Source of the DNA: an uncultured Bacteroidota bacterium
GTDB taxonomy: Bacteria; Bacteroidota; Bacteroidia; Chitinophagales; Chitinophagaceae
DNA length: 64,000 nt
NCBI GenBank assembly: GCA_903837525.1
Contig: CAILUU010000022.1
Location: forward strand, 1 to 64,000
Direction of reading: 5' to 3'
Positions 1 through 64,000 of the stretch are shown in pieces; within the stretch, counting starts at the first letter, position 1, and each line of letters begins with the position of its first letter. Position numbers and translations under genes: made by a program. The notes under the pieces are model-generated. The model saw nothing but the letters and a program-made list of their open reading frames with translations, was not told where the DNA came from and ran no database searches.

Positions 1-3000
1 ATCTGTTGAAGTAGTAACACCAAAGATTGTATTACCCGTAACAGAAACACCACTTTGGTTATTAACTAGAATACCTATTCCTCCAATTTTATTACCTGCT
101 GTGGCAGAACCAATGAGGTTGCCCGATATTACTGTACCAGATTCATTTCCTGTTGGGCCTATAACAGCTATTCCATAATAAGCTGTATTTACTGTGTTAT
201 TATTATAGGTATTATTGGCATTTGCAATTTGTGCTGCAGCTACTATTGTAGTACCAGAGCTACTAATTATTCCTACTAATGTTGTAGTAGGTGCATTACC
301 GGTAATAATACAATTTTTTATCGTGTTATTAGTGGCTCCGTTAGAAACAGATGCGCTTCCTAACCAAACAACAGCACTTGAAGTACCAGTATTAGTATTA
401 GTTATGGTTAAATCTTTACTTGTGGAGCCATTATTACTTCCATCAATAATTACATAATCGGCACCATTTAATTTAAAAATTGATGAAGAGGAAGAACCAC
501 TAATAGTTGCAGTTACTGTTGCTGCTGGTTTAATGGTTATGGTATTAGTACCACTTGCACCCGTAATTGCATTGATGGTTAATGGGAAAGTTTCAGAAGC
601 TGAAGTATAGTCGCTTTGTAAAGCAAAAATTACAGCACCCGAAACACCACGTGAGTTTAAATCTGCAATTGCAGTAGTTAATTTAGTAAATGCAGAACCA
701 TTTTCTGTTTGGCTTGCACCAACTGCATAAGTACCACTCATGGCACCTAATATAGTTTTGTTACCACTTGGTGCGCTAACTGTTGGTGTTTGTAAAGTTC
801 CTACAGTTAAATCAATACATTCTCCATCAATTAAATTAGCACTAGTTGCAGCACTAGCCACATCGTAGGCTAACCAAAAATAGTTATTACCCTCAACCAA
901 TGTCTGACTTCCTGTTACAGTAAAATTAGCAACTGTTGGTGTTGTAGCACCAAATAGAGAACTTGTTCCAAATGTTGTTGAAGCACCTGTATAATACACT
1001 TTTGCAGTTGTACCATTTGCATTGATATCTGCTATAGCAGTTGTACCATTTGCATTGAGTGTAAGACTAGTTAATGATAAAGGACTGGTAGCTCCTGTTG
1101 TTACTATTTGTACCCTTATGATACTTTGGTTTGTTGCTCCAGCATAAGCAAAACCAGTAACTTGCTCTGTTGTAGAAGATGTATAAGACATTGGAACAGC
1201 AATTGTAAAAGTTCCTTCATCTGCACCCACATCAGGTGTAGTAACATTCCTGGTATCAGCATCATAGTCATCTGTAATACTAATAGGTGAACTTATTGGC
1301 GTTCCTCCACTCTCTATTTGTGTAGGAGTAGTTGTATTTATATGCAAAAAATCAACACTTGAAGCTGTTGTGCTTATAAACGTTGGGTTTTCTGTAAAAG
1401 AAGCAGTCGCTCTAGCGCCTACTCTTGTTGAGAAAGCAGCCATAGTTACATCTGAATTAGTACCATCAAAATAAAGGGTACTTCCATAATATAAATTATT
1501 GCTAGAACTGGTTGAAAAATTAGCTAAATCGGTTGCAGCACTTCTTCTTAATGCACTTGTTTTACCTAGACCTTTTGCAGTACAAGTATTTGCAATAATA
1601 TTATTTTTCAATAATAAACTAGCTGTGGTTCCAGTTCCACTATAGGTATGAAAAATTCCGCTTGAAGCAAAATCAGTCGCTGAAGATGTACCTGCTAAGT
1701 ATATAGTATTATAAAACAAATTAATAGAAGAAGTTAAAGATGCACTAGTAATATTAATACCTCTTACTGCATCAATAGTGGTATTGTTACTTGCAGGAGC
1801 AGTTAAATTACCAATTAGGTTGTTATATACATTTAAATTAGTACCACTACCACTTATGGTTAAACCTGCAACTAAAGAAGTTGTAGCTGTTGTTGATAAA
1901 TCTGAAATTTTATTCTTATAGATATTTATGGATGCCGATGTATTTGAAGTTGCTAGACCTGTAACACTGCCTCCTGTACCAGAAGAAACTAAACCAGTAA
2001 CTGTATTAGAACTAATATTTAATAAAGTTGGAACAGTACCTGAAGCGCCGGCTAAAATTCCAACGATAGATCCTGTACCTGTAATATTTGTAATGGTATT
2101 ATTTGATATGCTGTTTGTACCTGAACCAAAATAAGGGTCAAAAATCATCCCTAATATAGATGTCGATCCAGTTGACCAATTGCTCAAAGTATTACCAGTT
2201 ACAATATGTGTCGCACCAGTTCCACCATCATCAAGTCGCAATCCGTAAAATGCCGTCGATGCACCCGGAAGGGTAAGGTTTGAAAAGTTGTTGTTGGTAA
2301 CCGTTATTGTTGATCCAACATTTGTACTTCCAAAATCATATAATGCTTCAAACTCTCCTATACTAGTTGCTCTTGTTAATTGTGTAACAATCGAGTTGTT
2401 GTTTAATGTCTTAGTTCCATTGGCAGGGGCCGTGTAACTGTAGCTAATTAACCTAGTTGTTCCCGTTGCATTAAGGGTTAGATTGGTTAAGGTGTTATTA
2501 CTCAAATTCAGAGTTAGTGGAGTACCTGATACATGAATAAGAGTCATAGCACTAGTACCTGTTACTGAATGAACAATCCCTCTAATATCATTAGTCTGAA
2601 CCGAAGTTGCACAAGTAGATGCTCCACCCGAACAGTTCACTCCCAATACAGCACCAGAAGTGGCTGCACTAAAAGTAATGGCATTACCACTTGCATCACC
2701 AATAGCGTTGTTGTTCATGGTAATCGAAGTAACAACAGATCCTGTATTTGATACACCTGTAAATCCACCTGAAGTTGCTGTTGAAGTACATCCTCTTATA
2801 ATATTATTACTAATACTTAAAGTACCAACTGCTTCAGAGTTAACAATTCCAGCTATTGTTGTAGATGAACTTGCTCCTCCCATTGATGAATTAAGAATTG
2901 TATTGTTGTTAATATTTAAAGTAGAAGTAGCCGCTACTGTACCTGACGTACGAATATGTTCTAAAGTACCTGACGTAAAATTATCTGTAATTGTAATGGT

Positions 3001-3957
3001 GTTATTAGTTATGTTGGTTGTTCCAACAAGTGTTGCAGCAGTTGAGTAATCTTTAAAAATACCACGAAGAGTTACTGTCGTACCCGAAATAGTTGCACTA
3101 GTAAGTGAATTAAAGGATACATTTTCTCCAACCTGATGATTCAAAAAGATACAATAGGAAGAACCTGAATTACCTATAGGATTATTAAGTGCTGCTGCTC
3201 CACCCCAATTGGTAATCGTATTACCAGTTCCTGCAGCTGAGCCTCCAATATCGTTACCGATATCTTGATTGGCAGTTGTTGCTGTACCAATAAATGCAAT
3301 ACCCATATTTACATTAGTAATAATATTATTGTAAACTTTATTACCACTTGCTGGACCCGTAGTATTGTTGGTAACACTTTCTGTTGTACCCCAAGCTGCT
3401 GTTGCACTGTGCGCATTATTACTATAAATACCCCAAGTATTTAAATTGGTTTTTACAAGTGTAATGGTATTGTTTTGAATGGTGTTATTTTGAGCTCCAT
3501 TAGTAACAGAGGCATGAAGTAAAGCCACTCCAATTTCTCTTTGCAAAACTGCCGTACCCGCCGATTCAGTCATTGCAAAATCCTGTATGGTAACCCAATC
3601 CGCACCTCTAAGAGCGAAAAAAGCATCAAAAAAGGTAGTAGTAGACACTCCACTTCCACCTGTTATAATACTATTGGCTGCACCATTCCCTTGAATCGTA
3701 ATGGTATTTACTGAAGTACCTTGTGCTGTAATTACATAACCAGCCGCAGGCACAGCTTCAGTTCCCGTTGGGCAAGTTATAACAACAGCAGATGTAATTG
3801 TGGCAGCATTCAATGCTGTAATTGCATCTGCTAAACTTGTATAGGTTGCAGCAAGACCTGACCCACTGTTTGTAGTAACTGCAAATTGTGCCTTTGCCCC
3901 CAAAGTACCTAACACAAATAAAACGCCCACTAATAGTTTAGTAATTAATTTATTCAT
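1..3957 (-). CDS. Large secreted right-handed beta-helix / adhesin-like protein (partial, runs off the left edge)
   Basis: Minus-strand ORF starting at ATG 3957 with signal peptide MNKLITKLLVGVLFVLGTLGAKAQ. Read in frame; no TTA/CTA/TCA triplet seen in register 1 mod 3 down to base 1. Many NNTI/NNTIT beta-helix turns. Segment LTLNANGTT..AKVYYTG..F.VTGSQTLVEGNNYFWLAYDV resembles the N-terminal domain associated with BNR-repeat neuraminidases. Absent from the ORF track because it has no stop in the window. Confidence 0.85.
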   Translation of the reverse strand, partial: MNKLITKLLVGVLFVLGTLGAKAQFAVTTNSGSGLAATYTSLADAITALNAATITSAVVITCPTGTEAVPAAGYVITAQGTSVNTITIQGNGAANSIITGGSGVSTTTFFDAFFALRGADWVTIQDFAMTESAGTAVLQREIGVALLHASVTNGAQNNTIQNNTITLVKTNLNTWGIYSNNAHSATAAWGTTESVTNNTTGPASGNKVYNNIITNVNMGIAFIGTATTANQDIGNDIGGSAAGTGNTITNWGGAAALNNPIGNSGSSYCIFLNHQVGENVSFNSLTSATISGTTVTLRGIFKDYSTAATLVGTTNITNNTITITDNFTSGTLEHIRTSGTVAATSTLNINNNTILNSSMGGASSSTTIAGIVNSEAVGTLSISNNIIRGCTSTATSGGFTGVSNTGSVVTSITMNNNAIGDASGNAITFSAATSGAVLGVNCSGGASTCATSVQTNDIRGIVHSVTGTSAMTLIHVSGTPLTLNLSNNTLTNLTLNATGTTRLISYSYTAPANGTKTLNNNSIVTQLTRATSIGEFEALYDFGSTNVGSTITVTNNNFSNLTLPGASTAFYGLRLDDGGTGATHIVTGNTLSNWSTGSTSILGMIFDPYFGSGTNSISNNTITNITGTGSIVGILAGASGTVPTLLNISSNTVTGLVSSGTGGSVTGLATSNTSASINIYKNKISDLSTTATTSLVAGLTISGSGTNLNVYNNLIGNLTAPASNNTTIDAVRGINITSASLTSSINLFYNTIYLAGTSSATDFASSGIFHTYSGTGTTASLLLKNNIIANTCTAKGLGKTSALRRSAATDLANFSTSSSNNLYYGSTLYFDGTNSDVTMAAFSTRVGARATASFTENPTFISTTASSVDFLHINTTTPTQIESGGTPISSPISITDDYDADTRNVTTPDVGADEGTFTIAVPMSYTSSTTEQVTGFAYAGATNQSIIRVQIVTTGATSPLSLTSLTLNANGTTAIADINANGTTAKVYYTGASTTFGTSSLFGATTPTVANFTVTGSQTLVEGNNYFWLAYDVASAATSANLIDGECIDLTVGTLQTPTVSAPSGNKTILGAMSGTYAVGASQTENGSAFTKLTTAIADLNSRGVSGAVIFALQSDYTSASETFPLTINAITGASGTNTITIKPAATVTATISGSSSSSIFKLNGADYVIIDGSNNGSTSKDLTITNTNTGTSSAVVWLGSASVSNGATNNTIKNCIITGNAPTTTLVGIISSSGTTIVAAAQIANANNTYNNNTVNTAYYGIAVIGPTGNESGTVISGNLIGSATAGNKIGGIGILVNNQSGVSVTGNTIFGVTTSTD

Positions 3958-4307
3958 AAAATTGTTTTTTGTATTTTTTGTAGAAATAGCTGTAGAAAAA
4001 ATCATAAAAATTGTATTTTTTTATAAAATGAATAGCTGCTTGTTTTATTTAAAATTTTGTTTAGTTCTTGTCAATTAGATAGTTTAGTACGGTTAATTGG
4101 TTTTTATATTTATTAAAATTTTAGTTATCATTTTTATTTTTTAATCAACAAAAAAAATACATACAACAAGCGTAAAAACTTACCGTATGGGTATTATAAT
4201 AGTTCTTAAGTTTTGTATTTTAGGCATGTTGAATTTTTTTTGGACGCTGAAAATAAGTATAAATTAATAAATGATTAAAAAAATGTTATAAAATTGTTAA
4301 GTTATTT

Positions 4308-4353
4308 ATACACATTAAAAATAAATCTTATAAAATTTATTTTTAATGTGTAT
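4308..4353. repeat. Perfect 19-bp inverted repeat with 8-nt spacer
   Basis: ATACACATTAAAAATAAAT-cttataaa-ATTTATTTTTAATGTGTAT. Confidence 0.9.
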
Positions 4354-4434
4354 GTGAGGTAGCGGTAAAACAAAAGGCACTAAGAGTTTTTAGATATTTG
4401 CTTATCGGTTGGTGGAGTCAACTGCCGATAAAAC

Positions 4435-4466
4435 AAAAAAAATCCCCACACTGAGTGCAGGGATTT
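4435..4466 (-). terminator. Rho-independent terminator of the 4501..4851 lipoprotein gene
   Basis: Minus strand AAATCCC-TGCAC-TCA-GTGTG-GGGATTT followed by a T-run. Confidence 0.8.
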
Positions 4467-4500
4467 AATATGGTATGTAGTTATTACACTACACTAAAAT

Positions 4501-4851
4501 TTAGTTTTTCTTAAGTGCTTCTTTCATTTTATCAACAGCACCTTCCATTTTAGCTTTCATTTTCTCAGTACTAGCTTTCATTTTATCAACAGCACCTTCC
4601 ATTTTAGCTTTCATTGAATCAATCATTGGAGATGCAGTAGCAGCTTTAATTTTATCAACAGCACCTTCCATTTTAGCTTTCATTGAATCAATCATTGGAG
4701 ATGCAGTAGCAGCTTTAATAGAATCAGCTACAAATTCAGCTCTTACAGAATCAGCAGTTGCTTTATCAGCGGCTTCTTTTTTAGCAGCTTCTTCGTTGTT
4801 ACAAGCTGTTAATAAACCAGCTACAGCAATAATTGCAAATAATTTTTTCAT
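4501..4851 (-). CDS. Small repeat-containing lipoprotein
   Basis: MKKLFAIIAVAGLLTACNNEE lipobox; two 23-aa repeats IKAATASPMIDSMKAKMEGAVDK plus a partial third; terminator downstream. Confidence 0.8.
   Translation of the reverse strand: MKKLFAIIAVAGLLTACNNEEAAKKEAADKATADSVRAEFVADSIKAATASPMIDSMKAKMEGAVDKIKAATASPMIDSMKAKMEGAVDKMKASTEKMKAKMEGAVDKMKEALKKN
4582..4719 (-). repeat. 69-bp in-frame tandem repeat (2 copies) inside the lipoprotein gene
   Basis: TTTATCAACAGCACC... starts at 4582 and again at 4651 (period 69 bp); partial copy at 4528..4560. Confidence 0.85.
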
Positions 4852-4923
4852 TTTAATTGTTTTAGTTTTTTTAATTGGGGATAAAAGTAGGGAGTTTGTT
4901 TTATATGGGCAATTGTTTTTGTG

Positions 4924-5002
4924 AAGGGTTGAAGGGTTTAGGGGTTTAGGGGTTTAGAGGGTTTAGAGGGTTTAGGGGTTTATAAGGTTTAGTGATTTAG
5001 GG
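4924..5002. repeat. Degenerate GGGTTTAG-type tandem repeat
   Basis: gaagggtttaggggtttaggggtttagagggtttagagggtttaggggttt... Confidence 0.85.
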
Positions 5003-5025
5003 TTACCTTGTACCGCTCAATATTT

Positions 5026-5137
5026 GCCAACTGCCAACTGCCAACTGCCAACTGCCAACTGCCAACTGCCAACTGCCAACTGCCAACTGCCAACTGCCAA
5101 CTGCCAACTGCCAACTGCCAACTGCTTACTGCTTACT
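5026..5137. repeat. Heptamer microsatellite (GCCAACT)14 + (GCTTACT)2
   Basis: 14 perfect 7-bp units 5026..5123, then two GCTTACT variants to 5137, overlapping the der stop codon (5133..5135). Confidence 0.95.
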
Positions 5138-6446
5138 TCTTTCTAAAAAATATACGAATGGGCACACCCTTTAAATTAAAGTGTTCTCTTAACTGATTTT
5201 CGAGGTAGTTTTTATACGGTGTTTTAATATCATCGGGGTAATTACAGAAAAATGCAAAGGTTGGTGTATGTACCGGTAACTGTGTTATGTATTTAATTTT
5301 TACTTGGTTGCCACGCACCACTGGGGGATGATAGGATTCAATTGCTTTTAATAAAATATCGTTTAGTTTGCTTGTAGGTATTTTTTGCACTCTATTCTCG
5401 TACACCTGCAAGGCTGCTTCTATACTTTGAAAAATACGTTGCTTTTCGGTTACCGAAATAAATACAATGGGCACATCATTAAAGGGTGCCAAGCGTTGCT
5501 TTAATTCTTTTTCGTAATCTTTTGCGGTATTCGTTTTTTTATCTTCTATTAAATCCCATTTATTTACCAATACGACTAACCCTTTGCCTTTTTTTTCTGC
5601 AAGGGAATAAATAGCTAAATCTTGTGCGGTAATGCCTTTACCAGCATCTATCAATAGCATACAAACATCTGCCTCGTCCAAGGCTTTTATAGCACGTATT
5701 ACGCTATAAAATTCAAGGTCTTCATTTACTTTATTTTTACGCCTAATACCTGCGGTATCTATCAACACAAAATCTTTATTGTATAAATTGTAACGGGTAT
5801 GTATGGTATCTCTTGTGGTGCCGGCTATGTTACTTACAATAGTTCTCTCCTGCCCTATTAAGGCATTTAGTAAAGATGATTTACCTACATTTGGTTGACC
5901 AATAATGGCAAACTTTGGGAGTCCTGCTAATTCATCATTAACAGAATCATCTTCCTTCATACTATCTGTAATGGCATCTAAAATTTCGCCAGTACCACTG
6001 CCACTAATACTCGAAACAAAAAAGATATGTTCAAACCCAAGGCTATAAAATTCGCTTGCTTCTAACAAGCGCTCATGATTATCTACTTTATTTACTACTA
6101 AAAAAACGGGCTTTGTGCTTCTACGCAACATGTGAGCCATATTTTCATCTAACTCAATGATACCAGTAGCAGCATCTACCATAAAAATTATGGCATTGGC
6201 TTCTTCAATGGCAATCATTACTTGCTTTGCAATTTCTTTTTCAAACACATCATCGCTACCGCTTACAAAGCCGCCTGTATCAATTACATTAAATTGCTTA
6301 CCTGCCCAATCGGCTACGCCGTATTGCCTATCTCTGGTTACACCACTTACATCATCTACAATGGCTTTGCGTTGCTCTAGCAAACGATTAAAGAATGTGC
6401 TTTTGCCCACATTTGGCCTACCTGTTATTGCTACTGTAAAACTCAT
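5133..6446 (-). CDS. der: Ribosome biogenesis GTPase Der (EngA)
   Basis: Two GTPase domains ([18 protein letters not shown]) and C-terminal KH-like region ending [11 protein letters not shown]. Confidence 0.95.
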
Positions 6447-6451
6447 GGTGC

Positions 6452-6486
6452 AGTTGGCGGTTGGCAGTTTGCAGTTGGCAGTCTGT
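6452..6486. repeat. Heptamer repeats AGTTGGC/GGTTGGC/AGTTTGC (reverse orientation)
   Basis: AGTTGGC GGTTGGC AGTTTGC AGTTGGC AGTCTGT, starting 6 bp before the der ATG. Confidence 0.85.
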
Positions 6487-6530
6487 GTTAGAAGATACCC
6501 TTACAATTTAACTATCTAACCTATTTTATT

Positions 6531-6893
6531 TTATAAATATTTTTCTGGGTTGCTTATAATTGAACCTAACATTCTTCCAATTTCGGCAACCTTATCACTA
6601 AATTCTTTAAACTGAACCTGGGAGATATATTTACAACTAAATGCAAACATTATCCACACTTCTGTTTCGGTATTTTCTGCATCACAATCTGTAAGCTTAC
6701 TTACGAAATGTGCAGGATATTTTCTTCTTCGATATGCTTCGCCAAAATTTGCACAAACCGACCTTGAACTTCTTCTTATTTGATCTGTTAAACTAAATTT
6801 TTCTTCGGGTGGAAATGATTTACTTAGTTCAAAAATTTCCATTGATAATTTATATGCTTTTCTAAAAACTTCTAAATCTTTATAGCTTCCCAT
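6531..6893 (-). CDS. Four-helix bundle protein (23S rRNA intervening-sequence protein / S23 family)
   Basis: MGSYKDLEVFRKAYKLSMEIFELSKSFPPEEKFSLTDQIRRSSRSVCANFGEAYRRR is the family signature. Confidence 0.9.
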   Translation of the reverse strand: MGSYKDLEVFRKAYKLSMEIFELSKSFPPEEKFSLTDQIRRSSRSVCANFGEAYRRRKYPAHFVSKLTDCDAENTETEVWIMFAFSCKYISQVQFKEFSDKVAEIGRMLGSIISNPEKYL

Positions 6894-6965
6894 TTTTTAA
6901 AAATTGGCAATTTACAAACTGCATATTTTGATTGTTAAATAGTAACTTTATCTCGCAAAAAATTT

Positions 6966-6994
6966 GCCCACTGCCCACTGCCCACTGCCCAACT
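6966..6994. repeat. Heptamer repeats (GCCCACT)3 + GCCCAACT
   Basis: gcccactgcccactgcccactgcccaact, overlapping the era stop codon (6993..6995). Confidence 0.9.
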
Positions 6995-7859
6995 AATACC
7001 CATACTCCCTTAGCTGCATTTCGTTATCTCTCCATTTTGGCCTAACTTTTACAAACAATTCTAAAAATACTTTACTACCTAAAAATGTTTCTATATCTTT
7101 TCTTGCCTCTGTTCCTATTTTTTTTATCATACTGCCGCCATTACCTAAAATAATACCTTTTTGTGTTTCTCGTTGTACAATTATTTCGGCACGTATTTTT
7201 ATGAGGGTTAATTTTTCTTTAAACTCTTGTACAACAACGGTAGTGTGGTAGGGTATTTCATCGCCAAAAAATTGGAATATTTTTTCTCGTACCATTTCAC
7301 CTACAAAAAATTTTGTAGGCATATCACTTAGGTCGTCTCCTTCGTAAAAAGGTTGCCCTTCGGGTAATAGTTTTAGAATGTTTTTTAGCAAAAAATCTAA
7401 GCCATTTTTTTTAAGGGCCGATAAAATGGTAATGTCTTTACAATACGGTTGTTTTCTATAAAAATCTACTACTAAATTTTGTTGCTCTTCGCTTACCTTA
7501 TCGGCTTTATTTAATACCACAATTGCTGGTACTTTTAATTTTAAGGCCGAAAATATTTGATGACTTTCTTCTGGGGCTTCGTTAATATCGGTAATGAGTA
7601 AGGCCACATCTGCATCTTCTAAACTGCCTTTTACGGCTTGCATCATTTTTTCGTGCAATTTGTATTTAGGTTCAATAATGCCTGGAGTATCGCTAAAAAT
7701 TATTTGATACTCCTTGGTAGATAAAATGCCTTTTATACGATGCCTTGTGGTTTGTACCTTATGAGATACAATAGCTAATTTTTCGCCTACTAATGCATTT
7801 AGGAGAGTGCTTTTGCCAGCGTTTGGCTTACCGAATATGTTTACAAAACCTGATTTCAT
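6993..7859 (-). CDS. era: GTPase Era
   Basis: GKPNAGKSTLLNALVGEKLAIVSHKVQTTRHRIKG and KH-domain C-terminus. Confidence 0.95.
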   Translation of the reverse strand: MKSGFVNIFGKPNAGKSTLLNALVGEKLAIVSHKVQTTRHRIKGILSTKEYQIIFSDTPGIIEPKYKLHEKMMQAVKGSLEDADVALLITDINEAPEESHQIFSALKLKVPAIVVLNKADKVSEEQQNLVVDFYRKQPYCKDITILSALKKNGLDFLLKNILKLLPEGQPFYEGDDLSDMPTKFFVGEMVREKIFQFFGDEIPYHTTVVVQEFKEKLTLIKIRAEIIVQRETQKGIILGNGGSMIKKIGTEARKDIETFLGSKVFLELFVKVRPKWRDNEMQLREYGY

Positions 7860-7986
7860 TTATTGTGATAGTAGTTTATATACGTTAGATTACCACAACA
7901 AGCTTAAAGAATGGAGGAGATAATCTTTATTCAAAAAAGTATTGAATAAAAAATTTAAAGGCTCAATTGTGAGCCTTTAAATTGTG

Positions 7987-8058
<72 letters not shown>

Positions 8059-8224
8059 ATGCAAAGGTAATGCTTTACAAAGTAGTTGCCAAATAATAAC
8101 TACTTTATCCCCTATTTATTATTTAAAAGCTAAGCTGGCAGTAGGTTTTATTAACCCTTTTTTATGGGGCCTCCGTCTTTTGCTGATGATTTTTTTTAGT
8201 TTACAAGTAAAGTAACAAATAGTT

Positions 8225-8232
8225 TATCTTTG
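8225..8232 (+). promoter_or_regulatory. Candidate Bacteroidetes -7 promoter element (TAnnTTTG)
   Basis: TATCTTTG about 28 nt upstream of the riboswitch aptamer; no convincing -33 box. Confidence 0.45.
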
Positions 8233-8257
8233 TTGCATCAAGTTATAAAATAATCGC

Positions 8258-8342
8258 AAAATTTCCGGGGTGCTTAATTAATTAAAAGCTGAGATTAAAC
8301 CCGTTAAACCTGAACAGGATAATGCCTGCGGAGGGAGAAATG
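8258..8342 (+). promoter_or_regulatory. TPP (THI-element) riboswitch
   Basis: CGGGGTGC...GCTGAGAT...ACCCGTTAAACCTGAACAGGATAATGCCTGCGGAGGGA carries the THI-box consensus; P1 ATTTC/GAAAT. Confidence 0.95.
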
Positions 8343-8407
8343 AATAGAGTTGGACCTTATATTTTGGTTACTTACACAACCGAAATTTTGCACAAAAATT
8401 TATTGTA

Positions 8408-10567
8408 ATGAAAAAACGAATGACCATTTTGTTATGGTGTGCAACAGCTTTGTTTGCTAAAGCTCAAACAAAAGTATTTAACGATACTAGTTTTTTACAA
8501 CCCGTAGAAGTTACTGCAATAAAGGCTGCAGATAAAAGCCCGTTTACAAAAACAAATCTTAATAAACAGGCTATTGAAAAAAATAATTTAGGTCAAGATT
8601 TACCTTTTTTATTAAACCAAACACCAGGTGTTGTTATTAACTCCGATGCCGGTAACGGTGTGGGGTACACTGGAATACGATTACGAGGTACAGATGCTAA
8701 CAGAATTAATGTAACCCTTAACGGCATCCCGTATAATGATGCTGAAAGCCAAGGTACATTTTTTGTTAACCTACCCGATTTTTCTTCGTCGGTAAACAGC
8801 ATACAAATACAGCGTGGCGTAGGCACAAGCAGCAACGGTGCTGGTGCTTTTGGCGGTAGCGTTATTTTAAGTACTAACGAAGTAAACACCACAAAATATG
8901 CCGAAATAAATAATAGTTATGGAAGTTTTAATACTGTAAAAAATACTGTAAAATTTGGCAGCGGCTTGTTGGGTAAACATTTTACTGTTGATGGAAGATT
9001 GAGTAATATTACTAGCGATGGATATATTGATAGGGCTACAAGTAAGCTATCATCGGGGTATTTAACGGCTGCATATAATGCAAAAAACGCATCGTTTAGA
9101 TTAAACATTTTTACTGGAAAGGAAAGAACCTACCAAGCCTACAATGGCGTAGCAGAAACTTTTTTAAAAACAAACAGAACCTACAACCCTAGTGGAACAG
9201 AGCGTATGGGCACCCCCTATGAAAATGAGGTAGATGATTATACACAAACACATTATCAATTTTTTTATAACCAAAAAATAAATACATATTGGAGTGGCAA
9301 TGTGGCTGTTTTTTTAACTACCGGTAAAGGTTTTTACGAACAATATAAAGCAGATAGAGCGCTTTCATCGGTTGGGTTGCCCGATTATTTTGATGGAACA
9401 ACTATAATAAAAAAAACAGATATTATTAGGAGGCTTTGGTTAGATAATAATTTTTACGGCAGTATATTTTCGTTACAATACAAAAAAGTAAAAACCGAAT
9501 TTACCTTTGGCGGTGGTTGGAATAAATATGATGGACAACATTTTGGCGAAATTATTTGGGCAGCTACACAAGCTGCTGTACCAAAAAATTATAGATGGTA
9601 TGATTTACCTGCAACAAAAAAAGATTTTAGTGTGTACACAAAATGGACACAACAGCTTACTAATTACTGGCAAAGTTTTGTAGACATACAATATAGAAAC
9701 ATTAATTATACCATTAATGGTTTTAGAGATAATCCTCCACTAAATTTAAACAACACCTACAATTTTATTAATCCAAAAATTGGTTTTACCTATAATAAAA
9801 ATAGTTGGCAAGCCTATATTAGTTATGCAAGGGCAGCTAAAGAACCCAATAGAAACGACTTTGAGGCGGCACTAAACGACCAACCCAAAGCAGAGCAATT
9901 GAACGATATAGAAATAGGTATTGAAAAGAAAAAAAAGACCTACACGTATGGAGCTACCCTATATTACATGCACTACAAAGACCAATTGGTATTAACTGGT
10001 AAAATAAATGATGTGGGTGCATACACCCGAACAAATATACCTAACAGTTACCGCTTGGGTATTGAGTTAGAAGGTGGTTATGTTGTAAATAAAAAATTGA
10101 GCCTTGCTGGTAATATTGCCCTTAGCCAAAATAATATAAAAAACTTTGCAGAATATATTGATGATTATGATAATGGTGGGCAACAAATAAATTTTTACAA
10201 AAAAAGCGCCCTTGCATTTTCGCCAAGTATTGTTATTGGAAACACCGTTACAGTTATACCCTTTAAAAATACAACCCTAAATTTTTTAAGTAAATATGTA
10301 GGTAAACAATTCTTAGATAACACTGCTAATAATGCTAGAAGCTTAAATGCCTTTTTTGTACAAGATGTAAATTTTAATTACAACTTAACCGGCAAGGTTT
10401 TAAAAAACACCCAGTTTATTGTACAGCTAAATAATATATTTAATAAAAAATACGAACCTAATGGTTATACGTTTAGTTATATTAGTGGAGGAGCATTAAC
10501 TACAGAAAATTTTTATTTTCCTATGGCTGGGTTTAATTTAATGGTAGGGGTTAATGTGAGGTTGTAG
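8408..10567 (+). CDS. TonB-dependent receptor, probable thiamin / thiamin-precursor uptake
   Basis: Plug domain (QTPGVVINSDAGNGVGYTGIRLRGTDANRINVTLNGIPYNDAES), beta-barrel C-terminus, TPP riboswitch in the leader. Confidence 0.9.
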   Translation: MKKRMTILLWCATALFAKAQTKVFNDTSFLQPVEVTAIKAADKSPFTKTNLNKQAIEKNNLGQDLPFLLNQTPGVVINSDAGNGVGYTGIRLRGTDANRINVTLNGIPYNDAESQGTFFVNLPDFSSSVNSIQIQRGVGTSSNGAGAFGGSVILSTNEVNTTKYAEINNSYGSFNTVKNTVKFGSGLLGKHFTVDGRLSNITSDGYIDRATSKLSSGYLTAAYNAKNASFRLNIFTGKERTYQAYNGVAETFLKTNRTYNPSGTERMGTPYENEVDDYTQTHYQFFYNQKINTYWSGNVAVFLTTGKGFYEQYKADRALSSVGLPDYFDGTTIIKKTDIIRRLWLDNNFYGSIFSLQYKKVKTEFTFGGGWNKYDGQHFGEIIWAATQAAVPKNYRWYDLPATKKDFSVYTKWTQQLTNYWQSFVDIQYRNINYTINGFRDNPPLNLNNTYNFINPKIGFTYNKNSWQAYISYARAAKEPNRNDFEAALNDQPKAEQLNDIEIGIEKKKKTYTYGATLYYMHYKDQLVLTGKINDVGAYTRTNIPNSYRLGIELEGGYVVNKKLSLAGNIALSQNNIKNFAEYIDDYDNGGQQINFYKKSALAFSPSIVIGNTVTVIPFKNTTLNFLSKYVGKQFLDNTANNARSLNAFFVQDVNFNYNLTGKVLKNTQFIVQLNNIFNKKYEPNGYTFSYISGGALTTENFYFPMAGFNLMVGVNVRL

Positions 10568-10572
10568 AGGGG

Positions 10573-10645
10573 TTAACCGCATAGGCGTTGAGAAGCCAGA
10601 TGTGATTGAAGGATGTAACCGCATAGGCGCAAAGACGCAGAGGTT
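10573..10645. repeat. Two copies of AACCGCATAGGCG-type intergenic repeat
   Basis: ggttaaccgcataggcgttgaga ... tgtaaccgcataggcgcaaagacgcagagg. Confidence 0.7.
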
Positions 10646-10742
10646 GATGATAGAGGAATTGACCGATTGATTATCGATATTTTCATACTATAGATTTATG
10701 CTATAGTTTCCGAAATAATTTGGACAGGTGAAATAGCATGAA

Positions 10743-11051
10743 TTACCCTCCATACAATTCCTTCCACCCTAGCATACCGCCAGTTAAATTACTTACGTTG
10801 GTAAAGCCAAAGGTTTCAAGGATCATACAAGCATTCATGCTACGTTGGCCGCTGCGGCAGTAGCAAATAACTTCTTGGTCTTTTAGGTCTTCTATATCCT
10901 CTATTTGCATAGTTTGTATTTTACCAAGGGGTAATAATAAACCGCCAATATTAAACTCTGCATTTTCGTGTGGCTCTCTTACATCCACTAAGTTTAGGTT
11001 TTCGCCATTTTGTAGGCGTACTTTTATTTGTTCAGGAGTTACAAAAGTCAT
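10743..11051 (-). CDS. Rhodanese-like domain protein
   Basis: NLVDVREPHENAEF and CYCRSGQRS active-site motif. Confidence 0.9.
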   Translation of the reverse strand: MTFVTPEQIKVRLQNGENLNLVDVREPHENAEFNIGGLLLPLGKIQTMQIEDIEDLKDQEVICYCRSGQRSMNACMILETFGFTNVSNLTGGMLGWKELYGG

Positions 11052-11052
11052 T

Positions 11053-11907
11053 TTATTTTTCTTGAGTGTTTGTAGTTTTAGTTTCCTTTTTTAGTTTTTT
11101 TTCTTTTTCGGGCAATACAACAGAGTCTCTAAAAGCCCTCATTTGGGCTGCTATAAATAAATCCATTACTTGGCCGCTACTAATATAGTTGGGTTGCTTT
11201 TCCTCGTTAAATCGTCGTGGATTTTGATCGTATACAAATGCGTTTGCACTATCTTTTAATGCCCCATCGCTAACGGTAGCGGCAAGTGTTAATCCGTTAT
11301 CTACTAAATATTGTTTTGCTTCGCCATACTTCATTCCAACTAAATCGGGTACTAACATTAGTGTTTCTTCTAACCCAGCGCCAATTATTAACGTTATTTT
11401 ACTACCCCATGGCACTTTAGTTTTTTCAGTTATTTTAGCTCCGTTATATTGCTGCTCAATAATTGAGCCACTCATAAAATCGGGCTTATAAATAGTGTCT
11501 TGTAATTTTAAATGATTACGAGTAAGCATATCCAACGCAAAATTCAAACTCAGCCCTTCTAGCTTTGGCATTTCAATTAATGGCGGCACCACTTTGTTTA
11601 CAGTTAAAAAAACGATACGGTTAATCTTTACCATGGCATTCCCTTCGGGCAATTGTTTTAACACAATTCCATTGGCTGCAGTATCTGTATAAATACTATC
11701 TTGAATGCGTACCTCAAACCCCTTACTCTCTAATAATTTTATGGCTTCGGTTGTTTTTTTATTTAGTACTGATGGTACAGTTAAATAACTGCCATGCTTA
11801 GTTGCCCAACCTAACGTTTTTAAAACCAAAAAGCCCACCAAAATAACTAGTGCAATAGCAACTAAGGCATTTACCCAAAATGGTTTATCGGTTATAAATT
11901 TAAACAT
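11053..11907 (-). CDS. PASTA domain-containing membrane protein (no kinase domain)
   Basis: N-terminal TM helix followed by PASTA-like repeats (VPSVLNKKTTEAIKLLESKGFEV; MPKLEGLSLNFALDML; VPDLVGMKYGEAKQYLVDNGL). Confidence 0.88.
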   Translation of the reverse strand: MFKFITDKPFWVNALVAIALVILVGFLVLKTLGWATKHGSYLTVPSVLNKKTTEAIKLLESKGFEVRIQDSIYTDTAANGIVLKQLPEGNAMVKINRIVFLTVNKVVPPLIEMPKLEGLSLNFALDMLTRNHLKLQDTIYKPDFMSGSIIEQQYNGAKITEKTKVPWGSKITLIIGAGLEETLMLVPDLVGMKYGEAKQYLVDNGLTLAATVSDGALKDSANAFVYDQNPRRFNEEKQPNYISSGQVMDLFIAAQMRAFRDSVVLPEKEKKLKKETKTTNTQEK

Positions 11908-11969
11908 CGTTTTGTTGTTAATTCGTTTAGTTGTTCTATCCTTTTTTAATCAATTTTTTTTCAATAATT

Positions 11970-12950
11970 TTAATAAAAACATTCATCTATTAAAGCCGTA
12001 TAAAAATCTTTTAACGACCAGCCCATAGCCACAACTTGCTGCGGCACTATGCTTGCGGCACTTTGCCCTGGTACGGTGTTAATCTCTAACATATAGGCAT
12101 GAGCATCCGCTTCGTTATAAATAAAATCTATTCGTACAATTCCTTTGCAATTAAAAACAGTATACGCTTTTTTTGCTGCAAACCGTATTTTTTCTGCTAC
12201 GCTTTCATCTACTTGGGCTGGTGTAACCTCTTCGCTTGCACCTTGGTATTTTGCTTCGTAATCAAAAAATTCTTTCTTACTAATAATTTCTGTAATGGGT
12301 AAAGCAATAATTTGGCCCTTGCTTTTAAAAACACCAATGGTAAACTCTCTACCCTTTATAAATTCTTCTACTAATACCTGATCATCTTCTTTAAATGCCT
12401 TTTCAATTGCGGCATCTAAATCTTTAGCATCGTTTACTTTACTCATACCAATGCTACTACCACCATTATTTGGCTTTACAAAAACGGGCAATGTTAATTG
12501 TTCTAGCATTTCTGCAGCTAACATTGGCTCCCCTTTAAATAAATGAAGCGATTTTGCAACACTCATACCTGCAAATGCTGCTACGGCAACCGTATATCTT
12601 TTATTAAAGGTTAATGCACTTGTTGCTGCATCGCAACTAGTGTAGGGTATTTTTAAGCAATCAAAATAGCCTTGTAATTTTCCATCTTCGCCTGGTGTGC
12701 CATGTAGGCCAACAAGTACTGCATCAAAAATTATTTTAGTATCGTTTATTGTTATAGAAAAATCGTTTTTATCTACTCCAATTTTTTCGCCAGACGCATC
12801 TAAATAAAACCATCCTTGTGGATGTATATCTATGCTATAACAATTCCACTTTGTAGCATCAATATTAGCTGCTATTTGTTCGGCACTTTTATAAGAGATA
12901 ACGGCTTCGCCGGAGTAACCGCCTGTTATTAATGCAATGTTTTTAATCAT
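11970..12950 (-). CDS. ddl: D-alanine--D-alanine ligase
   Basis: ATP-grasp motifs FVKPNNGGSSIGMSKV, VEEFIKGREFTIGV, LEINTVPGQS. Confidence 0.93.
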   Translation of the reverse strand: MIKNIALITGGYSGEAVISYKSAEQIAANIDATKWNCYSIDIHPQGWFYLDASGEKIGVDKNDFSITINDTKIIFDAVLVGLHGTPGEDGKLQGYFDCLKIPYTSCDAATSALTFNKRYTVAVAAFAGMSVAKSLHLFKGEPMLAAEMLEQLTLPVFVKPNNGGSSIGMSKVNDAKDLDAAIEKAFKEDDQVLVEEFIKGREFTIGVFKSKGQIIALPITEIISKKEFFDYEAKYQGASEEVTPAQVDESVAEKIRFAAKKAYTVFNCKGIVRIDFIYNEADAHAYMLEINTVPGQSAASIVPQQVVAMGWSLKDFYTALIDECFY

Positions 12951-13032
12951 GTATATCGTACTCTTTTTAAAACGCTGTAAAGTAAAGGTTATTCTTTTTA
13001 TTTAACACATAGAAAAAGTTAATTTTTCTCGA

Positions 13033-13509
13033 TTATTCGTTTATATTCAGTCCTTCATTACCACTATTTAACACAAAGCGCCAACTACCATCGTTTTGCT
13101 TTTTCCAAATACTTACATAGGTGCCATACATTATAGAATCAATAGTTTTGGGTTGCATTTTATATACCCCATAGGTATACCCCAAATCGCCAGATTGTGC
13201 AATACCAACCCCTTTTGGCTCCCAAACTAAGGTGTATTCAGTATCTAGTTGCATACTTAAATAATCAATTGCATTTGCGCCAACAATGGGCAGTTGATTA
13301 GGGCGTAATAACACTCCATTGCTATCTATATATTCCATAAATGCTGACTTCATACCCTCATCTTCACTTAATTTACTAAATGCTTTATCGGCGTCCATCA
13401 TTTTTATTTTTTCATCTATCAATTTATTAGCTGATTTAGGAGATTTTTTAAAAAAGTTACAACTGCTTAAAATAGATAGGGCTATTAGGAGAGATAAAAT
13501 TTTATTCAT
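13033..13509 (-). CDS. SnoaL/NTF2-like (DUF4440-type) lipoprotein
   Basis: Lipoprotein leader MNKILSLLIALSILSSC (internal start preferred over the track start at 13572); VSIWKKQNDGSWRFVLNSGNEG. Confidence 0.7.
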   Translation of the reverse strand: MNKILSLLIALSILSSCNFFKKSPKSANKLIDEKIKMMDADKAFSKLSEDEGMKSAFMEYIDSNGVLLRPNQLPIVGANAIDYLSMQLDTEYTLVWEPKGVGIAQSGDLGYTYGVYKMQPKTIDSIMYGTYVSIWKKQNDGSWRFVLNSGNEGLNINE

Positions 13510-13683
13510 CTTAAAAAAATATACACAAATATAAAGTTTTAGTATTAGAAATTGCCTCACCCCAAACCCCACTTTAAAAGAATAGGGAATAAAAAAGCGA
13601 AAGTATTTTTCAATACCCTCGCCATTGTAGCAGGAAATATCACCTGCCTGTAATATCCAATAAAATTGGAGTTATCTAAAAAC

Positions 13684-14031
13684 TTATAAATGCATTCTAT
13701 CTTTCTTAGCTAAAAGCTCTTCCACGGTTTCTTTATACATTTCATCGGGTACACAGCAATCTACTGGGCAAACAGCTGCACATTGGGGCTCCTCATGAAA
13801 ACCTTGGCACTCTGTACACTTATTTGGTGTTATATAGTATACATCCGCAGCTACAGGTGCATTACGAAGATCTGCACCAATTTCGGTATTGTCCATTAAT
13901 TTAAACATTCCCTTTACAGTTGTACCATCAGATGCAGCCCACTCTACCCCACCCTCGTAAATGGCATTATTGGGACATTCAGGCTCACAAGCCCCACAAT
14001 TTATACATTCATCGGTTATTTTTATGGCCAT
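13684..14031 (-). CDS. 4Fe-4S dicluster ferredoxin
   Basis: [16 protein letters not shown] and [22 protein letters not shown]. Confidence 0.93.
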
Positions 14032-14100
14032 TTTTATATTCTATTTTAGATTAACGATTTAGTTTCAATAATTTTGCTACACAAATGTAAATAAGGAATA

Positions 14101-15093
14101 ATGAAATTACAAAATAGGATTGAACTTTTATTGAAACTAAGCGATTATTTACAAAACAATAGCCAAGAGCTTCAATCTATTAAAGAAAGAGCCTATTATG
14201 AAAACGGCTGGTTTGTTCCGGAATTTGTTGATTTGGCCATACATAATATTATAACTCAATTTTTACAAAAGGATAAATTTGAAAGCTGGATAAAGCATTA
14301 CCGATTAGATGACCATATTGGTGGAAAAAATATAGGCATTGTGATGGCAGGGAATATACCGCTTGTTGGCTTTAACGATTTTTTATGTGTGTTTATAAGT
14401 GGCCATAAACAAACCATAAAATTAAGTAGTAAGGATAGTGTTTTGATAAAGCATTTTGTAGAAAAGATGAAGGAGTGGAATAAAGATTGCGAAACACTTA
14501 TACAATTTGCCGAAATGTTAAAGGGCTGTGATGCTTACATTGCTACAGGTAGCAGTAATAGTGGTAGATATTTTGAACAATATTTTGGTAAGTACCCAAA
14601 CATTATTCGCCGAAACCGTACATCGGTTGCCGTATTAACAGGCAACGAAACAACCGAAGAATTGGAAAAATTGGCAGATGATGTGCATATCTATTTTGGC
14701 CTTGGGTGTAGAAATGTTACCAAAATTTTTATACCAAAAGAAACTGATTTTGTGCCCATTCTAAGAGCATTTGATAAATACACGTATTTTGCCGATCATA
14801 ATAAATATAAAAACAATTACGATTTTCAACTCTCTTTAGCCTTGTTAAATAATATTTATTACATGACCAATGAGGCTACCTTATTAATTGAAAATGAGCA
14901 AATTTTTTCAGCTATTAGTCAATTAAATTATAGTTTTTACAACAAAATAGATGACTTAAACGTTTTAAAAAGTAATACGGATATACAATGTATTGTAGGA
15001 CAAAATTTTATTCCATTTGGTAAAGCACAGCAGCCTAGTTTATTTGATTATGCAGATGGTGTAGATACCATGGAATTTTTGTTGGGGTTGTAA
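14101..15093 (+). CDS. Acyl-CoA reductase (LuxC-like)
   Basis: KNIGIVMAGNIPLVGFNDFL, TGSSNSGRYFEQYFGKYPNIIRRNRTSVAVLTG, FGLGCRNVTKIFIP. Confidence 0.85.
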   Translation: MKLQNRIELLLKLSDYLQNNSQELQSIKERAYYENGWFVPEFVDLAIHNIITQFLQKDKFESWIKHYRLDDHIGGKNIGIVMAGNIPLVGFNDFLCVFISGHKQTIKLSSKDSVLIKHFVEKMKEWNKDCETLIQFAEMLKGCDAYIATGSSNSGRYFEQYFGKYPNIIRRNRTSVAVLTGNETTEELEKLADDVHIYFGLGCRNVTKIFIPKETDFVPILRAFDKYTYFADHNKYKNNYDFQLSLALLNNIYYMTNEATLLIENEQIFSAISQLNYSFYNKIDDLNVLKSNTDIQCIVGQNFIPFGKAQQPSLFDYADGVDTMEFLLGL

Positions 15094-15321
15094 AGGCCCC
15101 CGCCCCTATTAAGGAACGAATTTTGAAGAAGTTTATTTATTATTAAATTTACAAAGCTCTTCCTAATTTAATGTTAAAGATGGCAGAAGGTAAATCACAT
15201 TTTGTCAGTGCTTCGTTACTTTGTTTAGTTGGCAGGGAATTTGGATGGAAGATAGAGGTATAGATGTTAAAAGGTTTAGAAAGTTTAGATATAAAACACA
15301 GAAAAATAAAAAATAAAAACA

Positions 15322-16863
15322 ATGAAAATTAAGCAAGTATTATTTACAGTGTCCATAAGTGCTGTTACTGCTTTGTTAGTAATGGTAGGCTTTAGCAAAT
15401 GGAGTAAAAACAACAACAGTTATGCCGGACAACAAAACGGCACTTTACCAAGCAACTATAAGTATGCAGGTTTTTTAGATGGTACTCCCCCGCCAGGTGG
15501 AGCAATAGATTTTACCATACCCGCTGCTGCTGCTACCCCAGCAGTTGTGCACATAAAAACAAAAACAAATGCTAAACAAATAAATAATAATTTACCTAAA
15601 ATACGCCCTAACAATCCATTTAGCGATTTTTTTGATGATGATATGATGCAACAATTTTTTGGTCAACGTAATAATGTTGTGCCAGAGCAACGGGCAAGTG
15701 GAAGTGGGGTAATTATTAGTGAAGATGGCTACATTGTAACCAACAATCATGTTGTGGAAAAAGCAGACGAATTATTGGTAACCCTAAGCAATAAAAAAAC
15801 ATATAAAGCAAAAGTAATTGGTACTGATCCATCGTACGATTTAGCGGTAATAAAAGTAGAAGCAGCAGGTTTACCTTTTTTAGTTTATGGCAATAGCGAT
15901 GATGCAAAAATTGGTCAATGGGTACTTGCAATTGGTTACCCATTAAATTTAGAAACCACCGTAACAGCAGGTATTGTAAGTGCTAAAAGCCGTAGCCTTG
16001 GTTTAAATAAAGATAAAGCAGGAAACAGAGCTGGTGGTGTAGAAAGTTTTATACAAACAGATGCTGCTGTAAATATGGGCAATAGCGGTGGTGCTTTAAT
16101 TACAACCGATGGTAAATTGATTGGAATAAACTCTGCCATAGCATCTCCTACTGGGTATTACAGCGGCTACAGTTATGCCATACCGGTAAACATTGTAAAA
16201 AAAGTGGTTGACGATTTAATAAAATTTGGCACCGTACAACGTGGCTTTTTGGGTGTGCAATTTGTAAATGCTAGCGATTTAAGTGAAGAAGAAAAAAAGA
16301 GAGCAGGTGTGCCAGCTAGTGCCGAAGGAATTTATGCACAAGAAGTACCTACCGATGGTGGGGCCTATGCTGCAGGTATACGTAAGGGTGATGTGTTGAA
16401 AAAGATTAATGATGTAGAAATACAAACAGGTGCAGAAATGCAAGAGCAAATTAGTAGATATAAGCCAGGTGATAAAGTAATCGTAAAGTATTTACGCAAT
16501 GGAAGAGAAAACACAACTACGGTTATTCTAAAAAACAAAAGTGGCAATTTTGATGTGGTAAAAACAGATGCTACTTTAGATGCTTTAGGTGGTGAGTTTG
16601 TAACCTTAGATGCAAAAAAAGCTAAAGAATATGGCATTGCTGGTGGTGTTGTGGTTAAAAAAATAAATACGAGTGGTGGAGCATTAAACGATCAAACTAG
16701 AATGAAAGATGGCTTTGTAATTTTAAAAGTGAATGAGGTTGATGTAAAAAGTGTAGATGATTTAAAAAAACAAATTGGCACAACTAAAAATATTACCATT
16801 AGTGGTTTTTATCCAGGGTATGATGGGGTATACGAATATCCGCTGAGCTTGGATGCTGAATAG
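15322..16863 (+). CDS. Deg/HtrA serine protease with PDZ domains
   Basis: Catalytic motifs TNNHVV, YDLAVIKV, NMGNSGGAL; two PDZ segments. Confidence 0.94.
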   Translation: MKIKQVLFTVSISAVTALLVMVGFSKWSKNNNSYAGQQNGTLPSNYKYAGFLDGTPPPGGAIDFTIPAAAATPAVVHIKTKTNAKQINNNLPKIRPNNPFSDFFDDDMMQQFFGQRNNVVPEQRASGSGVIISEDGYIVTNNHVVEKADELLVTLSNKKTYKAKVIGTDPSYDLAVIKVEAAGLPFLVYGNSDDAKIGQWVLAIGYPLNLETTVTAGIVSAKSRSLGLNKDKAGNRAGGVESFIQTDAAVNMGNSGGALITTDGKLIGINSAIASPTGYYSGYSYAIPVNIVKKVVDDLIKFGTVQRGFLGVQFVNASDLSEEEKKRAGVPASAEGIYAQEVPTDGGAYAAGIRKGDVLKKINDVEIQTGAEMQEQISRYKPGDKVIVKYLRNGRENTTTVILKNKSGNFDVVKTDATLDALGGEFVTLDAKKAKEYGIAGGVVVKKINTSGGALNDQTRMKDGFVILKVNEVDVKSVDDLKKQIGTTKNITISGFYPGYDGVYEYPLSLDAE

Positions 16864-16884
16864 ATATCGTTTTAAATTTTTTTG

Positions 16885-16938
16885 ATCCCACAAATAGATA
16901 TATTGTACTTTTCAATTTATTTTTTGTGGGATTTTTTA
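16885..16938 (+). terminator. Rho-independent terminator after the HtrA gene
   Basis: ATCCCACAAA ... TTTGTGGGAT then TTTTTT. Confidence 0.75.
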
Positions 16939-17014
16939 TTACCTAAAAATAGAATTTACTTTTATTTTCTTATGCACTTAACAGTAGCAAAATAATTTGT
17001 TTTACATTTACCTT

Positions 17015-17488
17015 ATGCAACTACAATTTTGGAGTATTGGTAAAAAAAATGAGGCTTACGTAGCAGAAGGGATTGCCCTTTTTACAAAACGAATAAGCCA
17101 TTATTACAAAGTAGAATGGAAAATAATTGCTACCACAAAAAATTCAGCAGTATTAAGTGCAGAAGATTTAAAAATTGAAGAAGGAAAAATCATCCTCAAT
17201 AATCTACAAAAGGATGATTATTTAATTTTGCTAGATGAACGAGGCAAAAACTTACAGAGCGAAGAGTTAGCCAAAGTTTTACAAAAAAGAAATAACGATA
17301 GCACAAAACAAGTTATTTTTTTAATTGGTGGTGCTTTTGGAGTAAGTGATGAAGTAATAAAAAGAGCAAATTTTAAATGGAGTTTATCTAATTTAGTTTT
17401 CCCTCATCAATTAGTAAGACTTATCTTAGCGGAGCAAGTGTATAGGGCTTGTACCATAAATAAAAACGAAAAATACCATCATGTGTAA
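17015..17488 (+). CDS. rlmH: 23S rRNA (pseudouridine1915-N3)-methyltransferase RlmH
   Basis: MQLQFWSIGK... FLIGGAFGVSDEVIKRANFKWSLSNLVFPHQLVRLILAEQVYRA; start moved from 16997 to 17015. Confidence 0.93.
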   Translation: MQLQFWSIGKKNEAYVAEGIALFTKRISHYYKVEWKIIATTKNSAVLSAEDLKIEEGKIILNNLQKDDYLILLDERGKNLQSEELAKVLQKRNNDSTKQVIFLIGGAFGVSDEVIKRANFKWSLSNLVFPHQLVRLILAEQVYRACTINKNEKYHHV

Positions 17489-17523
17489 TGTACATTGTAA
17501 GATGTACGATTTAAAAATATTTT

Positions 17524-18147
17524 ATGAACGATTTTGCTCAATTTCCAGTAACCTTTACAATTATAGGTATTACAGTTTTAATTTCTTTTATTGCATTTAA
17601 CAATGCAGCTTTAAGGAACAAAGCATTATTTTATCCTTATGGTATGCAAGGTGGATTTAAGCAATATTATAGATTTTTAAGCCATGGCTTTATTCATGCT
17701 GATTATATCCATTTATTCTTCAACATGTTTACCTTATATCAATTTGGTAGATTAGCAGAAGTTATTCTTTTTAATAAAACGCAATACATATTATTATACC
17801 TAACTGCATTGGTAGCTTCGTCTCTTTTTGATTTTGTAAAACAAAAAAATAACAGCGGCTATGCTGCGTTGGGTGCATCTGGTGCAGTTTCAGCGGTATT
17901 ATTTGCATCTATCATTCTAGGCCCATGGGATATTGGTGTGGCAATCTTTGGCGTATTACCTCTACCAAATATAATATTTGCAGTACTTTATTTAGTGTAT
18001 TGCGCCTACATGGATAAACGTGGCGGTGATAATATTGGTCATGGTGCACATTTATGGGGCAGTGTTTGGGGTTTTGTATTTACCGCTTTGGTTAGGCCCG
18101 ATTTATTTAAAGGCTTTTTAGAAAAACTTATGAATCCAAATTTTTAA
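17524..18147 (+). CDS. Rhomboid family intramembrane serine protease
   Basis: SHGFIHADYIHLFFNMFTLYQFG, GASGAVSAVLFASI. Confidence 0.92.
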   Translation: MNDFAQFPVTFTIIGITVLISFIAFNNAALRNKALFYPYGMQGGFKQYYRFLSHGFIHADYIHLFFNMFTLYQFGRLAEVILFNKTQYILLYLTALVASSLFDFVKQKNNSGYAALGASGAVSAVLFASIILGPWDIGVAIFGVLPLPNIIFAVLYLVYCAYMDKRGGDNIGHGAHLWGSVWGFVFTALVRPDLFKGFLEKLMNPNF

Positions 18148-19486
18148 ACCTTACTTCCAAAACCTCCCTCGTATTTGCTGTAATTTTAAAACGATCATCA
18201 ATACGCATACCCACTACCCAGATTATTTTTTTATTACTTTCTAGTACCCAAATATTTTCTTTTTGTGTAAGCGATAATTTGTTATCGATAAAAAAGCGAC
18301 TAAGTTTTTTCTTATGCTTCATGCCTAACGGATAAAAATAATCGCCTTGTTTCCATTTTCGGAGTAACAAGGGAAAAGTTATTTTTGAAGCATCTAATTG
18401 AATGTCGAATTTTGAATTCTGAATGTCGAATTTTGAATTTAACTCAAGCTCAAGCTCTCCGTTTTCAAAGCTAATTTTTTTATCCCCTTCTTCAATTAAA
18501 ATAGTAACGGCTTCGTTTGTATTTTTTGGGGAGATGATTAACCATTTTCTATTCCGGATTATTCTGTGGGTAGATGATTGAATATACTTTCCGCTATCGG
18601 CTTGTAGTAAATTAACAATATCGGTTGTTTGCAATGCTGTAAAACCAAAATCTTTTACAATTTCGTACACAATAGTTTGCAATGGTTTTGCTTTTGCTAA
18701 TTTTAAAACAGGTATATGCACTTCGTTACCTTTTAATACACACAGCTTATTTTTATGCAAAGTAATAGCTTGGTTATACAATACCTCTACATCAATAAAT
18801 CGATTAATGTTTTGCAAACTATTTTCCTCAGCTTGTGGAAATATTTTTTGAATAGCGGGTATTATGTCGTTTCTAAAATAATTACGAGTATACTCGTTTC
18901 GTGCATTGGTACTATCGGTTACAAAAGCTAGATTATTTTCAGTTGAAAAATTTTCAATCTCACTTCTTTTAGCAAATAAAAGTGGACGAATAATTTTCTG
19001 TTGTTTTGGCAAAATACCTCGTAACCCTTTTATACCAGTACCTCTAAAAAAATTCATAAGCACTGTTTCTATATTATCGTTGGCATGGTGAGCCGTTAAG
19101 ATGTACGATGTTTGATATAAACCATTTTGAATATTGAATTTTGAATGTTGAATTTCCTTAAACCATTCGTATCGCAAATCTCTTGCTGTTTCCTCAATAG
19201 ATGTTTTTCGGTTTTTAACTTCTTCGGTTGTATTAAATGTTTGGCTATAAAATTCTACATTATATTTTACGGCTAATTCTTTTACAAAGTTTTCATCTCT
19301 ATCACTCTCGGCTCCTCTTAATTTAAAGTTGCAATGAGCAATAGAAAAATTGTAACCAGCTTGGTGGCAAAGTTCACATAACACCACACTATCTACACCA
19401 CCACTTACAGCAAGTAGCAATTTATCTTTTTGGTTAAAAAGATGATGTTGTTTTATGTATTGTTGAAAGTTGCTCAATAAGGACAT
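18128..19486 (-). CDS. tilS: tRNA(Ile)-lysidine synthetase TilS
   Basis: LAVSGGVDSVVL PP-loop, LTAHHANDNIETVLMNFFRGTGIKGLRGI; start preferred at MSLLSNFQ. Confidence 0.93.
   Translation of the reverse strand: MSLLSNFQQYIKQHHLFNQKDKLLLAVSGGVDSVVLCELCHQAGYNFSIAHCNFKLRGAESDRDENFVKELAVKYNVEFYSQTFNTTEEVKNRKTSIEETARDLRYEWFKEIQHSKFNIQNGLYQTSYILTAHHANDNIETVLMNFFRGTGIKGLRGILPKQQKIIRPLLFAKRSEIENFSTENNLAFVTDSTNARNEYTRNYFRNDIIPAIQKIFPQAEENSLQNINRFIDVEVLYNQAITLHKNKLCVLKGNEVHIPVLKLAKAKPLQTIVYEIVKDFGFTALQTTDIVNLLQADSGKYIQSSTHRIIRNRKWLIISPKNTNEAVTILIEEGDKKISFENGELELELNSKFDIQNSKFDIQLDASKITFPLLLRKWKQGDYFYPLGMKHKKKLSRFFIDNKLSLTQKENIWVLESNKKIIWVVGMRIDDRFKITANTREVLEVRFKNLDS
18400..18441. repeat. 21-bp in-frame tandem duplication inside tilS
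   Basis: GAATGTCGAATTTTGAATTCT / GAATGTCGAATTTTGAATTTA; encodes NSKFDIQ-NSKFDIQ on the minus strand. Confidence 0.9.
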
Positions 19487-19540
19487 AACGCTTTTTCTAC
19501 TTAGATTTAGTTTTAAAATGAATAGCATTTGCTACAATAT

Positions 19541-19601
19541 ACGCTTCGATAAAAGCTCAATAAAGATTTGCCGTACAAGTGAGTGACACAAGGATGATGC
19601 C
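19541..19601. repeat. Dispersed intergenic element, copy 1
   Basis: cgataaaagctcaataaagatttgccgtacaagtgagtgacacaaggatgatgcc; inverted copy at 29858..29916. Confidence 0.75.
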
Positions 19602-19627
19602 ATGAAAAAAAAATGTTTGTAACCAAA

Positions 19628-19939
19628 TTACTCCTCCACATCTTCTTTTGCACCCATTAACTCATTGTAACTATGCATATCTCCGGCTTTTTTTGCTTCT
19701 TGCATTCCACGTTCGTAAATTTTTATAGCTTTTTCAAAATTTCCAGCCCTTTCTAATAACTTACCTAAATGATAATAACTACCCACATAAGTTGGCTCTC
19801 TAAGCAATAATTCATTAAACACATTTCTAGCTTCTTCATCCCTATCAATCTTTATGTATTCTAGCGCTAGTGCATGTTGCAGAAAGCTATCTTTACCATT
19901 TTGTTTAATATATTCCAACAATTTTTTTATTCTGCTCAA
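19628..19939 (-). CDS. Tetratricopeptide repeat protein
   Basis: ALALEYIKIDRDEEARNVFNELLLREPTYVGSYYHLGKLLERAGNFEKAIKIYERGM. Confidence 0.85.
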   Translation of the reverse strand: MSRIKKLLEYIKQNGKDSFLQHALALEYIKIDRDEEARNVFNELLLREPTYVGSYYHLGKLLERAGNFEKAIKIYERGMQEAKKAGDMHSYNELMGAKEDVEE

Positions 19940-19977
19940 TTTTTTATTATTTTATTTTTAATTTTCAAATGTTCCTT

Positions 19978-19985
19978 TATCTTTG
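19978..19985 (+). promoter_or_regulatory. Candidate Bacteroidetes -7 promoter element upstream of etfB
   Basis: TATCTTTG matching TAnnTTTG. Confidence 0.4.
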
Positions 19986-20056
19986 CATTAGTTGCATAAA
20001 CAACCAATTTACCTAACTCCTGCCTTTCCAATGGAGAGGAGGCAAATGTAAGCAGT

Positions 20057-20800
20057 ATGAAAATTTTAGTTTGTATAAGTAAAACTCCTGATACAACGGC
20101 AAAAATAGCCTTTGCAGATAACAACACAAAGTTTGCGTCTGATGGAGTTCAATGGATTATAAATCCTTACGACGAATGGTACGCCTTAGTAAGAGCAATT
20201 GAGCTTAAAGAAGTAGATGCTACAACCTCCATTAGTTTGGTAACTGTTGGCGGTGCAGAAGCTGATCCTATTATACGTAAAGCACTTGCCCTAGGCGGTG
20301 ATGATGCTATACGTATTAATGCAGATAGCCATGATAGCTACTACATTGCAAGCCAAATAGCTGCAGTTGCAAAAGAAGGTGGCTACGATTTAATTTTTAC
20401 AGGAAAAGAAACTATAGATTATAACGGTTCGTCCATTGGTGGAATGGTAGCTGAGTTATTAGATTTGCCTTATATTTCTTTAGCTACAAAATTTGATATT
20501 GCTGGCACAACTGCCACTGTGGTTAGAGAAATTGAAGCTGGTAAAGAAACCAACCAAGCCAATTTACCCTTAGTAGTTAGCTGCCAAAAAGGAATGGCTG
20601 AGCAGCGTATACCAAATATGAAAGGTATAATGGGGGCAAGAACTAAGCCTTTAAAAGTAGTAGAGCCTATTACAATTGATGCATTAACAACCCTTGCAAG
20701 TTTTGATTTACCGCTTGCAAAAGCTGGTGTAAAATTAGTTAGTGCAGATACGCCAGAAGAGTTGGTAAGATTACTGCATGAAGAGGCGAAGGTGTTTTAA
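20057..20800 (+). CDS. etfB: Electron transfer flavoprotein beta subunit
   Basis: MKILVCISKTPDTTAKIAF ... INPYDEWYALVRAIELKE ... GKETIDYNGSSIGGMVAELL. Confidence 0.93.
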   Translation: MKILVCISKTPDTTAKIAFADNNTKFASDGVQWIINPYDEWYALVRAIELKEVDATTSISLVTVGGAEADPIIRKALALGGDDAIRINADSHDSYYIASQIAAVAKEGGYDLIFTGKETIDYNGSSIGGMVAELLDLPYISLATKFDIAGTTATVVREIEAGKETNQANLPLVVSCQKGMAEQRIPNMKGIMGARTKPLKVVEPITIDALTTLASFDLPLAKAGVKLVSADTPEELVRLLHEEAKVF

Positions 20801-20878
20801 TAATTGATGAGTGTTAATATGATTAATTATCATTTTCAAAACTCATAAATCATAATTCATAACTTATAATTAAATAAT

Positions 20879-21832
20879 ATGGTTTTAGTTTACATAGATT
20901 TAGTAGAAGGAAAATTAAAAAAATCTGCTTTTGAAGTTGCCTCTTATGCTGCTGAAACTGCTAAACTTTTAGGTACAAACGCTTATGCTATTGTATTAGG
21001 AAACAGTACAGATGATTTAACTAGTCTTGGCAAATATGGCATTACAAAAGTACATACCGTAGCCGCCGCTACTGCTTTTGATGCACAAGTATTTACCAAA
21101 GTTATTGCAGATGCTGCTACACAACTAAATGCTACTGTTGTAATTTTTAGTAATAACTTAAACGGAAAAGCTATTGCACCCAGGTTAAGTGTACGCTTAA
21201 AAGCAGGCTTTGTTAGCGGAGCAGTTGCATTACCAGATGTTAGCAATGGTTTTGTGGTAAAGAAAAACGTTTTCAGCGGTAAAGCCTTTGCTAATGTTGC
21301 TATACGAACTGGGGTAAAAATTATTTCATTAAATCCTAATTCCTTTAATATAGTTGTTGTAGATGGCAGTGCAGAAGTAATCGCTTTTGCAACACCAGTT
21401 GATGTATCAAAAATTGAAATTACAGCTACTAATAAAGTAACTGGCGAAGTATTGTTAACCGAAGCAGAAATTGTAGTAAGTGGTGGTAGAGGTTTAAAAG
21501 GGCCAGAAAACTGGGGCTTAGTAACCGACCTTGCAAAATTGTTAGGCGCTGCTACTGCTTGCAGTCGGCCTGTGGCAGATATTCATTGGCGTCCTCATCA
21601 TGAGCATGTAGGGCAAACAGGTATTGCCATTGCACCAAACTTATACATAGCCATTGGTATTAGTGGAGCTATACAACATTTGGCTGGTGTAAACCGTAGC
21701 AAAACAATTGTAGTAATTAATAAAGACCCCGAAGCTCCGTTTTTTAAAGCGGCAGATTACGGTATTGTTGGCGATGCTTTTGAAGTAATGCCAAAAATTA
21801 TTGATGCAGTAAGAAAGTTAAAGGGAGCTTAA
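20879..21832 (+). CDS. etfA: Electron transfer flavoprotein alpha subunit
   Basis: VVSGGRGLKGPENWGLV; HVGQTGIAIAPNLYIAIGISGAIQHLAGV. Confidence 0.94.
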   Translation: MVLVYIDLVEGKLKKSAFEVASYAAETAKLLGTNAYAIVLGNSTDDLTSLGKYGITKVHTVAAATAFDAQVFTKVIADAATQLNATVVIFSNNLNGKAIAPRLSVRLKAGFVSGAVALPDVSNGFVVKKNVFSGKAFANVAIRTGVKIISLNPNSFNIVVVDGSAEVIAFATPVDVSKIEITATNKVTGEVLLTEAEIVVSGGRGLKGPENWGLVTDLAKLLGAATACSRPVADIHWRPHHEHVGQTGIAIAPNLYIAIGISGAIQHLAGVNRSKTIVVINKDPEAPFFKAADYGIVGDAFEVMPKIIDAVRKLKGA

Positions 21833-21912
21833 ACTCTTCTTCTATCGTTGCGTTACTCTCTTGTTCAACTTAAAAATACTTAGCTTGCCGAAGTAAAGCA
21901 AATTAAACACAT

Positions 21913-21942
21913 AAAACCATAGCAAATAGCTGTGGTTTTTTT
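21913..21942 (+). terminator. Rho-independent terminator after etfA
   Basis: AAAACCATAGC-aaata-GCTGTGGTTTT + T-run (one wobble pair). Confidence 0.8.
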
Positions 21943-21956
21943 ATATTTGCTCTTCA

Positions 21957-22547
21957 ATGAAAAGAATAGAACTAGAAATAGTAGCACTTAGTCATAGTAT
22001 AACCCAAACACATTCGTATGCGGTGGTATTGGGTGAGGTAAATGGTTTACGGCGAATACCTATTGTTATTGGTGGCTTTGAGGCACAAGCTATTGCTGTG
22101 GCTTTAGAACGTATGAACCCAAGCCGACCGTTAACACACGACTTAATGAAGAATTTTATGCTTGCTTTTAATGTGGAGTTACATGAAGTGGTGATTAACG
22201 ATTTACAAGAAGGCATTTTTTATAGTCAGCTAATTTGCAGTGGCGCTAACGATACCGTAGAAATTGATAGCCGAACTAGCGATGCATTAGCACTAGCGGT
22301 TCGTTTTGGTTGCCCTATTTATACCTACGATACCATTTTAGACCAAGCAGGTGTATTAATGGAAGATGATGGTAAAAAGAAAAAAGAAAGTAATATAACA
22401 AGCATTACAACCGAACAAGGTGGTAGTGATGATTTGAAAGCTATGAGCTTAGAAGAATTAAATACATTGCTTAATAATGTGTTAGAGCAGGAAGATTATA
22501 TAAAAGCTATTGCTATTAGAGATGAAATAAAAAGCAGAGGGAAATAA
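21957..22547 (+). CDS. Bifunctional nuclease (DUF151) family protein with C-terminal UVR-like motif
   Basis: GEVNGLRRIPIVIGGFEAQAIAVALE, IDSRTSDALALAVRFGCPIY; C-term LNNVLEQEDYIKAIAIRDEIK. Confidence 0.9.
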   Translation: MKRIELEIVALSHSITQTHSYAVVLGEVNGLRRIPIVIGGFEAQAIAVALERMNPSRPLTHDLMKNFMLAFNVELHEVVINDLQEGIFYSQLICSGANDTVEIDSRTSDALALAVRFGCPIYTYDTILDQAGVLMEDDGKKKKESNITSITTEQGGSDDLKAMSLEELNTLLNNVLEQEDYIKAIAIRDEIKSRGK

Positions 22548-22645
22548 TGGATAATTGATAATGGGTTATTGAATAATTAGCTCAAAAATTATTGGCTATT
22601 CTATCATTTACTAATCTTGATTAATAAAATTATCCATTAATAAAA

Positions 22646-23485
22646 ATGATTTCTTTTCCCAACTGCAAAATAAACCTTGGCTTACACATCGTTAATAAAC
22701 GAGCAGATGGCTTTCATAATTTAGAAACTATTTTTTACCCAATTCCTTTATCTGATGCTGTTGAAATTATAACTTCGTTCTCAACAAATGGTGTTACCTA
22801 TACATCATCAGGAAATGCTATAGATGGAGCAGCAGACGATAACCTTTGTATAAAAGCCTACCATTTATTAAAAAAAGATTTCCCTAATTTACCCAATATA
22901 AAATTGCATTTGCACAAAGTAATACCTACTGGTGCTGGGCTTGGTGGTGGTAGTGCAGATGCTGCTTTTGCATTAAAACTTATCAACGATAAATACCAAC
23001 TAAACCTCTCAACCTCTAAACTCCTAAACTATGCATTGCAATTAGGCAGCGATTGCCCTTTTTTTATTATCAACAAACCCTGCTTTGCAAGCGGCCGTGG
23101 AGAAGTTTTAGAAGAACTTGAATTAGATTTATCGGCTTTTAAATTTGTATTAATCAATCCAAACATTCATGTAAATACGGGTTGGGCTTTTGGGGAATTG
23201 GCAAAGGAGTCAGACGTCTCCAAGCCGTCAGACCACTACAAAAAATATATAAAAGAAATTATTCAACAACCCATAACTACTTGGAGAGAAAATCTTAGTA
23301 ACGATTTTGAAAAAGTAGTTTTTGAAAAGCATCCTACAATAAAAAACATAAAAGAAGAATTGTACAAACAAGGTGCAATTTATGCAGCAATGAGTGGAAG
23401 TGGTAGCACAGTTTTTGGAATTTTTAATAAAGAGACTGATCTTCTGCTAAAGATTGACAGCCAGTACTTTATAAAAGAAATTTAA
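22646..23485 (+). CDS. ispE: 4-diphosphocytidyl-2-C-methyl-D-erythritol kinase
   Basis: PNCKINLGLHIVNKRADGFHNLETIFYPI; PTGAGLGGGSADAAFAL; AAMSGSGSTVFGIF. Confidence 0.94.
   Translation: MISFPNCKINLGLHIVNKRADGFHNLETIFYPIPLSDAVEIITSFSTNGVTYTSSGNAIDGAADDNLCIKAYHLLKKDFPNLPNIKLHLHKVIPTGAGLGGGSADAAFALKLINDKYQLNLSTSKLLNYALQLGSDCPFFIINKPCFASGRGEVLEELELDLSAFKFVLINPNIHVNTGWAFGELAKESDVSKPSDHYKKYIKEIIQQPITTWRENLSNDFEKVVFEKHPTIKNIKEELYKQGAIYAAMSGSGSTVFGIFNKETDLLLKIDSQYFIKEI
23209..23233. repeat. GTCAGAC direct-repeat element inside ispE
   Basis: GTCAGACGTCTCCAAGCCGTCAGAC; GC-rich patch in an AT-rich gene; GTCAGAC at 23209..23215 and 23227..23233. Confidence 0.7.
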
Positions 23486-23704
23486 GATTAATTTAGTGTT
23501 AAAATTGAACAGCATTGGATGCTATAGAAATTTAATATATCTTGTACAAAATTTTAGGATAATTAGAATACTACTAAACATATCAGCTTTCTTAAATAAC
23601 AACCTCGATTTACTCAATCATCGAAGTATATAGTTATTGATTTTAGGGCAACATACGCCCCTTCATAATCTACTTTTTTATTCTTCATTTTCAATTTCAA
23701 CATT

Positions 23705-24943
23705 ATGCATACTACAATTGCATTATCTGCCAATACACAACAATACATAGATATAGAGGACAAATTCGGCGCCCATAATTATCACCCATTGCCCGTAGTT
23801 TTAAGCCGTGGCAAAGGTGTTTTTGTTTACGATATAGATGGTAAACGCTACTACGATTTTTTAAGTGGATATAGTGCCGTTAATCAAGGACATTGCCATC
23901 CAAAAATTATTGCAGCCTTAGTAGAGCAAGCACAAAAATTAACCCTTACCTCAAGAGCTTTTCATAGTAATTTGTTGGGTGACTATGAAAAATATATTAC
24001 CAATTATTTTGGCTTCGACAAAGTACTACCAATGAATACAGGTGTTGAGGCTGTAGAAACCGCTATTAAATTAGCAAGGCGTTGGGGAACGCAACTAAAA
24101 GGAATTGAAAATGCTAAAAGTAAAATTATAGTTTGCTCACAAAATTTTCATGGCCGAACAACTGGCGTAATTTCTTTTAGTACCGACCCAGGTAGTAACA
24201 GTAATTTTGGCCCACTAATTAGTGGCTTTGAGGTAATTCCGTTTAATGATTTAATTGCATTAGAAAAATCGTTTCAAGATAAAAACGTATGTGGCTTTTT
24301 ATTTGAACCAATACAAGGGGAAGCAGGTGTTGTTGTACCAAATGAGGGTTATTATGGTGGCATACGAAATTTGTGTAACGAATATAATGTGTTGATGATA
24401 GCCGATGAAATACAAAGTGGTTTAGCAAGGACTGGCACTATGTTAGCAATTGACCGCGAAGATGTAAAAGCAGATATTTTGATTTTAGGAAAAGCTTTAA
24501 GTGGTGGCGTATTACCAGTAAGTGCTGTATTAGCAAATAACGAAATTATGCTTACCATAAAACCTGGTGAACATGGCAGTACGTATGGCGGGAACCCCTT
24601 AGCTTGTGCAGTTGCAACGGTTGCATTGCAAGTTTTAAAAGATGAAAACATGGTAGAAAATGCTAATGCAATGGGTAAATTATTAAGAGATGAATTACGC
24701 AACTTAAATTCGCCTTTTATAAAATTAGTACGTGGTAGAGGTTTGCTAAACGCAATTGTAATTAATCATAGTAACAAAGAGGCCGCTTGGGAACTTTGTT
24801 TGCAAATGAAAGAAAATGGATTAATTGCAAAACCTACCCATGGGGATAAAATTAGGCTTGCACCACCATTAATAATTACAAAAGAACAAATTTTGGAGTG
24901 TCTAGAAATTATTAAAAAAAGTTTACTTATTTTGAAAGAATAA
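23705..24943 (+). CDS. rocD: Ornithine--oxo-acid aminotransferase
   Basis: Class-III aminotransferase: [64 protein letters not shown]. Confidence 0.93.
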
Positions 24944-24968
24944 CAAGTAAATAAAAGTATTAAACAAT

Positions 24969-25682
24969 ATGGATACTCACTTTCATCACGATATAACGCA
25001 CAACGAAGAACATTTAAAAAGCTCTGCAGCCCTTACAGATATTGTAATTGGTATGAGTGATGGGCTTACCGTTCCTTTTGCCTTAGCCGCTGGTTTAAGT
25101 GGAGTAATTGATAACAGTAATATTATTGTAATTGCTGGTATTGCCCAAATTCCTGCTGGTAGTATAGCAATGGGCTTAGGAGGATATTTAAGTGGAAAAA
25201 CCGAGCAAGATCATTATAAAAATGAAGTAAAAAGAGAAAATCACGAAATAGAAAACTTACGCCATAAAGAAATAGCAGAAACAAAAGAGTTTTTTGCCGG
25301 GCTAGGATTGAGTGAAGAGGTACAAAATAAAGCTACTGAAGAAATTTCCAGAGATAAAAATAAGTGGGTAGATTTTATGAAGAAGTACCAGCTAGGCTTA
25401 GAAAAAACTGACCCGAAAAGAGCAACAAAAAGTGCATTGAATATCGGCATATCTTATATTGTTGGAGGTATTATTCCTTTAAGCCCTTATTTTTTTATTG
25501 ATGATGCGCAAGAAGCTTTAAAATATTCTGCTGTTGCTACCCTACTTTGCTTATTTATGTTAGGCTATTTTAAAAGTAAAATAACAGGTGTTAATCCTCT
25601 ATTAGGTGCATTACGGGTTACCCTAATAGGTGCTGCAGCTGCTGCAGCTGCATTTGGAGTGGCAAAATTATTTGAACATTAA
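24969..25682 (+). CDS. VIT1/CCC1 family iron/manganese transporter
   Basis: IVIGMSDGLTVPFALAAGLSG, AGSIAMGLGGYLSGKTEQDHY. Confidence 0.92.
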   Translation: MDTHFHHDITHNEEHLKSSAALTDIVIGMSDGLTVPFALAAGLSGVIDNSNIIVIAGIAQIPAGSIAMGLGGYLSGKTEQDHYKNEVKRENHEIENLRHKEIAETKEFFAGLGLSEEVQNKATEEISRDKNKWVDFMKKYQLGLEKTDPKRATKSALNIGISYIVGGIIPLSPYFFIDDAQEALKYSAVATLLCLFMLGYFKSKITGVNPLLGALRVTLIGAAAAAAAFGVAKLFEH

Positions 25683-25710
25683 TTTCAATCGTGCATTTTG
25701 AATTTTGAAT

Positions 25711-26694
25711 TTAAATAGAATGTTTGTTATTACTACTAATATTCGCCATTGTCCATTCTACCTTTTTTTCAAACCAATGCTTACGAACAGTACAGGCTGT
25801 TTTTGTGCAAATGGCACAACTAAAATCTAAACAACCATCACTGTGCACAAACAGTTCCATACTTTCACCAAATTCTTTTTTAACTAAAGTAGATAATTCA
25901 TCTATTTCAGTATGCGCTTCATGTACATTTAAATACCAAGGAACGGTTAAGTGACAATCTAAATGTAATGTGCCACCGTACTTTATTATACGAAGATTAT
26001 GCAAGTCGATCCAATTTTCTTTTCTATTTCCATTTAACATTATTACCATTTTTTTTAGTAACTCTTCGTCGGCTTCATCCATAATACCAGCAATAGATTT
26101 ACGAATAATTTTATAGCCAGTATAAATAATAACAAAAGAAAAAATTAACGCAACAGCACTATCTATCCAATTAATTTTTGTTGCTACTAAAAGTATTAGT
26201 CCAGCAATAATTCCAACTGTACTCCAGGTATCGGCTTGTAAATGTTTTCCGCTTGCCACTAAGGCTAAAGAATTATTTTTTTTACCTACCCGCAAACAAA
26301 TTACACCTGCCACATAATTTATAACTGCAGTAGCTGCGACTAAACTTATTCCATAATCTAACTGCTTAAGCGTATGAGGGTGCAACAAATTAGTTATGGC
26401 TTCGTAAATAATAATAAAACCAGCAACTGCTATTAAAGTGCCTTCAATAGCTGCCGAAATAAATTCTGCTTTGCCATGTCCATAAGGGTGATAATAATCT
26501 TTAGGTTTAGCAGAAAGATATAAACTATACAAGCCAATTAAAGCAGCAATGACATTTACAATACTCTCTAATGCATCAGTTAAAATAGCAATAGAATTTG
26601 TACTATACCATGCTATAATTTTTACTACAAATAGTAAAATAGCAATAGCAGTAATTATTTTTTGAATCCGTAAATTTTGTTTACTTGTTTGCAA
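25711..26694 (-). CDS. Cation diffusion facilitator transporter
   Basis: LTDALESIVNVIAALIGLYSL, YHPYGHGKAEFISAAIEG, AGIMDEADEELL. Confidence 0.92.
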   Translation of the reverse strand: MQTSKQNLRIQKIITAIAILLFVVKIIAWYSTNSIAILTDALESIVNVIAALIGLYSLYLSAKPKDYYHPYGHGKAEFISAAIEGTLIAVAGFIIIYEAITNLLHPHTLKQLDYGISLVAATAVINYVAGVICLRVGKKNNSLALVASGKHLQADTWSTVGIIAGLILLVATKINWIDSAVALIFSFVIIYTGYKIIRKSIAGIMDEADEELLKKMVIMLNGNRKENWIDLHNLRIIKYGGTLHLDCHLTVPWYLNVHEAHTEIDELSTLVKKEFGESMELFVHSDGCLDFSCAICTKTACTVRKHWFEKKVEWTMANISSNNKHSI

Positions 26695-26891
26695 TATTAA
26701 AACGATGTAGCCAAAGGTATGATGTATATTGAAATAATTTATACGCAGAAAAAACTTAGTTAGTTGAATAGATCTATAAAGATTTGACTACTAGTAGATA
26801 ACCAGCCATAAAAAATATTCTATTAAAATACGAATAAATGCTAGAAACAAAAATATACTCTACAAACGTTATAAACTAAGCCGTTTAGCCT

Positions 26892-26899
26892 TATTTTTG
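26892..26899 (+). promoter_or_regulatory. Candidate -7 promoter element
   Basis: TATTTTTG upstream of the acyl-CoA dehydrogenase start. Confidence 0.35.
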
Positions 26900-26921
26900 C
26901 AGATATTTAAACCGATTGTTT

Positions 26922-28076
26922 ATGAATTTTGAATTTTCTGAAGAGCAAGAAATGATACGCCAAGCGGCAAGAGATTTTGCAAATAACGAATGTTTACCAG
27001 GAGTTATTGAAAGAGATGAATTACAAAAATTTCCGAAAGAACAAATAGAAAAGTTAGCAGACCTTGGTTTTATGGGAATGATGGTAAAGCCTGAATATGG
27101 CGGCAGTGGAATGGATACCATTAGCTACGTGTTAGCAATGGAAGAAATTAGTAAGGTAGATGCTAGTGTAAGCGTATGCGTTAGTGTAAACAATAGTTTA
27201 GTTTGTTACGGCTTACAAGAGTATGGAAACGAAGCTCAAAAACAAAAATATTTAGTCCCCCTAGCAAAAGGGAAAAAAGATGGCGAATTACATATTGGTG
27301 CCTTTTTATTAAGTGAGCCAGAAGCTGGTAGCGATGCTACAAGTCAACAAACTACTGCCGAAGATAAAGGCGATTACTATTTATTAAATGGTACTAAAAA
27401 CTGGATTACAAATGGTAATAGTGCAAGCACCTATTTAGTAATAGCCCAAACAGATGTAGCTAAAAAGCACAAAGGTATTAATGCACTTATTATAGAAAAG
27501 AATTGGCCAGGTGTAGTAGTTGGGGCTAAAGAAAATAAATTAGGCATTAGAGGTAGTGATACACACACCATTTTATTTAACGATGTAAAAGTGCCAAAAG
27601 AAAACAGAATTGGGGAAAATGGTTTTGGTTTTACATTTGCTATGAAAACACTTGCAGGGGGCCGTATTGGCATTGCAGCACAAGCACTAGGCATTGCAAG
27701 CGGTGCTTATGAAAGAGCCTTGGCTTATAGCAAACAACGTAAAGCGTTTGGTAAAGAAATTATGCACCACCAAGCAATACAATTTAAGCTAGCAGATATG
27801 GCAACAAAAATAGAGTGTGCAAGATTACTTTGTCTAAAATCGGCTTGGGAAAAAGATAATAAAATTGATTACACACTTAGTGGAAGTATGGCAAAAGTTT
27901 TTGCAAGCGAAACTGCCATGTGGACGGCAACCGAAGCTGTTCAAATACACGGTGGGTATGGCTTTGTAAAAGAATACCATGTAGAGCGTATGATGAGAGA
28001 TGCAAAAATTACCCAGATTTATGAGGGCACAAGCGAAGTACAACGAATTGTTATTAGCAGAAGTATTTTAAAGTAA
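26922..28076 (+). CDS. Acyl-CoA dehydrogenase
   Basis: LSEPEAGSDATSQQTTAEDKGDYYLLNGTKNWITNG; AVQIHGGYGFVKEYHVERMMRDAKITQIYEGTSEVQRIVIS. Confidence 0.94.
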   Translation: MNFEFSEEQEMIRQAARDFANNECLPGVIERDELQKFPKEQIEKLADLGFMGMMVKPEYGGSGMDTISYVLAMEEISKVDASVSVCVSVNNSLVCYGLQEYGNEAQKQKYLVPLAKGKKDGELHIGAFLLSEPEAGSDATSQQTTAEDKGDYYLLNGTKNWITNGNSASTYLVIAQTDVAKKHKGINALIIEKNWPGVVVGAKENKLGIRGSDTHTILFNDVKVPKENRIGENGFGFTFAMKTLAGGRIGIAAQALGIASGAYERALAYSKQRKAFGKEIMHHQAIQFKLADMATKIECARLLCLKSAWEKDNKIDYTLSGSMAKVFASETAMWTATEAVQIHGGYGFVKEYHVERMMRDAKITQIYEGTSEVQRIVISRSILK

Positions 28077-28205
28077 AATTTATTTCGCTGTTTAAAGTAA
28101 CAGGAACTACTATGGAGAAAGTAATATAAAAATGTGCAATTAATTTTGCACATTTTACTTTGTATAACTTTGTTATTATTTGCCAATGAGGAAAAAACAA
28201 CAAAT

Positions 28206-28868
28206 ATGCCAATACACATAGAAAAATATAAACAAATATTTATCGACCTTAATGGTAAAGCTACATTAATTGCAGTAAGCAAAACCAAACCGATAGAAGA
28301 TATACAAGCCTTATACGATTTGGGACAACGAGATTTTGGAGAAAATTATGTGCAAGAATTAGTAGATAAATACGTAAAACTACCCAAAGATATTCGCTGG
28401 CATTTTATTGGTCATTTACAAAGCAATAAAGTAAAATACATAGCCCCATTTGTACATTTAATACATGGGGTTGATAGTTTGAGTTTATTGAAAGAAATAA
28501 ACAAACAAGGGTTAAAAAATAACCGCATTATTGATTGCCTCTTGCAGATACATATTGCTAAAGAAGAAACAAAGTTTGGATTAAATAGTGATGAACTAGA
28601 GGCTGTTTTAACCGGCGAACTTTCTGTATTAAAAAATATCAGCATTACCGGGTTAATGGGTATGGCATCATTTTCAACCAATATAGATTTAGTTAGAGCA
28701 GAATTTAACTATCTCAAAAGCCTCTTTGTTAAATACACTCCATTGCAAACTGCAAACTGCAAACTGCAAATTCTCTCCATGGGTATGAGTAGCGATTATA
28801 AAATAGCTATAGAAGAGGGAAGTAATATGATACGGATAGGCAGCTTATTATTTGGTGAAAGAAAGTAA
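28206..28868 (+). CDS. YggS family PLP-binding homeostasis protein
   Basis: LIAVSKTKPIEDIQALYDLGQRDFGENYVQEL; WHFIGHLQSNKVKYI; LSMGMSSDYKIAIEEGSNMIRIGSLLFG. Start at MPIHIEKY. Confidence 0.92.
   Translation: MPIHIEKYKQIFIDLNGKATLIAVSKTKPIEDIQALYDLGQRDFGENYVQELVDKYVKLPKDIRWHFIGHLQSNKVKYIAPFVHLIHGVDSLSLLKEINKQGLKNNRIIDCLLQIHIAKEETKFGLNSDELEAVLTGELSVLKNISITGLMGMASFSTNIDLVRAEFNYLKSLFVKYTPLQTANCKLQILSMGMSSDYKIAIEEGSNMIRIGSLLFGERK
28745..28772. repeat. (GCAAACT)3 + GCAAATT heptamer repeat inside yggS
   Basis: gcaaactgcaaactgcaaactgcaaatt, encoding QTANCKLQ. Confidence 0.9.
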
Positions 28869-28970
28869 AGTAAATAATTTGTTAAAATCTTAACAACCTC
28901 TATGGAATTTGGCACAGTTTTGCATTAGTACAATTAAAGTAATAACTTTACTATGTATTACACAAACACA

Positions 28971-29825
28971 ATGAGTGCATCATTCGAATTAGAAAAAAAC
29001 ATAAAAGCTTTTTTATACACTGCCCTTATTATAGCAGTTCTATTACTTATTGCTATTTTTTTTAAGTGGCAGTTACCGCAAAATCCTACCAAAATTGCTG
29101 AAGATTTAATTGAAATAAATCTTGGAAATTTTGATGAGGGCATGGGTACTATTCAACCCTTAATTAAAGGCGATAAAGCACCAGATAATTCACCTGCCGA
29201 AGATAATACTGCCTCTGCAAGTAATGATGAACCTGCTAAAGAACAGCCAGTAGAAGATAATAATGACGAAGAAGCTGCACCAATTACTAAGCCACAAAAA
29301 GTTATTAAAACAACTACGGTTGCAAAAAATCCTACAAATGCACCTACTAAGGTAAATACCATACCTTCGGCAGCACCAACTCCAAAGCCACAAAAGCCAA
29401 AAATGGCAGGTTATAATGGACCAAATGGTGGAACTGGGAATGGAGCAAATGAAGATAATGGTTATAAATACCAAGGAAACAAACCCGGCGGCAAAGGCGA
29501 TGCTGGCGACCCTTCTGGCAACCCTGATAGTTATGGTAAAGATAAAGGCGGAAATATAGGTGGACCTCAAGTAAAATCTGGAGACCGAAAAGTAAGAAAT
29601 TACAAGTCTTACAATTTTAATGATGAGCTTGGTAAAGCCACTATAATTGCCTTAGTAAAAGTTTCGCCAGAAGGTGTTGGAAAATTTGCTGGTTTCGCCA
29701 GAGGCTCAAGTAAAACTGAACAAGCCTATGCTAATGCTATAGCTCGTTACTTACAAAAAATACAATTTGATACCGCAGACCATGAGAGTACTATAACTGT
29801 ACAATTTAATTTTAATGTAAATTAA
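28971..29825 (+). CDS. TonB-like energy transducer
   Basis: N-terminal TM helix, Pro/Lys- and Gly-rich linker, C-terminal TonB-like module. Confidence 0.7.
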   Translation: MSASFELEKNIKAFLYTALIIAVLLLIAIFFKWQLPQNPTKIAEDLIEINLGNFDEGMGTIQPLIKGDKAPDNSPAEDNTASASNDEPAKEQPVEDNNDEEAAPITKPQKVIKTTTVAKNPTNAPTKVNTIPSAAPTPKPQKPKMAGYNGPNGGTGNGANEDNGYKYQGNKPGGKGDAGDPSGNPDSYGKDKGGNIGGPQVKSGDRKVRNYKSYNFNDELGKATIIALVKVSPEGVGKFAGFARGSSKTEQAYANAIARYLQKIQFDTADHESTITVQFNFNVN

Positions 29826-29857
29826 AATTGAGTAATAAGCATTTGTATTTCAATTAA

Positions 29858-29916
29858 GCATCGTTGTGTCACTCACTTCTACGGCGTACCGTTATTGAAC
29901 TTTTACTGTAGAGAAG
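29858..29916. repeat. Dispersed intergenic element, copy 2 (inverted relative to 19541..19601)
   Basis: gcatcgttgtgtcactcacttctacggcgtaccgttattgaactttta; reverse complement of copy 1 reads gcatcatccttgtgtcactcacttgtacggcaaatctttattgagctttta. Confidence 0.75.
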
Positions 29917-29951
29917 TTTTAGCAACAGAATTTAACAGAGATTACTAACTA

Positions 29952-29984
29952 AGACTAACGTAGTTTTTAAAACTACGTTAGTCT
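29952..29984. repeat. Perfect 33-nt palindrome (16-bp arms, 1-nt centre)
   Basis: AGACTAACGTAGTTTT-T-AAAACTACGTTAGTCT. Confidence 0.95.
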
Positions 29985-30124
29985 GCAACGTCTCTGCGTA
30001 AACTCTCCTAACTCCTTTGTCTGCCGTGAACCTATCCTATTAATCTGTGAAACATCTGTATCAATTTGTGGTAAAAAAAACTAAATTTGCCATCGTACAT
30101 CTAACATCACACACCGTTCATAAA

Positions 30125-31426
30125 ATGACTTACCAGCAAACCATAGATTATCTTTTTGCACAGCTGCCCATGTTTAGTAAAATTGGGGCAGATGCATACA
30201 AAGCCAATTTAGATAACACTATTGCTTTATGTACTTTTTTAGATAATCCACAACACAAATTTAAAAGCATACATATTGCTGGCACCAATGGCAAAGGTAG
30301 TTCCAGCCATATGTTGGCAGCTATATTACAACAAAATGGCTACAAAACAGGTTTATATACATCCCCTCATTTAAAAGACTTTAGAGAGCGGATAAAAATA
30401 AATGGCGAAGAAATAAGTGAGCAATTTGTAATTGATTTTGTACAAAAAACAAAAACACTTTCCGAAAAAATAGAGCCCAGTTTTTTTGAATTAACTGTAG
30501 CAATGGCGTTTGAATATTTTGCACAGCAACAAGTTGATATTGCAATAATAGAAACTGGCTTAGGCGGAAGATTAGATAGTACAAACGTTATCTCCCCTAT
30601 TCTATCTATAATTACAACTATTGGGTACGATCATATGAATATTTTAGGAGATACCCTAGAAAAAATTGCTAGTGAAAAAGCAGGAATTATAAAACTAACC
30701 ACACCTGTTATTGTGGGTGAATATTTACCTGAGACAAAAGCAGTATTTGAACAAAAAGCAAAACTAGAAAATGCTCCCATATATTTTGTACAAGATGAAT
30801 ATAAAACAAGTAATATAAATTATACACTTGATTATCTTTCATTAGATGTTACTAATACCACACACAACATTACCCAACGTTTTAAATTAGATTTGAACGG
30901 TATGTACCAAGCTAAAAATTTGTGTACGGTTTTATATGCAGAAGGTATTTTAATGAACCAAGGATTTAACTTATCTACGCAAAATGAAAAATTGGCTTTA
31001 GCTAATGTAAAAAAACTTACAGGCTTACACGGCCGTTGGGAAGTAATTACACAAAACCCAACCGTAATAATAGATGTAGCCCATAATGAAGACGGAATAA
31101 AACAAGTAATTGATCAGTTGTCCAAAATTAATAAGGATAGTTCAACTTATCATTTTGTTTTAGGCATGGTTAAAGATAAAGATGTAGATAAAGTGCTGTC
31201 TATCTTACCAAAAAATGCACATTACTATTTTAGTAATGCACAAATACCTAGGGCGTTACCACATGATGAATTAAAGCAAAAAGCTGCTGCACATAATTTA
31301 ATTGGCAGTAGTTTTAGTGAAGTAAATAGTGCTATAGCTAATGCAAAACAACAATCAAAAACTAATGATGTAATTGTGGTTTGCGGTAGTGTGTTTTTGG
31401 TAGGTGAGGTAAAAATGACAGAATAA
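30125..31426 (+). CDS. folC: Folylpolyglutamate synthase / dihydrofolate synthase
   Basis: IHIAGTNGKGSSSHMLAAIL, LYTSPHLKDFRERI, LGGRLDSTNV; start at MTYQQ rather than 30047. Confidence 0.93.
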   Translation: MTYQQTIDYLFAQLPMFSKIGADAYKANLDNTIALCTFLDNPQHKFKSIHIAGTNGKGSSSHMLAAILQQNGYKTGLYTSPHLKDFRERIKINGEEISEQFVIDFVQKTKTLSEKIEPSFFELTVAMAFEYFAQQQVDIAIIETGLGGRLDSTNVISPILSIITTIGYDHMNILGDTLEKIASEKAGIIKLTTPVIVGEYLPETKAVFEQKAKLENAPIYFVQDEYKTSNINYTLDYLSLDVTNTTHNITQRFKLDLNGMYQAKNLCTVLYAEGILMNQGFNLSTQNEKLALANVKKLTGLHGRWEVITQNPTVIIDVAHNEDGIKQVIDQLSKINKDSSTYHFVLGMVKDKDVDKVLSILPKNAHYYFSNAQIPRALPHDELKQKAAAHNLIGSSFSEVNSAIANAKQQSKTNDVIVVCGSVFLVGEVKMTE

Positions 31427-31438
31427 AATAAACTAAAC

Positions 31439-31972
31439 CTATTTGAGATAATTCAATCCATAATGCAAACAACTAACATGCAAAGCCTGCACAATTTCAT
31501 TATCTTTTAATAGCTGTTTTACTTCATTAATGGTTAATAAAATAATTTCTATTTGCTCGTTATCGTCTAGTTTTTGTTGGGTAGTTTTTTTGCCGCCAGT
31601 TAGCAAAAATAATTCGGTAAAATTATTGAGTATGCCAGGGTTGGCCGCTACTCTACCTAAATGTTGTACGTTGGTAAAACTATACCCTGTTTCTTCTAAC
31701 AACTCTCGTTGTATAGCCTTTTCGGGGGTTTCGTTTTCATCAATAAAGCCACCTGGCAACTCATAAATAACTTGCTCAATTGGGTGGCGGTATTGTTTTA
31801 CTAGTACTATTTTATCATCTTCTGTAACAGCTACTGCACAAACACAATTTGGTAACTCCACTACATAATAAGGGTTTACTAAATGGCCGTTGGGCATTTC
31901 ACACACATCTTCTTTTGCAGTAAAATATTTGTGCTTACTAATATATTTTGAGGCTATTTTTTTCCAGTACAT
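31439..31972 (-). CDS. NUDIX hydrolase
   Basis: Nudix box GGFIDENETPEKAIQRELLEETGY. Confidence 0.93.
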   Translation of the reverse strand: MYWKKIASKYISKHKYFTAKEDVCEMPNGHLVNPYYVVELPNCVCAVAVTEDDKIVLVKQYRHPIEQVIYELPGGFIDENETPEKAIQRELLEETGYSFTNVQHLGRVAANPGILNNFTELFLLTGGKKTTQQKLDDNEQIEIILLTINEVKQLLKDNEIVQALHVSCLHYGLNYLK

Positions 31973-31996
31973 AGGTAGTGTAAGCAGGTTATAAAT

Positions 31997-32524
31997 TTAA
32001 CTCCAGCCCTTATTTTCTTTTAATGTAGTTATATGTGCTAAATGATGACGGCTATGCCAAGCATACATACCTAATAAATACCAAAGTGTCATTTGTTGTT
32101 GCGTGGCAGAGTGCACAATAGTTCTATCCCACTCCTGTTGCGTAATATTTTTTAGTACACTTACCCATCGCTTGTGTAACGCATGAATAATAGTTAAAGA
32201 AATATTTATAGGCTGTTCAGTTGTATCTGCCATAGTTGCCCACAACTGTTCTTCATACGATTTTATAGTTGGATTAATTTCTGTTAACCCTAATTTAAAA
32301 CGTATGTACGCATTCATATGGCTATCGGCAATATGGTGTACAAGTTGGTTTAACGTCCAACCACCTTCACGATAGGGCGTTTGTATTTGTGCTGCATCCA
32401 AATTTTGTAAGGCATACTCCATTTTTTGAGGAAGTGTTTCAATATCTATCAACCATTTTTTAAATTGTTCGGCAGAGTAGCTTTGTGGTTCATATTTGCC
32501 TATTGGGTATTGGTTTTCTTTCAT
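31997..32524 (-). CDS. DinB/YfiT-like bacillithiol transferase family protein
   Basis: GGWTLNQLVHHIADSHMNAYIRFKLGL; YAWHSRHHLAHI metal-binding His. Confidence 0.88.
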   Translation of the reverse strand: MKENQYPIGKYEPQSYSAEQFKKWLIDIETLPQKMEYALQNLDAAQIQTPYREGGWTLNQLVHHIADSHMNAYIRFKLGLTEINPTIKSYEEQLWATMADTTEQPINISLTIIHALHKRWVSVLKNITQQEWDRTIVHSATQQQMTLWYLLGMYAWHSRHHLAHITTLKENKGWS

Positions 32525-32606
32525 TTTGTTGCACTCACGTGTTTATTATAGTTAACTTTTTAGTAAATGCTACTAAATTAAAATTATCGTTTGTTATTTA
32601 ATTTTA

Positions 32607-33320
32607 TTATTTTAGTACAAACGGATTTATTCCTTCCAAACTAATTTCAAAAACTAATGTACTACCAGCAAATTTTCCATTCTTACCTTCATCGCCATAA
32701 GCTAAATCGCTAGGTATAAAAACTTTCCACTTATCGCCTATACGCATTAATTGTAAAATTTGCGTCCACCCTCGTATCACATTTGTTATTTTAAAAGTAG
32801 CCACCCTCCCATTTTTATACGAATTTTCAAACTCAACTCCATCAATATACATTCCAATATAATTTACTACTACAGAGTCTTCTTTGCCTTGTATAGCAGT
32901 AGGCATAGGTGCTGTAGCTTCGCCAGATTTTATAATTTGGTATTGTAAACCATTTGGCAATACTACTACTCCTTTCTGTTTTTTATTTTCGGTTAAGAAT
33001 ATAGCACCCTTTGCTTTTTCATTCTTAAGTTTTTCTTTTCTAAAAGCCTCTAGTTGAAATTGTAAACTCATACTAATTTCTTGTTGTGTTAGTAAAGATT
33101 TTTTATTAGCAAAAACATCTTCCATAGCTTTTTTATAGATGGCCATATTTACCTTACTAATATTTTGTTGCATCATATTGGTGGCAACATTGTAACCAGC
33201 CGCATAGCTAAAACTATCTAATAAATTTTTTAGTAAAGGAGTTACTTGTTTTAATGGCTTTTGTGCTACTAGGCATAAACTAAAAAAACAACTTACGGAC
33301 ATTAATACTACTTTTTTCAT
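32607..33320 (-). CDS. FKBP-type peptidyl-prolyl cis-trans isomerase
   Basis: VVVNYIGMYIDGVEFENSY ... MRIGDKWKVFIPSDLAYGDEG. Confidence 0.92.
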   Translation of the reverse strand: MKKVVLMSVSCFFSLCLVAQKPLKQVTPLLKNLLDSFSYAAGYNVATNMMQQNISKVNMAIYKKAMEDVFANKKSLLTQQEISMSLQFQLEAFRKEKLKNEKAKGAIFLTENKKQKGVVVLPNGLQYQIIKSGEATAPMPTAIQGKEDSVVVNYIGMYIDGVEFENSYKNGRVATFKITNVIRGWTQILQLMRIGDKWKVFIPSDLAYGDEGKNGKFAGSTLVFEISLEGINPFVLK

Positions 33321-33349
33321 ACTACTTTACTATTTTATTATTAATTTGT

Positions 33350-34111
33350 TTACGATTCTCTCAAATCTTTACCGGTAAGGTGTATAAATACATCCTCAAG
33401 GTTAGCTAATTTTACTTGCTTTGGTCGCTCAAAACCAGTCGCAACTAATTCATCAATCATTTTATCGGGGCTATTCAACGAAATTATTTTACCCTCATCC
33501 ATAATGGCTATTCTATCGCAAAGCTGTTCGGCTTCATCCATATAATGTGTGGTAATAATTACTGTTGTTCCCTTACGTTTAATATCTTTTATTAAATCCC
33601 ACAAATTCCTTCTAGCCTGCGGATCTAAGCCTGTTGTAGGTTCATCTAAAAATATAATTTTTGGTTTATTTATTAAGGTGGTCGCAATAGAAAAACGTTG
33701 CTTTTGGCCACCGCTCAACTCTTTAAATTTATTTTTTGCCTTATCTTCTAAATTAACCAATTTTAAAAATTCCATTGGCTCAACTTTTTGGTTATACAAG
33801 CCTGCAAACAATTGAATTAACTCCATTAAATTTAGCCCAGGATAAAAACCGGAGGTTTGCAATTGCACACCAATAATTTTTTTTATAGCACCAGGATTAG
33901 TATCTAAATTTATTCCATCTACAATTATTTCTCCACTTGTTTTATCCCTAAGAGTTTCAATAATTTCGAGTGTAGTACTCTTACCAGCTCCATTTGGCCC
34001 TAGCAATCCAAATATTTCGCCTTCATAAACATCAAACGAAATATTTTTTACTGCATTAAAATTACCATAATTTTTTACTAAGTTTTTTACCGAAATAATT
34101 ATGTTATTCAC
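33350..34111 (-). CDS. ABC transporter ATP-binding protein
   Basis: GPNGAGKSTT, LSGGQKQRFSIA, IIFLDEPTTGLD; overlaps fbp by 8 bp. Confidence 0.93.
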   Translation of the reverse strand: MNNIIISVKNLVKNYGNFNAVKNISFDVYEGEIFGLLGPNGAGKSTTLEIIETLRDKTSGEIIVDGINLDTNPGAIKKIIGVQLQTSGFYPGLNLMELIQLFAGLYNQKVEPMEFLKLVNLEDKAKNKFKELSGGQKQRFSIATTLINKPKIIFLDEPTTGLDPQARRNLWDLIKDIKRKGTTVIITTHYMDEAEQLCDRIAIMDEGKIISLNSPDKMIDELVATGFERPKQVKLANLEDVFIHLTGKDLRES

Positions 34112-35135
34112 TTTTGTTAAGTTTACTTTTTTTAGCGAACGATTCTAATTCTTCCATCATTAATTTACTTCCAATAAACATGGGAGTTCGTTGATGTAAT
34201 GCTGTTGGCATAATATCTAAGATAGACTGTACACCATCCGTAGCAATCCCTCCAGCTTTTTCAACAATAAAGGCCATTGGATTACACTCGTATAACAAAC
34301 GTAATTTTCCTTTTGGTTTATCTGTTGTACCTGGGTACATAAAAATTCCACCTTTTATTAAATTACGATGCACATCTGCCACCATACTTGCTACATAACG
34401 TTGTGTATATGGCCCACCAGTTGTTTCATCCTTTTTTTGGCAAGCTGTAATATATTCTTTTACCGAATCTTCATATCTAAAAAAGTGCCCATGATTTACT
34501 GAGTATATTTTACCCAATGGAGGGCAAACAATATCGGGATGGCTCATGGTAAACTCTCCAATGGAGGGATCTAATGTAAAACCGTTTACTCCTCTTTTAG
34601 TTGCATAAACCAACATTGTACTACTGCCGTAAATTACATAGCCAGCAGCTACTTGCTTGTTGCCTGGCTGTAAAAAATCTTCTTTAGTTGCAGGTTTGCC
34701 CAACGCACTTACTCTTCTATACACACTAAAAATTGTACCTATAGAAATATTCACATCAATATTTGCACTACCATCTAAAGGGTCAAATAAACAAACATAT
34801 TTACTATTATTGCTTATGGGATCATCAAAAATTAAAATATCATCCAACTCCTCACTTCCTATACCGGCACAGCTAATACCATGGCGTAGCACCCCTACAT
34901 ATTGATTATTCGCATAAATATCTAGCTTTTTTACTTCCTCCCCTTGTATGTTAATGTTACCTGTATCGCCTAAAATATCTACTAACCCTGCTTTATTCAC
35001 TTCAACATTAACTCGTTTACTAGCTAGTCCAATATCTCTTAAAAGCCCCGCTAACTCACCTGTAGCTTGAGGAAAATCCCTCATTTGCTGTATAGTGAAT
35101 TCATCTAAAGTTTGTACTCTTCTATTGATTTGCAT
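34104..35135 (-). CDS. fbp: Fructose-1,6-bisphosphatase class I
   Basis: FDPLDGSANIDVNISIGTIFSVYRR; KGKLRLLYECNPMAFIVEKAGG. Confidence 0.94.
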   Translation of the reverse strand: MQINRRVQTLDEFTIQQMRDFPQATGELAGLLRDIGLASKRVNVEVNKAGLVDILGDTGNINIQGEEVKKLDIYANNQYVGVLRHGISCAGIGSEELDDILIFDDPISNNSKYVCLFDPLDGSANIDVNISIGTIFSVYRRVSALGKPATKEDFLQPGNKQVAAGYVIYGSSTMLVYATKRGVNGFTLDPSIGEFTMSHPDIVCPPLGKIYSVNHGHFFRYEDSVKEYITACQKKDETTGGPYTQRYVASMVADVHRNLIKGGIFMYPGTTDKPKGKLRLLYECNPMAFIVEKAGGIATDGVQSILDIMPTALHQRTPMFIGSKLMMEELESFAKKSKLNKSE

Positions 35136-35297
35136 AAAACAAGTTTTATTATGTATCTAACAATTAAATTTGTATTTCAAAAGTAACAAAAATAAATAGG
35201 AAATGAGCTATACAAAATTGAAGTTGAGCTACATTTTTTGATGTGTTTGCCTAAAATTGGGCAAATTATATAAAGCAAATAAAAATAATCAAAACAT

Positions 35298-36548
35298 ATG
35301 AACGTTTTTAAATTTGGTGGTGCTAGCATAAATAGTATTGAGCGAATAGAAAATGTAGGAAAAATTATTAAATCCTTTGGTTCTGAAAAAATTTTAATTA
35401 TCATATCTGCTATGGGCAAAACTACCAACGCTTTAGAAAAAGTTGTAGATGCTTTTTTTGCAGGTAACCAAAAAGAGGCTTTAGACCTTTTTGAAGCTAT
35501 AAAAAATGAGCATAATTATGTACTACAACAATTAATAAAAAAAGAGAGTAGTAGTTTAAAAGATTTTTACACCGAAATTGAATGGCTGTTACATGATAAA
35601 CCTGTAAGAGCATATGATTATTATTACGACCAAATTGTGTGTTGTGGGGAGTTGTTAAGTACTGCATTAGTTAGTGCCTACTTTAATGAAATTGAGATTA
35701 CTAATAATTGGGTAGATGTAAGAGATATTTTACGGACTGATAATAATTTTAGAGATGCGATTGTGGATTGGGATTTTACTAAAACTAAAATTACTGAAAC
35801 TATTGTACCACTTTTTGAAAAAACTAATTTGGTACTTACACAAGGCTTTATTGGTGCTACAGATGAAAATGAAAGTACCACATTGGGAAGAGAGGGAAGT
35901 GATTATAGTGCTGCTATTTTTGCCAACATGCTAAATGCCAAAAGCTTAACTATTTGGAAAGATGTAGAAGGGGTAATGAATGCAGACCCAAAAGAATTTG
36001 CCGATGCCCAAATTATTAATTATTTAAGTTACAATGAGGTAATTGAAATGGCCTATTATGGGGCGCAAGTTATTCATCCAAAAACAATAAAACCTTTACA
36101 AAACAAACAAATTCCTTTATATGTAAAATGTTTTTTAAATAAAGATTTGCCTGGTACAACTATCGATAATAAAGTTGCACATAATTTACCGCCCATTATT
36201 GTGGTAAAGCAACAACAAGTTTTATTACAGCTAAGTAGTAAAGATTTCAGTTTTGTAGGCGAAGCGTATGTAAGCAAATTATATGAGTTGTTTGCGGCAT
36301 TAAAAATAAAACCAAACCTTACTCAAAATGGTGCAATAAGTATTTTATGTTGCTTAGATGATAAGCCTGATAAAATTGAAAAATTAGCTTTATCTGCTGC
36401 AGAATATTTTGATGTATTAGTAGAAAAAAATTTAACGTTGCTTACTATTCGCTATTATAGCAAAGAAAAATTTGATGAGTTAACAAAAGATAAAAAAATA
36501 CTATTAACGCAACAAACCACAGAAACAATACAAGCATTGTTGCACTAA
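35298..36548 (+). CDS. Aspartate kinase
   Basis: MNVFKFGGASI; LGREGSDYSAAIFANMLNAKSLTIWKDVEGVMNADPK. Confidence 0.93.
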   Translation: MNVFKFGGASINSIERIENVGKIIKSFGSEKILIIISAMGKTTNALEKVVDAFFAGNQKEALDLFEAIKNEHNYVLQQLIKKESSSLKDFYTEIEWLLHDKPVRAYDYYYDQIVCCGELLSTALVSAYFNEIEITNNWVDVRDILRTDNNFRDAIVDWDFTKTKITETIVPLFEKTNLVLTQGFIGATDENESTTLGREGSDYSAAIFANMLNAKSLTIWKDVEGVMNADPKEFADAQIINYLSYNEVIEMAYYGAQVIHPKTIKPLQNKQIPLYVKCFLNKDLPGTTIDNKVAHNLPPIIVVKQQQVLLQLSSKDFSFVGEAYVSKLYELFAALKIKPNLTQNGAISILCCLDDKPDKIEKLALSAAEYFDVLVEKNLTLLTIRYYSKEKFDELTKDKKILLTQQTTETIQALLH

Positions 36549-36858
36549 AAAGTAAACACAAAAAAATTTTACTTAACTTTTTTTGTATAGCTCAATTAAA
36601 TAATTCATCAGTTTCATTAATTTATATCCCACGTATTACCCAAAACCACTACTATTGGCCAGTTTTAGTAAGCCATTAGCTGTATCTATAGCCAACACTT
36701 TACTGTACACATTTACAATACACAAAATGTTTTGTGCGAAAGATAGTGTAATAAAAAAAATAAAAGTATGGTGCTAAGTAGAAGCTTTTTCATATCTACA
36801 TAAAATCAATCTATGATAGACTATTATTAGAGACGGATAAGCTTATCAAAAAGTTATA

Positions 36859-37614
36859 TTAGTTAACTAAATATTCTCCTTGCGCTGTTACTAATAAAAT
36901 GGGTAGATTTTTTTTTGCCTCAAAATAATCAAACACTTGCTTCATACTTGAAAAAAATTTTTCTAGCGAAGGGTTATTTTTTATAGCTTCCTGCAAATAC
37001 TCTTCTGATTTTTTTTGATTAAACTTTACCGGATAAATATGCACAGGAATAAACTCTTGTCCGGCATCTTTAGCATAAGATGTTAGTACATATACTTCCT
37101 CAATTGGCTCATCTGCAATAGCCAAACATCCGGTGCTTACGCAATTTCCGTGTATGTATATGGCACTACCAGGTTTTGCAGAATCACTTAAAATTTTATC
37201 CGACGCATTTGGGTAATTTATACCCAAGGATAAATGATAATTACTATTTGGATTAAATTCGTTGATATGATAAAAACCTTCAGGTACTTGAAAATCGCCT
37301 TCGAAACGTTTAGGTCCAATTGAGCCACTTTGCATACAAACTTTATAGGATTTAAATAATTTGTATTGGTCTTTTTTATCTCCCTTTACCCATACTTCTA
37401 ATTGCTTGTCATACTTAAAGGAGCGAATGTAAACGTATTGAGGAGGCCAGCTTAATTTTTTAGCCTCAAATTGTTTTTGTAGGGTATCTTCAAATTTATT
37501 AAACGCAAGCAACGATTTTGGAGCAGCTTTTTGAGTTTCTACAAAGGAAGCCTGAGCAATAGATACATTGCAATAAAAAGTAACTAGTGTAATTATGAAC
37601 AAAAGGTTTTTCAT
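36859..37614 (-). CDS. L,D-transpeptidase (YafK-like)
   Basis: GFYHINEFNPNSNYHLSLGINYPN; SAIYIHGNCVSTGCLAI catalytic motif; signal peptide. Confidence 0.9.
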   Translation of the reverse strand: MKNLLFIITLVTFYCNVSIAQASFVETQKAAPKSLLAFNKFEDTLQKQFEAKKLSWPPQYVYIRSFKYDKQLEVWVKGDKKDQYKLFKSYKVCMQSGSIGPKRFEGDFQVPEGFYHINEFNPNSNYHLSLGINYPNASDKILSDSAKPGSAIYIHGNCVSTGCLAIADEPIEEVYVLTSYAKDAGQEFIPVHIYPVKFNQKKSEEYLQEAIKNNPSLEKFFSSMKQVFDYFEAKKNLPILLVTAQGEYLVN

Positions 37615-37674
37615 GTTCCAAATCTTATTGTAAAAATAATTCTTTTGATTAAAATAATTTGTTAATCTGGACTA

Positions 37675-38805
37675 TTATAAATTTCCTCTAGCATCTTGTT
37701 CTCTTTCTAACGCTTCAAACAATGCTTTAAAATTACCTTTACCAAAACTTTTTGCACCCTTGCGTTGTATAATTTCAAAAAATAAAGTAGGTCTATCCTG
37801 CAATGGTTTGCTAAAAATTTGTAACAAATAACCTTCCTCATCTCTATCAATTAAAATACCCAGCTTTTGCAATGGGGCTATATCTTCATCAATTTTTCCA
37901 ACACGCTCTAATACCGTTTCGTAATAACTAGTTGGAATATTTAAAAATTCAATTCCACGTTTTTGTAACTCGGTAACCGTACTAACAATATCCGCAGTAG
38001 CAATAGCCACATGTTGCACCCCTTCGCCATTATAAAAATCTAAATACTCTTCTACTTGGCTTTTCTTTTTTCCTTCGGCAGGTTCGTTTATAGGAAATTT
38101 TACAAACCCATTTCCATTACTCATCACCTTGCTCATTAAGGCACTATACTCTGTACTAATATCATTATCATCAAAACTTAAAATATTTTTAAACCCCATT
38201 ACCTCTTCATAAAATTTTACCCACGGGTTCATTTGGTACCACCCAACATTTCCTACGCAATGGTCAACATATAACAGCCCCGTTGATGTTGGGTTGTAGT
38301 TACTCTCCCATTTTCTAAACCCAGGCATAAAAAAGCCCTTGTAGTTATTACGTTCAACAAAAACATGGACCGTTTCTCCGTAGGTATGTATACCACTTAA
38401 CACCACTTCGCCATCTGCATCTTTTAATGTGGTTGGCGCTAGATAAGATTTTGCTCCACGTTTTGTAGTTTCTTGCCAAGCATTTGTAGCATCATCCACT
38501 TTTAAGGCTAATACTTTTACTCCATCGCCATGTTTATAAATATGGTCGGCAATTTCGTTATCACCTCTTAAGGGTGTTGTTAATACAAAGGTTAATTTGT
38601 TTTGACAAATTACATAACTCACTTTATCTTTTATACCAGTTTCGGGACCTGCATACGCAAGGCTTTGAAACCCAAAAGCCGTTTTATAAAAATGTGCTGC
38701 TTGTTTGGCATTGCCTACATAAAACTCAACATAATCTGTTCCTTGTAAGGGTAAAAAATCTGCAGCTATTGTATTTGGTAGTATTGGTTCAATTAAAGTT
38801 GACAT
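37675..38805 (-). CDS. hppD: 4-hydroxyphenylpyruvate dioxygenase
   Basis: VDHCVGNVG; GEGVQHVAIATADIV; LLQIFSKPLQDRPTLFFEIIQRKGAKSFGKGNFKALFEALEREQ. Confidence 0.95.
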   Translation of the reverse strand: MSTLIEPILPNTIAADFLPLQGTDYVEFYVGNAKQAAHFYKTAFGFQSLAYAGPETGIKDKVSYVICQNKLTFVLTTPLRGDNEIADHIYKHGDGVKVLALKVDDATNAWQETTKRGAKSYLAPTTLKDADGEVVLSGIHTYGETVHVFVERNNYKGFFMPGFRKWESNYNPTSTGLLYVDHCVGNVGWYQMNPWVKFYEEVMGFKNILSFDDNDISTEYSALMSKVMSNGNGFVKFPINEPAEGKKKSQVEEYLDFYNGEGVQHVAIATADIVSTVTELQKRGIEFLNIPTSYYETVLERVGKIDEDIAPLQKLGILIDRDEEGYLLQIFSKPLQDRPTLFFEIIQRKGAKSFGKGNFKALFEALEREQDARGNL

Positions 38806-38886
38806 AACCTAAAATTTAAAATGCACTAAAAAAAGTATGTATAGAGAGAAGATACTAAGAACGAGATGTTGGCAAAGCGTAAACTT

Positions 38887-39006
38887 TTAATAAGCCACCA
38901 CACTAGTTTTGGTTGAGGTTTTATCATCCATAGCCAAAACCTCCATTAACAAATTGTACTGGCAGCGTTCGTCGGTAAATAATTTATGTGGATAATCAGG
39001 TGTCAT
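38887..39006 (-). CDS. Candidate small ORF (39 aa) upstream of hppD
   Basis: MTPDYPHKLFTDERCQYNLLMEVLAMDDKTSTKTSVVAY*, below the ORF-track length cutoff. Confidence 0.3.
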   Translation of the reverse strand: MTPDYPHKLFTDERCQYNLLMEVLAMDDKTSTKTSVVAY

Positions 39007-39067
39007 TTGTAGAAACAAAGATAACAAAAATTTTATCACTTACTTTGATACATTCTATATTTGCCCA

Positions 39068-40192
39068 ATGAAGAATATAGGTATTTTAGGCGGGGGCCAA
39101 CTTGGAAGAATGCTATTACAAGCTGCTGCAAATTATCCGGTACAAACTTTTTTAATGGAAAACGATGATCATTGCCCTGCGGCACATCTTTGTCATCACT
39201 TTATAAAAGGGGATATTAAAAATTTTGAAGACGTTTATAATTTCGGAAAAAATTTAGATGCTATTACTATAGAAATTGAAAGCGTAAATGTGGATGCCTT
39301 AGAAAAATTAGAAAGTGAAGGTGTAAAAATATACCCTAAACCTGCAGCATTAAAATTAATAAAAAATAAAATTTTACAAAAACAATTTTATAAACTAAAC
39401 GAAATACCCACAAGCGAATTTATTATTACACAGCATGCGGCAGAACTTAAAGAACATATCAACTTTTTACCAGCAGTACATAAAATTGGCGAAGGAGGTT
39501 ATGATGGTAAAGGTGTTCAATTACTAAAAACAAAAGAGGATATTACAAAAGCTTTTGACGAACCTGCCATTTTAGAAAAACTGGTTACCATAAAAAAAGA
39601 AATTGCTGTAATTATTGGTGTTGCTGATAATGGCGAAAACGCATTGTACCCTAGTATTGATATGGTTTTTGACCAACGTTTAAATTTATTAGACTATCAA
39701 CTTAGCCCTGCCGATTTATCAGATAAAGTTTTATGGAAAGTTGAAGCCATTGCATTAAAAGTTGTTAAAGATTTAAAAAGCCCGGGCATTTTTGCTGTTG
39801 AATTATTTGTAGATATGGATGATAATGTTTTAGTAAATGAAACTGCCCCAAGGGTTCACAACAGTGGCCATCATACCATTGAGGCAAACTACTCATCGCA
39901 ATTTGATATGCTTTGGCGGATAATCTTGGGCTACCCATTAGGAAATACCCAGCCTATTTTAGGTGCAGCTATTGTAAATTTAATAGGAGAAGAAAATTAT
40001 ACGGGTAATGCCCATTATGAAGGTTTAGAAGAAATTTTAAAAATAGATAATGTATTTGTACATATTTATGGTAAAACTCAAACCAAGCCCGGCCGAAAAA
40101 TGGGGCATGTAACTATTTTAAGTAACGAAAAGCAAGAGCTTATTCATCAAGCTAATAGAATAAAGCATACTTTGTTTGTAAAGACTGTTTAA
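39068..40192 (+). CDS. purK: N5-carboxyaminoimidazole ribonucleotide synthase
   Basis: GILGGGQLGRMLLQAA; KIGEGGYDGKGVQLL; NETAPRVHNSGHHTIEA. Confidence 0.95.
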   Translation: MKNIGILGGGQLGRMLLQAAANYPVQTFLMENDDHCPAAHLCHHFIKGDIKNFEDVYNFGKNLDAITIEIESVNVDALEKLESEGVKIYPKPAALKLIKNKILQKQFYKLNEIPTSEFIITQHAAELKEHINFLPAVHKIGEGGYDGKGVQLLKTKEDITKAFDEPAILEKLVTIKKEIAVIIGVADNGENALYPSIDMVFDQRLNLLDYQLSPADLSDKVLWKVEAIALKVVKDLKSPGIFAVELFVDMDDNVLVNETAPRVHNSGHHTIEANYSSQFDMLWRIILGYPLGNTQPILGAAIVNLIGEENYTGNAHYEGLEEILKIDNVFVHIYGKTQTKPGRKMGHVTILSNEKQELIHQANRIKHTLFVKTV

Positions 40193-40319
40193 ACATTAAC
40201 TATTTGAGGAAATTTTTGCCCATTTAATTTCCTAATAAACTAAAATTATTCCGTTTATACATTTTTTCATTTTTAATAATGTTTTAAACCTAATTTTAAG
40301 TTTTAAAACACCTTTTAAT

Positions 40320-41372
40320 ATGAGGATGACAGTAATAGTAAAACCAATTTTCTTTTTTTATATTTTTTTAACTATAAGTTGTACTAACAACGACAAAAAA
40401 GCACCTCCACAAAAGCCTTCAGCACCAATTTCCAGAGTAGAGGGTTTTGTTGTTACTGCACAACTAGCAAGTCAAAATATTGAAGTCCCTGGTAGCTTAG
40501 CTGCTTTTGAAGAGGTAGAATTACATCCAGAGCTTTCGGGCAGAGTTACCAATGTTTATTTTAAAGAAGGAAGCAATGTAGGGCAAGGGAGTGTATTGTT
40601 AAAAATATTTGATGGTGATTTACAAGCACAATTAAAAAAATTACAAATACAATTAAGTACTGCTAATAAAACGGTAGAACGATATGGTGCTTTATTAAAA
40701 ATTGGTGGTGTTAGCCAGCAAGAATATGATTTGAATGTATTGGCTGCAAATACCATTAAAGCTGATATGAATATTGTACGAACCAATATTTCAAGAACAA
40801 CATTAAGAGCACCTTTTAGTGGCAAAATTGGTATTACAACTATTACCACTGGTGCATATATTTCGCCACAATCTTTAATTGCGACTTTAAGAAAGGTAAG
40901 TTCGTTAAAATTAGATTTTACTGTGCCAGAAATGTATTCTACAAAAATGAAAAAAGGAGCATTAGTAAATTTTACTGTTGAAGGAACTGATACAAAGTAT
41001 GCTGCTTTTATTTCTGCCACAGAAAATATTATTGCAGAAGAAAATCGAAGTTTACGAATTATTGCCAATGTAGTAAAAATAAATAACGAATTAATTGCTG
41101 GAGCTTTTGCAAAAGTAACTGTATCGTTAGGAGAAAATAATGTGGCATTAATGATTCCCTCACAAGCCATTATACCAGATGCTAGAAATAAAAAAGTAAT
41201 TGTGGTAAGAAATGGAATAGCTGCAATGGAAATAATTACACTTGGTATTAGAGACTCTGCTAATGTAGAGGTAACAAGTGGCTTAAAGGTTGGAGATACC
41301 ATTTTAGTAAGTGGATTACTTACTACAAAAACTGGAAGTAAGGTGCATGTAAATAAAATTACAAATCGTTAA
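40320..41372 (+). CDS. RND efflux periplasmic adaptor subunit (lipoprotein)
   Basis: Lipobox TISCTN; LHPELSGRVTNVYFKEGSNVGQGSVLLKIFD; LRAPFSGKIGITTITTGAYISP. Confidence 0.92.
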   Translation: MRMTVIVKPIFFFYIFLTISCTNNDKKAPPQKPSAPISRVEGFVVTAQLASQNIEVPGSLAAFEEVELHPELSGRVTNVYFKEGSNVGQGSVLLKIFDGDLQAQLKKLQIQLSTANKTVERYGALLKIGGVSQQEYDLNVLAANTIKADMNIVRTNISRTTLRAPFSGKIGITTITTGAYISPQSLIATLRKVSSLKLDFTVPEMYSTKMKKGALVNFTVEGTDTKYAAFISATENIIAEENRSLRIIANVVKINNELIAGAFAKVTVSLGENNVALMIPSQAIIPDARNKKVIVVRNGIAAMEIITLGIRDSANVEVTSGLKVGDTILVSGLLTTKTGSKVHVNKITNR

Positions 41373-41384
41373 ATTATATAAACA

Positions 41385-44300
41385 TTGAATATTTCCGAAT
41401 TAAGTTTACGCCGTCCAGTTTTAGCCATTGTACTCAACTTGGTTATAGTTCTGTTTGGATTAATCGGATACAAATTTTTAGGTGTAAGAGATTACCCAGC
41501 TATTGACCCCCCCAACATTAATGTAAGAGCATCTTACCCTGGTGCAAATGCAGATATTATTGAATCTCAAATTACCGAACCTTTAGAAAAAGCTATTAAC
41601 GGAATTGCAGGTATTAAAAATATAACAAGCAGCAGTAACCAAGGCAGTAGCAATATAAATGTAGAGTTTGATTTAGGCGTAGATTTAGAGGCTGCCGCTA
41701 ATGATGTAAGAGACAAAGTATCGCAAGCTAGCCGATCGTTACCTGCTGATTTAGATGCTCCGCCGGTTGTATCAAAAGCAGATGCAAGTAGCGACCCTAT
41801 TGTTTTTTTAGTAGCACAAAGCACTACAAAGAATCAATTACAATTAACCGAATTTGTACAAAATAATATTGTAGAACGTATACAAACAATACCTGGTGTT
41901 AGTGCTGTAAATATTTGGGGAGAAAAAAAATATGCTATGCGAATTTGGCTACAGCCAAATAAATTAATAGCATTTTCTGTTACACCAAGGGATGTTCAGT
42001 TAGCATTGGCAAGAGAAAATATTGAATTACCCTCAGGTAAAATTTCGGGTAATGCCACAGAGCTTTCTATACGAACATTTGGAAGAATAAATACAGAAGA
42101 ACAGTTTAATGAACTTATTGTAAAAAATGTAAATAGCACCATTATAAAACTTAAAGATATTGCTAATGTGGTGCTAGGCCCAGAAAATGAAGAATCTGTT
42201 TTAAAAGAAAGTGGTATACCCATGCTAGCCATTGTAGCTATTCCACAGCCAGGTACAAATACTATTGCAATTGCCGATGAATTGTTTAAACGCTTTAATG
42301 ATATAAAAAAAGATTTACCTGAAGATATTTCGTTAGAAGTAAGCTTTGATCAAACAAAATTTATACGCAAATCAATATCCGAGGTAAAAGAAACTTTACT
42401 AATTGCTTTTGTTTTGGTGGTACTTATTATTTATTTGTTTTTTAGAGATTGGATTATTGCCATCCGTCCTTTAATAGATATTCCTGTTTCCTTAATTGGT
42501 GCATTTTTTATAATGTATTTATGTGGCTTTACCATAAATCTATTAACCCTACTTGCCATTGTATTAGCCACTGGGCTTGTGGTAGATGATGGTATTGTGG
42601 TTACCGAAAACATTTTTAAAAAAATGGAAAAAGGGATGAGCAAATGGCAAGCGGCAAAAGAAGGTTCTAAAGAAATTTACTTTGCAGTAATTGCTACCTC
42701 AATAACACTAGCAGTTGTTTTTTTACCTATTATTTTTTTAGAAGGATTTGTAGGTAGGCTTTTTAGAGAATTTGGAATTGTGGTTGCTGGTGCAGTATTA
42801 ATTTCAGCATTTGTGTCTCTTACGCTTACCCCTGTACTAAATGTTTTTTTAGCTAAAAAAGATGTACATAAACATACTTGGTTTTATACTAAAACAGAGC
42901 CTTTTTTCCGTTGGATGGAAAATGGGTATCAAAATTCATTAACAAAGTTTGTTAAAATAAAATGGGTAGCTATTCCAATTATTGCTGTTTGCTTTTTTCT
43001 TATTTGGTTTATTGGTAGTAAACTACAATCGGAGCTTGCGCCAATGGAAGATAGAAGTGGTTTTAGATTACAGGTAACTGCACCAGAAGGCACATCATAT
43101 GATGCAATGGATGCTTATATGGACAAGTTAGTTAATTTAGTAATTGATTCTATTCCTGAAAAAAAATATGCTGTAAGCATGACTGCACCAGGTTTTACAG
43201 GAAGTGGCTCGGCAAATAGTGGTTTTGTAAGAGTTGTTTTAGATGAGCCAAACGAACGCAATAGAAGCCAGCAAGATATTGTAAATATGATAAACAAAAG
43301 TTTATCTAAATACAATCAAGGTAAAGCATTTACGATACAAGAACAAACCATTTCTGTTAATCGTCGTGGCGGACAACCCGTACAATTTGTTATTCAAAAT
43401 AATAATTTTGAAAAATTATCTAACGTATTACCAACCTTTCTAGAAGAAGCATCTAAAAGTCAAATACTACAAGGAATTGATGCTGATTTAAAATTTAATA
43501 AACCTGAACTTCGATTAAATATTGATAGATTAAAAGCTAGTGAATTAGGCGTAAGTGTGCAAGATATTTCCGAAACAATGCAACTAGCTTTTAGTAACAG
43601 AAGGCTAGGGTATTTTATAAAAGATGGCAAACAATATCAAGTAATGGGGCAAGTAGATAGATTAAATAGAGACGACCCTACCGATTTAAAAAAATTGTAT
43701 GTACGTACAACTAAAGGAAATTTAATTGGATTAGGTAATGTAGTTACAATTACAGAAGATGCAACACCACCAACTATTTATCATTTTAATAGATATAAAT
43801 CAGCTACAATATCCGCAGGCTTGGCCCCTGGCAAAACTGTTGGCGATGGTATAAAAGAAATGGAACGTATTAAAGCAAAAGTATTAAATGAAAGTTTTAG
43901 TACTGCACTTACAGGCTCATCAAGAGATTTTGCTGAAAGTAACAGCAATACAAGTTTTGCATTTATATTAGCTTTGGTACTTATCTTTTTAATTTTAGCT
44001 GCACAGTTTGAAAGTTTTATAGATCCATTTATTATTATGTTTACCGTTCCACTTGCAATTGCAGGTGCATTATTATCGCTTTGGATATTTGACCAAACGA
44101 TAAATATTTTTTCGCAAATTGGTATGATAATGTTGATTGGCTTGGTAACCAAAAATGGAATTTTAATTGTAGAATTTGCCAATCAAAACAGATTGCAAGG
44201 AATGAAAAAAATAGAGGCAGTAATTTTTGCAGCATCGCAGCGATTACGGCCAATTTTAATGACAAGTCTTGCTATGAGCTTAGGTGCATTACCACTAGCC

Positions 44301-44477
44301 TTATCACTTGGAGATGCTGCTACAAGCCGAATTCCATTGGGCATAGTAATTGTTGGTGGTATTCTATTTTCGTTAGTTCTTACATTTTTTGTAATACCTG
44401 CTATGTACATTTTTCTTTCTTCTAAAAAGAAAAAAAGTGAACTAGATAATTTAGAACAAAAAATACAAACTATTTAA
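41385..44477 (+). CDS. RND efflux permease (HAE1/AcrB-like), TTG start
   Basis: MNISELSLRRPVLAIVLNLVIVLFGLIGYKFLGVRDYPAIDPPNINVRASYPGA; 12 TM architecture; begins 12 bp after the adaptor gene. Confidence 0.95.
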   Translation: MNISELSLRRPVLAIVLNLVIVLFGLIGYKFLGVRDYPAIDPPNINVRASYPGANADIIESQITEPLEKAINGIAGIKNITSSSNQGSSNINVEFDLGVDLEAAANDVRDKVSQASRSLPADLDAPPVVSKADASSDPIVFLVAQSTTKNQLQLTEFVQNNIVERIQTIPGVSAVNIWGEKKYAMRIWLQPNKLIAFSVTPRDVQLALARENIELPSGKISGNATELSIRTFGRINTEEQFNELIVKNVNSTIIKLKDIANVVLGPENEESVLKESGIPMLAIVAIPQPGTNTIAIADELFKRFNDIKKDLPEDISLEVSFDQTKFIRKSISEVKETLLIAFVLVVLIIYLFFRDWIIAIRPLIDIPVSLIGAFFIMYLCGFTINLLTLLAIVLATGLVVDDGIVVTENIFKKMEKGMSKWQAAKEGSKEIYFAVIATSITLAVVFLPIIFLEGFVGRLFREFGIVVAGAVLISAFVSLTLTPVLNVFLAKKDVHKHTWFYTKTEPFFRWMENGYQNSLTKFVKIKWVAIPIIAVCFFLIWFIGSKLQSELAPMEDRSGFRLQVTAPEGTSYDAMDAYMDKLVNLVIDSIPEKKYAVSMTAPGFTGSGSANSGFVRVVLDEPNERNRSQQDIVNMINKSLSKYNQGKAFTIQEQTISVNRRGGQPVQFVIQNNNFEKLSNVLPTFLEEASKSQILQGIDADLKFNKPELRLNIDRLKASELGVSVQDISETMQLAFSNRRLGYFIKDGKQYQVMGQVDRLNRDDPTDLKKLYVRTTKGNLIGLGNVVTITEDATPPTIYHFNRYKSATISAGLAPGKTVGDGIKEMERIKAKVLNESFSTALTGSSRDFAESNSNTSFAFILALVLIFLILAAQFESFIDPFIIMFTVPLAIAGALLSLWIFDQTINIFSQIGMIMLIGLVTKNGILIVEFANQNRLQGMKKIEAVIFAASQRLRPILMTSLAMSLGALPLALSLGDAATSRIPLGIVIVGGILFSLVLTFFVIPAMYIFLSSKKKKSELDNLEQKIQTI

Positions 44478-44486
44478 ACACTGGTA

Positions 44487-45806
44487 ATGAAAAAAGGATT
44501 TATATTTTTTTTAATAACTAGCGTTGCATTTATTCCTTTATTTAGCAATGCACAAAAACTTCTTAGTGTTGAAGAAGCTATTGCAGCTGCTTTGCAAAAT
44601 AATTATGATATCCAATTATTAAAAAATGATTCTACAGCTTTTGCCTTAGATAATTCATATGCAAAATTTGCTTTTTATCCTAGAGTAAATGGAAGTACAG
44701 GATTACTCCTGAATAATGTAAATCAAAAACAAAAATTAGCCGATGCTAGTTTGAGAAAAGGTACAATAAGCTCGGATAATATTACAGCATCTGTAGGTCT
44801 AAACTGGACCATTTTTGATGGATTTAAAATGTTTGCTACAAGAGATAAACAAAAAGAATTTATAAAGCTAGGAGAACTAAATATAAAAAATCAAATTATA
44901 AATACTGTAGCTGCTGTGGTTACTAATTACTATAATATTGTAAGACAAAAACAACAACAAAAGGCCATACAAGAACAGATGGGGCTTAATGAGGAAAGAT
45001 TAAAACAAGCAGAGAAAAGATTTAGTGTAGGCCTAGGTGCTAAGCCAGATATTTTACAAGCTAAAACAGATTTGAATGCTCAAAAAGCATCGCTATTACA
45101 ACAGCAAACTTTTATTGAACAATTAAAAGAGCAATTAAATTTATTAACGGCAGCCCCCATTAATACTACCTATAATGTAGCAGATTCCATACCTATAAAT
45201 AATAATTTAGTAGTCGCCGAAATATTAAATGTAGCAGCAATAAATAATCCGGCATTGCAAGTAGCTAAGCAAAATATTACCATTGCTACTTTTACATTAA
45301 AAGAAAGAAAGGCTGACCGCTATCCTATTATAAATTTAAACTCTGCATATAATTTTGGCAGGCTACATAATCAAAGAGTATTAAACAACTTTACGCCCAT
45401 TACAAATAGAAACATAGGTTTTAATTATGGCTTATCTGCTACCATACCTATTTTTAATGGCTACAATACAAAAAGGCAAATACAACAAGCACAACTTGCT
45501 ATTGATAAAAATAAAATAGAGTATGAAAAAATAAAAGCCACTAATCAAATTGCTATAAGCAATGCTTTTAAAACATATGAATTACAAAAGAAAACATTAG
45601 CATTAGAAGAGGAGAATATTTTATTAGCTAAAGAAAATGTGTATATAGCTATGGAACGATTTAAGCTTGGCATTTCTACTACTTTAGAATTAAGAGAAAC
45701 CCAAAAAACTTTAGAAGATGCTTTTAACCGTTTAATTGCTGCTAGATACAACACAAAGGTTGCCGAAACTGAATTACTACGTTTAAAAGGGGAGTTGGTA
45801 AAATAG
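44487..45806 (+). CDS. TolC-family outer membrane efflux protein
   Basis: LSVEEAIAAALQNNYDIQLLKND ... KRFSVGLGAKPDILQAKTDL; operon with the RND genes. Confidence 0.93.
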   Translation: MKKGFIFFLITSVAFIPLFSNAQKLLSVEEAIAAALQNNYDIQLLKNDSTAFALDNSYAKFAFYPRVNGSTGLLLNNVNQKQKLADASLRKGTISSDNITASVGLNWTIFDGFKMFATRDKQKEFIKLGELNIKNQIINTVAAVVTNYYNIVRQKQQQKAIQEQMGLNEERLKQAEKRFSVGLGAKPDILQAKTDLNAQKASLLQQQTFIEQLKEQLNLLTAAPINTTYNVADSIPINNNLVVAEILNVAAINNPALQVAKQNITIATFTLKERKADRYPIINLNSAYNFGRLHNQRVLNNFTPITNRNIGFNYGLSATIPIFNGYNTKRQIQQAQLAIDKNKIEYEKIKATNQIAISNAFKTYELQKKTLALEEENILLAKENVYIAMERFKLGISTTLELRETQKTLEDAFNRLIAARYNTKVAETELLRLKGELVK

Positions 45807-45829
45807 TTTTATAATCAATTTGTTATAAT

Positions 45830-45837
45830 TAAATTTG
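45830..45837 (+). promoter_or_regulatory. Candidate -7 promoter element of purE
   Basis: TAAATTTG 15 nt before ATG 45852. Confidence 0.35.
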
Positions 45838-45851
45838 CAAAAAACGTATAT

Positions 45852-46355
45852 ATGACAAATCCTCTAGTAGGCATAATTATGGGTAGCGATAGTGACCTAA
45901 TTATAATGAACAACGCTGCTTTAATTTTAGATGAATTTAATATTGAATACGAAATAACAATTGTATCTGCCCACAGAACGCCGCACCGCATGTTTGAATA
46001 TGCTAGTAATGCAAGTGATAGAGGTATACGAGTAATTATTGCAGGTGCTGGTGGTGCTGCACATTTACCCGGAATGATCGCTGCTATTAGTATTTTACCC
46101 GTTATTGGTGTACCCATAAAATCATCTAATTCAATAGATGGATGGGATAGCATCTTATCTATACTGCAAATGCCAAATGGAGTGCCCGTTGCTGCTGTTG
46201 CCTTAAACGGAGCAAAAAATGCTGGAATTTTAGCAGCCGAAATGTTGGCTATTGCTTACCCATCAATTAACGAAAAACTAAAAGCACACAAACAATTTTT
46301 AAACGATGAGGTAATGACCAAAATTGAAGTTTTAAAAGAAAATGGAGATTTATAA
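45852..46355 (+). CDS. purE: N5-CAIR mutase
   Basis: IIMGSDSDLIIMNNA; VSAHRTPHRMFEYA; GAGGAAHLPGMIAA; GVPIKSSNSIDGWDS. Confidence 0.95.
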   Translation: MTNPLVGIIMGSDSDLIIMNNAALILDEFNIEYEITIVSAHRTPHRMFEYASNASDRGIRVIIAGAGGAAHLPGMIAAISILPVIGVPIKSSNSIDGWDSILSILQMPNGVPVAAVALNGAKNAGILAAEMLAIAYPSINEKLKAHKQFLNDEVMTKIEVLKENGDL

Positions 46356-46379
46356 ACTATCTCTATAAAAATTAAAACT

Positions 46380-46581
46380 ATGAACCGTCGTTCGTTTATA
46401 CATAACTCGTTATTTACTATTGGTGCCCTAATCATTGCAAAACAAAACGTTCACAACAAAATGGAGTAAAAAAATGGGTAAAGAAAAAGTAACCCTTCAT
46501 TACTTTGGTGCCGAAGAATGTAAAGGCGATGGAATAGAAAAGCAGCTGACAGCAGCGTATATGGAGTTAACTACAAAATAA
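46380..46581 (+). pseudogene. Decayed exported-protein gene
   Basis: MNRRSFIHNSLFTIGALIIAKQNVHNKME* (Tat/Sec-type leader), then MGKEKVTLHYFGAEECKGDGIEKQLTAAYMELTTK*. Confidence 0.55.
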
Positions 46582-46704
46582 CGTAACCCTGTTAACAACT
46601 ATATTTTCGCAAACTTGTCATTTCTACAATAGGAGAAATCACAAATAATATTTACTATAAATTACATACCTCAGCGTCTCTTCCCTCTGCGGATATACTA
46701 AAAA

Positions 46705-47187
46705 TCATTTCTGTTGTATCAATTTTTCTAACACAAAATAAACTGCTGGGCAAAAGGTGCTATTTTTTTGGGTAAGACTTGGTCGTTTTAACAACACATC
46801 TTCATCTGTGTAGGGAAATCTAGCGCAATCGCTTGGGCGTACTTCGTAAATGCTACAATAATTATCTTGTCCCAAAAAACTACAAGGCTTTGTTTTTAAC
46901 ACGTGATCGCCTTCGCTATCTACAAATAAATATTGATTTATAAAATCGCCATCTTTCATTTTTAAATGCTTGGCAATACGTTTAATATCGGGTGTTTTAA
47001 ACCGTGGCGAAAACCCTTTACAGCAATTACCGCATTGTAGGCAGTCAATTTTTTCAAATGCTTCATCATGCAAGGATGGTAATGCCTTTAGTACTTTATT
47101 TTTATTAGCCCGTAATAAAAATTGTTTGTACACTCTTTGATGATCGGCCGATTTTTTTTCCCAATCTTGTAATAAAACATCTTCCAT
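46705..47187 (-). CDS. YkgJ family cysteine cluster protein
   Basis: CLQCGNCCKGFSPRF ... CSFLGQDNYCSIYEVRPSDCARFPY. Confidence 0.9.
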   Translation of the reverse strand: MEDVLLQDWEKKSADHQRVYKQFLLRANKNKVLKALPSLHDEAFEKIDCLQCGNCCKGFSPRFKTPDIKRIAKHLKMKDGDFINQYLFVDSEGDHVLKTKPCSFLGQDNYCSIYEVRPSDCARFPYTDEDVLLKRPSLTQKNSTFCPAVYFVLEKLIQQK

Positions 47188-47289
47188 ACTGCAAATATCG
47201 ATTTATTGTATCCACAAACCATACCTATTCCAAATATAAAAAGTAGTCGTGTTAAAGAATTTCAGTTATTTTGTTCAAAATTTTAAACT

Positions 47290-48072
47290 ATGCTACAAGT
47301 AATTGTTCCCTTAGACTTTTCTGAAACATCTTTAAATGCTGCACACTATGCTTGTGCTATGTACAAGGGAAGAACGGATATAACTATACTATTATATCAT
47401 TTTTACGCTGATGAAGAAGACGTTACTACGGCTCAAAATTACTTAACTAGTTTAAAAACAGAGTTACTTGCTATAGCACCTAATATAGAAACGAATGTTG
47501 AAAGTGGCGATAATTTTATAGATAGCTTATCGGCTTATGCACATGTAAAAACGGCTTATATGATTATAATGGGGTTAACGGGCAAAACAGGTTTAGCTCA
47601 ACGTTTTTCGGGTAATAACACCTTAAAAATGGTCGAGAAAAATGTATGCCCAGTATTGATAGTCCCCGAAAATGCTAGATACACCAAAATTGAGAATGTA
47701 CTTATAACATCTGAAATGAAATATGTGGAAGAAAGCCCTACCCTATTAGCTGTAAAAAATGTATTGAACGATTTTAAACCATCCTTACACATTTTAAATG
47801 TAGATGATAGCCATTATATTTCTTTAACAAAAGCCTTTAAAGATGAACGAGATAAAATGGAAGAACTATTGGCAGAATATAAGCCAGAGTTTTACTTTAT
47901 GCGTTTATACGACTTTCACGAAGCGGTAAATATGTTTACCGAAGATAAGGATATTGATGTGATCATTATTGCTCCAAAGCACCATAGTTTTTTCGAACGT
48001 TTGTTTAAAACGCAGCACACTAAAAAAATGATTTACCAAAGCAAAGTGCCTGTATTAGCGGTTTACGAGTAA
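47290..48072 (+). CDS. Universal stress protein (tandem UspA domains)
   Basis: VIVPLDFSETSLNAAHYAC; GLTGKTGLAQRFSGNNTLKMVEKNVCPVLIVPE. Confidence 0.9.
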   Translation: MLQVIVPLDFSETSLNAAHYACAMYKGRTDITILLYHFYADEEDVTTAQNYLTSLKTELLAIAPNIETNVESGDNFIDSLSAYAHVKTAYMIIMGLTGKTGLAQRFSGNNTLKMVEKNVCPVLIVPENARYTKIENVLITSEMKYVEESPTLLAVKNVLNDFKPSLHILNVDDSHYISLTKAFKDERDKMEELLAEYKPEFYFMRLYDFHEAVNMFTEDKDIDVIIIAPKHHSFFERLFKTQHTKKMIYQSKVPVLAVYE

Positions 48073-48162
48073 ATTGGTTTATTGAAATTATTAAGCCGTG
48101 GTAGAAATATTACGGTTTTTTTGTTTCAACAATTAATTAAAATTTATTATAAAAGGGTTATT

Positions 48163-48490
48163 TGTGTAAGCTCCCCCACAAATAGTACGTTTTACAAATA
48201 GAGATTTTTTGTAACTTTAAAAAACGTAATAAATGAAAAGAAGCACATTCAGTCCTACACAAATTGCAGGCATTCTCAAAGAATTTGATAATGGCAAAAG
48301 AGCCGAAGAAATTACCCGGGAGCATGGTGTAAGCAAAGCATCGTTGTACAAGTGGCGGCAACGCTATGGTGGAATGGAAGCCACCGAGTTAAAAAGAATA
48401 AAAGAATTAGAAGAAGAAAACACCCGGTTGAAACGGATGTACGCCAACTTGGCCATGGAGCTTGACACAGCCAAATGGATCATTTATAAT
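48163..48490 (+). mobile_element. Truncated IS3-family element (left end + orfA fragment)
   Basis: Left-end-like TGTGTAAGCTCCCCCACA; Orf[85 protein letters not shown] then loss of homology; no orfB. Confidence 0.8.
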
Positions 48491-48547
48491 ACTACAATAA
48501 AAAATTAACACTTAAAATAAAGCCGTAAACAATTAAAATAATCTATT

Positions 48548-49954
48548 ATGAATTTTAAAATAAAAATCTGTTCCGCTATAACTTTTATACTTTTATTTTT
48601 TTTGGTATCAATAAATGCCCAACAAACAAATTCGCACCCCGATCTGGTTTTCCCTGACAAATGGAGTGAGCCAACGGTTTTACCAGATCATATCATCTTA
48701 ACTTTCTCATCCGACCCAGCTACCACTCAAAGCGTAACTTGGAGAACGAATACAACCATAAAAAAAAGTATTGCAGAAATTGCTTTAGCTGATGGTGCTC
48801 CAAGATTTTGGAGAAATGCTTTGCAATATAATGCAGTTACTACTTTGATGAATGCCGATAGCATAAATACGGCCAATATTTCATCAAACTATCATGCTGT
48901 AACTTTCACCAATCTTTTACCCGATACTCTATATGCATACAGAGTGGGAGATGGAAAATATTGGAGCGAATGGTTTCAATTTAAAACAGCTGCTAAAACT
49001 GCAAAACCATTTTCTTTTTTATATGTGGGCGATGCACAAAATTATATTTTTGAAGTTTGGTCAAGATTAATTCGACAAGGCTTTAAAAAAGCCCCTGATG
49101 CCCGGTTTATCATTCATGCTGGCGATCTTATAAACAATGCACATAACGAAAGCCAATGGCATGAATGGTTTATGGCTGGCGGTTGGCTTCACGGAATGTT
49201 ACCTAGTGTGCCAACACCAGGTAATCACGAATATAGAGGCTATAATGCAGACGATGATTCAAAAAAAGTATCACACATATCAGTACAATGGCCATACCAA
49301 TTCACCTTACCTCAAAATGGTCCTGAACAACTCAAGGAAACTGTATATTTTTTCGACTATCAAGATGCACGTATAATTTCTTTAAATAGTAACCGTTTAC
49401 GAAAAGAACAAGTACCTTGGTTAGATTCTGTTTTATTTTACAATCCAAATAAATGGACGATAATCACATTTCATCATCCTATTTTTTCAGGAGCAGGTGA
49501 TAGAGATAACAAGGAATTAAGAGATTTATGGAAGCCATTATTTGACAAATACAAAGTAGATTTAGTTTTAACAGGGCACGACCATACGTATACCCGAGGA
49601 CAATCGCCTAAAACAAAGAATTCACTTACCGGCGTAAATACAAGAAATGGAGCCACCGTCTATGTTGTATCCGTAAGTGGAGGTAAAATGTATAATTTAA
49701 GTGAAGGATTATGGAATGGCTATGCAGATGCACAATTAGATAGGATTGCCGAAAACACACAACTATTTCAAGTAATTAATATTGATGGAAGCAAATTAAA
49801 ATATGAAGCTTATACAGCAACAGGTCAACTTTATGATGCTTTTGATCTTGTAAAAAGAGCAAAAAAAGGAAATCAATTTATTGAAAAAGTGAACAAAGCA
49901 ATACCCGAAAGAAGCCATAAGAACACGATTACTTACGATAAAAAAAATAAATAG
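48548..49954 (+). CDS. Secreted purple-acid-phosphatase-like metallophosphoesterase
   Basis: Signal peptide; PAP N-terminal (FnIII-like) region; YVGDAQN, HAGDLINNA, PTPGNHEY, FHHPIFSG, TGHDHTYTRG. Confidence 0.9.
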   Translation: MNFKIKICSAITFILLFFLVSINAQQTNSHPDLVFPDKWSEPTVLPDHIILTFSSDPATTQSVTWRTNTTIKKSIAEIALADGAPRFWRNALQYNAVTTLMNADSINTANISSNYHAVTFTNLLPDTLYAYRVGDGKYWSEWFQFKTAAKTAKPFSFLYVGDAQNYIFEVWSRLIRQGFKKAPDARFIIHAGDLINNAHNESQWHEWFMAGGWLHGMLPSVPTPGNHEYRGYNADDDSKKVSHISVQWPYQFTLPQNGPEQLKETVYFFDYQDARIISLNSNRLRKEQVPWLDSVLFYNPNKWTIITFHHPIFSGAGDRDNKELRDLWKPLFDKYKVDLVLTGHDHTYTRGQSPKTKNSLTGVNTRNGATVYVVSVSGGKMYNLSEGLWNGYADAQLDRIAENTQLFQVINIDGSKLKYEAYTATGQLYDAFDLVKRAKKGNQFIEKVNKAIPERSHKNTITYDKKNK

Positions 49955-50260
49955 TTTCTTTTCTAAAATCTACTTTATAAAACAAGTGTGTTGCTAATAC
50001 AAATGTTAAGTAAAGCGTTAAAAACCGATGCTTCATACGGCAAAAAAATAAAGATGCGCTTTTTAAATATTTGTTTATTACACACACATTCCATTGCAGA
50101 AATGCGGCCAGAAAAAAGCAGTGCAGCATATCTGTGCCTAGCTTATTCTAAATGATTAAAGGCCTAACTAGCTTTTCTCAAAAATCTTTTTTTGAGGGCA
50201 AGTATAGTTTTACCACAAAACTTAAGCGGCATATCTGCGTCAGTAGAGTTGGTTTCTTAG

Positions 50261-50389
50261 GATAAAGATATTGATGTGATCATTATTGCTCCAAAGCACC
50301 ATAGTTTTTTCGAACGTTTGTTTAAAACGCAGCACACTAAAAAAATGATTTACCAAAGCAAAGTCCCTGTGTTGGCGGTTTATGAGTAA
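50261..50389 (+). pseudogene. Universal stress protein 3' fragment, duplicate of 47944..48072
   Basis: DKDIDVIIIAPKHHSFFERLFKTQHTKKMIYQSKVPVLAVYE*, same peptide as the C-terminus of the 47290 gene; no 5' part. Confidence 0.9.
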
Positions 50390-50666
50390 ATTGGTTTAAT
50401 GAAAGTTGAGAGTTATAGCTTAGATACTTAATCTTTCTTTTGCCTATACTTACCCCTCACTTTTCCACACTCATAAAATCAGCCTTTTTCGCAACATTTT
50501 TCTTGCAAGGTTGTTATACCTTTAAGGTTTAAAATTATGATGAGGTAAAGGCTCAATTAATACTTGTTTTTAGGAGTATATACATCTAAAATAGGTAAAT
50601 AAATTGGCTGCCACTTAAGTTAATTAAAAGCCTCCCTTTTTAGCATATAAAATTTATTTCTTTTTT

Positions 50667-53522
50667 ATGACAATTTTCGAACAACAACACAACGAATTTA
50701 TTGGTAGGCATATTGGACCAAACCAAGCCGAAACGGATGCAATGCTTAAAACCATTGGTGCAAAAAGTATGGAGGAGTTAATTGCAAAAACAATACCAGC
50801 AAGTATTCGTTTACGACAACCCTTAGCTACGGGCAGCCCAATGAGTGAGTTTGAGTATTTAACCCAGTTGCAACAAACAGCGGCATTAAACAAAGTGTTT
50901 AAATCATATATTGGACAAGGATATTATGGTACAATTGTGCCTAGCGTTATTTTACGTACCGTTTTCGAAAACCCAGGCTGGTACACACAATACACACCCT
51001 ACCAAGCAGAAATTGCACAAGGAAGATTAGAGAGTTTGTTGAACTTTCAAACTATGGTAAGCGATTTAACTGGCTTACCTATTGCCAACGCAAGTTTGTT
51101 AGATGAAGGCACGGCAGCTGCAGAAGCAATGGCCATGCTTTTCAACCATAAAAATAAAGATACCGACCATATTACTGCACCTAAGTTTTTTGTAGATAAT
51201 AATACGTTTGCACAAACCAAAGCAGTAATTGCAACAAGAGCTACCCCTATACATATTGAGGTAGTTTTTGGCGATTATAAAACAGCGGTGTTAGATGAAA
51301 CCTATTTTGGTGCGTTAGTACAATACCCTAATAATTTGGGTAGTGTAGAAGATTATAAAAACTTTATTGCGGCAGCACATGCTGTAAATACACAAGTAAT
51401 AATGGCTACCGATTTGTTAGCACTTACCTTACTTACCCCTCCAGGAGAGTTGGGTGCAGATGTTGCCATTGGAACAGCACAGCGCCTTGGCGTACCTATG
51501 GGCTTTGGTGGCCCACATGCAGCTTTTTTTGCCACTAAAGATGAATTTAAACGAAATATTCCAGGACGTATTATTGGTGTAAGTGTAGATGTACAAGGCA
51601 ATCGTTGCTTACGTATGGCTTTGCAAACAAGGGAGCAGCATATTCGTAGAGAAAAAGCTACTAGTAACATTTGCACCGCACAAGCTTTATTAGCAAATAT
51701 GAGTGCCATGTATGCAGTTTATCATGGGCCAGATGGTATTAAAACGATTGCAAAACGTATTGCTTTATTAACACAAACTTTAGCTGAAGCATTAGAGCAA
51801 CGTGGGGTTGAGGTTGTAAATAAAAATTTCTTTGATACCATTACTATTAAAGTAACTAATGCATCAGCAATAAAAGAAAAAGCTGAGCGTCAGCAAATAA
51901 ATTTCTTTTATGGTGCAGCTAATACCCTTACTATTTCGTTAGATGAAACCACAACACCTAAAGATTTATTTGATGTAATTAATAGCTTTGAAAACGATAC
52001 CGACCCAGTAGCGTTTGAGATTAATTTTGAAGATACGCTTACACATATTCCAACTTCACTTACAAGAACAAGTGAATTTTTAACACACCCCGTTTTTAAT
52101 AGCCACCGAAGCGAAAGCCAAATGTTGCGTTACATAAAATCCTTAGAGAATAAAGATTTAAGTTTAAATACCTCCATGATTAGTTTGGGTAGTTGCACCA
52201 TGAAGTTGAATGCAGCCACTCAATTAATACCGGTAAGCTGGCCAGCATTTAGTAGTATACACCCTTTTGCACCAAGCACACAATGGGTAGGCTACCAACA
52301 AATAATTACAGAGCTAGAAAGCTGGTTAAGTAATATAACAGGATTTGCTGCTACCTCTTTACAACCAAACAGTGGAGCACAGGGCGAATATGCTGGTTTG
52401 TTAGCAATACGTGGCTACCATGCTGCAAGGAATGATCAACATAGAAATATTATTTTAATACCAATAAGTGCACATGGCACAAACCCTGCAAGTGCTGTTA
52501 TGGCTGGTTTTAAAGTGGTGGTTACCAAATGCGATGAAGCAGGTAATATTGATGTGGAAAATTTAACAGCAAATGCACTTAAGTATAAAGATTCACTTGC
52601 TGGCTTAATGATAACTTACCCTAGTACACACGGCGTTTTTGAAGAAAGCATAAAAGAAATTTGTGAACTAATACATGTAAACGGAGGTATGGTGTACATG
52701 GATGGTGCAAACATGAATGCCCAAGTTGGCTTAACAAGCCCTGGAAATATTGGTGCAGATGTTTGCCATTTAAATTTACATAAAACATTTGCTATACCAC
52801 ACGGTGGCGGAGGACCAGGCGTAGGCCCAATTTGTGTAAATGAAAAATTAGCTCCGTATTTACCAGGTATTGGTACAGCTGTTAGTGCTGCACCTTACGG
52901 CAGTGCAAGTATTTTATTAATTAGTTACGCTTATATAAAAATGCTTGGTGCTAAAGGATTGAAACTTAGTACCGAAATGGCTATTTTAAATGCCAACTAC
53001 ATGAAGACAAGATTAGAAAATGATTTCAAAATTTTGTACAGTGGTAAAAATGGAACTTGTGCCCATGAGTTTATTGTTGATTTACGCCCTTTTAAAATAA
53101 GTGCAGGTATTGAGGCAGAAGATGTTGCAAAACGTTTGATGGATTTTAATTTCCATGCACCAACACTTAGTTTTCCGGTGGCAGGTACCATTATGATTGA
53201 GCCTACCGAAAGTGAAGATAAAGGAGAGTTAGACCGCTTTTGCGATGCATTATTAGCCATAAGAGCAGAAATAAAGGCAATTGAAGATGGGGTTTCCAAT
53301 AAATTAGATAATCCACTTAAAAATGCACCTCATACACAATTAGTTATTTGTGCAGATGAATGGAACTATAGTTACACCAGACAACAAGCAGCCTACCCGT
53401 TACCTTATGTAAGTGCAAATAAATTTTGGCCAAGCGTAAGCAGGGTTAATAATACCTACGGAGATAGAAATTTAGTTTGTACCTGTGAGCCAATTGAGAG
53501 TTATCAAGAGCAAGAGGCCTAA
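50667..53522 (+). CDS. gcvP: Glycine dehydrogenase (aminomethyl-transferring), P-protein
   Basis: [46 protein letters not shown]. Confidence 0.96.
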
Positions 53523-53550
53523 CTAATTGAATAATAAAGCTATACTATAC

Positions 53551-53579
53551 AAAGTCAACATTTTTTGTTGACTTTTTTT
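53551..53579 (+). terminator. Rho-independent terminator after gcvP
   Basis: AAAGTCAACA-ttttt-TGTTGACTTT + TTTT. Confidence 0.85.
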
Positions 53580-53706
53580 GTACTTTGTTATCAAATTTGC
53601 CTGTTTTGTTTAGATAGATTGAAGCTAAATGGGGTCCTTTTTTACTGCTGATTTACTAAAATAAACGTAAAATAGAAAATAAAGTAGCTATTAATAAAAT
53701 AAAGTA

Positions 53707-53714
53707 TATCTTTG
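53707..53714 (+). promoter_or_regulatory. Candidate -7 promoter element of the cold-shock gene
   Basis: TATCTTTG matching TAnnTTTG, 29 nt before ATG. Confidence 0.45.
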
Positions 53715-53742
53715 CGTCCATTAAAAAATAAATACAATTAAA

Positions 53743-53943
53743 ATGGACACACAACAAGGCACCGTAAAGTTTTTCAATGCTGAAAAAGGATTCGGTTTTA
53801 TCAAGCATGATGATTCTAACAAAGAAACATTTGTACACATTAGTGGCTTAAACGGCGACATTAAAGAAGGTGACAAAGTAGAATTTGAATTGCAAGAAGG
53901 CAAAAAAGGAATGAACGCAGTTAATGTAACTGTTGTAGGATAA
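53743..53943 (+). CDS. Cold shock (CspA-family) protein
   Basis: GTVKFFNAEKGFGFIKHDDSNKETFVHISGL. Confidence 0.95.
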   Translation: MDTQQGTVKFFNAEKGFGFIKHDDSNKETFVHISGLNGDIKEGDKVEFELQEGKKGMNAVNVTVVG

Positions 53944-53969
53944 TAATATCATCATCTCAACACCTTTTA

Positions 53970-54000
53970 GGGCTCTGATTTAATCGGAGCCCTTATTTTT
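53970..54000 (+). terminator. Rho-independent terminator after the cold-shock gene
   Basis: GGGCTCTGATT-t-AATCGGAGCCC + TTATTTTTT. Confidence 0.85.
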
Positions 54001-54025
54001 TGGTTATGTTTCTATTATCTTATAG

Positions 54026-54214
54026 TTATTGTAGTTTATAATACCCAAAAACTGCTGAGATACTAATGCCACGCATATACCACCATAGTCTTGAATAACC
54101 AAACGAAGATGCCATTTTACTTTCACCGATAGCTAAAATTTTTTCGGCTTCTGCATTACCAGTCAATGATATTTGTTCTGCATTTGGTTTTGCTAAGAAG
54201 TGGTAAAGTATGAA
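54026..54214 (-). pseudogene. C-terminal fragment of a protein gene, possibly SPFH/flotillin-like
   Basis: Start-less reading frame FILYHFLAKPNAEQISLTGNAEAEKILAIGESKMASSFGYSRLWWYMRGISISAVFGYYKLQ*; preceded in frame by a stop. Confidence 0.5.
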
Positions 54215-54300
54215 TTAGGATTGGTAAAAAAGGGGTTACAAATTGCATTAAAAAACCACAAAGAAAAAATATTTGCAGTTAAATATTTTATGGTAAACTA

Positions 54301-55953
54301 CTATTTATACAAAATTTCATAATACTCTTGTGCCATTCTATTGCTATCAAACTGCCAACGAACATCTCTCATTCCGTTTTTAGTTATTTTTAACCACAAA
54401 TCGTAGTTATCGTAGTACATGGGCAAAATTTGATTTTCTAAAATATTATACAATTGGTCCAAATCATATTCATCTTGGTCGTGGGTAGTCATTTTTTCGT
54501 AATCAACAGGTGGCACTACAAAACCGTTATTTCCATGATTAATAAATTCGCAAATCCAACCATCGTTCGTACTAAAATTTACAGCACCATTCATAGCTGC
54601 CGTCATTCCACTGGTACCACTAGCCTCTCTGGGAACTCTTGGGTTATTTAACCACACATCCGATGCTTGTTTTAAACGTTTACTCAACGCTAATTCGTAA
54701 CCTGTAAGTACTGCTATATTTTTATACTTTTTACTAAGTTGTACCAACATATTAAATTCATCAATTGCAGGATGATCAACTGGATAAGGTTTACCTGCCC
54801 AAATAATTTGTATAGGATATTTTGTATTAGCTAATAATTTTTCAAAGCGTTCTTCATCTTGAGCTAAAAAACTTGCCCGTTTGTAGCCTGCAAAACGCCT
54901 AGCCCAAACAATGGTAAATACATCTTTGTGCATTATTTTACCACTTTGATCGGCAACTAATTCAAATGCTCTTTTCTTTAAATATTTTTTCCTATCATCA
55001 AAAGCAATATCATTTTTTTCATTCATGTAATGATACAATTGCTTATCTGCCCAGTAATTATAATTTTGTGCGTTAGTAATAGCTTTTATTTCGCAAATAT
55101 CCTTGTACTTGTTCCACATATCTCTACTTACTTGCCCATGTAATTGCGATACTCCATTAGCCAACTTTGCAAAACGTAATGCTGCCAGTGAGTGATTAAA
55201 CTTATCATCGGTTGTACCTGCAATTTCTCTTACTTTCTCTAAAGGCATCCCACAGAAGTAGCCCATTTTTTCACATAAATAAATATCATGTTTTTCGTTT
55301 CCGGCTTCCTCAGGTGTATGTGTTGTAAACACTAATCTTTTTTTAACCTCATCAATACTACCTAATTTTTTATACAATGCAAATGCACTACTTACCGCAT
55401 GTGCCTCGTTTAAATGATATAAAGCTGGATTAAAATTTAACAACTCCAATAACTTTACACCACCAACACCTAACAAAATAAATTGTGCAATTTTTGTTGC
55501 CGCATTTGCGTCGTACAAGCGATGTGTTATAGTTTGTGATACAAAATCGTTTTCCGGCAAATCGGTACTTAATAAAAATAGTGGAGCAGTATTAAATGTT
55601 ATTGGATTTAAATACAATGCTTTTACCCAAACTGGATGCCCATGAATTTCTATCTGAAATTTTAATCCGGTATCTTCTAAAAAATTATATGTTTTTTCGT
55701 TCCATTGAACATTTAAGGTTTGATCCGGATTACGCCCTTGATCGTAATAACCATATTTCCATAAAATACCAATACCTATCAAATTTTGACACAACTCGAA
55801 AGCACTACGCAAATGTGAGCCACTTAAATAACCTAACCCACCACTATAAATTTTTAAGGGTTGGTGCACCGCAAACTCCATAGAGAAATACGCTATTTTT
55901 TTACTATACTTTTCATCAATTGAATACGGAACTGTAAAATTTGAAAAACTCAT
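54301..55953 (-). CDS. Alpha-glucan phosphorylase family (GT35) protein
   Basis: KKIAYFSMEFAVHQPLKIYSGGLGYLSGSHL; FTTHTPEEAGNEKH; WLNNPRVPREASGTSGMTAAMNGAVNFSTNDGW. Confidence 0.92.
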   Translation of the reverse strand: MSFSNFTVPYSIDEKYSKKIAYFSMEFAVHQPLKIYSGGLGYLSGSHLRSAFELCQNLIGIGILWKYGYYDQGRNPDQTLNVQWNEKTYNFLEDTGLKFQIEIHGHPVWVKALYLNPITFNTAPLFLLSTDLPENDFVSQTITHRLYDANAATKIAQFILLGVGGVKLLELLNFNPALYHLNEAHAVSSAFALYKKLGSIDEVKKRLVFTTHTPEEAGNEKHDIYLCEKMGYFCGMPLEKVREIAGTTDDKFNHSLAALRFAKLANGVSQLHGQVSRDMWNKYKDICEIKAITNAQNYNYWADKQLYHYMNEKNDIAFDDRKKYLKKRAFELVADQSGKIMHKDVFTIVWARRFAGYKRASFLAQDEERFEKLLANTKYPIQIIWAGKPYPVDHPAIDEFNMLVQLSKKYKNIAVLTGYELALSKRLKQASDVWLNNPRVPREASGTSGMTAAMNGAVNFSTNDGWICEFINHGNNGFVVPPVDYEKMTTHDQDEYDLDQLYNILENQILPMYYDNYDLWLKITKNGMRDVRWQFDSNRMAQEYYEILYK

Positions 55954-56058
55954 TTTTAAGGCTGCTTTTTTAAAGCTGCAATATAATTCCATTTTTTAGT
56001 AAAAACACCCATGTTAAAAATTATTGTGTAATTAATACGCAATTAACCCTCAATATAA

Positions 56059-56439
56059 TTAATCAATAAATGCAGTCACTTCTATTTCAACTAATAAATC
56101 TGCATTAACAAGCTTACTTACTTGTACCATGGTAGCAACTGGTTTTATTGTACTAAAATAGTGGGCATGTGCTTTCCCTACCTTTTCCCAATCATCTATA
56201 TTCGTTACATACATTCTTGTACGTATTACATTTTTTAGTGTTGCCCCAACTTCTAGCAAGGCTTTTTCAATTTTTTTAACCCTAAAAATGGTTTGCTCAT
56301 AAACATCATCCTTTCCAATTAACATCTCTCCATCCATAGCTGTTGTTCCTGCTACTTCAACTAAATTACCTACTCGTATGGCAAGGCTATAACCCACAAC
56401 ATCTTCCCAAGGTGAGCCTGAACTTACTTTTTGTATCAT
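56059..56439 (-). CDS. RidA family protein
   Basis: VEVAGTTAMDGEMLIG; TRMYVTNIDDWEKVGKAHAHYF; VEIEVTAFID. Confidence 0.9.
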   Translation of the reverse strand: MIQKVSSGSPWEDVVGYSLAIRVGNLVEVAGTTAMDGEMLIGKDDVYEQTIFRVKKIEKALLEVGATLKNVIRTRMYVTNIDDWEKVGKAHAHYFSTIKPVATMVQVSKLVNADLLVEIEVTAFID

Positions 56440-56533
56440 TTTTTTTAGTTCGAATGTATTAAAAAGTATAGACTAACTAAAGTATACCCCTTTTATTTTT
56501 TGTAAAATAGAATTGGATTAAAGGGAATTTATT

Positions 56534-56549
56534 TTTAGATTTGTCTAAA
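56534..56549. promoter_or_regulatory. Candidate metalloregulator (DtxR/MntR-type) operator
   Basis: TTTAGA-TTTG-TCTAAA palindrome 16 nt upstream of the regulator ATG, with another TTTTTAGA half-site downstream. Confidence 0.5.
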
Positions 56550-56565
56550 TTTATTTTTAGATACT

Positions 56566-57225
56566 ATGAAATTTACGATAAGCGAAGAAAACCACATTAA
56601 AGGTGTGTATCACCTACAACAACAAACTGGTTTAGTAAATACCAATGCGTTGGCTTGCGAAATGCAAACAAAAGCTGCATCGGTTACCGATATGTTGAAA
56701 AAATTAAAACTTAAAAAGATTTTACAATACGAAAAATATAAGGGGTTTAAATTAACGGAGATGGGCAAAAAAATTGCCCTATCCATAATTAGAAAACATA
56801 GATTATGGGAATATTTTTTAACCGTAAAACTTGGTTTTGATTGGGCTAAAGTACATGCTATTGCCGAAGAGTTAGAGCATATTAGTAGTGAAGAATTAAT
56901 ACAAAAGCTAGATGATTTTTTAGGCAACCCATCTTTTGATCCACATGGTGATCCCATACCCGACAGTTTTGGGAAAATACCAACCATTAAGCAGTACAAC
57001 TTAATGCAGTTACCTATAAAGAAAAAAGCAATCGTAAGTTCGGTTAGTAACCAATCGGCACAAATGTTAGAAATGCTAAAGCACTATAAAATTGGTATTG
57101 GCACACCTATACAAATTACCAAGCATTTTTTATTTGATGGTTCGTTGGAAGTAAAAATTTTAAAAAACACGACTTGTATTTTAAGTGAGCAGGTAGCAAA
57201 AAACATATTTGTATATTATGAATAA
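56566..57225 (+). CDS. mntR: DtxR/MntR family metal-dependent regulator
   Basis: wHTH N-terminus, MQTKAASVTDMLKKLKLKKILQYEKYKGFKLTEMGKKIALSIIRKHRLWEYFL; FDPHGDPIP; FeoA-like C-terminus. Confidence 0.9.
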   Translation: MKFTISEENHIKGVYHLQQQTGLVNTNALACEMQTKAASVTDMLKKLKLKKILQYEKYKGFKLTEMGKKIALSIIRKHRLWEYFLTVKLGFDWAKVHAIAEELEHISSEELIQKLDDFLGNPSFDPHGDPIPDSFGKIPTIKQYNLMQLPIKKKAIVSSVSNQSAQMLEMLKHYKIGIGTPIQITKHFLFDGSLEVKILKNTTCILSEQVAKNIFVYYE

Positions 57226-59089
57226 ATATTTAGATACCTCATTAAGTGAAGTACACGAAAGTGTAGATGTAACAAAAAAAAGAGTTGGCTGGAGAAGAAT
57301 ATTTTCTTTTTTAGGGCCGGCCTATTTAGTTAGTGTAGGATATATGGACCCTGGTAATTGGGCTACCGATTTACAAGGTGGTAGTAAGTTTGGCTACCAA
57401 TTAATTTGGGTTTTATTAATGAGTAATTTAATGGCTTTGCTGTTACAAGGTTTATCGGCAAGGTTAGGAATAGTACGTGGAAGAGATTTGGCACAAGCGA
57501 ATAGAGAGGCTTATCCAAAATTGATAAATTTTTGCTTATACATTTTAGCCGAAATTGCCATTGCAGCTTGCGATTTAGCTGAGGTTTTAGGGATGGCAAT
57601 AGGTATACAATTACTTTTTGGCTTACCACTAGCTTGGGGAGTTGGTATAACTGTTTTAGATACTTTTTTATTACTGTATTTACAACGCTTGGGTATGCGT
57701 AAAATGGAAGCGTTTATTATTACATTAGTGGCAATTGTTGCGGTTTGTTTTTTTATAGAAATTATTTTTGCCAAGCCTAATTTAGCCGAAGTAGGCAGAG
57801 GATTTATTCCAACTAAATTAACAGGCGAGAGTTTGTTAATAGCCATAGGAATAATCGGAGCAACCGTAATGCCTCATAATCTTTATCTACATAGTGCCTT
57901 AGTACAAACCAGAAAAATTGATAGAACAGAAGTAGGTATTAAAGAGGCCATAAAATTTAATAGGATAGACACAACAATTGCATTAAATATTGCATTTTTT
58001 GTAAATGCCGCTATACTTATTTTGGCTGCTACCGTATTTTTTAAAACCGGCAATGCCCATATAGGAGAAATAAAAGAAGCACACCAACTACTTCCCTCTT
58101 TTTTAGGAAGTTTAGCGCCAATTTTATTTGCTGTTGCACTAATTGCAGCAGGGCAAAGTAGCACCATAACAGGTACGTTAGCTGGGCAAATAATTATGGA
58201 AGGGTACTTAAGCCTACGCATAAACCCTATTTTAAGGCGCTTAATAACTAGGCTTATAGCTATTGTGCCTGCATTAATTGTAATACTTATTTATGGCGAG
58301 GAAAACGTAACAGATTTATTAACCTTTAGCCAAGTAATTTTAAGTTTACAACTAGGCTTTGCCGTTATTCCATTAATACATTTTGTAAGTAACAAAACGA
58401 CCATGGGAAAATTTGCCATTAAACTTCCTGCAAAAATTGCGGCCTGGTTAATAGCTATTGTTTTATTGTATTTAAATATTCAATTATTAATAGAAAAAGC
58501 AATGCCTGTTTTTGGTGGCGATGTTTGGTGGGCTAAATTATTGATTATTTTAAGTGCTGCATTTTGTTTATTCTTATTGCTATATATTTTTCTACATCCG
58601 TTTATTAATAAAGATAAAAATGATCTCTCTATTGCCATACACCCCACATCTAGCTACTTAAAAACCTTACCCATACCAAATTTTAATACTATTGCAGTTG
58701 CCCTAGATTTTAGTGTAAATGATGAAAAATTATTAGCTTTTGCTTTAGGTCAAGGTAAAGAAGATTCCTTTTATTTACTTATACATATTGTAGAAAGTGC
58801 AAGTGCCATTTTACATGGAAAAGATAGTAACGACTACGAAACTATAAAAGATAAAGAGCAAATGGATTTTTATGTAAATCAATTAAAGGAAAGAGGTTTT
58901 AATGCCAAGGGTTTTATAGGGTATAAAAATAGAAATAAAGAGATTGTAAAACTAGTAATAGATAATAAAGCAGATATGCTAGTCATTGGTGCCCATGGCC
59001 ATACTGGTATAAAAGATTTTATTTATGGCGAAACCGTAAATGCTGTACGACACGAGTTAAAAATTCCGGTGCTTATTGTTAACGTGTAG
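57218..59089 (+). CDS. mntH: Nramp-family Mn2+/Fe2+ transporter with C-terminal UspA domain
   Basis: YMDPGNWATDLQGGS; GATVMPHNLYLHSALVQTR; C-term NTIAVALDFSVNDEKLLAFAL...ADMLVIGAHGHTGIKDFIYGETVNAVRHELKIPVLIV. Confidence 0.94.
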   Translation: MNKYLDTSLSEVHESVDVTKKRVGWRRIFSFLGPAYLVSVGYMDPGNWATDLQGGSKFGYQLIWVLLMSNLMALLLQGLSARLGIVRGRDLAQANREAYPKLINFCLYILAEIAIAACDLAEVLGMAIGIQLLFGLPLAWGVGITVLDTFLLLYLQRLGMRKMEAFIITLVAIVAVCFFIEIIFAKPNLAEVGRGFIPTKLTGESLLIAIGIIGATVMPHNLYLHSALVQTRKIDRTEVGIKEAIKFNRIDTTIALNIAFFVNAAILILAATVFFKTGNAHIGEIKEAHQLLPSFLGSLAPILFAVALIAAGQSSTITGTLAGQIIMEGYLSLRINPILRRLITRLIAIVPALIVILIYGEENVTDLLTFSQVILSLQLGFAVIPLIHFVSNKTTMGKFAIKLPAKIAAWLIAIVLLYLNIQLLIEKAMPVFGGDVWWAKLLIILSAAFCLFLLLYIFLHPFINKDKNDLSIAIHPTSSYLKTLPIPNFNTIAVALDFSVNDEKLLAFALGQGKEDSFYLLIHIVESASAILHGKDSNDYETIKDKEQMDFYVNQLKERGFNAKGFIGYKNRNKEIVKLVIDNKADMLVIGAHGHTGIKDFIYGETVNAVRHELKIPVLIVNV

Positions 59090-59657
59090 AAAGCAGCTTA
59101 ACTTCACCTTCAATTTTTTTATTCCAAATGGCTTGTTGGGCTTTTAGTATACCATTTTGTGTTTGCCCATCGTACTCATTTTGCATAGTTTGCAACTCGT
59201 TCATACTTTGAGTATAAATTTGGTTAAGTAACGTATTATAATTTTGTGTTGTAAATTTTACTTGTCTTAATTTTTTTACAAAATTACTAGTAGCTATATA
59301 ACTTACATTAAAATGATTTTGCTCATGCTGTAAAGCATACATAGATTCTTTACCTGGCTTAACCCAAGACCTTGATTTATCGAAATAGCAAATCACATTT
59401 ATACTTAATGAGCCTTTTCCATTTCTGGTTTTTAGCCCAGCGTTAAATCCAAAGCCAGAAGAAGTTTCGGCAATTGCCCTACCCTTTTGCATGGGTGCTC
59501 CTTTAAAATTTTCCCATACTAATTTTTTAGTGGGGTTAAAATATATAGTATCGGAGTTGGGATTTGCTGTAGGCTGCAAAAAATTTATTTGCACAGCAAG
59601 TTGTGCATTAGAAATAGTTGCTGTAGATACTAAAAATAAAAAAAGGATAAATCGCAT
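59079..59657 (-). CDS. DUF922-type predicted secreted Zn-dependent protease
   Basis: Signal peptide MRFILFLFLVSTATISNA; LQHEQNHFNVSYIATSNFVKKLR. Confidence 0.75.
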   Translation of the reverse strand: MRFILFLFLVSTATISNAQLAVQINFLQPTANPNSDTIYFNPTKKLVWENFKGAPMQKGRAIAETSSGFGFNAGLKTRNGKGSLSINVICYFDKSRSWVKPGKESMYALQHEQNHFNVSYIATSNFVKKLRQVKFTTQNYNTLLNQIYTQSMNELQTMQNEYDGQTQNGILKAQQAIWNKKIEGEVKLLSTR

Positions 59658-59699
59658 GGGTACTTCTTTAGTATGATAAATACAAAACAACAACAATAA

Positions 59700-60704
59700 T
59701 TATGCAGATAAATGTAGTTTAACCAATTTTACAACTTCGTTAACATCAATTTTATTCATACAATTGAAATGACCTCTAGGGCAAGTAGTTGTGCCATAAT
59801 TACTACAAGGTTGGCACGAAAGATTAAGGCAAATAGATGTAGAGTGTGCTTTTGTTTGATGTTGCAAAAATCTACTACCATAATAGGGCTCAACATCTAG
59901 CGCTGGGCTAGTACCACCCCATATAACCATGGTAGGCTTATTAAATGCACATGCTATATATAGCATCCCTGTATCATGAGAGATTACAAATTTTGCTTGC
60001 CTAACTAAATCTGCAGATTCGTTTAAATTAAATTTTCCGCAAGAATTATAAATTTTTATAGGATCAATAGAAGCTATATCATAACCGTCAAAAGCATCTT
60101 CGGGACCACCAACTAATATTATGGGATGATCAATTTTACTACAAAGTTCTTTTAGTTTATACACAGGTAATTTTTTGGTATAGTAGCTTGCACCTATAAC
60201 AACTACAATAAACCCTAAAACATGCGATGTAGGTAAATGATCTTGACTAACTTCATCTATTGTTGGAATAAAATAATCAAGCCCATAACCATCATCTCTT
60301 ATGCCAAGAGGAGCAACGGCATCTATACTTCGTTGTGTAATATGCCGATTAGGCATTACATCAATTTTTAATTTAGTAAGTAAAAATTTTTGTACGCTAA
60401 GTTTATTAATGGTAAACGTTTCTTTTTTTAAGGCTCGTTTTATTTTATTACTTCTAAAATTATTATGTAAGTCTATAACATAATCATACTCCTCTTTTTT
60501 GAATAAGTCAATCAACTCATTTAAATTATCCTCTAAATAATAAAACTTATCTATATAAGGATTATGCTGTGTTACTATTTTAAAAGTTTTTTTAGTAAGA
60601 AAATGGACAGTTGCATTGGACACTTGTTTTTTTACACAACGAAGTACCGGACTTGCCAAAACAATATCTCCAATGGAAGAAAAACGAATGATTAGAAATT
60701 TCAT
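59700..60704 (-). CDS. Glycosyltransferase family 9 (heptosyltransferase-like)
   Basis: MKFLIIRFSSIGDIVLASPVLRCVKKQ; FVISHDTGMLYIACAFNKPTMVIWGGTSP. Confidence 0.9.
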   Translation of the reverse strand: MKFLIIRFSSIGDIVLASPVLRCVKKQVSNATVHFLTKKTFKIVTQHNPYIDKFYYLEDNLNELIDLFKKEEYDYVIDLHNNFRSNKIKRALKKETFTINKLSVQKFLLTKLKIDVMPNRHITQRSIDAVAPLGIRDDGYGLDYFIPTIDEVSQDHLPTSHVLGFIVVVIGASYYTKKLPVYKLKELCSKIDHPIILVGGPEDAFDGYDIASIDPIKIYNSCGKFNLNESADLVRQAKFVISHDTGMLYIACAFNKPTMVIWGGTSPALDVEPYYGSRFLQHQTKAHSTSICLNLSCQPCSNYGTTTCPRGHFNCMNKIDVNEVVKLVKLHLSA

Positions 60705-60731
60705 TACACAAATTAAAACGAATTAAACTAA

Positions 60732-61961
60732 TTAATCTTCAACATAGTTTAAATCCTTATGAAAAGTTTCTTCGGTAAAGATTGCAGCAAGTACTGTAAC
60801 CAACATAATAATAATTGCTGTTATCCATCCACCGGTAACATAATCAGTTACGCCTCTAAATAATTTAAACATAGGCAGAATCATAATGGTTAACATCCCC
60901 CTAACCATATTAGGAATAGTGGTGGCTGCGGTTGCCCTAATATTTGTACCAAACTGCTCGGCACCCATAGTTACAAATATTGCCCAAAAGCCAGTACCAA
61001 ATCCTAATCCAGCACAAATCCAATACATTCTATTTGCACTACCATTCCATTGGGTAGTAAAAAATAACACCATAAAAATGGCTGTGATAAAATAAAAAAG
61101 ATACAACGCTTTTTTGCGGCTCTTAAATTTTTGGCTAATAAAACCTATTAACACATCGCCAATAGAAATGGCAGCATATGCATACATAATTGCTTTACCT
61201 GGATCTATCTTTTCAACTATGCCCATTTGCTGTCCAAATTCGCTACTAAACGAAACCAATACGCCTATTACAAACCAAGTAGGTAGACCAATTAAAATAC
61301 TGCACACATATTTTTTTAGTCTTTTTTTAGTGTTAAAAAGCATAAAGAAATTTCCACGCTGCACATTTGTCTTTTTTAAATCATTAAACATTCCCGATTC
61401 AAAAACAGAAATACGTAATACCAATAAAAGCATTCCTAAGCCGCCGCCAATAAAATAGCAAGTTCGCCAATCAAAATTTTGTTTCATAACAAATGCAACC
61501 ACTGCACCAGTTAAGCCTATACCTGCAACAAGCGATGTTGCAATGCCTCTTTTGTTTTTGGGTGTAAGCTCCGATACTAATGTAATACCAGCGCCTAGTT
61601 CACCAGCCAGCCCTATACCTGCAATAAAACGAACTAATTTAAATTGATCTGCTGTTTGAATAAACCCATTTGCAATATTTGCTAAAGAGTATAAAATTAT
61701 TGAACCAAACAAAACACTGAGTCTCCCTTTTTTATCTCCCATTACACCCCAAATAATTCCTCCAATTAGTAAACCAAACATTTGCCACATAATAATACTT
61801 TCGCCCTGCGATAATCTTTGTTGCTCACTAAGCCCTAAGGATGTTAAGCTTTCGACCCTTGTAATACTAAAAAGTAATAAATCGTAAATATCTACAAAAT
61901 AGCCTAAGGCAGCTACAATAACGGCTGTATTAAAAAGAGAGTGTGGCTTAGATTCCAGCAT
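60732..61961 (-). CDS. MFS transporter
   Basis: Multi-TM; GVMGDKKGRLSVLFGSIILYSLANIANG; RFIAGIGLAGELGAGITLVSELTPKNKRGIATSLV. Confidence 0.9.
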   Translation of the reverse strand: MLESKPHSLFNTAVIVAALGYFVDIYDLLLFSITRVESLTSLGLSEQQRLSQGESIIMWQMFGLLIGGIIWGVMGDKKGRLSVLFGSIILYSLANIANGFIQTADQFKLVRFIAGIGLAGELGAGITLVSELTPKNKRGIATSLVAGIGLTGAVVAFVMKQNFDWRTCYFIGGGLGMLLLVLRISVFESGMFNDLKKTNVQRGNFFMLFNTKKRLKKYVCSILIGLPTWFVIGVLVSFSSEFGQQMGIVEKIDPGKAIMYAYAAISIGDVLIGFISQKFKSRKKALYLFYFITAIFMVLFFTTQWNGSANRMYWICAGLGFGTGFWAIFVTMGAEQFGTNIRATAATTIPNMVRGMLTIMILPMFKLFRGVTDYVTGGWITAIIIMLVTVLAAIFTEETFHKDLNYVED

Positions 61962-62676
61962 TTTTCTTTTTTTCTTTTTTAGCTTGTATCATTTTATAAA
62001 TAATTGGTAAGGTAGATACCAATACAATTACAATAACAATAAGCTCTAACTTAGTTTGTAAAATAGGGAAAGCCTTATTTAAAAAATAACCTGCACATAC
62101 CATAGTTATTACCCATGCAAAACAACCCACTACATTATAAAAAAAATATTTCTTTTTATCCATTTCTACAATACCTGCAACAATTGGCGCAAACGTTCTT
62201 ATAAAAGGAACAAACCTTGCTACAATTACTGCAAAGCCTCCATTTTTATCGTAAAAATCTTTTGCTTGATGTAGAAATTTTTGTTTGAAAAAGAAGGTAT
62301 CTTTTCTATTGTATAAAGCTGTCCCACTTTTTCTGCCAAACCAATAGCCTACTGTATTTCCTAAAATACCAGCAATAGATATTAAAGCAATTAACACCAC
62401 TAAATCTAAGTAGGGATTTTGTATTCCTCCTAGTCCTATTACATTTAAAAACTGATGTGCTAAACCAGGCACAACAGTTTTATCTGCTTGTGTAATTACG
62501 TGTGCGTAAATACCTGTAACAAACAACAACGAATCGCCTGGTAAAAAAAAACCAGCAAACAAACCCGTTTCGGCAAATACTACAAACAACACTAGCCATA
62601 AGCCTCCATTGGCAATATACCATTGCGGCTGTAAAAGTTGTGTCCAATGAAAATCTAAAAAAATAAAATCTAACAT
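61948..62676 (-). CDS. DedA family membrane protein
   Basis: FAETGLFAGFFLPGDSLLFVTG; GNTVGYWFGRKSG; VARFVPFIRTFAPIVAGI. Confidence 0.92.
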   Translation of the reverse strand: MLDFIFLDFHWTQLLQPQWYIANGGLWLVLFVVFAETGLFAGFFLPGDSLLFVTGIYAHVITQADKTVVPGLAHQFLNVIGLGGIQNPYLDLVVLIALISIAGILGNTVGYWFGRKSGTALYNRKDTFFFKQKFLHQAKDFYDKNGGFAVIVARFVPFIRTFAPIVAGIVEMDKKKYFFYNVVGCFAWVITMVCAGYFLNKAFPILQTKLELIVIVIVLVSTLPIIYKMIQAKKEKKKNAGI

Positions 62677-62692
62677 GAAAATAATTTATTGT

Positions 62693-63958
62693 TTAAGGTG
62701 TTTCTAACTGCCCCTCCCACTTACTAACAGCAGCAGTTGCTAAAGCGTTTCCTAATACGTTTGTCATGGTTCGACCCATATCGCAAAAAACATCTATTGC
62801 TAAAATTAATCCAACGCCTTCTGGCGGTATGCCAAACATGGCACCTGTAGCCAATACTACAACTAACGAAGCCCTTGGTACGCCTGCAATTCCTTTGCTC
62901 GTTACTAAAAATACTAATAGCATAATTATTTGCTGCCCAACATCTCCTGTGATAGCAGTAACTCCAAAAGCTTGTGCAATAAACATACTTGCAAATGTCA
63001 TATACATCATACTACCATCTAAATTAAACGAATATCCAAGAGGCAAAACAAAACTTACAATTTTATTATTGCACCCAAAGCGTTCCATTTCTTCTACCAA
63101 TTTAGGGTAAACAGCCTCACTGCTTGCAGTGCTAAATGCAATACTCATGGGAGATGAAATTCGTCTTAACAAAACAGGTAACCTATTTTTTAAAATTAAA
63201 TAACCAACCGTTAATAATATACCCCAAAGAATGGCTAACCCAAAATAAAATTCGCCAATATATTTACCAAAAGTTACTAAAATACCTAAACCGTTTTTTG
63301 AAATAGCTGCAGCCATTGCACCAAAAACCCCAAGCGGTGCCAAGTACATTACGTAAGTCACCATTTTTAATACCACATGAGCTAAAGAATCTAACGCATT
63401 AATAATAGGTTCCCCTTTTTTACCAATGGCAGTTAATGCTATACCAAAAAAGACGGAAAATACGACTAGTTGTAAAATTTCATTTGTTGCCATAGCTTCT
63501 ACCACACTACGTGGTACCACATGTTCTACAAATTTTGCTAATGAAAAGCCTTTCGATTTTTCCATTAAATCGCTAACTGCAGCCATATCTGTATTACTAA
63601 TATTTGCACCAACACCAGGCTCAAAAATATTTACTAATATTAACCCAAGCCCCAACGAAATTAATGATGCCGTTATAAACCAAAGCATAGCTTTACCTCC
63701 TACTCTTCCCACCGTTTTCATATCACCTAACTTAGCAATACCAACAACCAATGTGGCAAATACTATGGGTGCTATTATCATTTGCACCATACGTAAAAAA
63801 ATAGTAGTAAGTAGTTTTGCATTATCTGCAAATACTTTTCTGCTTTCGGGTGGGTAATTATTATGTACTAAATAACCTACTATAATACCTAAAACCATAG
63901 CTATTAAAATGTACCAAGTAAGTTTACTTTTTTTTGTTGGTTGTTGAGTTACTTCCAT
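62693..63958 (-). CDS. Dicarboxylate/amino acid:cation symporter (DAACS family)
   Basis: FLRMVQMIIAPIVFATLVVGIAKLGD; AFSTASSEAVYPKLVEEMERFG; PLGYSFNLDGSMMYMTFASMFIAQ. Confidence 0.93.
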   Translation of the reverse strand: MEVTQQPTKKSKLTWYILIAMVLGIIVGYLVHNNYPPESRKVFADNAKLLTTIFLRMVQMIIAPIVFATLVVGIAKLGDMKTVGRVGGKAMLWFITASLISLGLGLILVNIFEPGVGANISNTDMAAVSDLMEKSKGFSLAKFVEHVVPRSVVEAMATNEILQLVVFSVFFGIALTAIGKKGEPIINALDSLAHVVLKMVTYVMYLAPLGVFGAMAAAISKNGLGILVTFGKYIGEFYFGLAILWGILLTVGYLILKNRLPVLLRRISSPMSIAFSTASSEAVYPKLVEEMERFGCNNKIVSFVLPLGYSFNLDGSMMYMTFASMFIAQAFGVTAITGDVGQQIIMLLVFLVTSKGIAGVPRASLVVVLATGAMFGIPPEGVGLILAIDVFCDMGRTMTNVLGNALATAAVSKWEGQLETP

Positions 63959-64000
63959 ATGCAAAATATTGATTGTGCAATATAATACTAATTCAACTTT

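Follow-up and report, generated by a model that had tools for sequence, protein, structure and literature searches.

Background

Short-unit satellites are known in bacteria (PMC6749651), and direct repeats of the heptanucleotide TAACTGA have been described in Beggiatoaceae, Cyanobacteria and some Bacteroidetes (MacGregor 2015, PMC4679880), where some intergenic regions carry other heptamers beside TAACTGA (PMC4679880). Like the tilS arrays reported here, TAACTGA repeats are dispersed 7-base direct repeats, mostly intergenic, and present in some ORFs in a stop-free orientation (PMC4679880). They feature, however, one dominant unit, are often located just upstream of start codons and, when found in ORFs, mainly occupy protein ends (PMC4679880), whereas the family described here has many units and recurrently occupies interior loops of core enzymes. 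At the locus under study, site A of tilS, the unit is ATTCAAN rather than TAACTGA.

Heptameric simple sequence repeats of the GGGAATC type have been reported in Xanthomonas and Nostoc (Rehm 2015, PMC4692102). They too form heptamer arrays dispersed in the genome, but are G-rich, quadruplex-forming and under-represented in coding sequences (PMC4692102), while the present arrays are rich in A+T and frequent in coding loops. The tandem repeats of Borgs, like the present arrays, are found both in intergenic DNA and in ORFs, where they yield peptide repeats; in ORFs they are perfect and of a length divisible by three (PMC9879509), in contrast to the present arrays, which are imperfect, with a 7-base unit cycling through the three frames. 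Site A, with its unit of 7 and its imperfect copies, is accordingly not of the Borg type.

Rickettsia palindromic elements are longer, palindromic repeats, inserted in frame within housekeeping genes. Site A shares with them the in-frame insertion in a housekeeping gene, but is a short array of direct tandem repeats, roughly 30 bases in length, and not a long palindrome. While heptamer repeats in bacteria are known, the variety of units and their repeated use, in frame, of the same interior core-enzyme loops appear to be new: a search of open-licence full texts returned no earlier account of in-frame arrays recurring in the same core-enzyme loops.

The array at site A of tilS

The tilS gene and its first array are located as follows, within the window, i.e. 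the whole stretch of 64,000 nucleotides analysed:

18128..19489, minus strand: tilS, tRNA(Ile)-lysidine synthase, identified by Pfam, solved structures and an alignment of 80 relatives
19124..19153, minus strand: site A heptamer array, sense ATTCAAC ATTCAAA ATTCAAT ATTCAAA AT, in frame

Both the PP-loop ATPase domain and the TilS C-terminal domain are present (Pfam ATP_bind_3, 163.9 bits; TilS_C, 38.5 bits), and the protein matches the solved TilS structures 1wy5, 3a2k and 1ni5. The start at 19489 is backed by homologs; another in-frame ATG is found upstream, at 19528.

Site A is an imperfect tandem array of four ATTCAAN units within the tilS reading frame, in the sense-strand context GAA ATTCAAC ATTCAAA ATTCAAT ATTCAAA ATG. 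Read on the minus strand, 19124..19153 encodes IQHSKFNIQN; the translation of the array, EIQHSKFNIQNG, is flanked by ARDLRYEWFK and YILTAHHANDNIETV. Tandem Repeats Finder reports period 7 at 19127-19153, with 3.9 copies and 90% matches, together with a period-14 row at 19124-19155. At lag 7, 12 of 14 positions match (codon-shuffle p 0.005). The array thus has what distinguishes dispersed bacterial heptamer repeats: a 7-base unit, at least three copies, and a frequency of matches above chance. The DNA quoted in the original prediction for region 19122-19156 is present as given in the window sequence, and the in-frame insertion proposed there corresponds to this four-unit array, which adds 8 residues; the 7-base tandem period and the genome-wide and family-wide extent of the arrays were not part of that prediction.

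The span from RY to AHH measures 30 residues in the window TilS, versus exactly 22 in all TilS from outside the family (23/23); among 81 family members it ranges from 20 to 79 residues, and equals 22 in 26 of them. Relative to the solved TilS structures, the insert amounts to 8 residues. As the loop is shorter in each of the 23 TilS from outside the family, distant Bacteroidetes do not share the length found here, and the alignment, proposed beforehand as a check on indel length, shows the insertion to be real. The net gain of 24 bases is a multiple of neither 7 nor 21; array A therefore accompanied or replaced other bases, and this figure counts against reading site A as a dispersed satellite. 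In the sister species L030, TilS loops are equal in length to those of the window, with units decayed or changed. A search of the genus returned no very close pair of relatives with and without array A, the nearest TilS being 78% identical outside the loops; the insertion event at A is therefore not directly seen.

In the AlphaFold model of the window TilS (mean pLDDT 91), site A lies between helix 98-118 and strand 128-131, and is the least confident interior block. In PP-loop folds, helix-to-strand turns are located on the face opposite the nucleotide site.

Site B and neighbouring heptamers

A second array is present in tilS, in the beta-hairpin loop which, in the AlphaFold model, joins strands 344-351 and 362-366:

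18398..18440, minus strand: site B heptamer array, six units, Tandem Repeats Finder period 7, encoding NSKFDIQNSKFDIQ

It contains a perfect 21-base duplication (18399-18439, Tandem Repeats Finder) and matches at lag 7 in 11 of 14 positions (p 0.007). Heptamer-like DNA is found at site B in many relatives. The possibility that site B is a plain length insertion was rejected, as length varies little among relatives.

Insertions A and B had been predicted to be independent members of one word family. This is supported by the TilS tree, where their states change at different places; L032, close on the tree to the window TilS and to L030, features an array at B and a short, ancestral loop at A. 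For both reasons, A and B look like separate events.

Heptamers of a second kind are found beside site A and at lower window coordinates:

19100..19118, minus strand: possible short second heptamer array beside A, plus-strand GATGTAC GATGTTT GATAT, weak alone
17488..17515, plus strand: degenerate intergenic heptamer run, AATGTAC ATTGTAA GATGTAC GATTTAA, below the strict threshold

The former is expanded to three copies in L030, but in the window it could be due to chance on its own, because it overlaps the conserved codons Y-I-L. The latter is flanked by genes which, from their names assigned by eye, we take to be rlmH-like and rhomboid-like. The resemblance originally noticed between the word adjacent to A and the intergenic word at 17502..17512 holds in that both can be read as degenerate heptamers of this second kind, with the reservation that the tilS copy may be accidental. 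A strict GATGTAC array is located elsewhere in the window's genome (L150:15916-15948).

Period seven in tilS and other genes of relatives

When the 38 TilS with a long loop are analyzed together, lag-7 autocorrelation at site A is 0.41, versus 0.26 after codon shuffling, and harmonics are seen at lag 14 (0.36) and lag 21 (0.35); in the 43 TilS with a short loop it is 0.28, with no period signal. Strict lag-7 arrays are present in 14 species at A and in 10 at B, within the TilS set; for lags 4, 5, 8, 10 and 11, no more than 3 species per lag have a strict array anywhere in the tilS gene.

In the 80 relatives, 28 arrays are located in tilS (111 kb), none in the adjoining coding DNA (353 kb) and 28 in intergenic DNA. 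Two other genes, each analyzed in 30 species, behave similarly to tilS: PyrD features 18 arrays, mainly in the loop preceding IIGGNIG, and ValS 13 arrays, over four loops, with no arrays in either set at lags 4, 5, 8, 10 and 11. On a wider scale, among 148 genomes sampled phylum-wide, 32 contain the three-copy ATTCAAA word of the window's genome, where the mirrored control has almost no matches; within the family, AACTGCC arrays are present in 17 genomes out of 120, being abundant in a few. In two family members, G007 and G017, about 80 kb are free of strict arrays.

Arrays in the window and in its genome

From the window's genome, a sample of 361 kb contains 34 period-7 arrays (19 coding, 15 intergenic), a count to be referred to a biased sample, since contigs with word matches were partly chosen. 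For any other period from 4 to 12, the same sample contains at most 5 arrays, so that period 7 is the sole abundant tandem class. In-frame arrays are hosted, among others, by TilS, ValS (3), PyrD (4), ArgS, LpxB, pyruvate dehydrogenase E2 and a YggS-like protein; hosts other than TilS were named by eye from their sequences, and are presumably what these names indicate. Two hosts with several arrays, and the arrays found in the window outside tilS, are:

L145:10891-11973, minus strand: PyrD-like gene of the window's genome, four heptamer arrays, all in frame, from three unit families
L143:1069-3768, minus strand: ValS-like gene of the window's genome, three in-frame heptamer arrays
5022..5144, plus strand: perfect intergenic heptamer array TGCCAAC, 14.4 copies (Tandem Repeats Finder)
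6453..6482, plus strand: intergenic heptamer array GCAGTTG, reverse complement of the AACTGCC family
6963..6993, plus strand: intergenic heptamer array TGCCCAC (Tandem Repeats Finder)
28741..28773, plus strand: in-frame heptamer array TGCAAAC, peptide PLQTANCKLQIL, in a YggS/PLP-homeostasis-like gene

The gene hosting the last array, at 28134-28865, also owes its presumed identity to inspection by eye.

Beside this sample, word searches covered the whole genome. The site A 20-mer has 22 forward and 7 reverse matches, versus 2 and 1 for the mirrored control, all counts including overlapping registers; the 20-mer exceeds chance, and the repeat at site A recurs, like other heptameric simple sequence repeats, at unlinked loci of the genome. 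The looser word used in the original prediction fared less well: it is mildly enriched, but with only 20 matches in the window, at two mismatches or fewer, versus 12.9 expected.

Unit turnover and sharing

Array presence, mapped on a TilS tree from which the loops were excluded and in which many inner branches are weakly supported, requires at least 14 changes at A and at least 13 at B. Units may differ completely between close relatives: the TilS of L035, L037 and L042, 80-83% identical, carry at site A the unrelated units AATTGCC, AATCAAC and CATTCAC, respectively.

Within genomes, in contrast to 1000 label permutations (mean 12.9, maximum 30), 33 pairs of identical units are found for 78 arrays from ten sampled genomes. 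For the window's genome alone, identical pairs are 18, versus 1.7 for letter-shuffled units. Such sharing could alternatively reflect a common mutational bias. Coding units are subject to filtering: the sense strand is stop-free for 73 of 84 of them, versus 24 of 63 intergenic ones. A single universal unit motif was also considered and rejected: no consensus unit is claimed, because the bias obtained by an EM search is only modest when compared to letter-shuffled units.

Origin and maintenance of the arrays

Tandem heptamers are located in frame, recurrently in few loops, with units differing among species and repeated within genomes. Site A is probably one of many dispersed short heptamer satellites, subject to fast turnover and surviving, in frame and stop-free, in permissive surface loops. 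Arrays would often arise, or be copied in, from a genome-specific set of units, forming a genome-wide pool; within genes, they would be lost unless located in a length-tolerant surface loop, free of stops and accompanied by a length change multiple of three. Permissive places would be the helix-to-strand connection at TilS site A, the beta-hairpin loop at site B, and the PyrD and ValS loops. The NSKFNIQ-type peptide is most probably without any role of its own, and TilS would remain active.

As to the origin of the arrays, we lean towards the acquisition, in a single step, of repeat DNA already formed at another locus, through ectopic copying or templated repair, and its subsequent decay by point mutation. 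A serious rival, although in our opinion rather unlikely, is local replication slippage, by which arrays would have grown in place from chance seeds, heptamers being favoured by some property of the replicative polymerase. Among repeat units of 5-11 bases, heptamers are described as the commonest in many bacterial genomes, and slippage has been suggested as their source (Mrazek 2007, as reported in PMC4679880). The perfect 21-base duplication at site B is the in-frame step expected from a three-unit slip, and in 8 of the 18 site A loops that carry an array, the excess over the baseline of 11 residues is 7k+1 residues, a weak, post hoc regularity counted by hand. Growth by single heptamers, however, would put a core gene out of frame at each step, and one site holds unrelated units in close relatives; for these two reasons one-step copying is favoured. 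That unlinked loci of one genome share identical units well in excess of permutations also argues against growth in place. A more specific version of copying, where the arrays of this branch of Bacteroidota are mobile satellites, each genome spreads a small unit set of its own, and TilS, PyrD and ValS loops are recurrent landing pads on which units supplant one another, all driven by a specific copying process, is doubtful. We regard as quite improbable a dedicated system, such as a reverse-transcriptase-like or recombination enzyme, making and inserting heptamer arrays: units are genome-specific yet recurrent, arrays are patchy among relatives, and units are non-random (4.3-5.1 bits per unit by EM, versus about 3.5 when letter-shuffled), but part of the unit motif is explained by composition bias, and inspection short of a systematic search revealed neither a boundary motif nor a target duplication nor a linked gene.

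The insert might also be an adaptive extension of TilS, its peptide being under selection, as the long loop is restricted to the family and present in many of its species. This is very improbable: peptides are wholly different among species, being dictated by the heptamer unit; the ancestral 22-residue span is kept in 26 of 81 family members; and the same site is taken by unrelated palindromic repeats. An assembly or binning artefact might be suspected, since the nearest relatives are metagenome-assembled genomes, but may be practically discounted: the reading frame is preserved across the array, the sister species L030 has loops of equal length, PyrD and ValS carry like arrays in G033, a single-contig genome, and the named isolate Segetibacter aerophilus (L053) features a long loop with period-7 runs, below the array threshold.

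The heptamer satellites described here amount to a natural repeated experiment, in which non-coding repeats turn into protein sequence despite the frame shift introduced by each 7-base unit. Since unrelated repeat words are found in the same core-enzyme loops of many species, the rise and spread of heptamers become testable, and array sites show where TilS, PyrD and ValS tolerate insertions.

Other repeats

Palindromic elements are found at the TilS loops of some relatives, at site A in L065, L072 and L282, and at site B in L102. The elements at site A of L065 (L065:3380-3393) and L282 are similar, of the CTCCCC..GGGG type. A different palindrome, CCCGATAGTTATCGGG, is located within the tilS loops of L072 (L072:319-334, at A) and L102 (L102:4113-4128, at B); the same word is also present at other loci, in L066, L232 and L234. 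In the window, a period-8/17 array, AGGGTTTAG, at 4925-5000, adjoins the (TGCCAAC)14 array, and the region 4521-4726, probably a repetitive stretch of coding DNA, contains repeats of 33 and 69 bases of the type CTTTCATT(T/G).ATCAACA.
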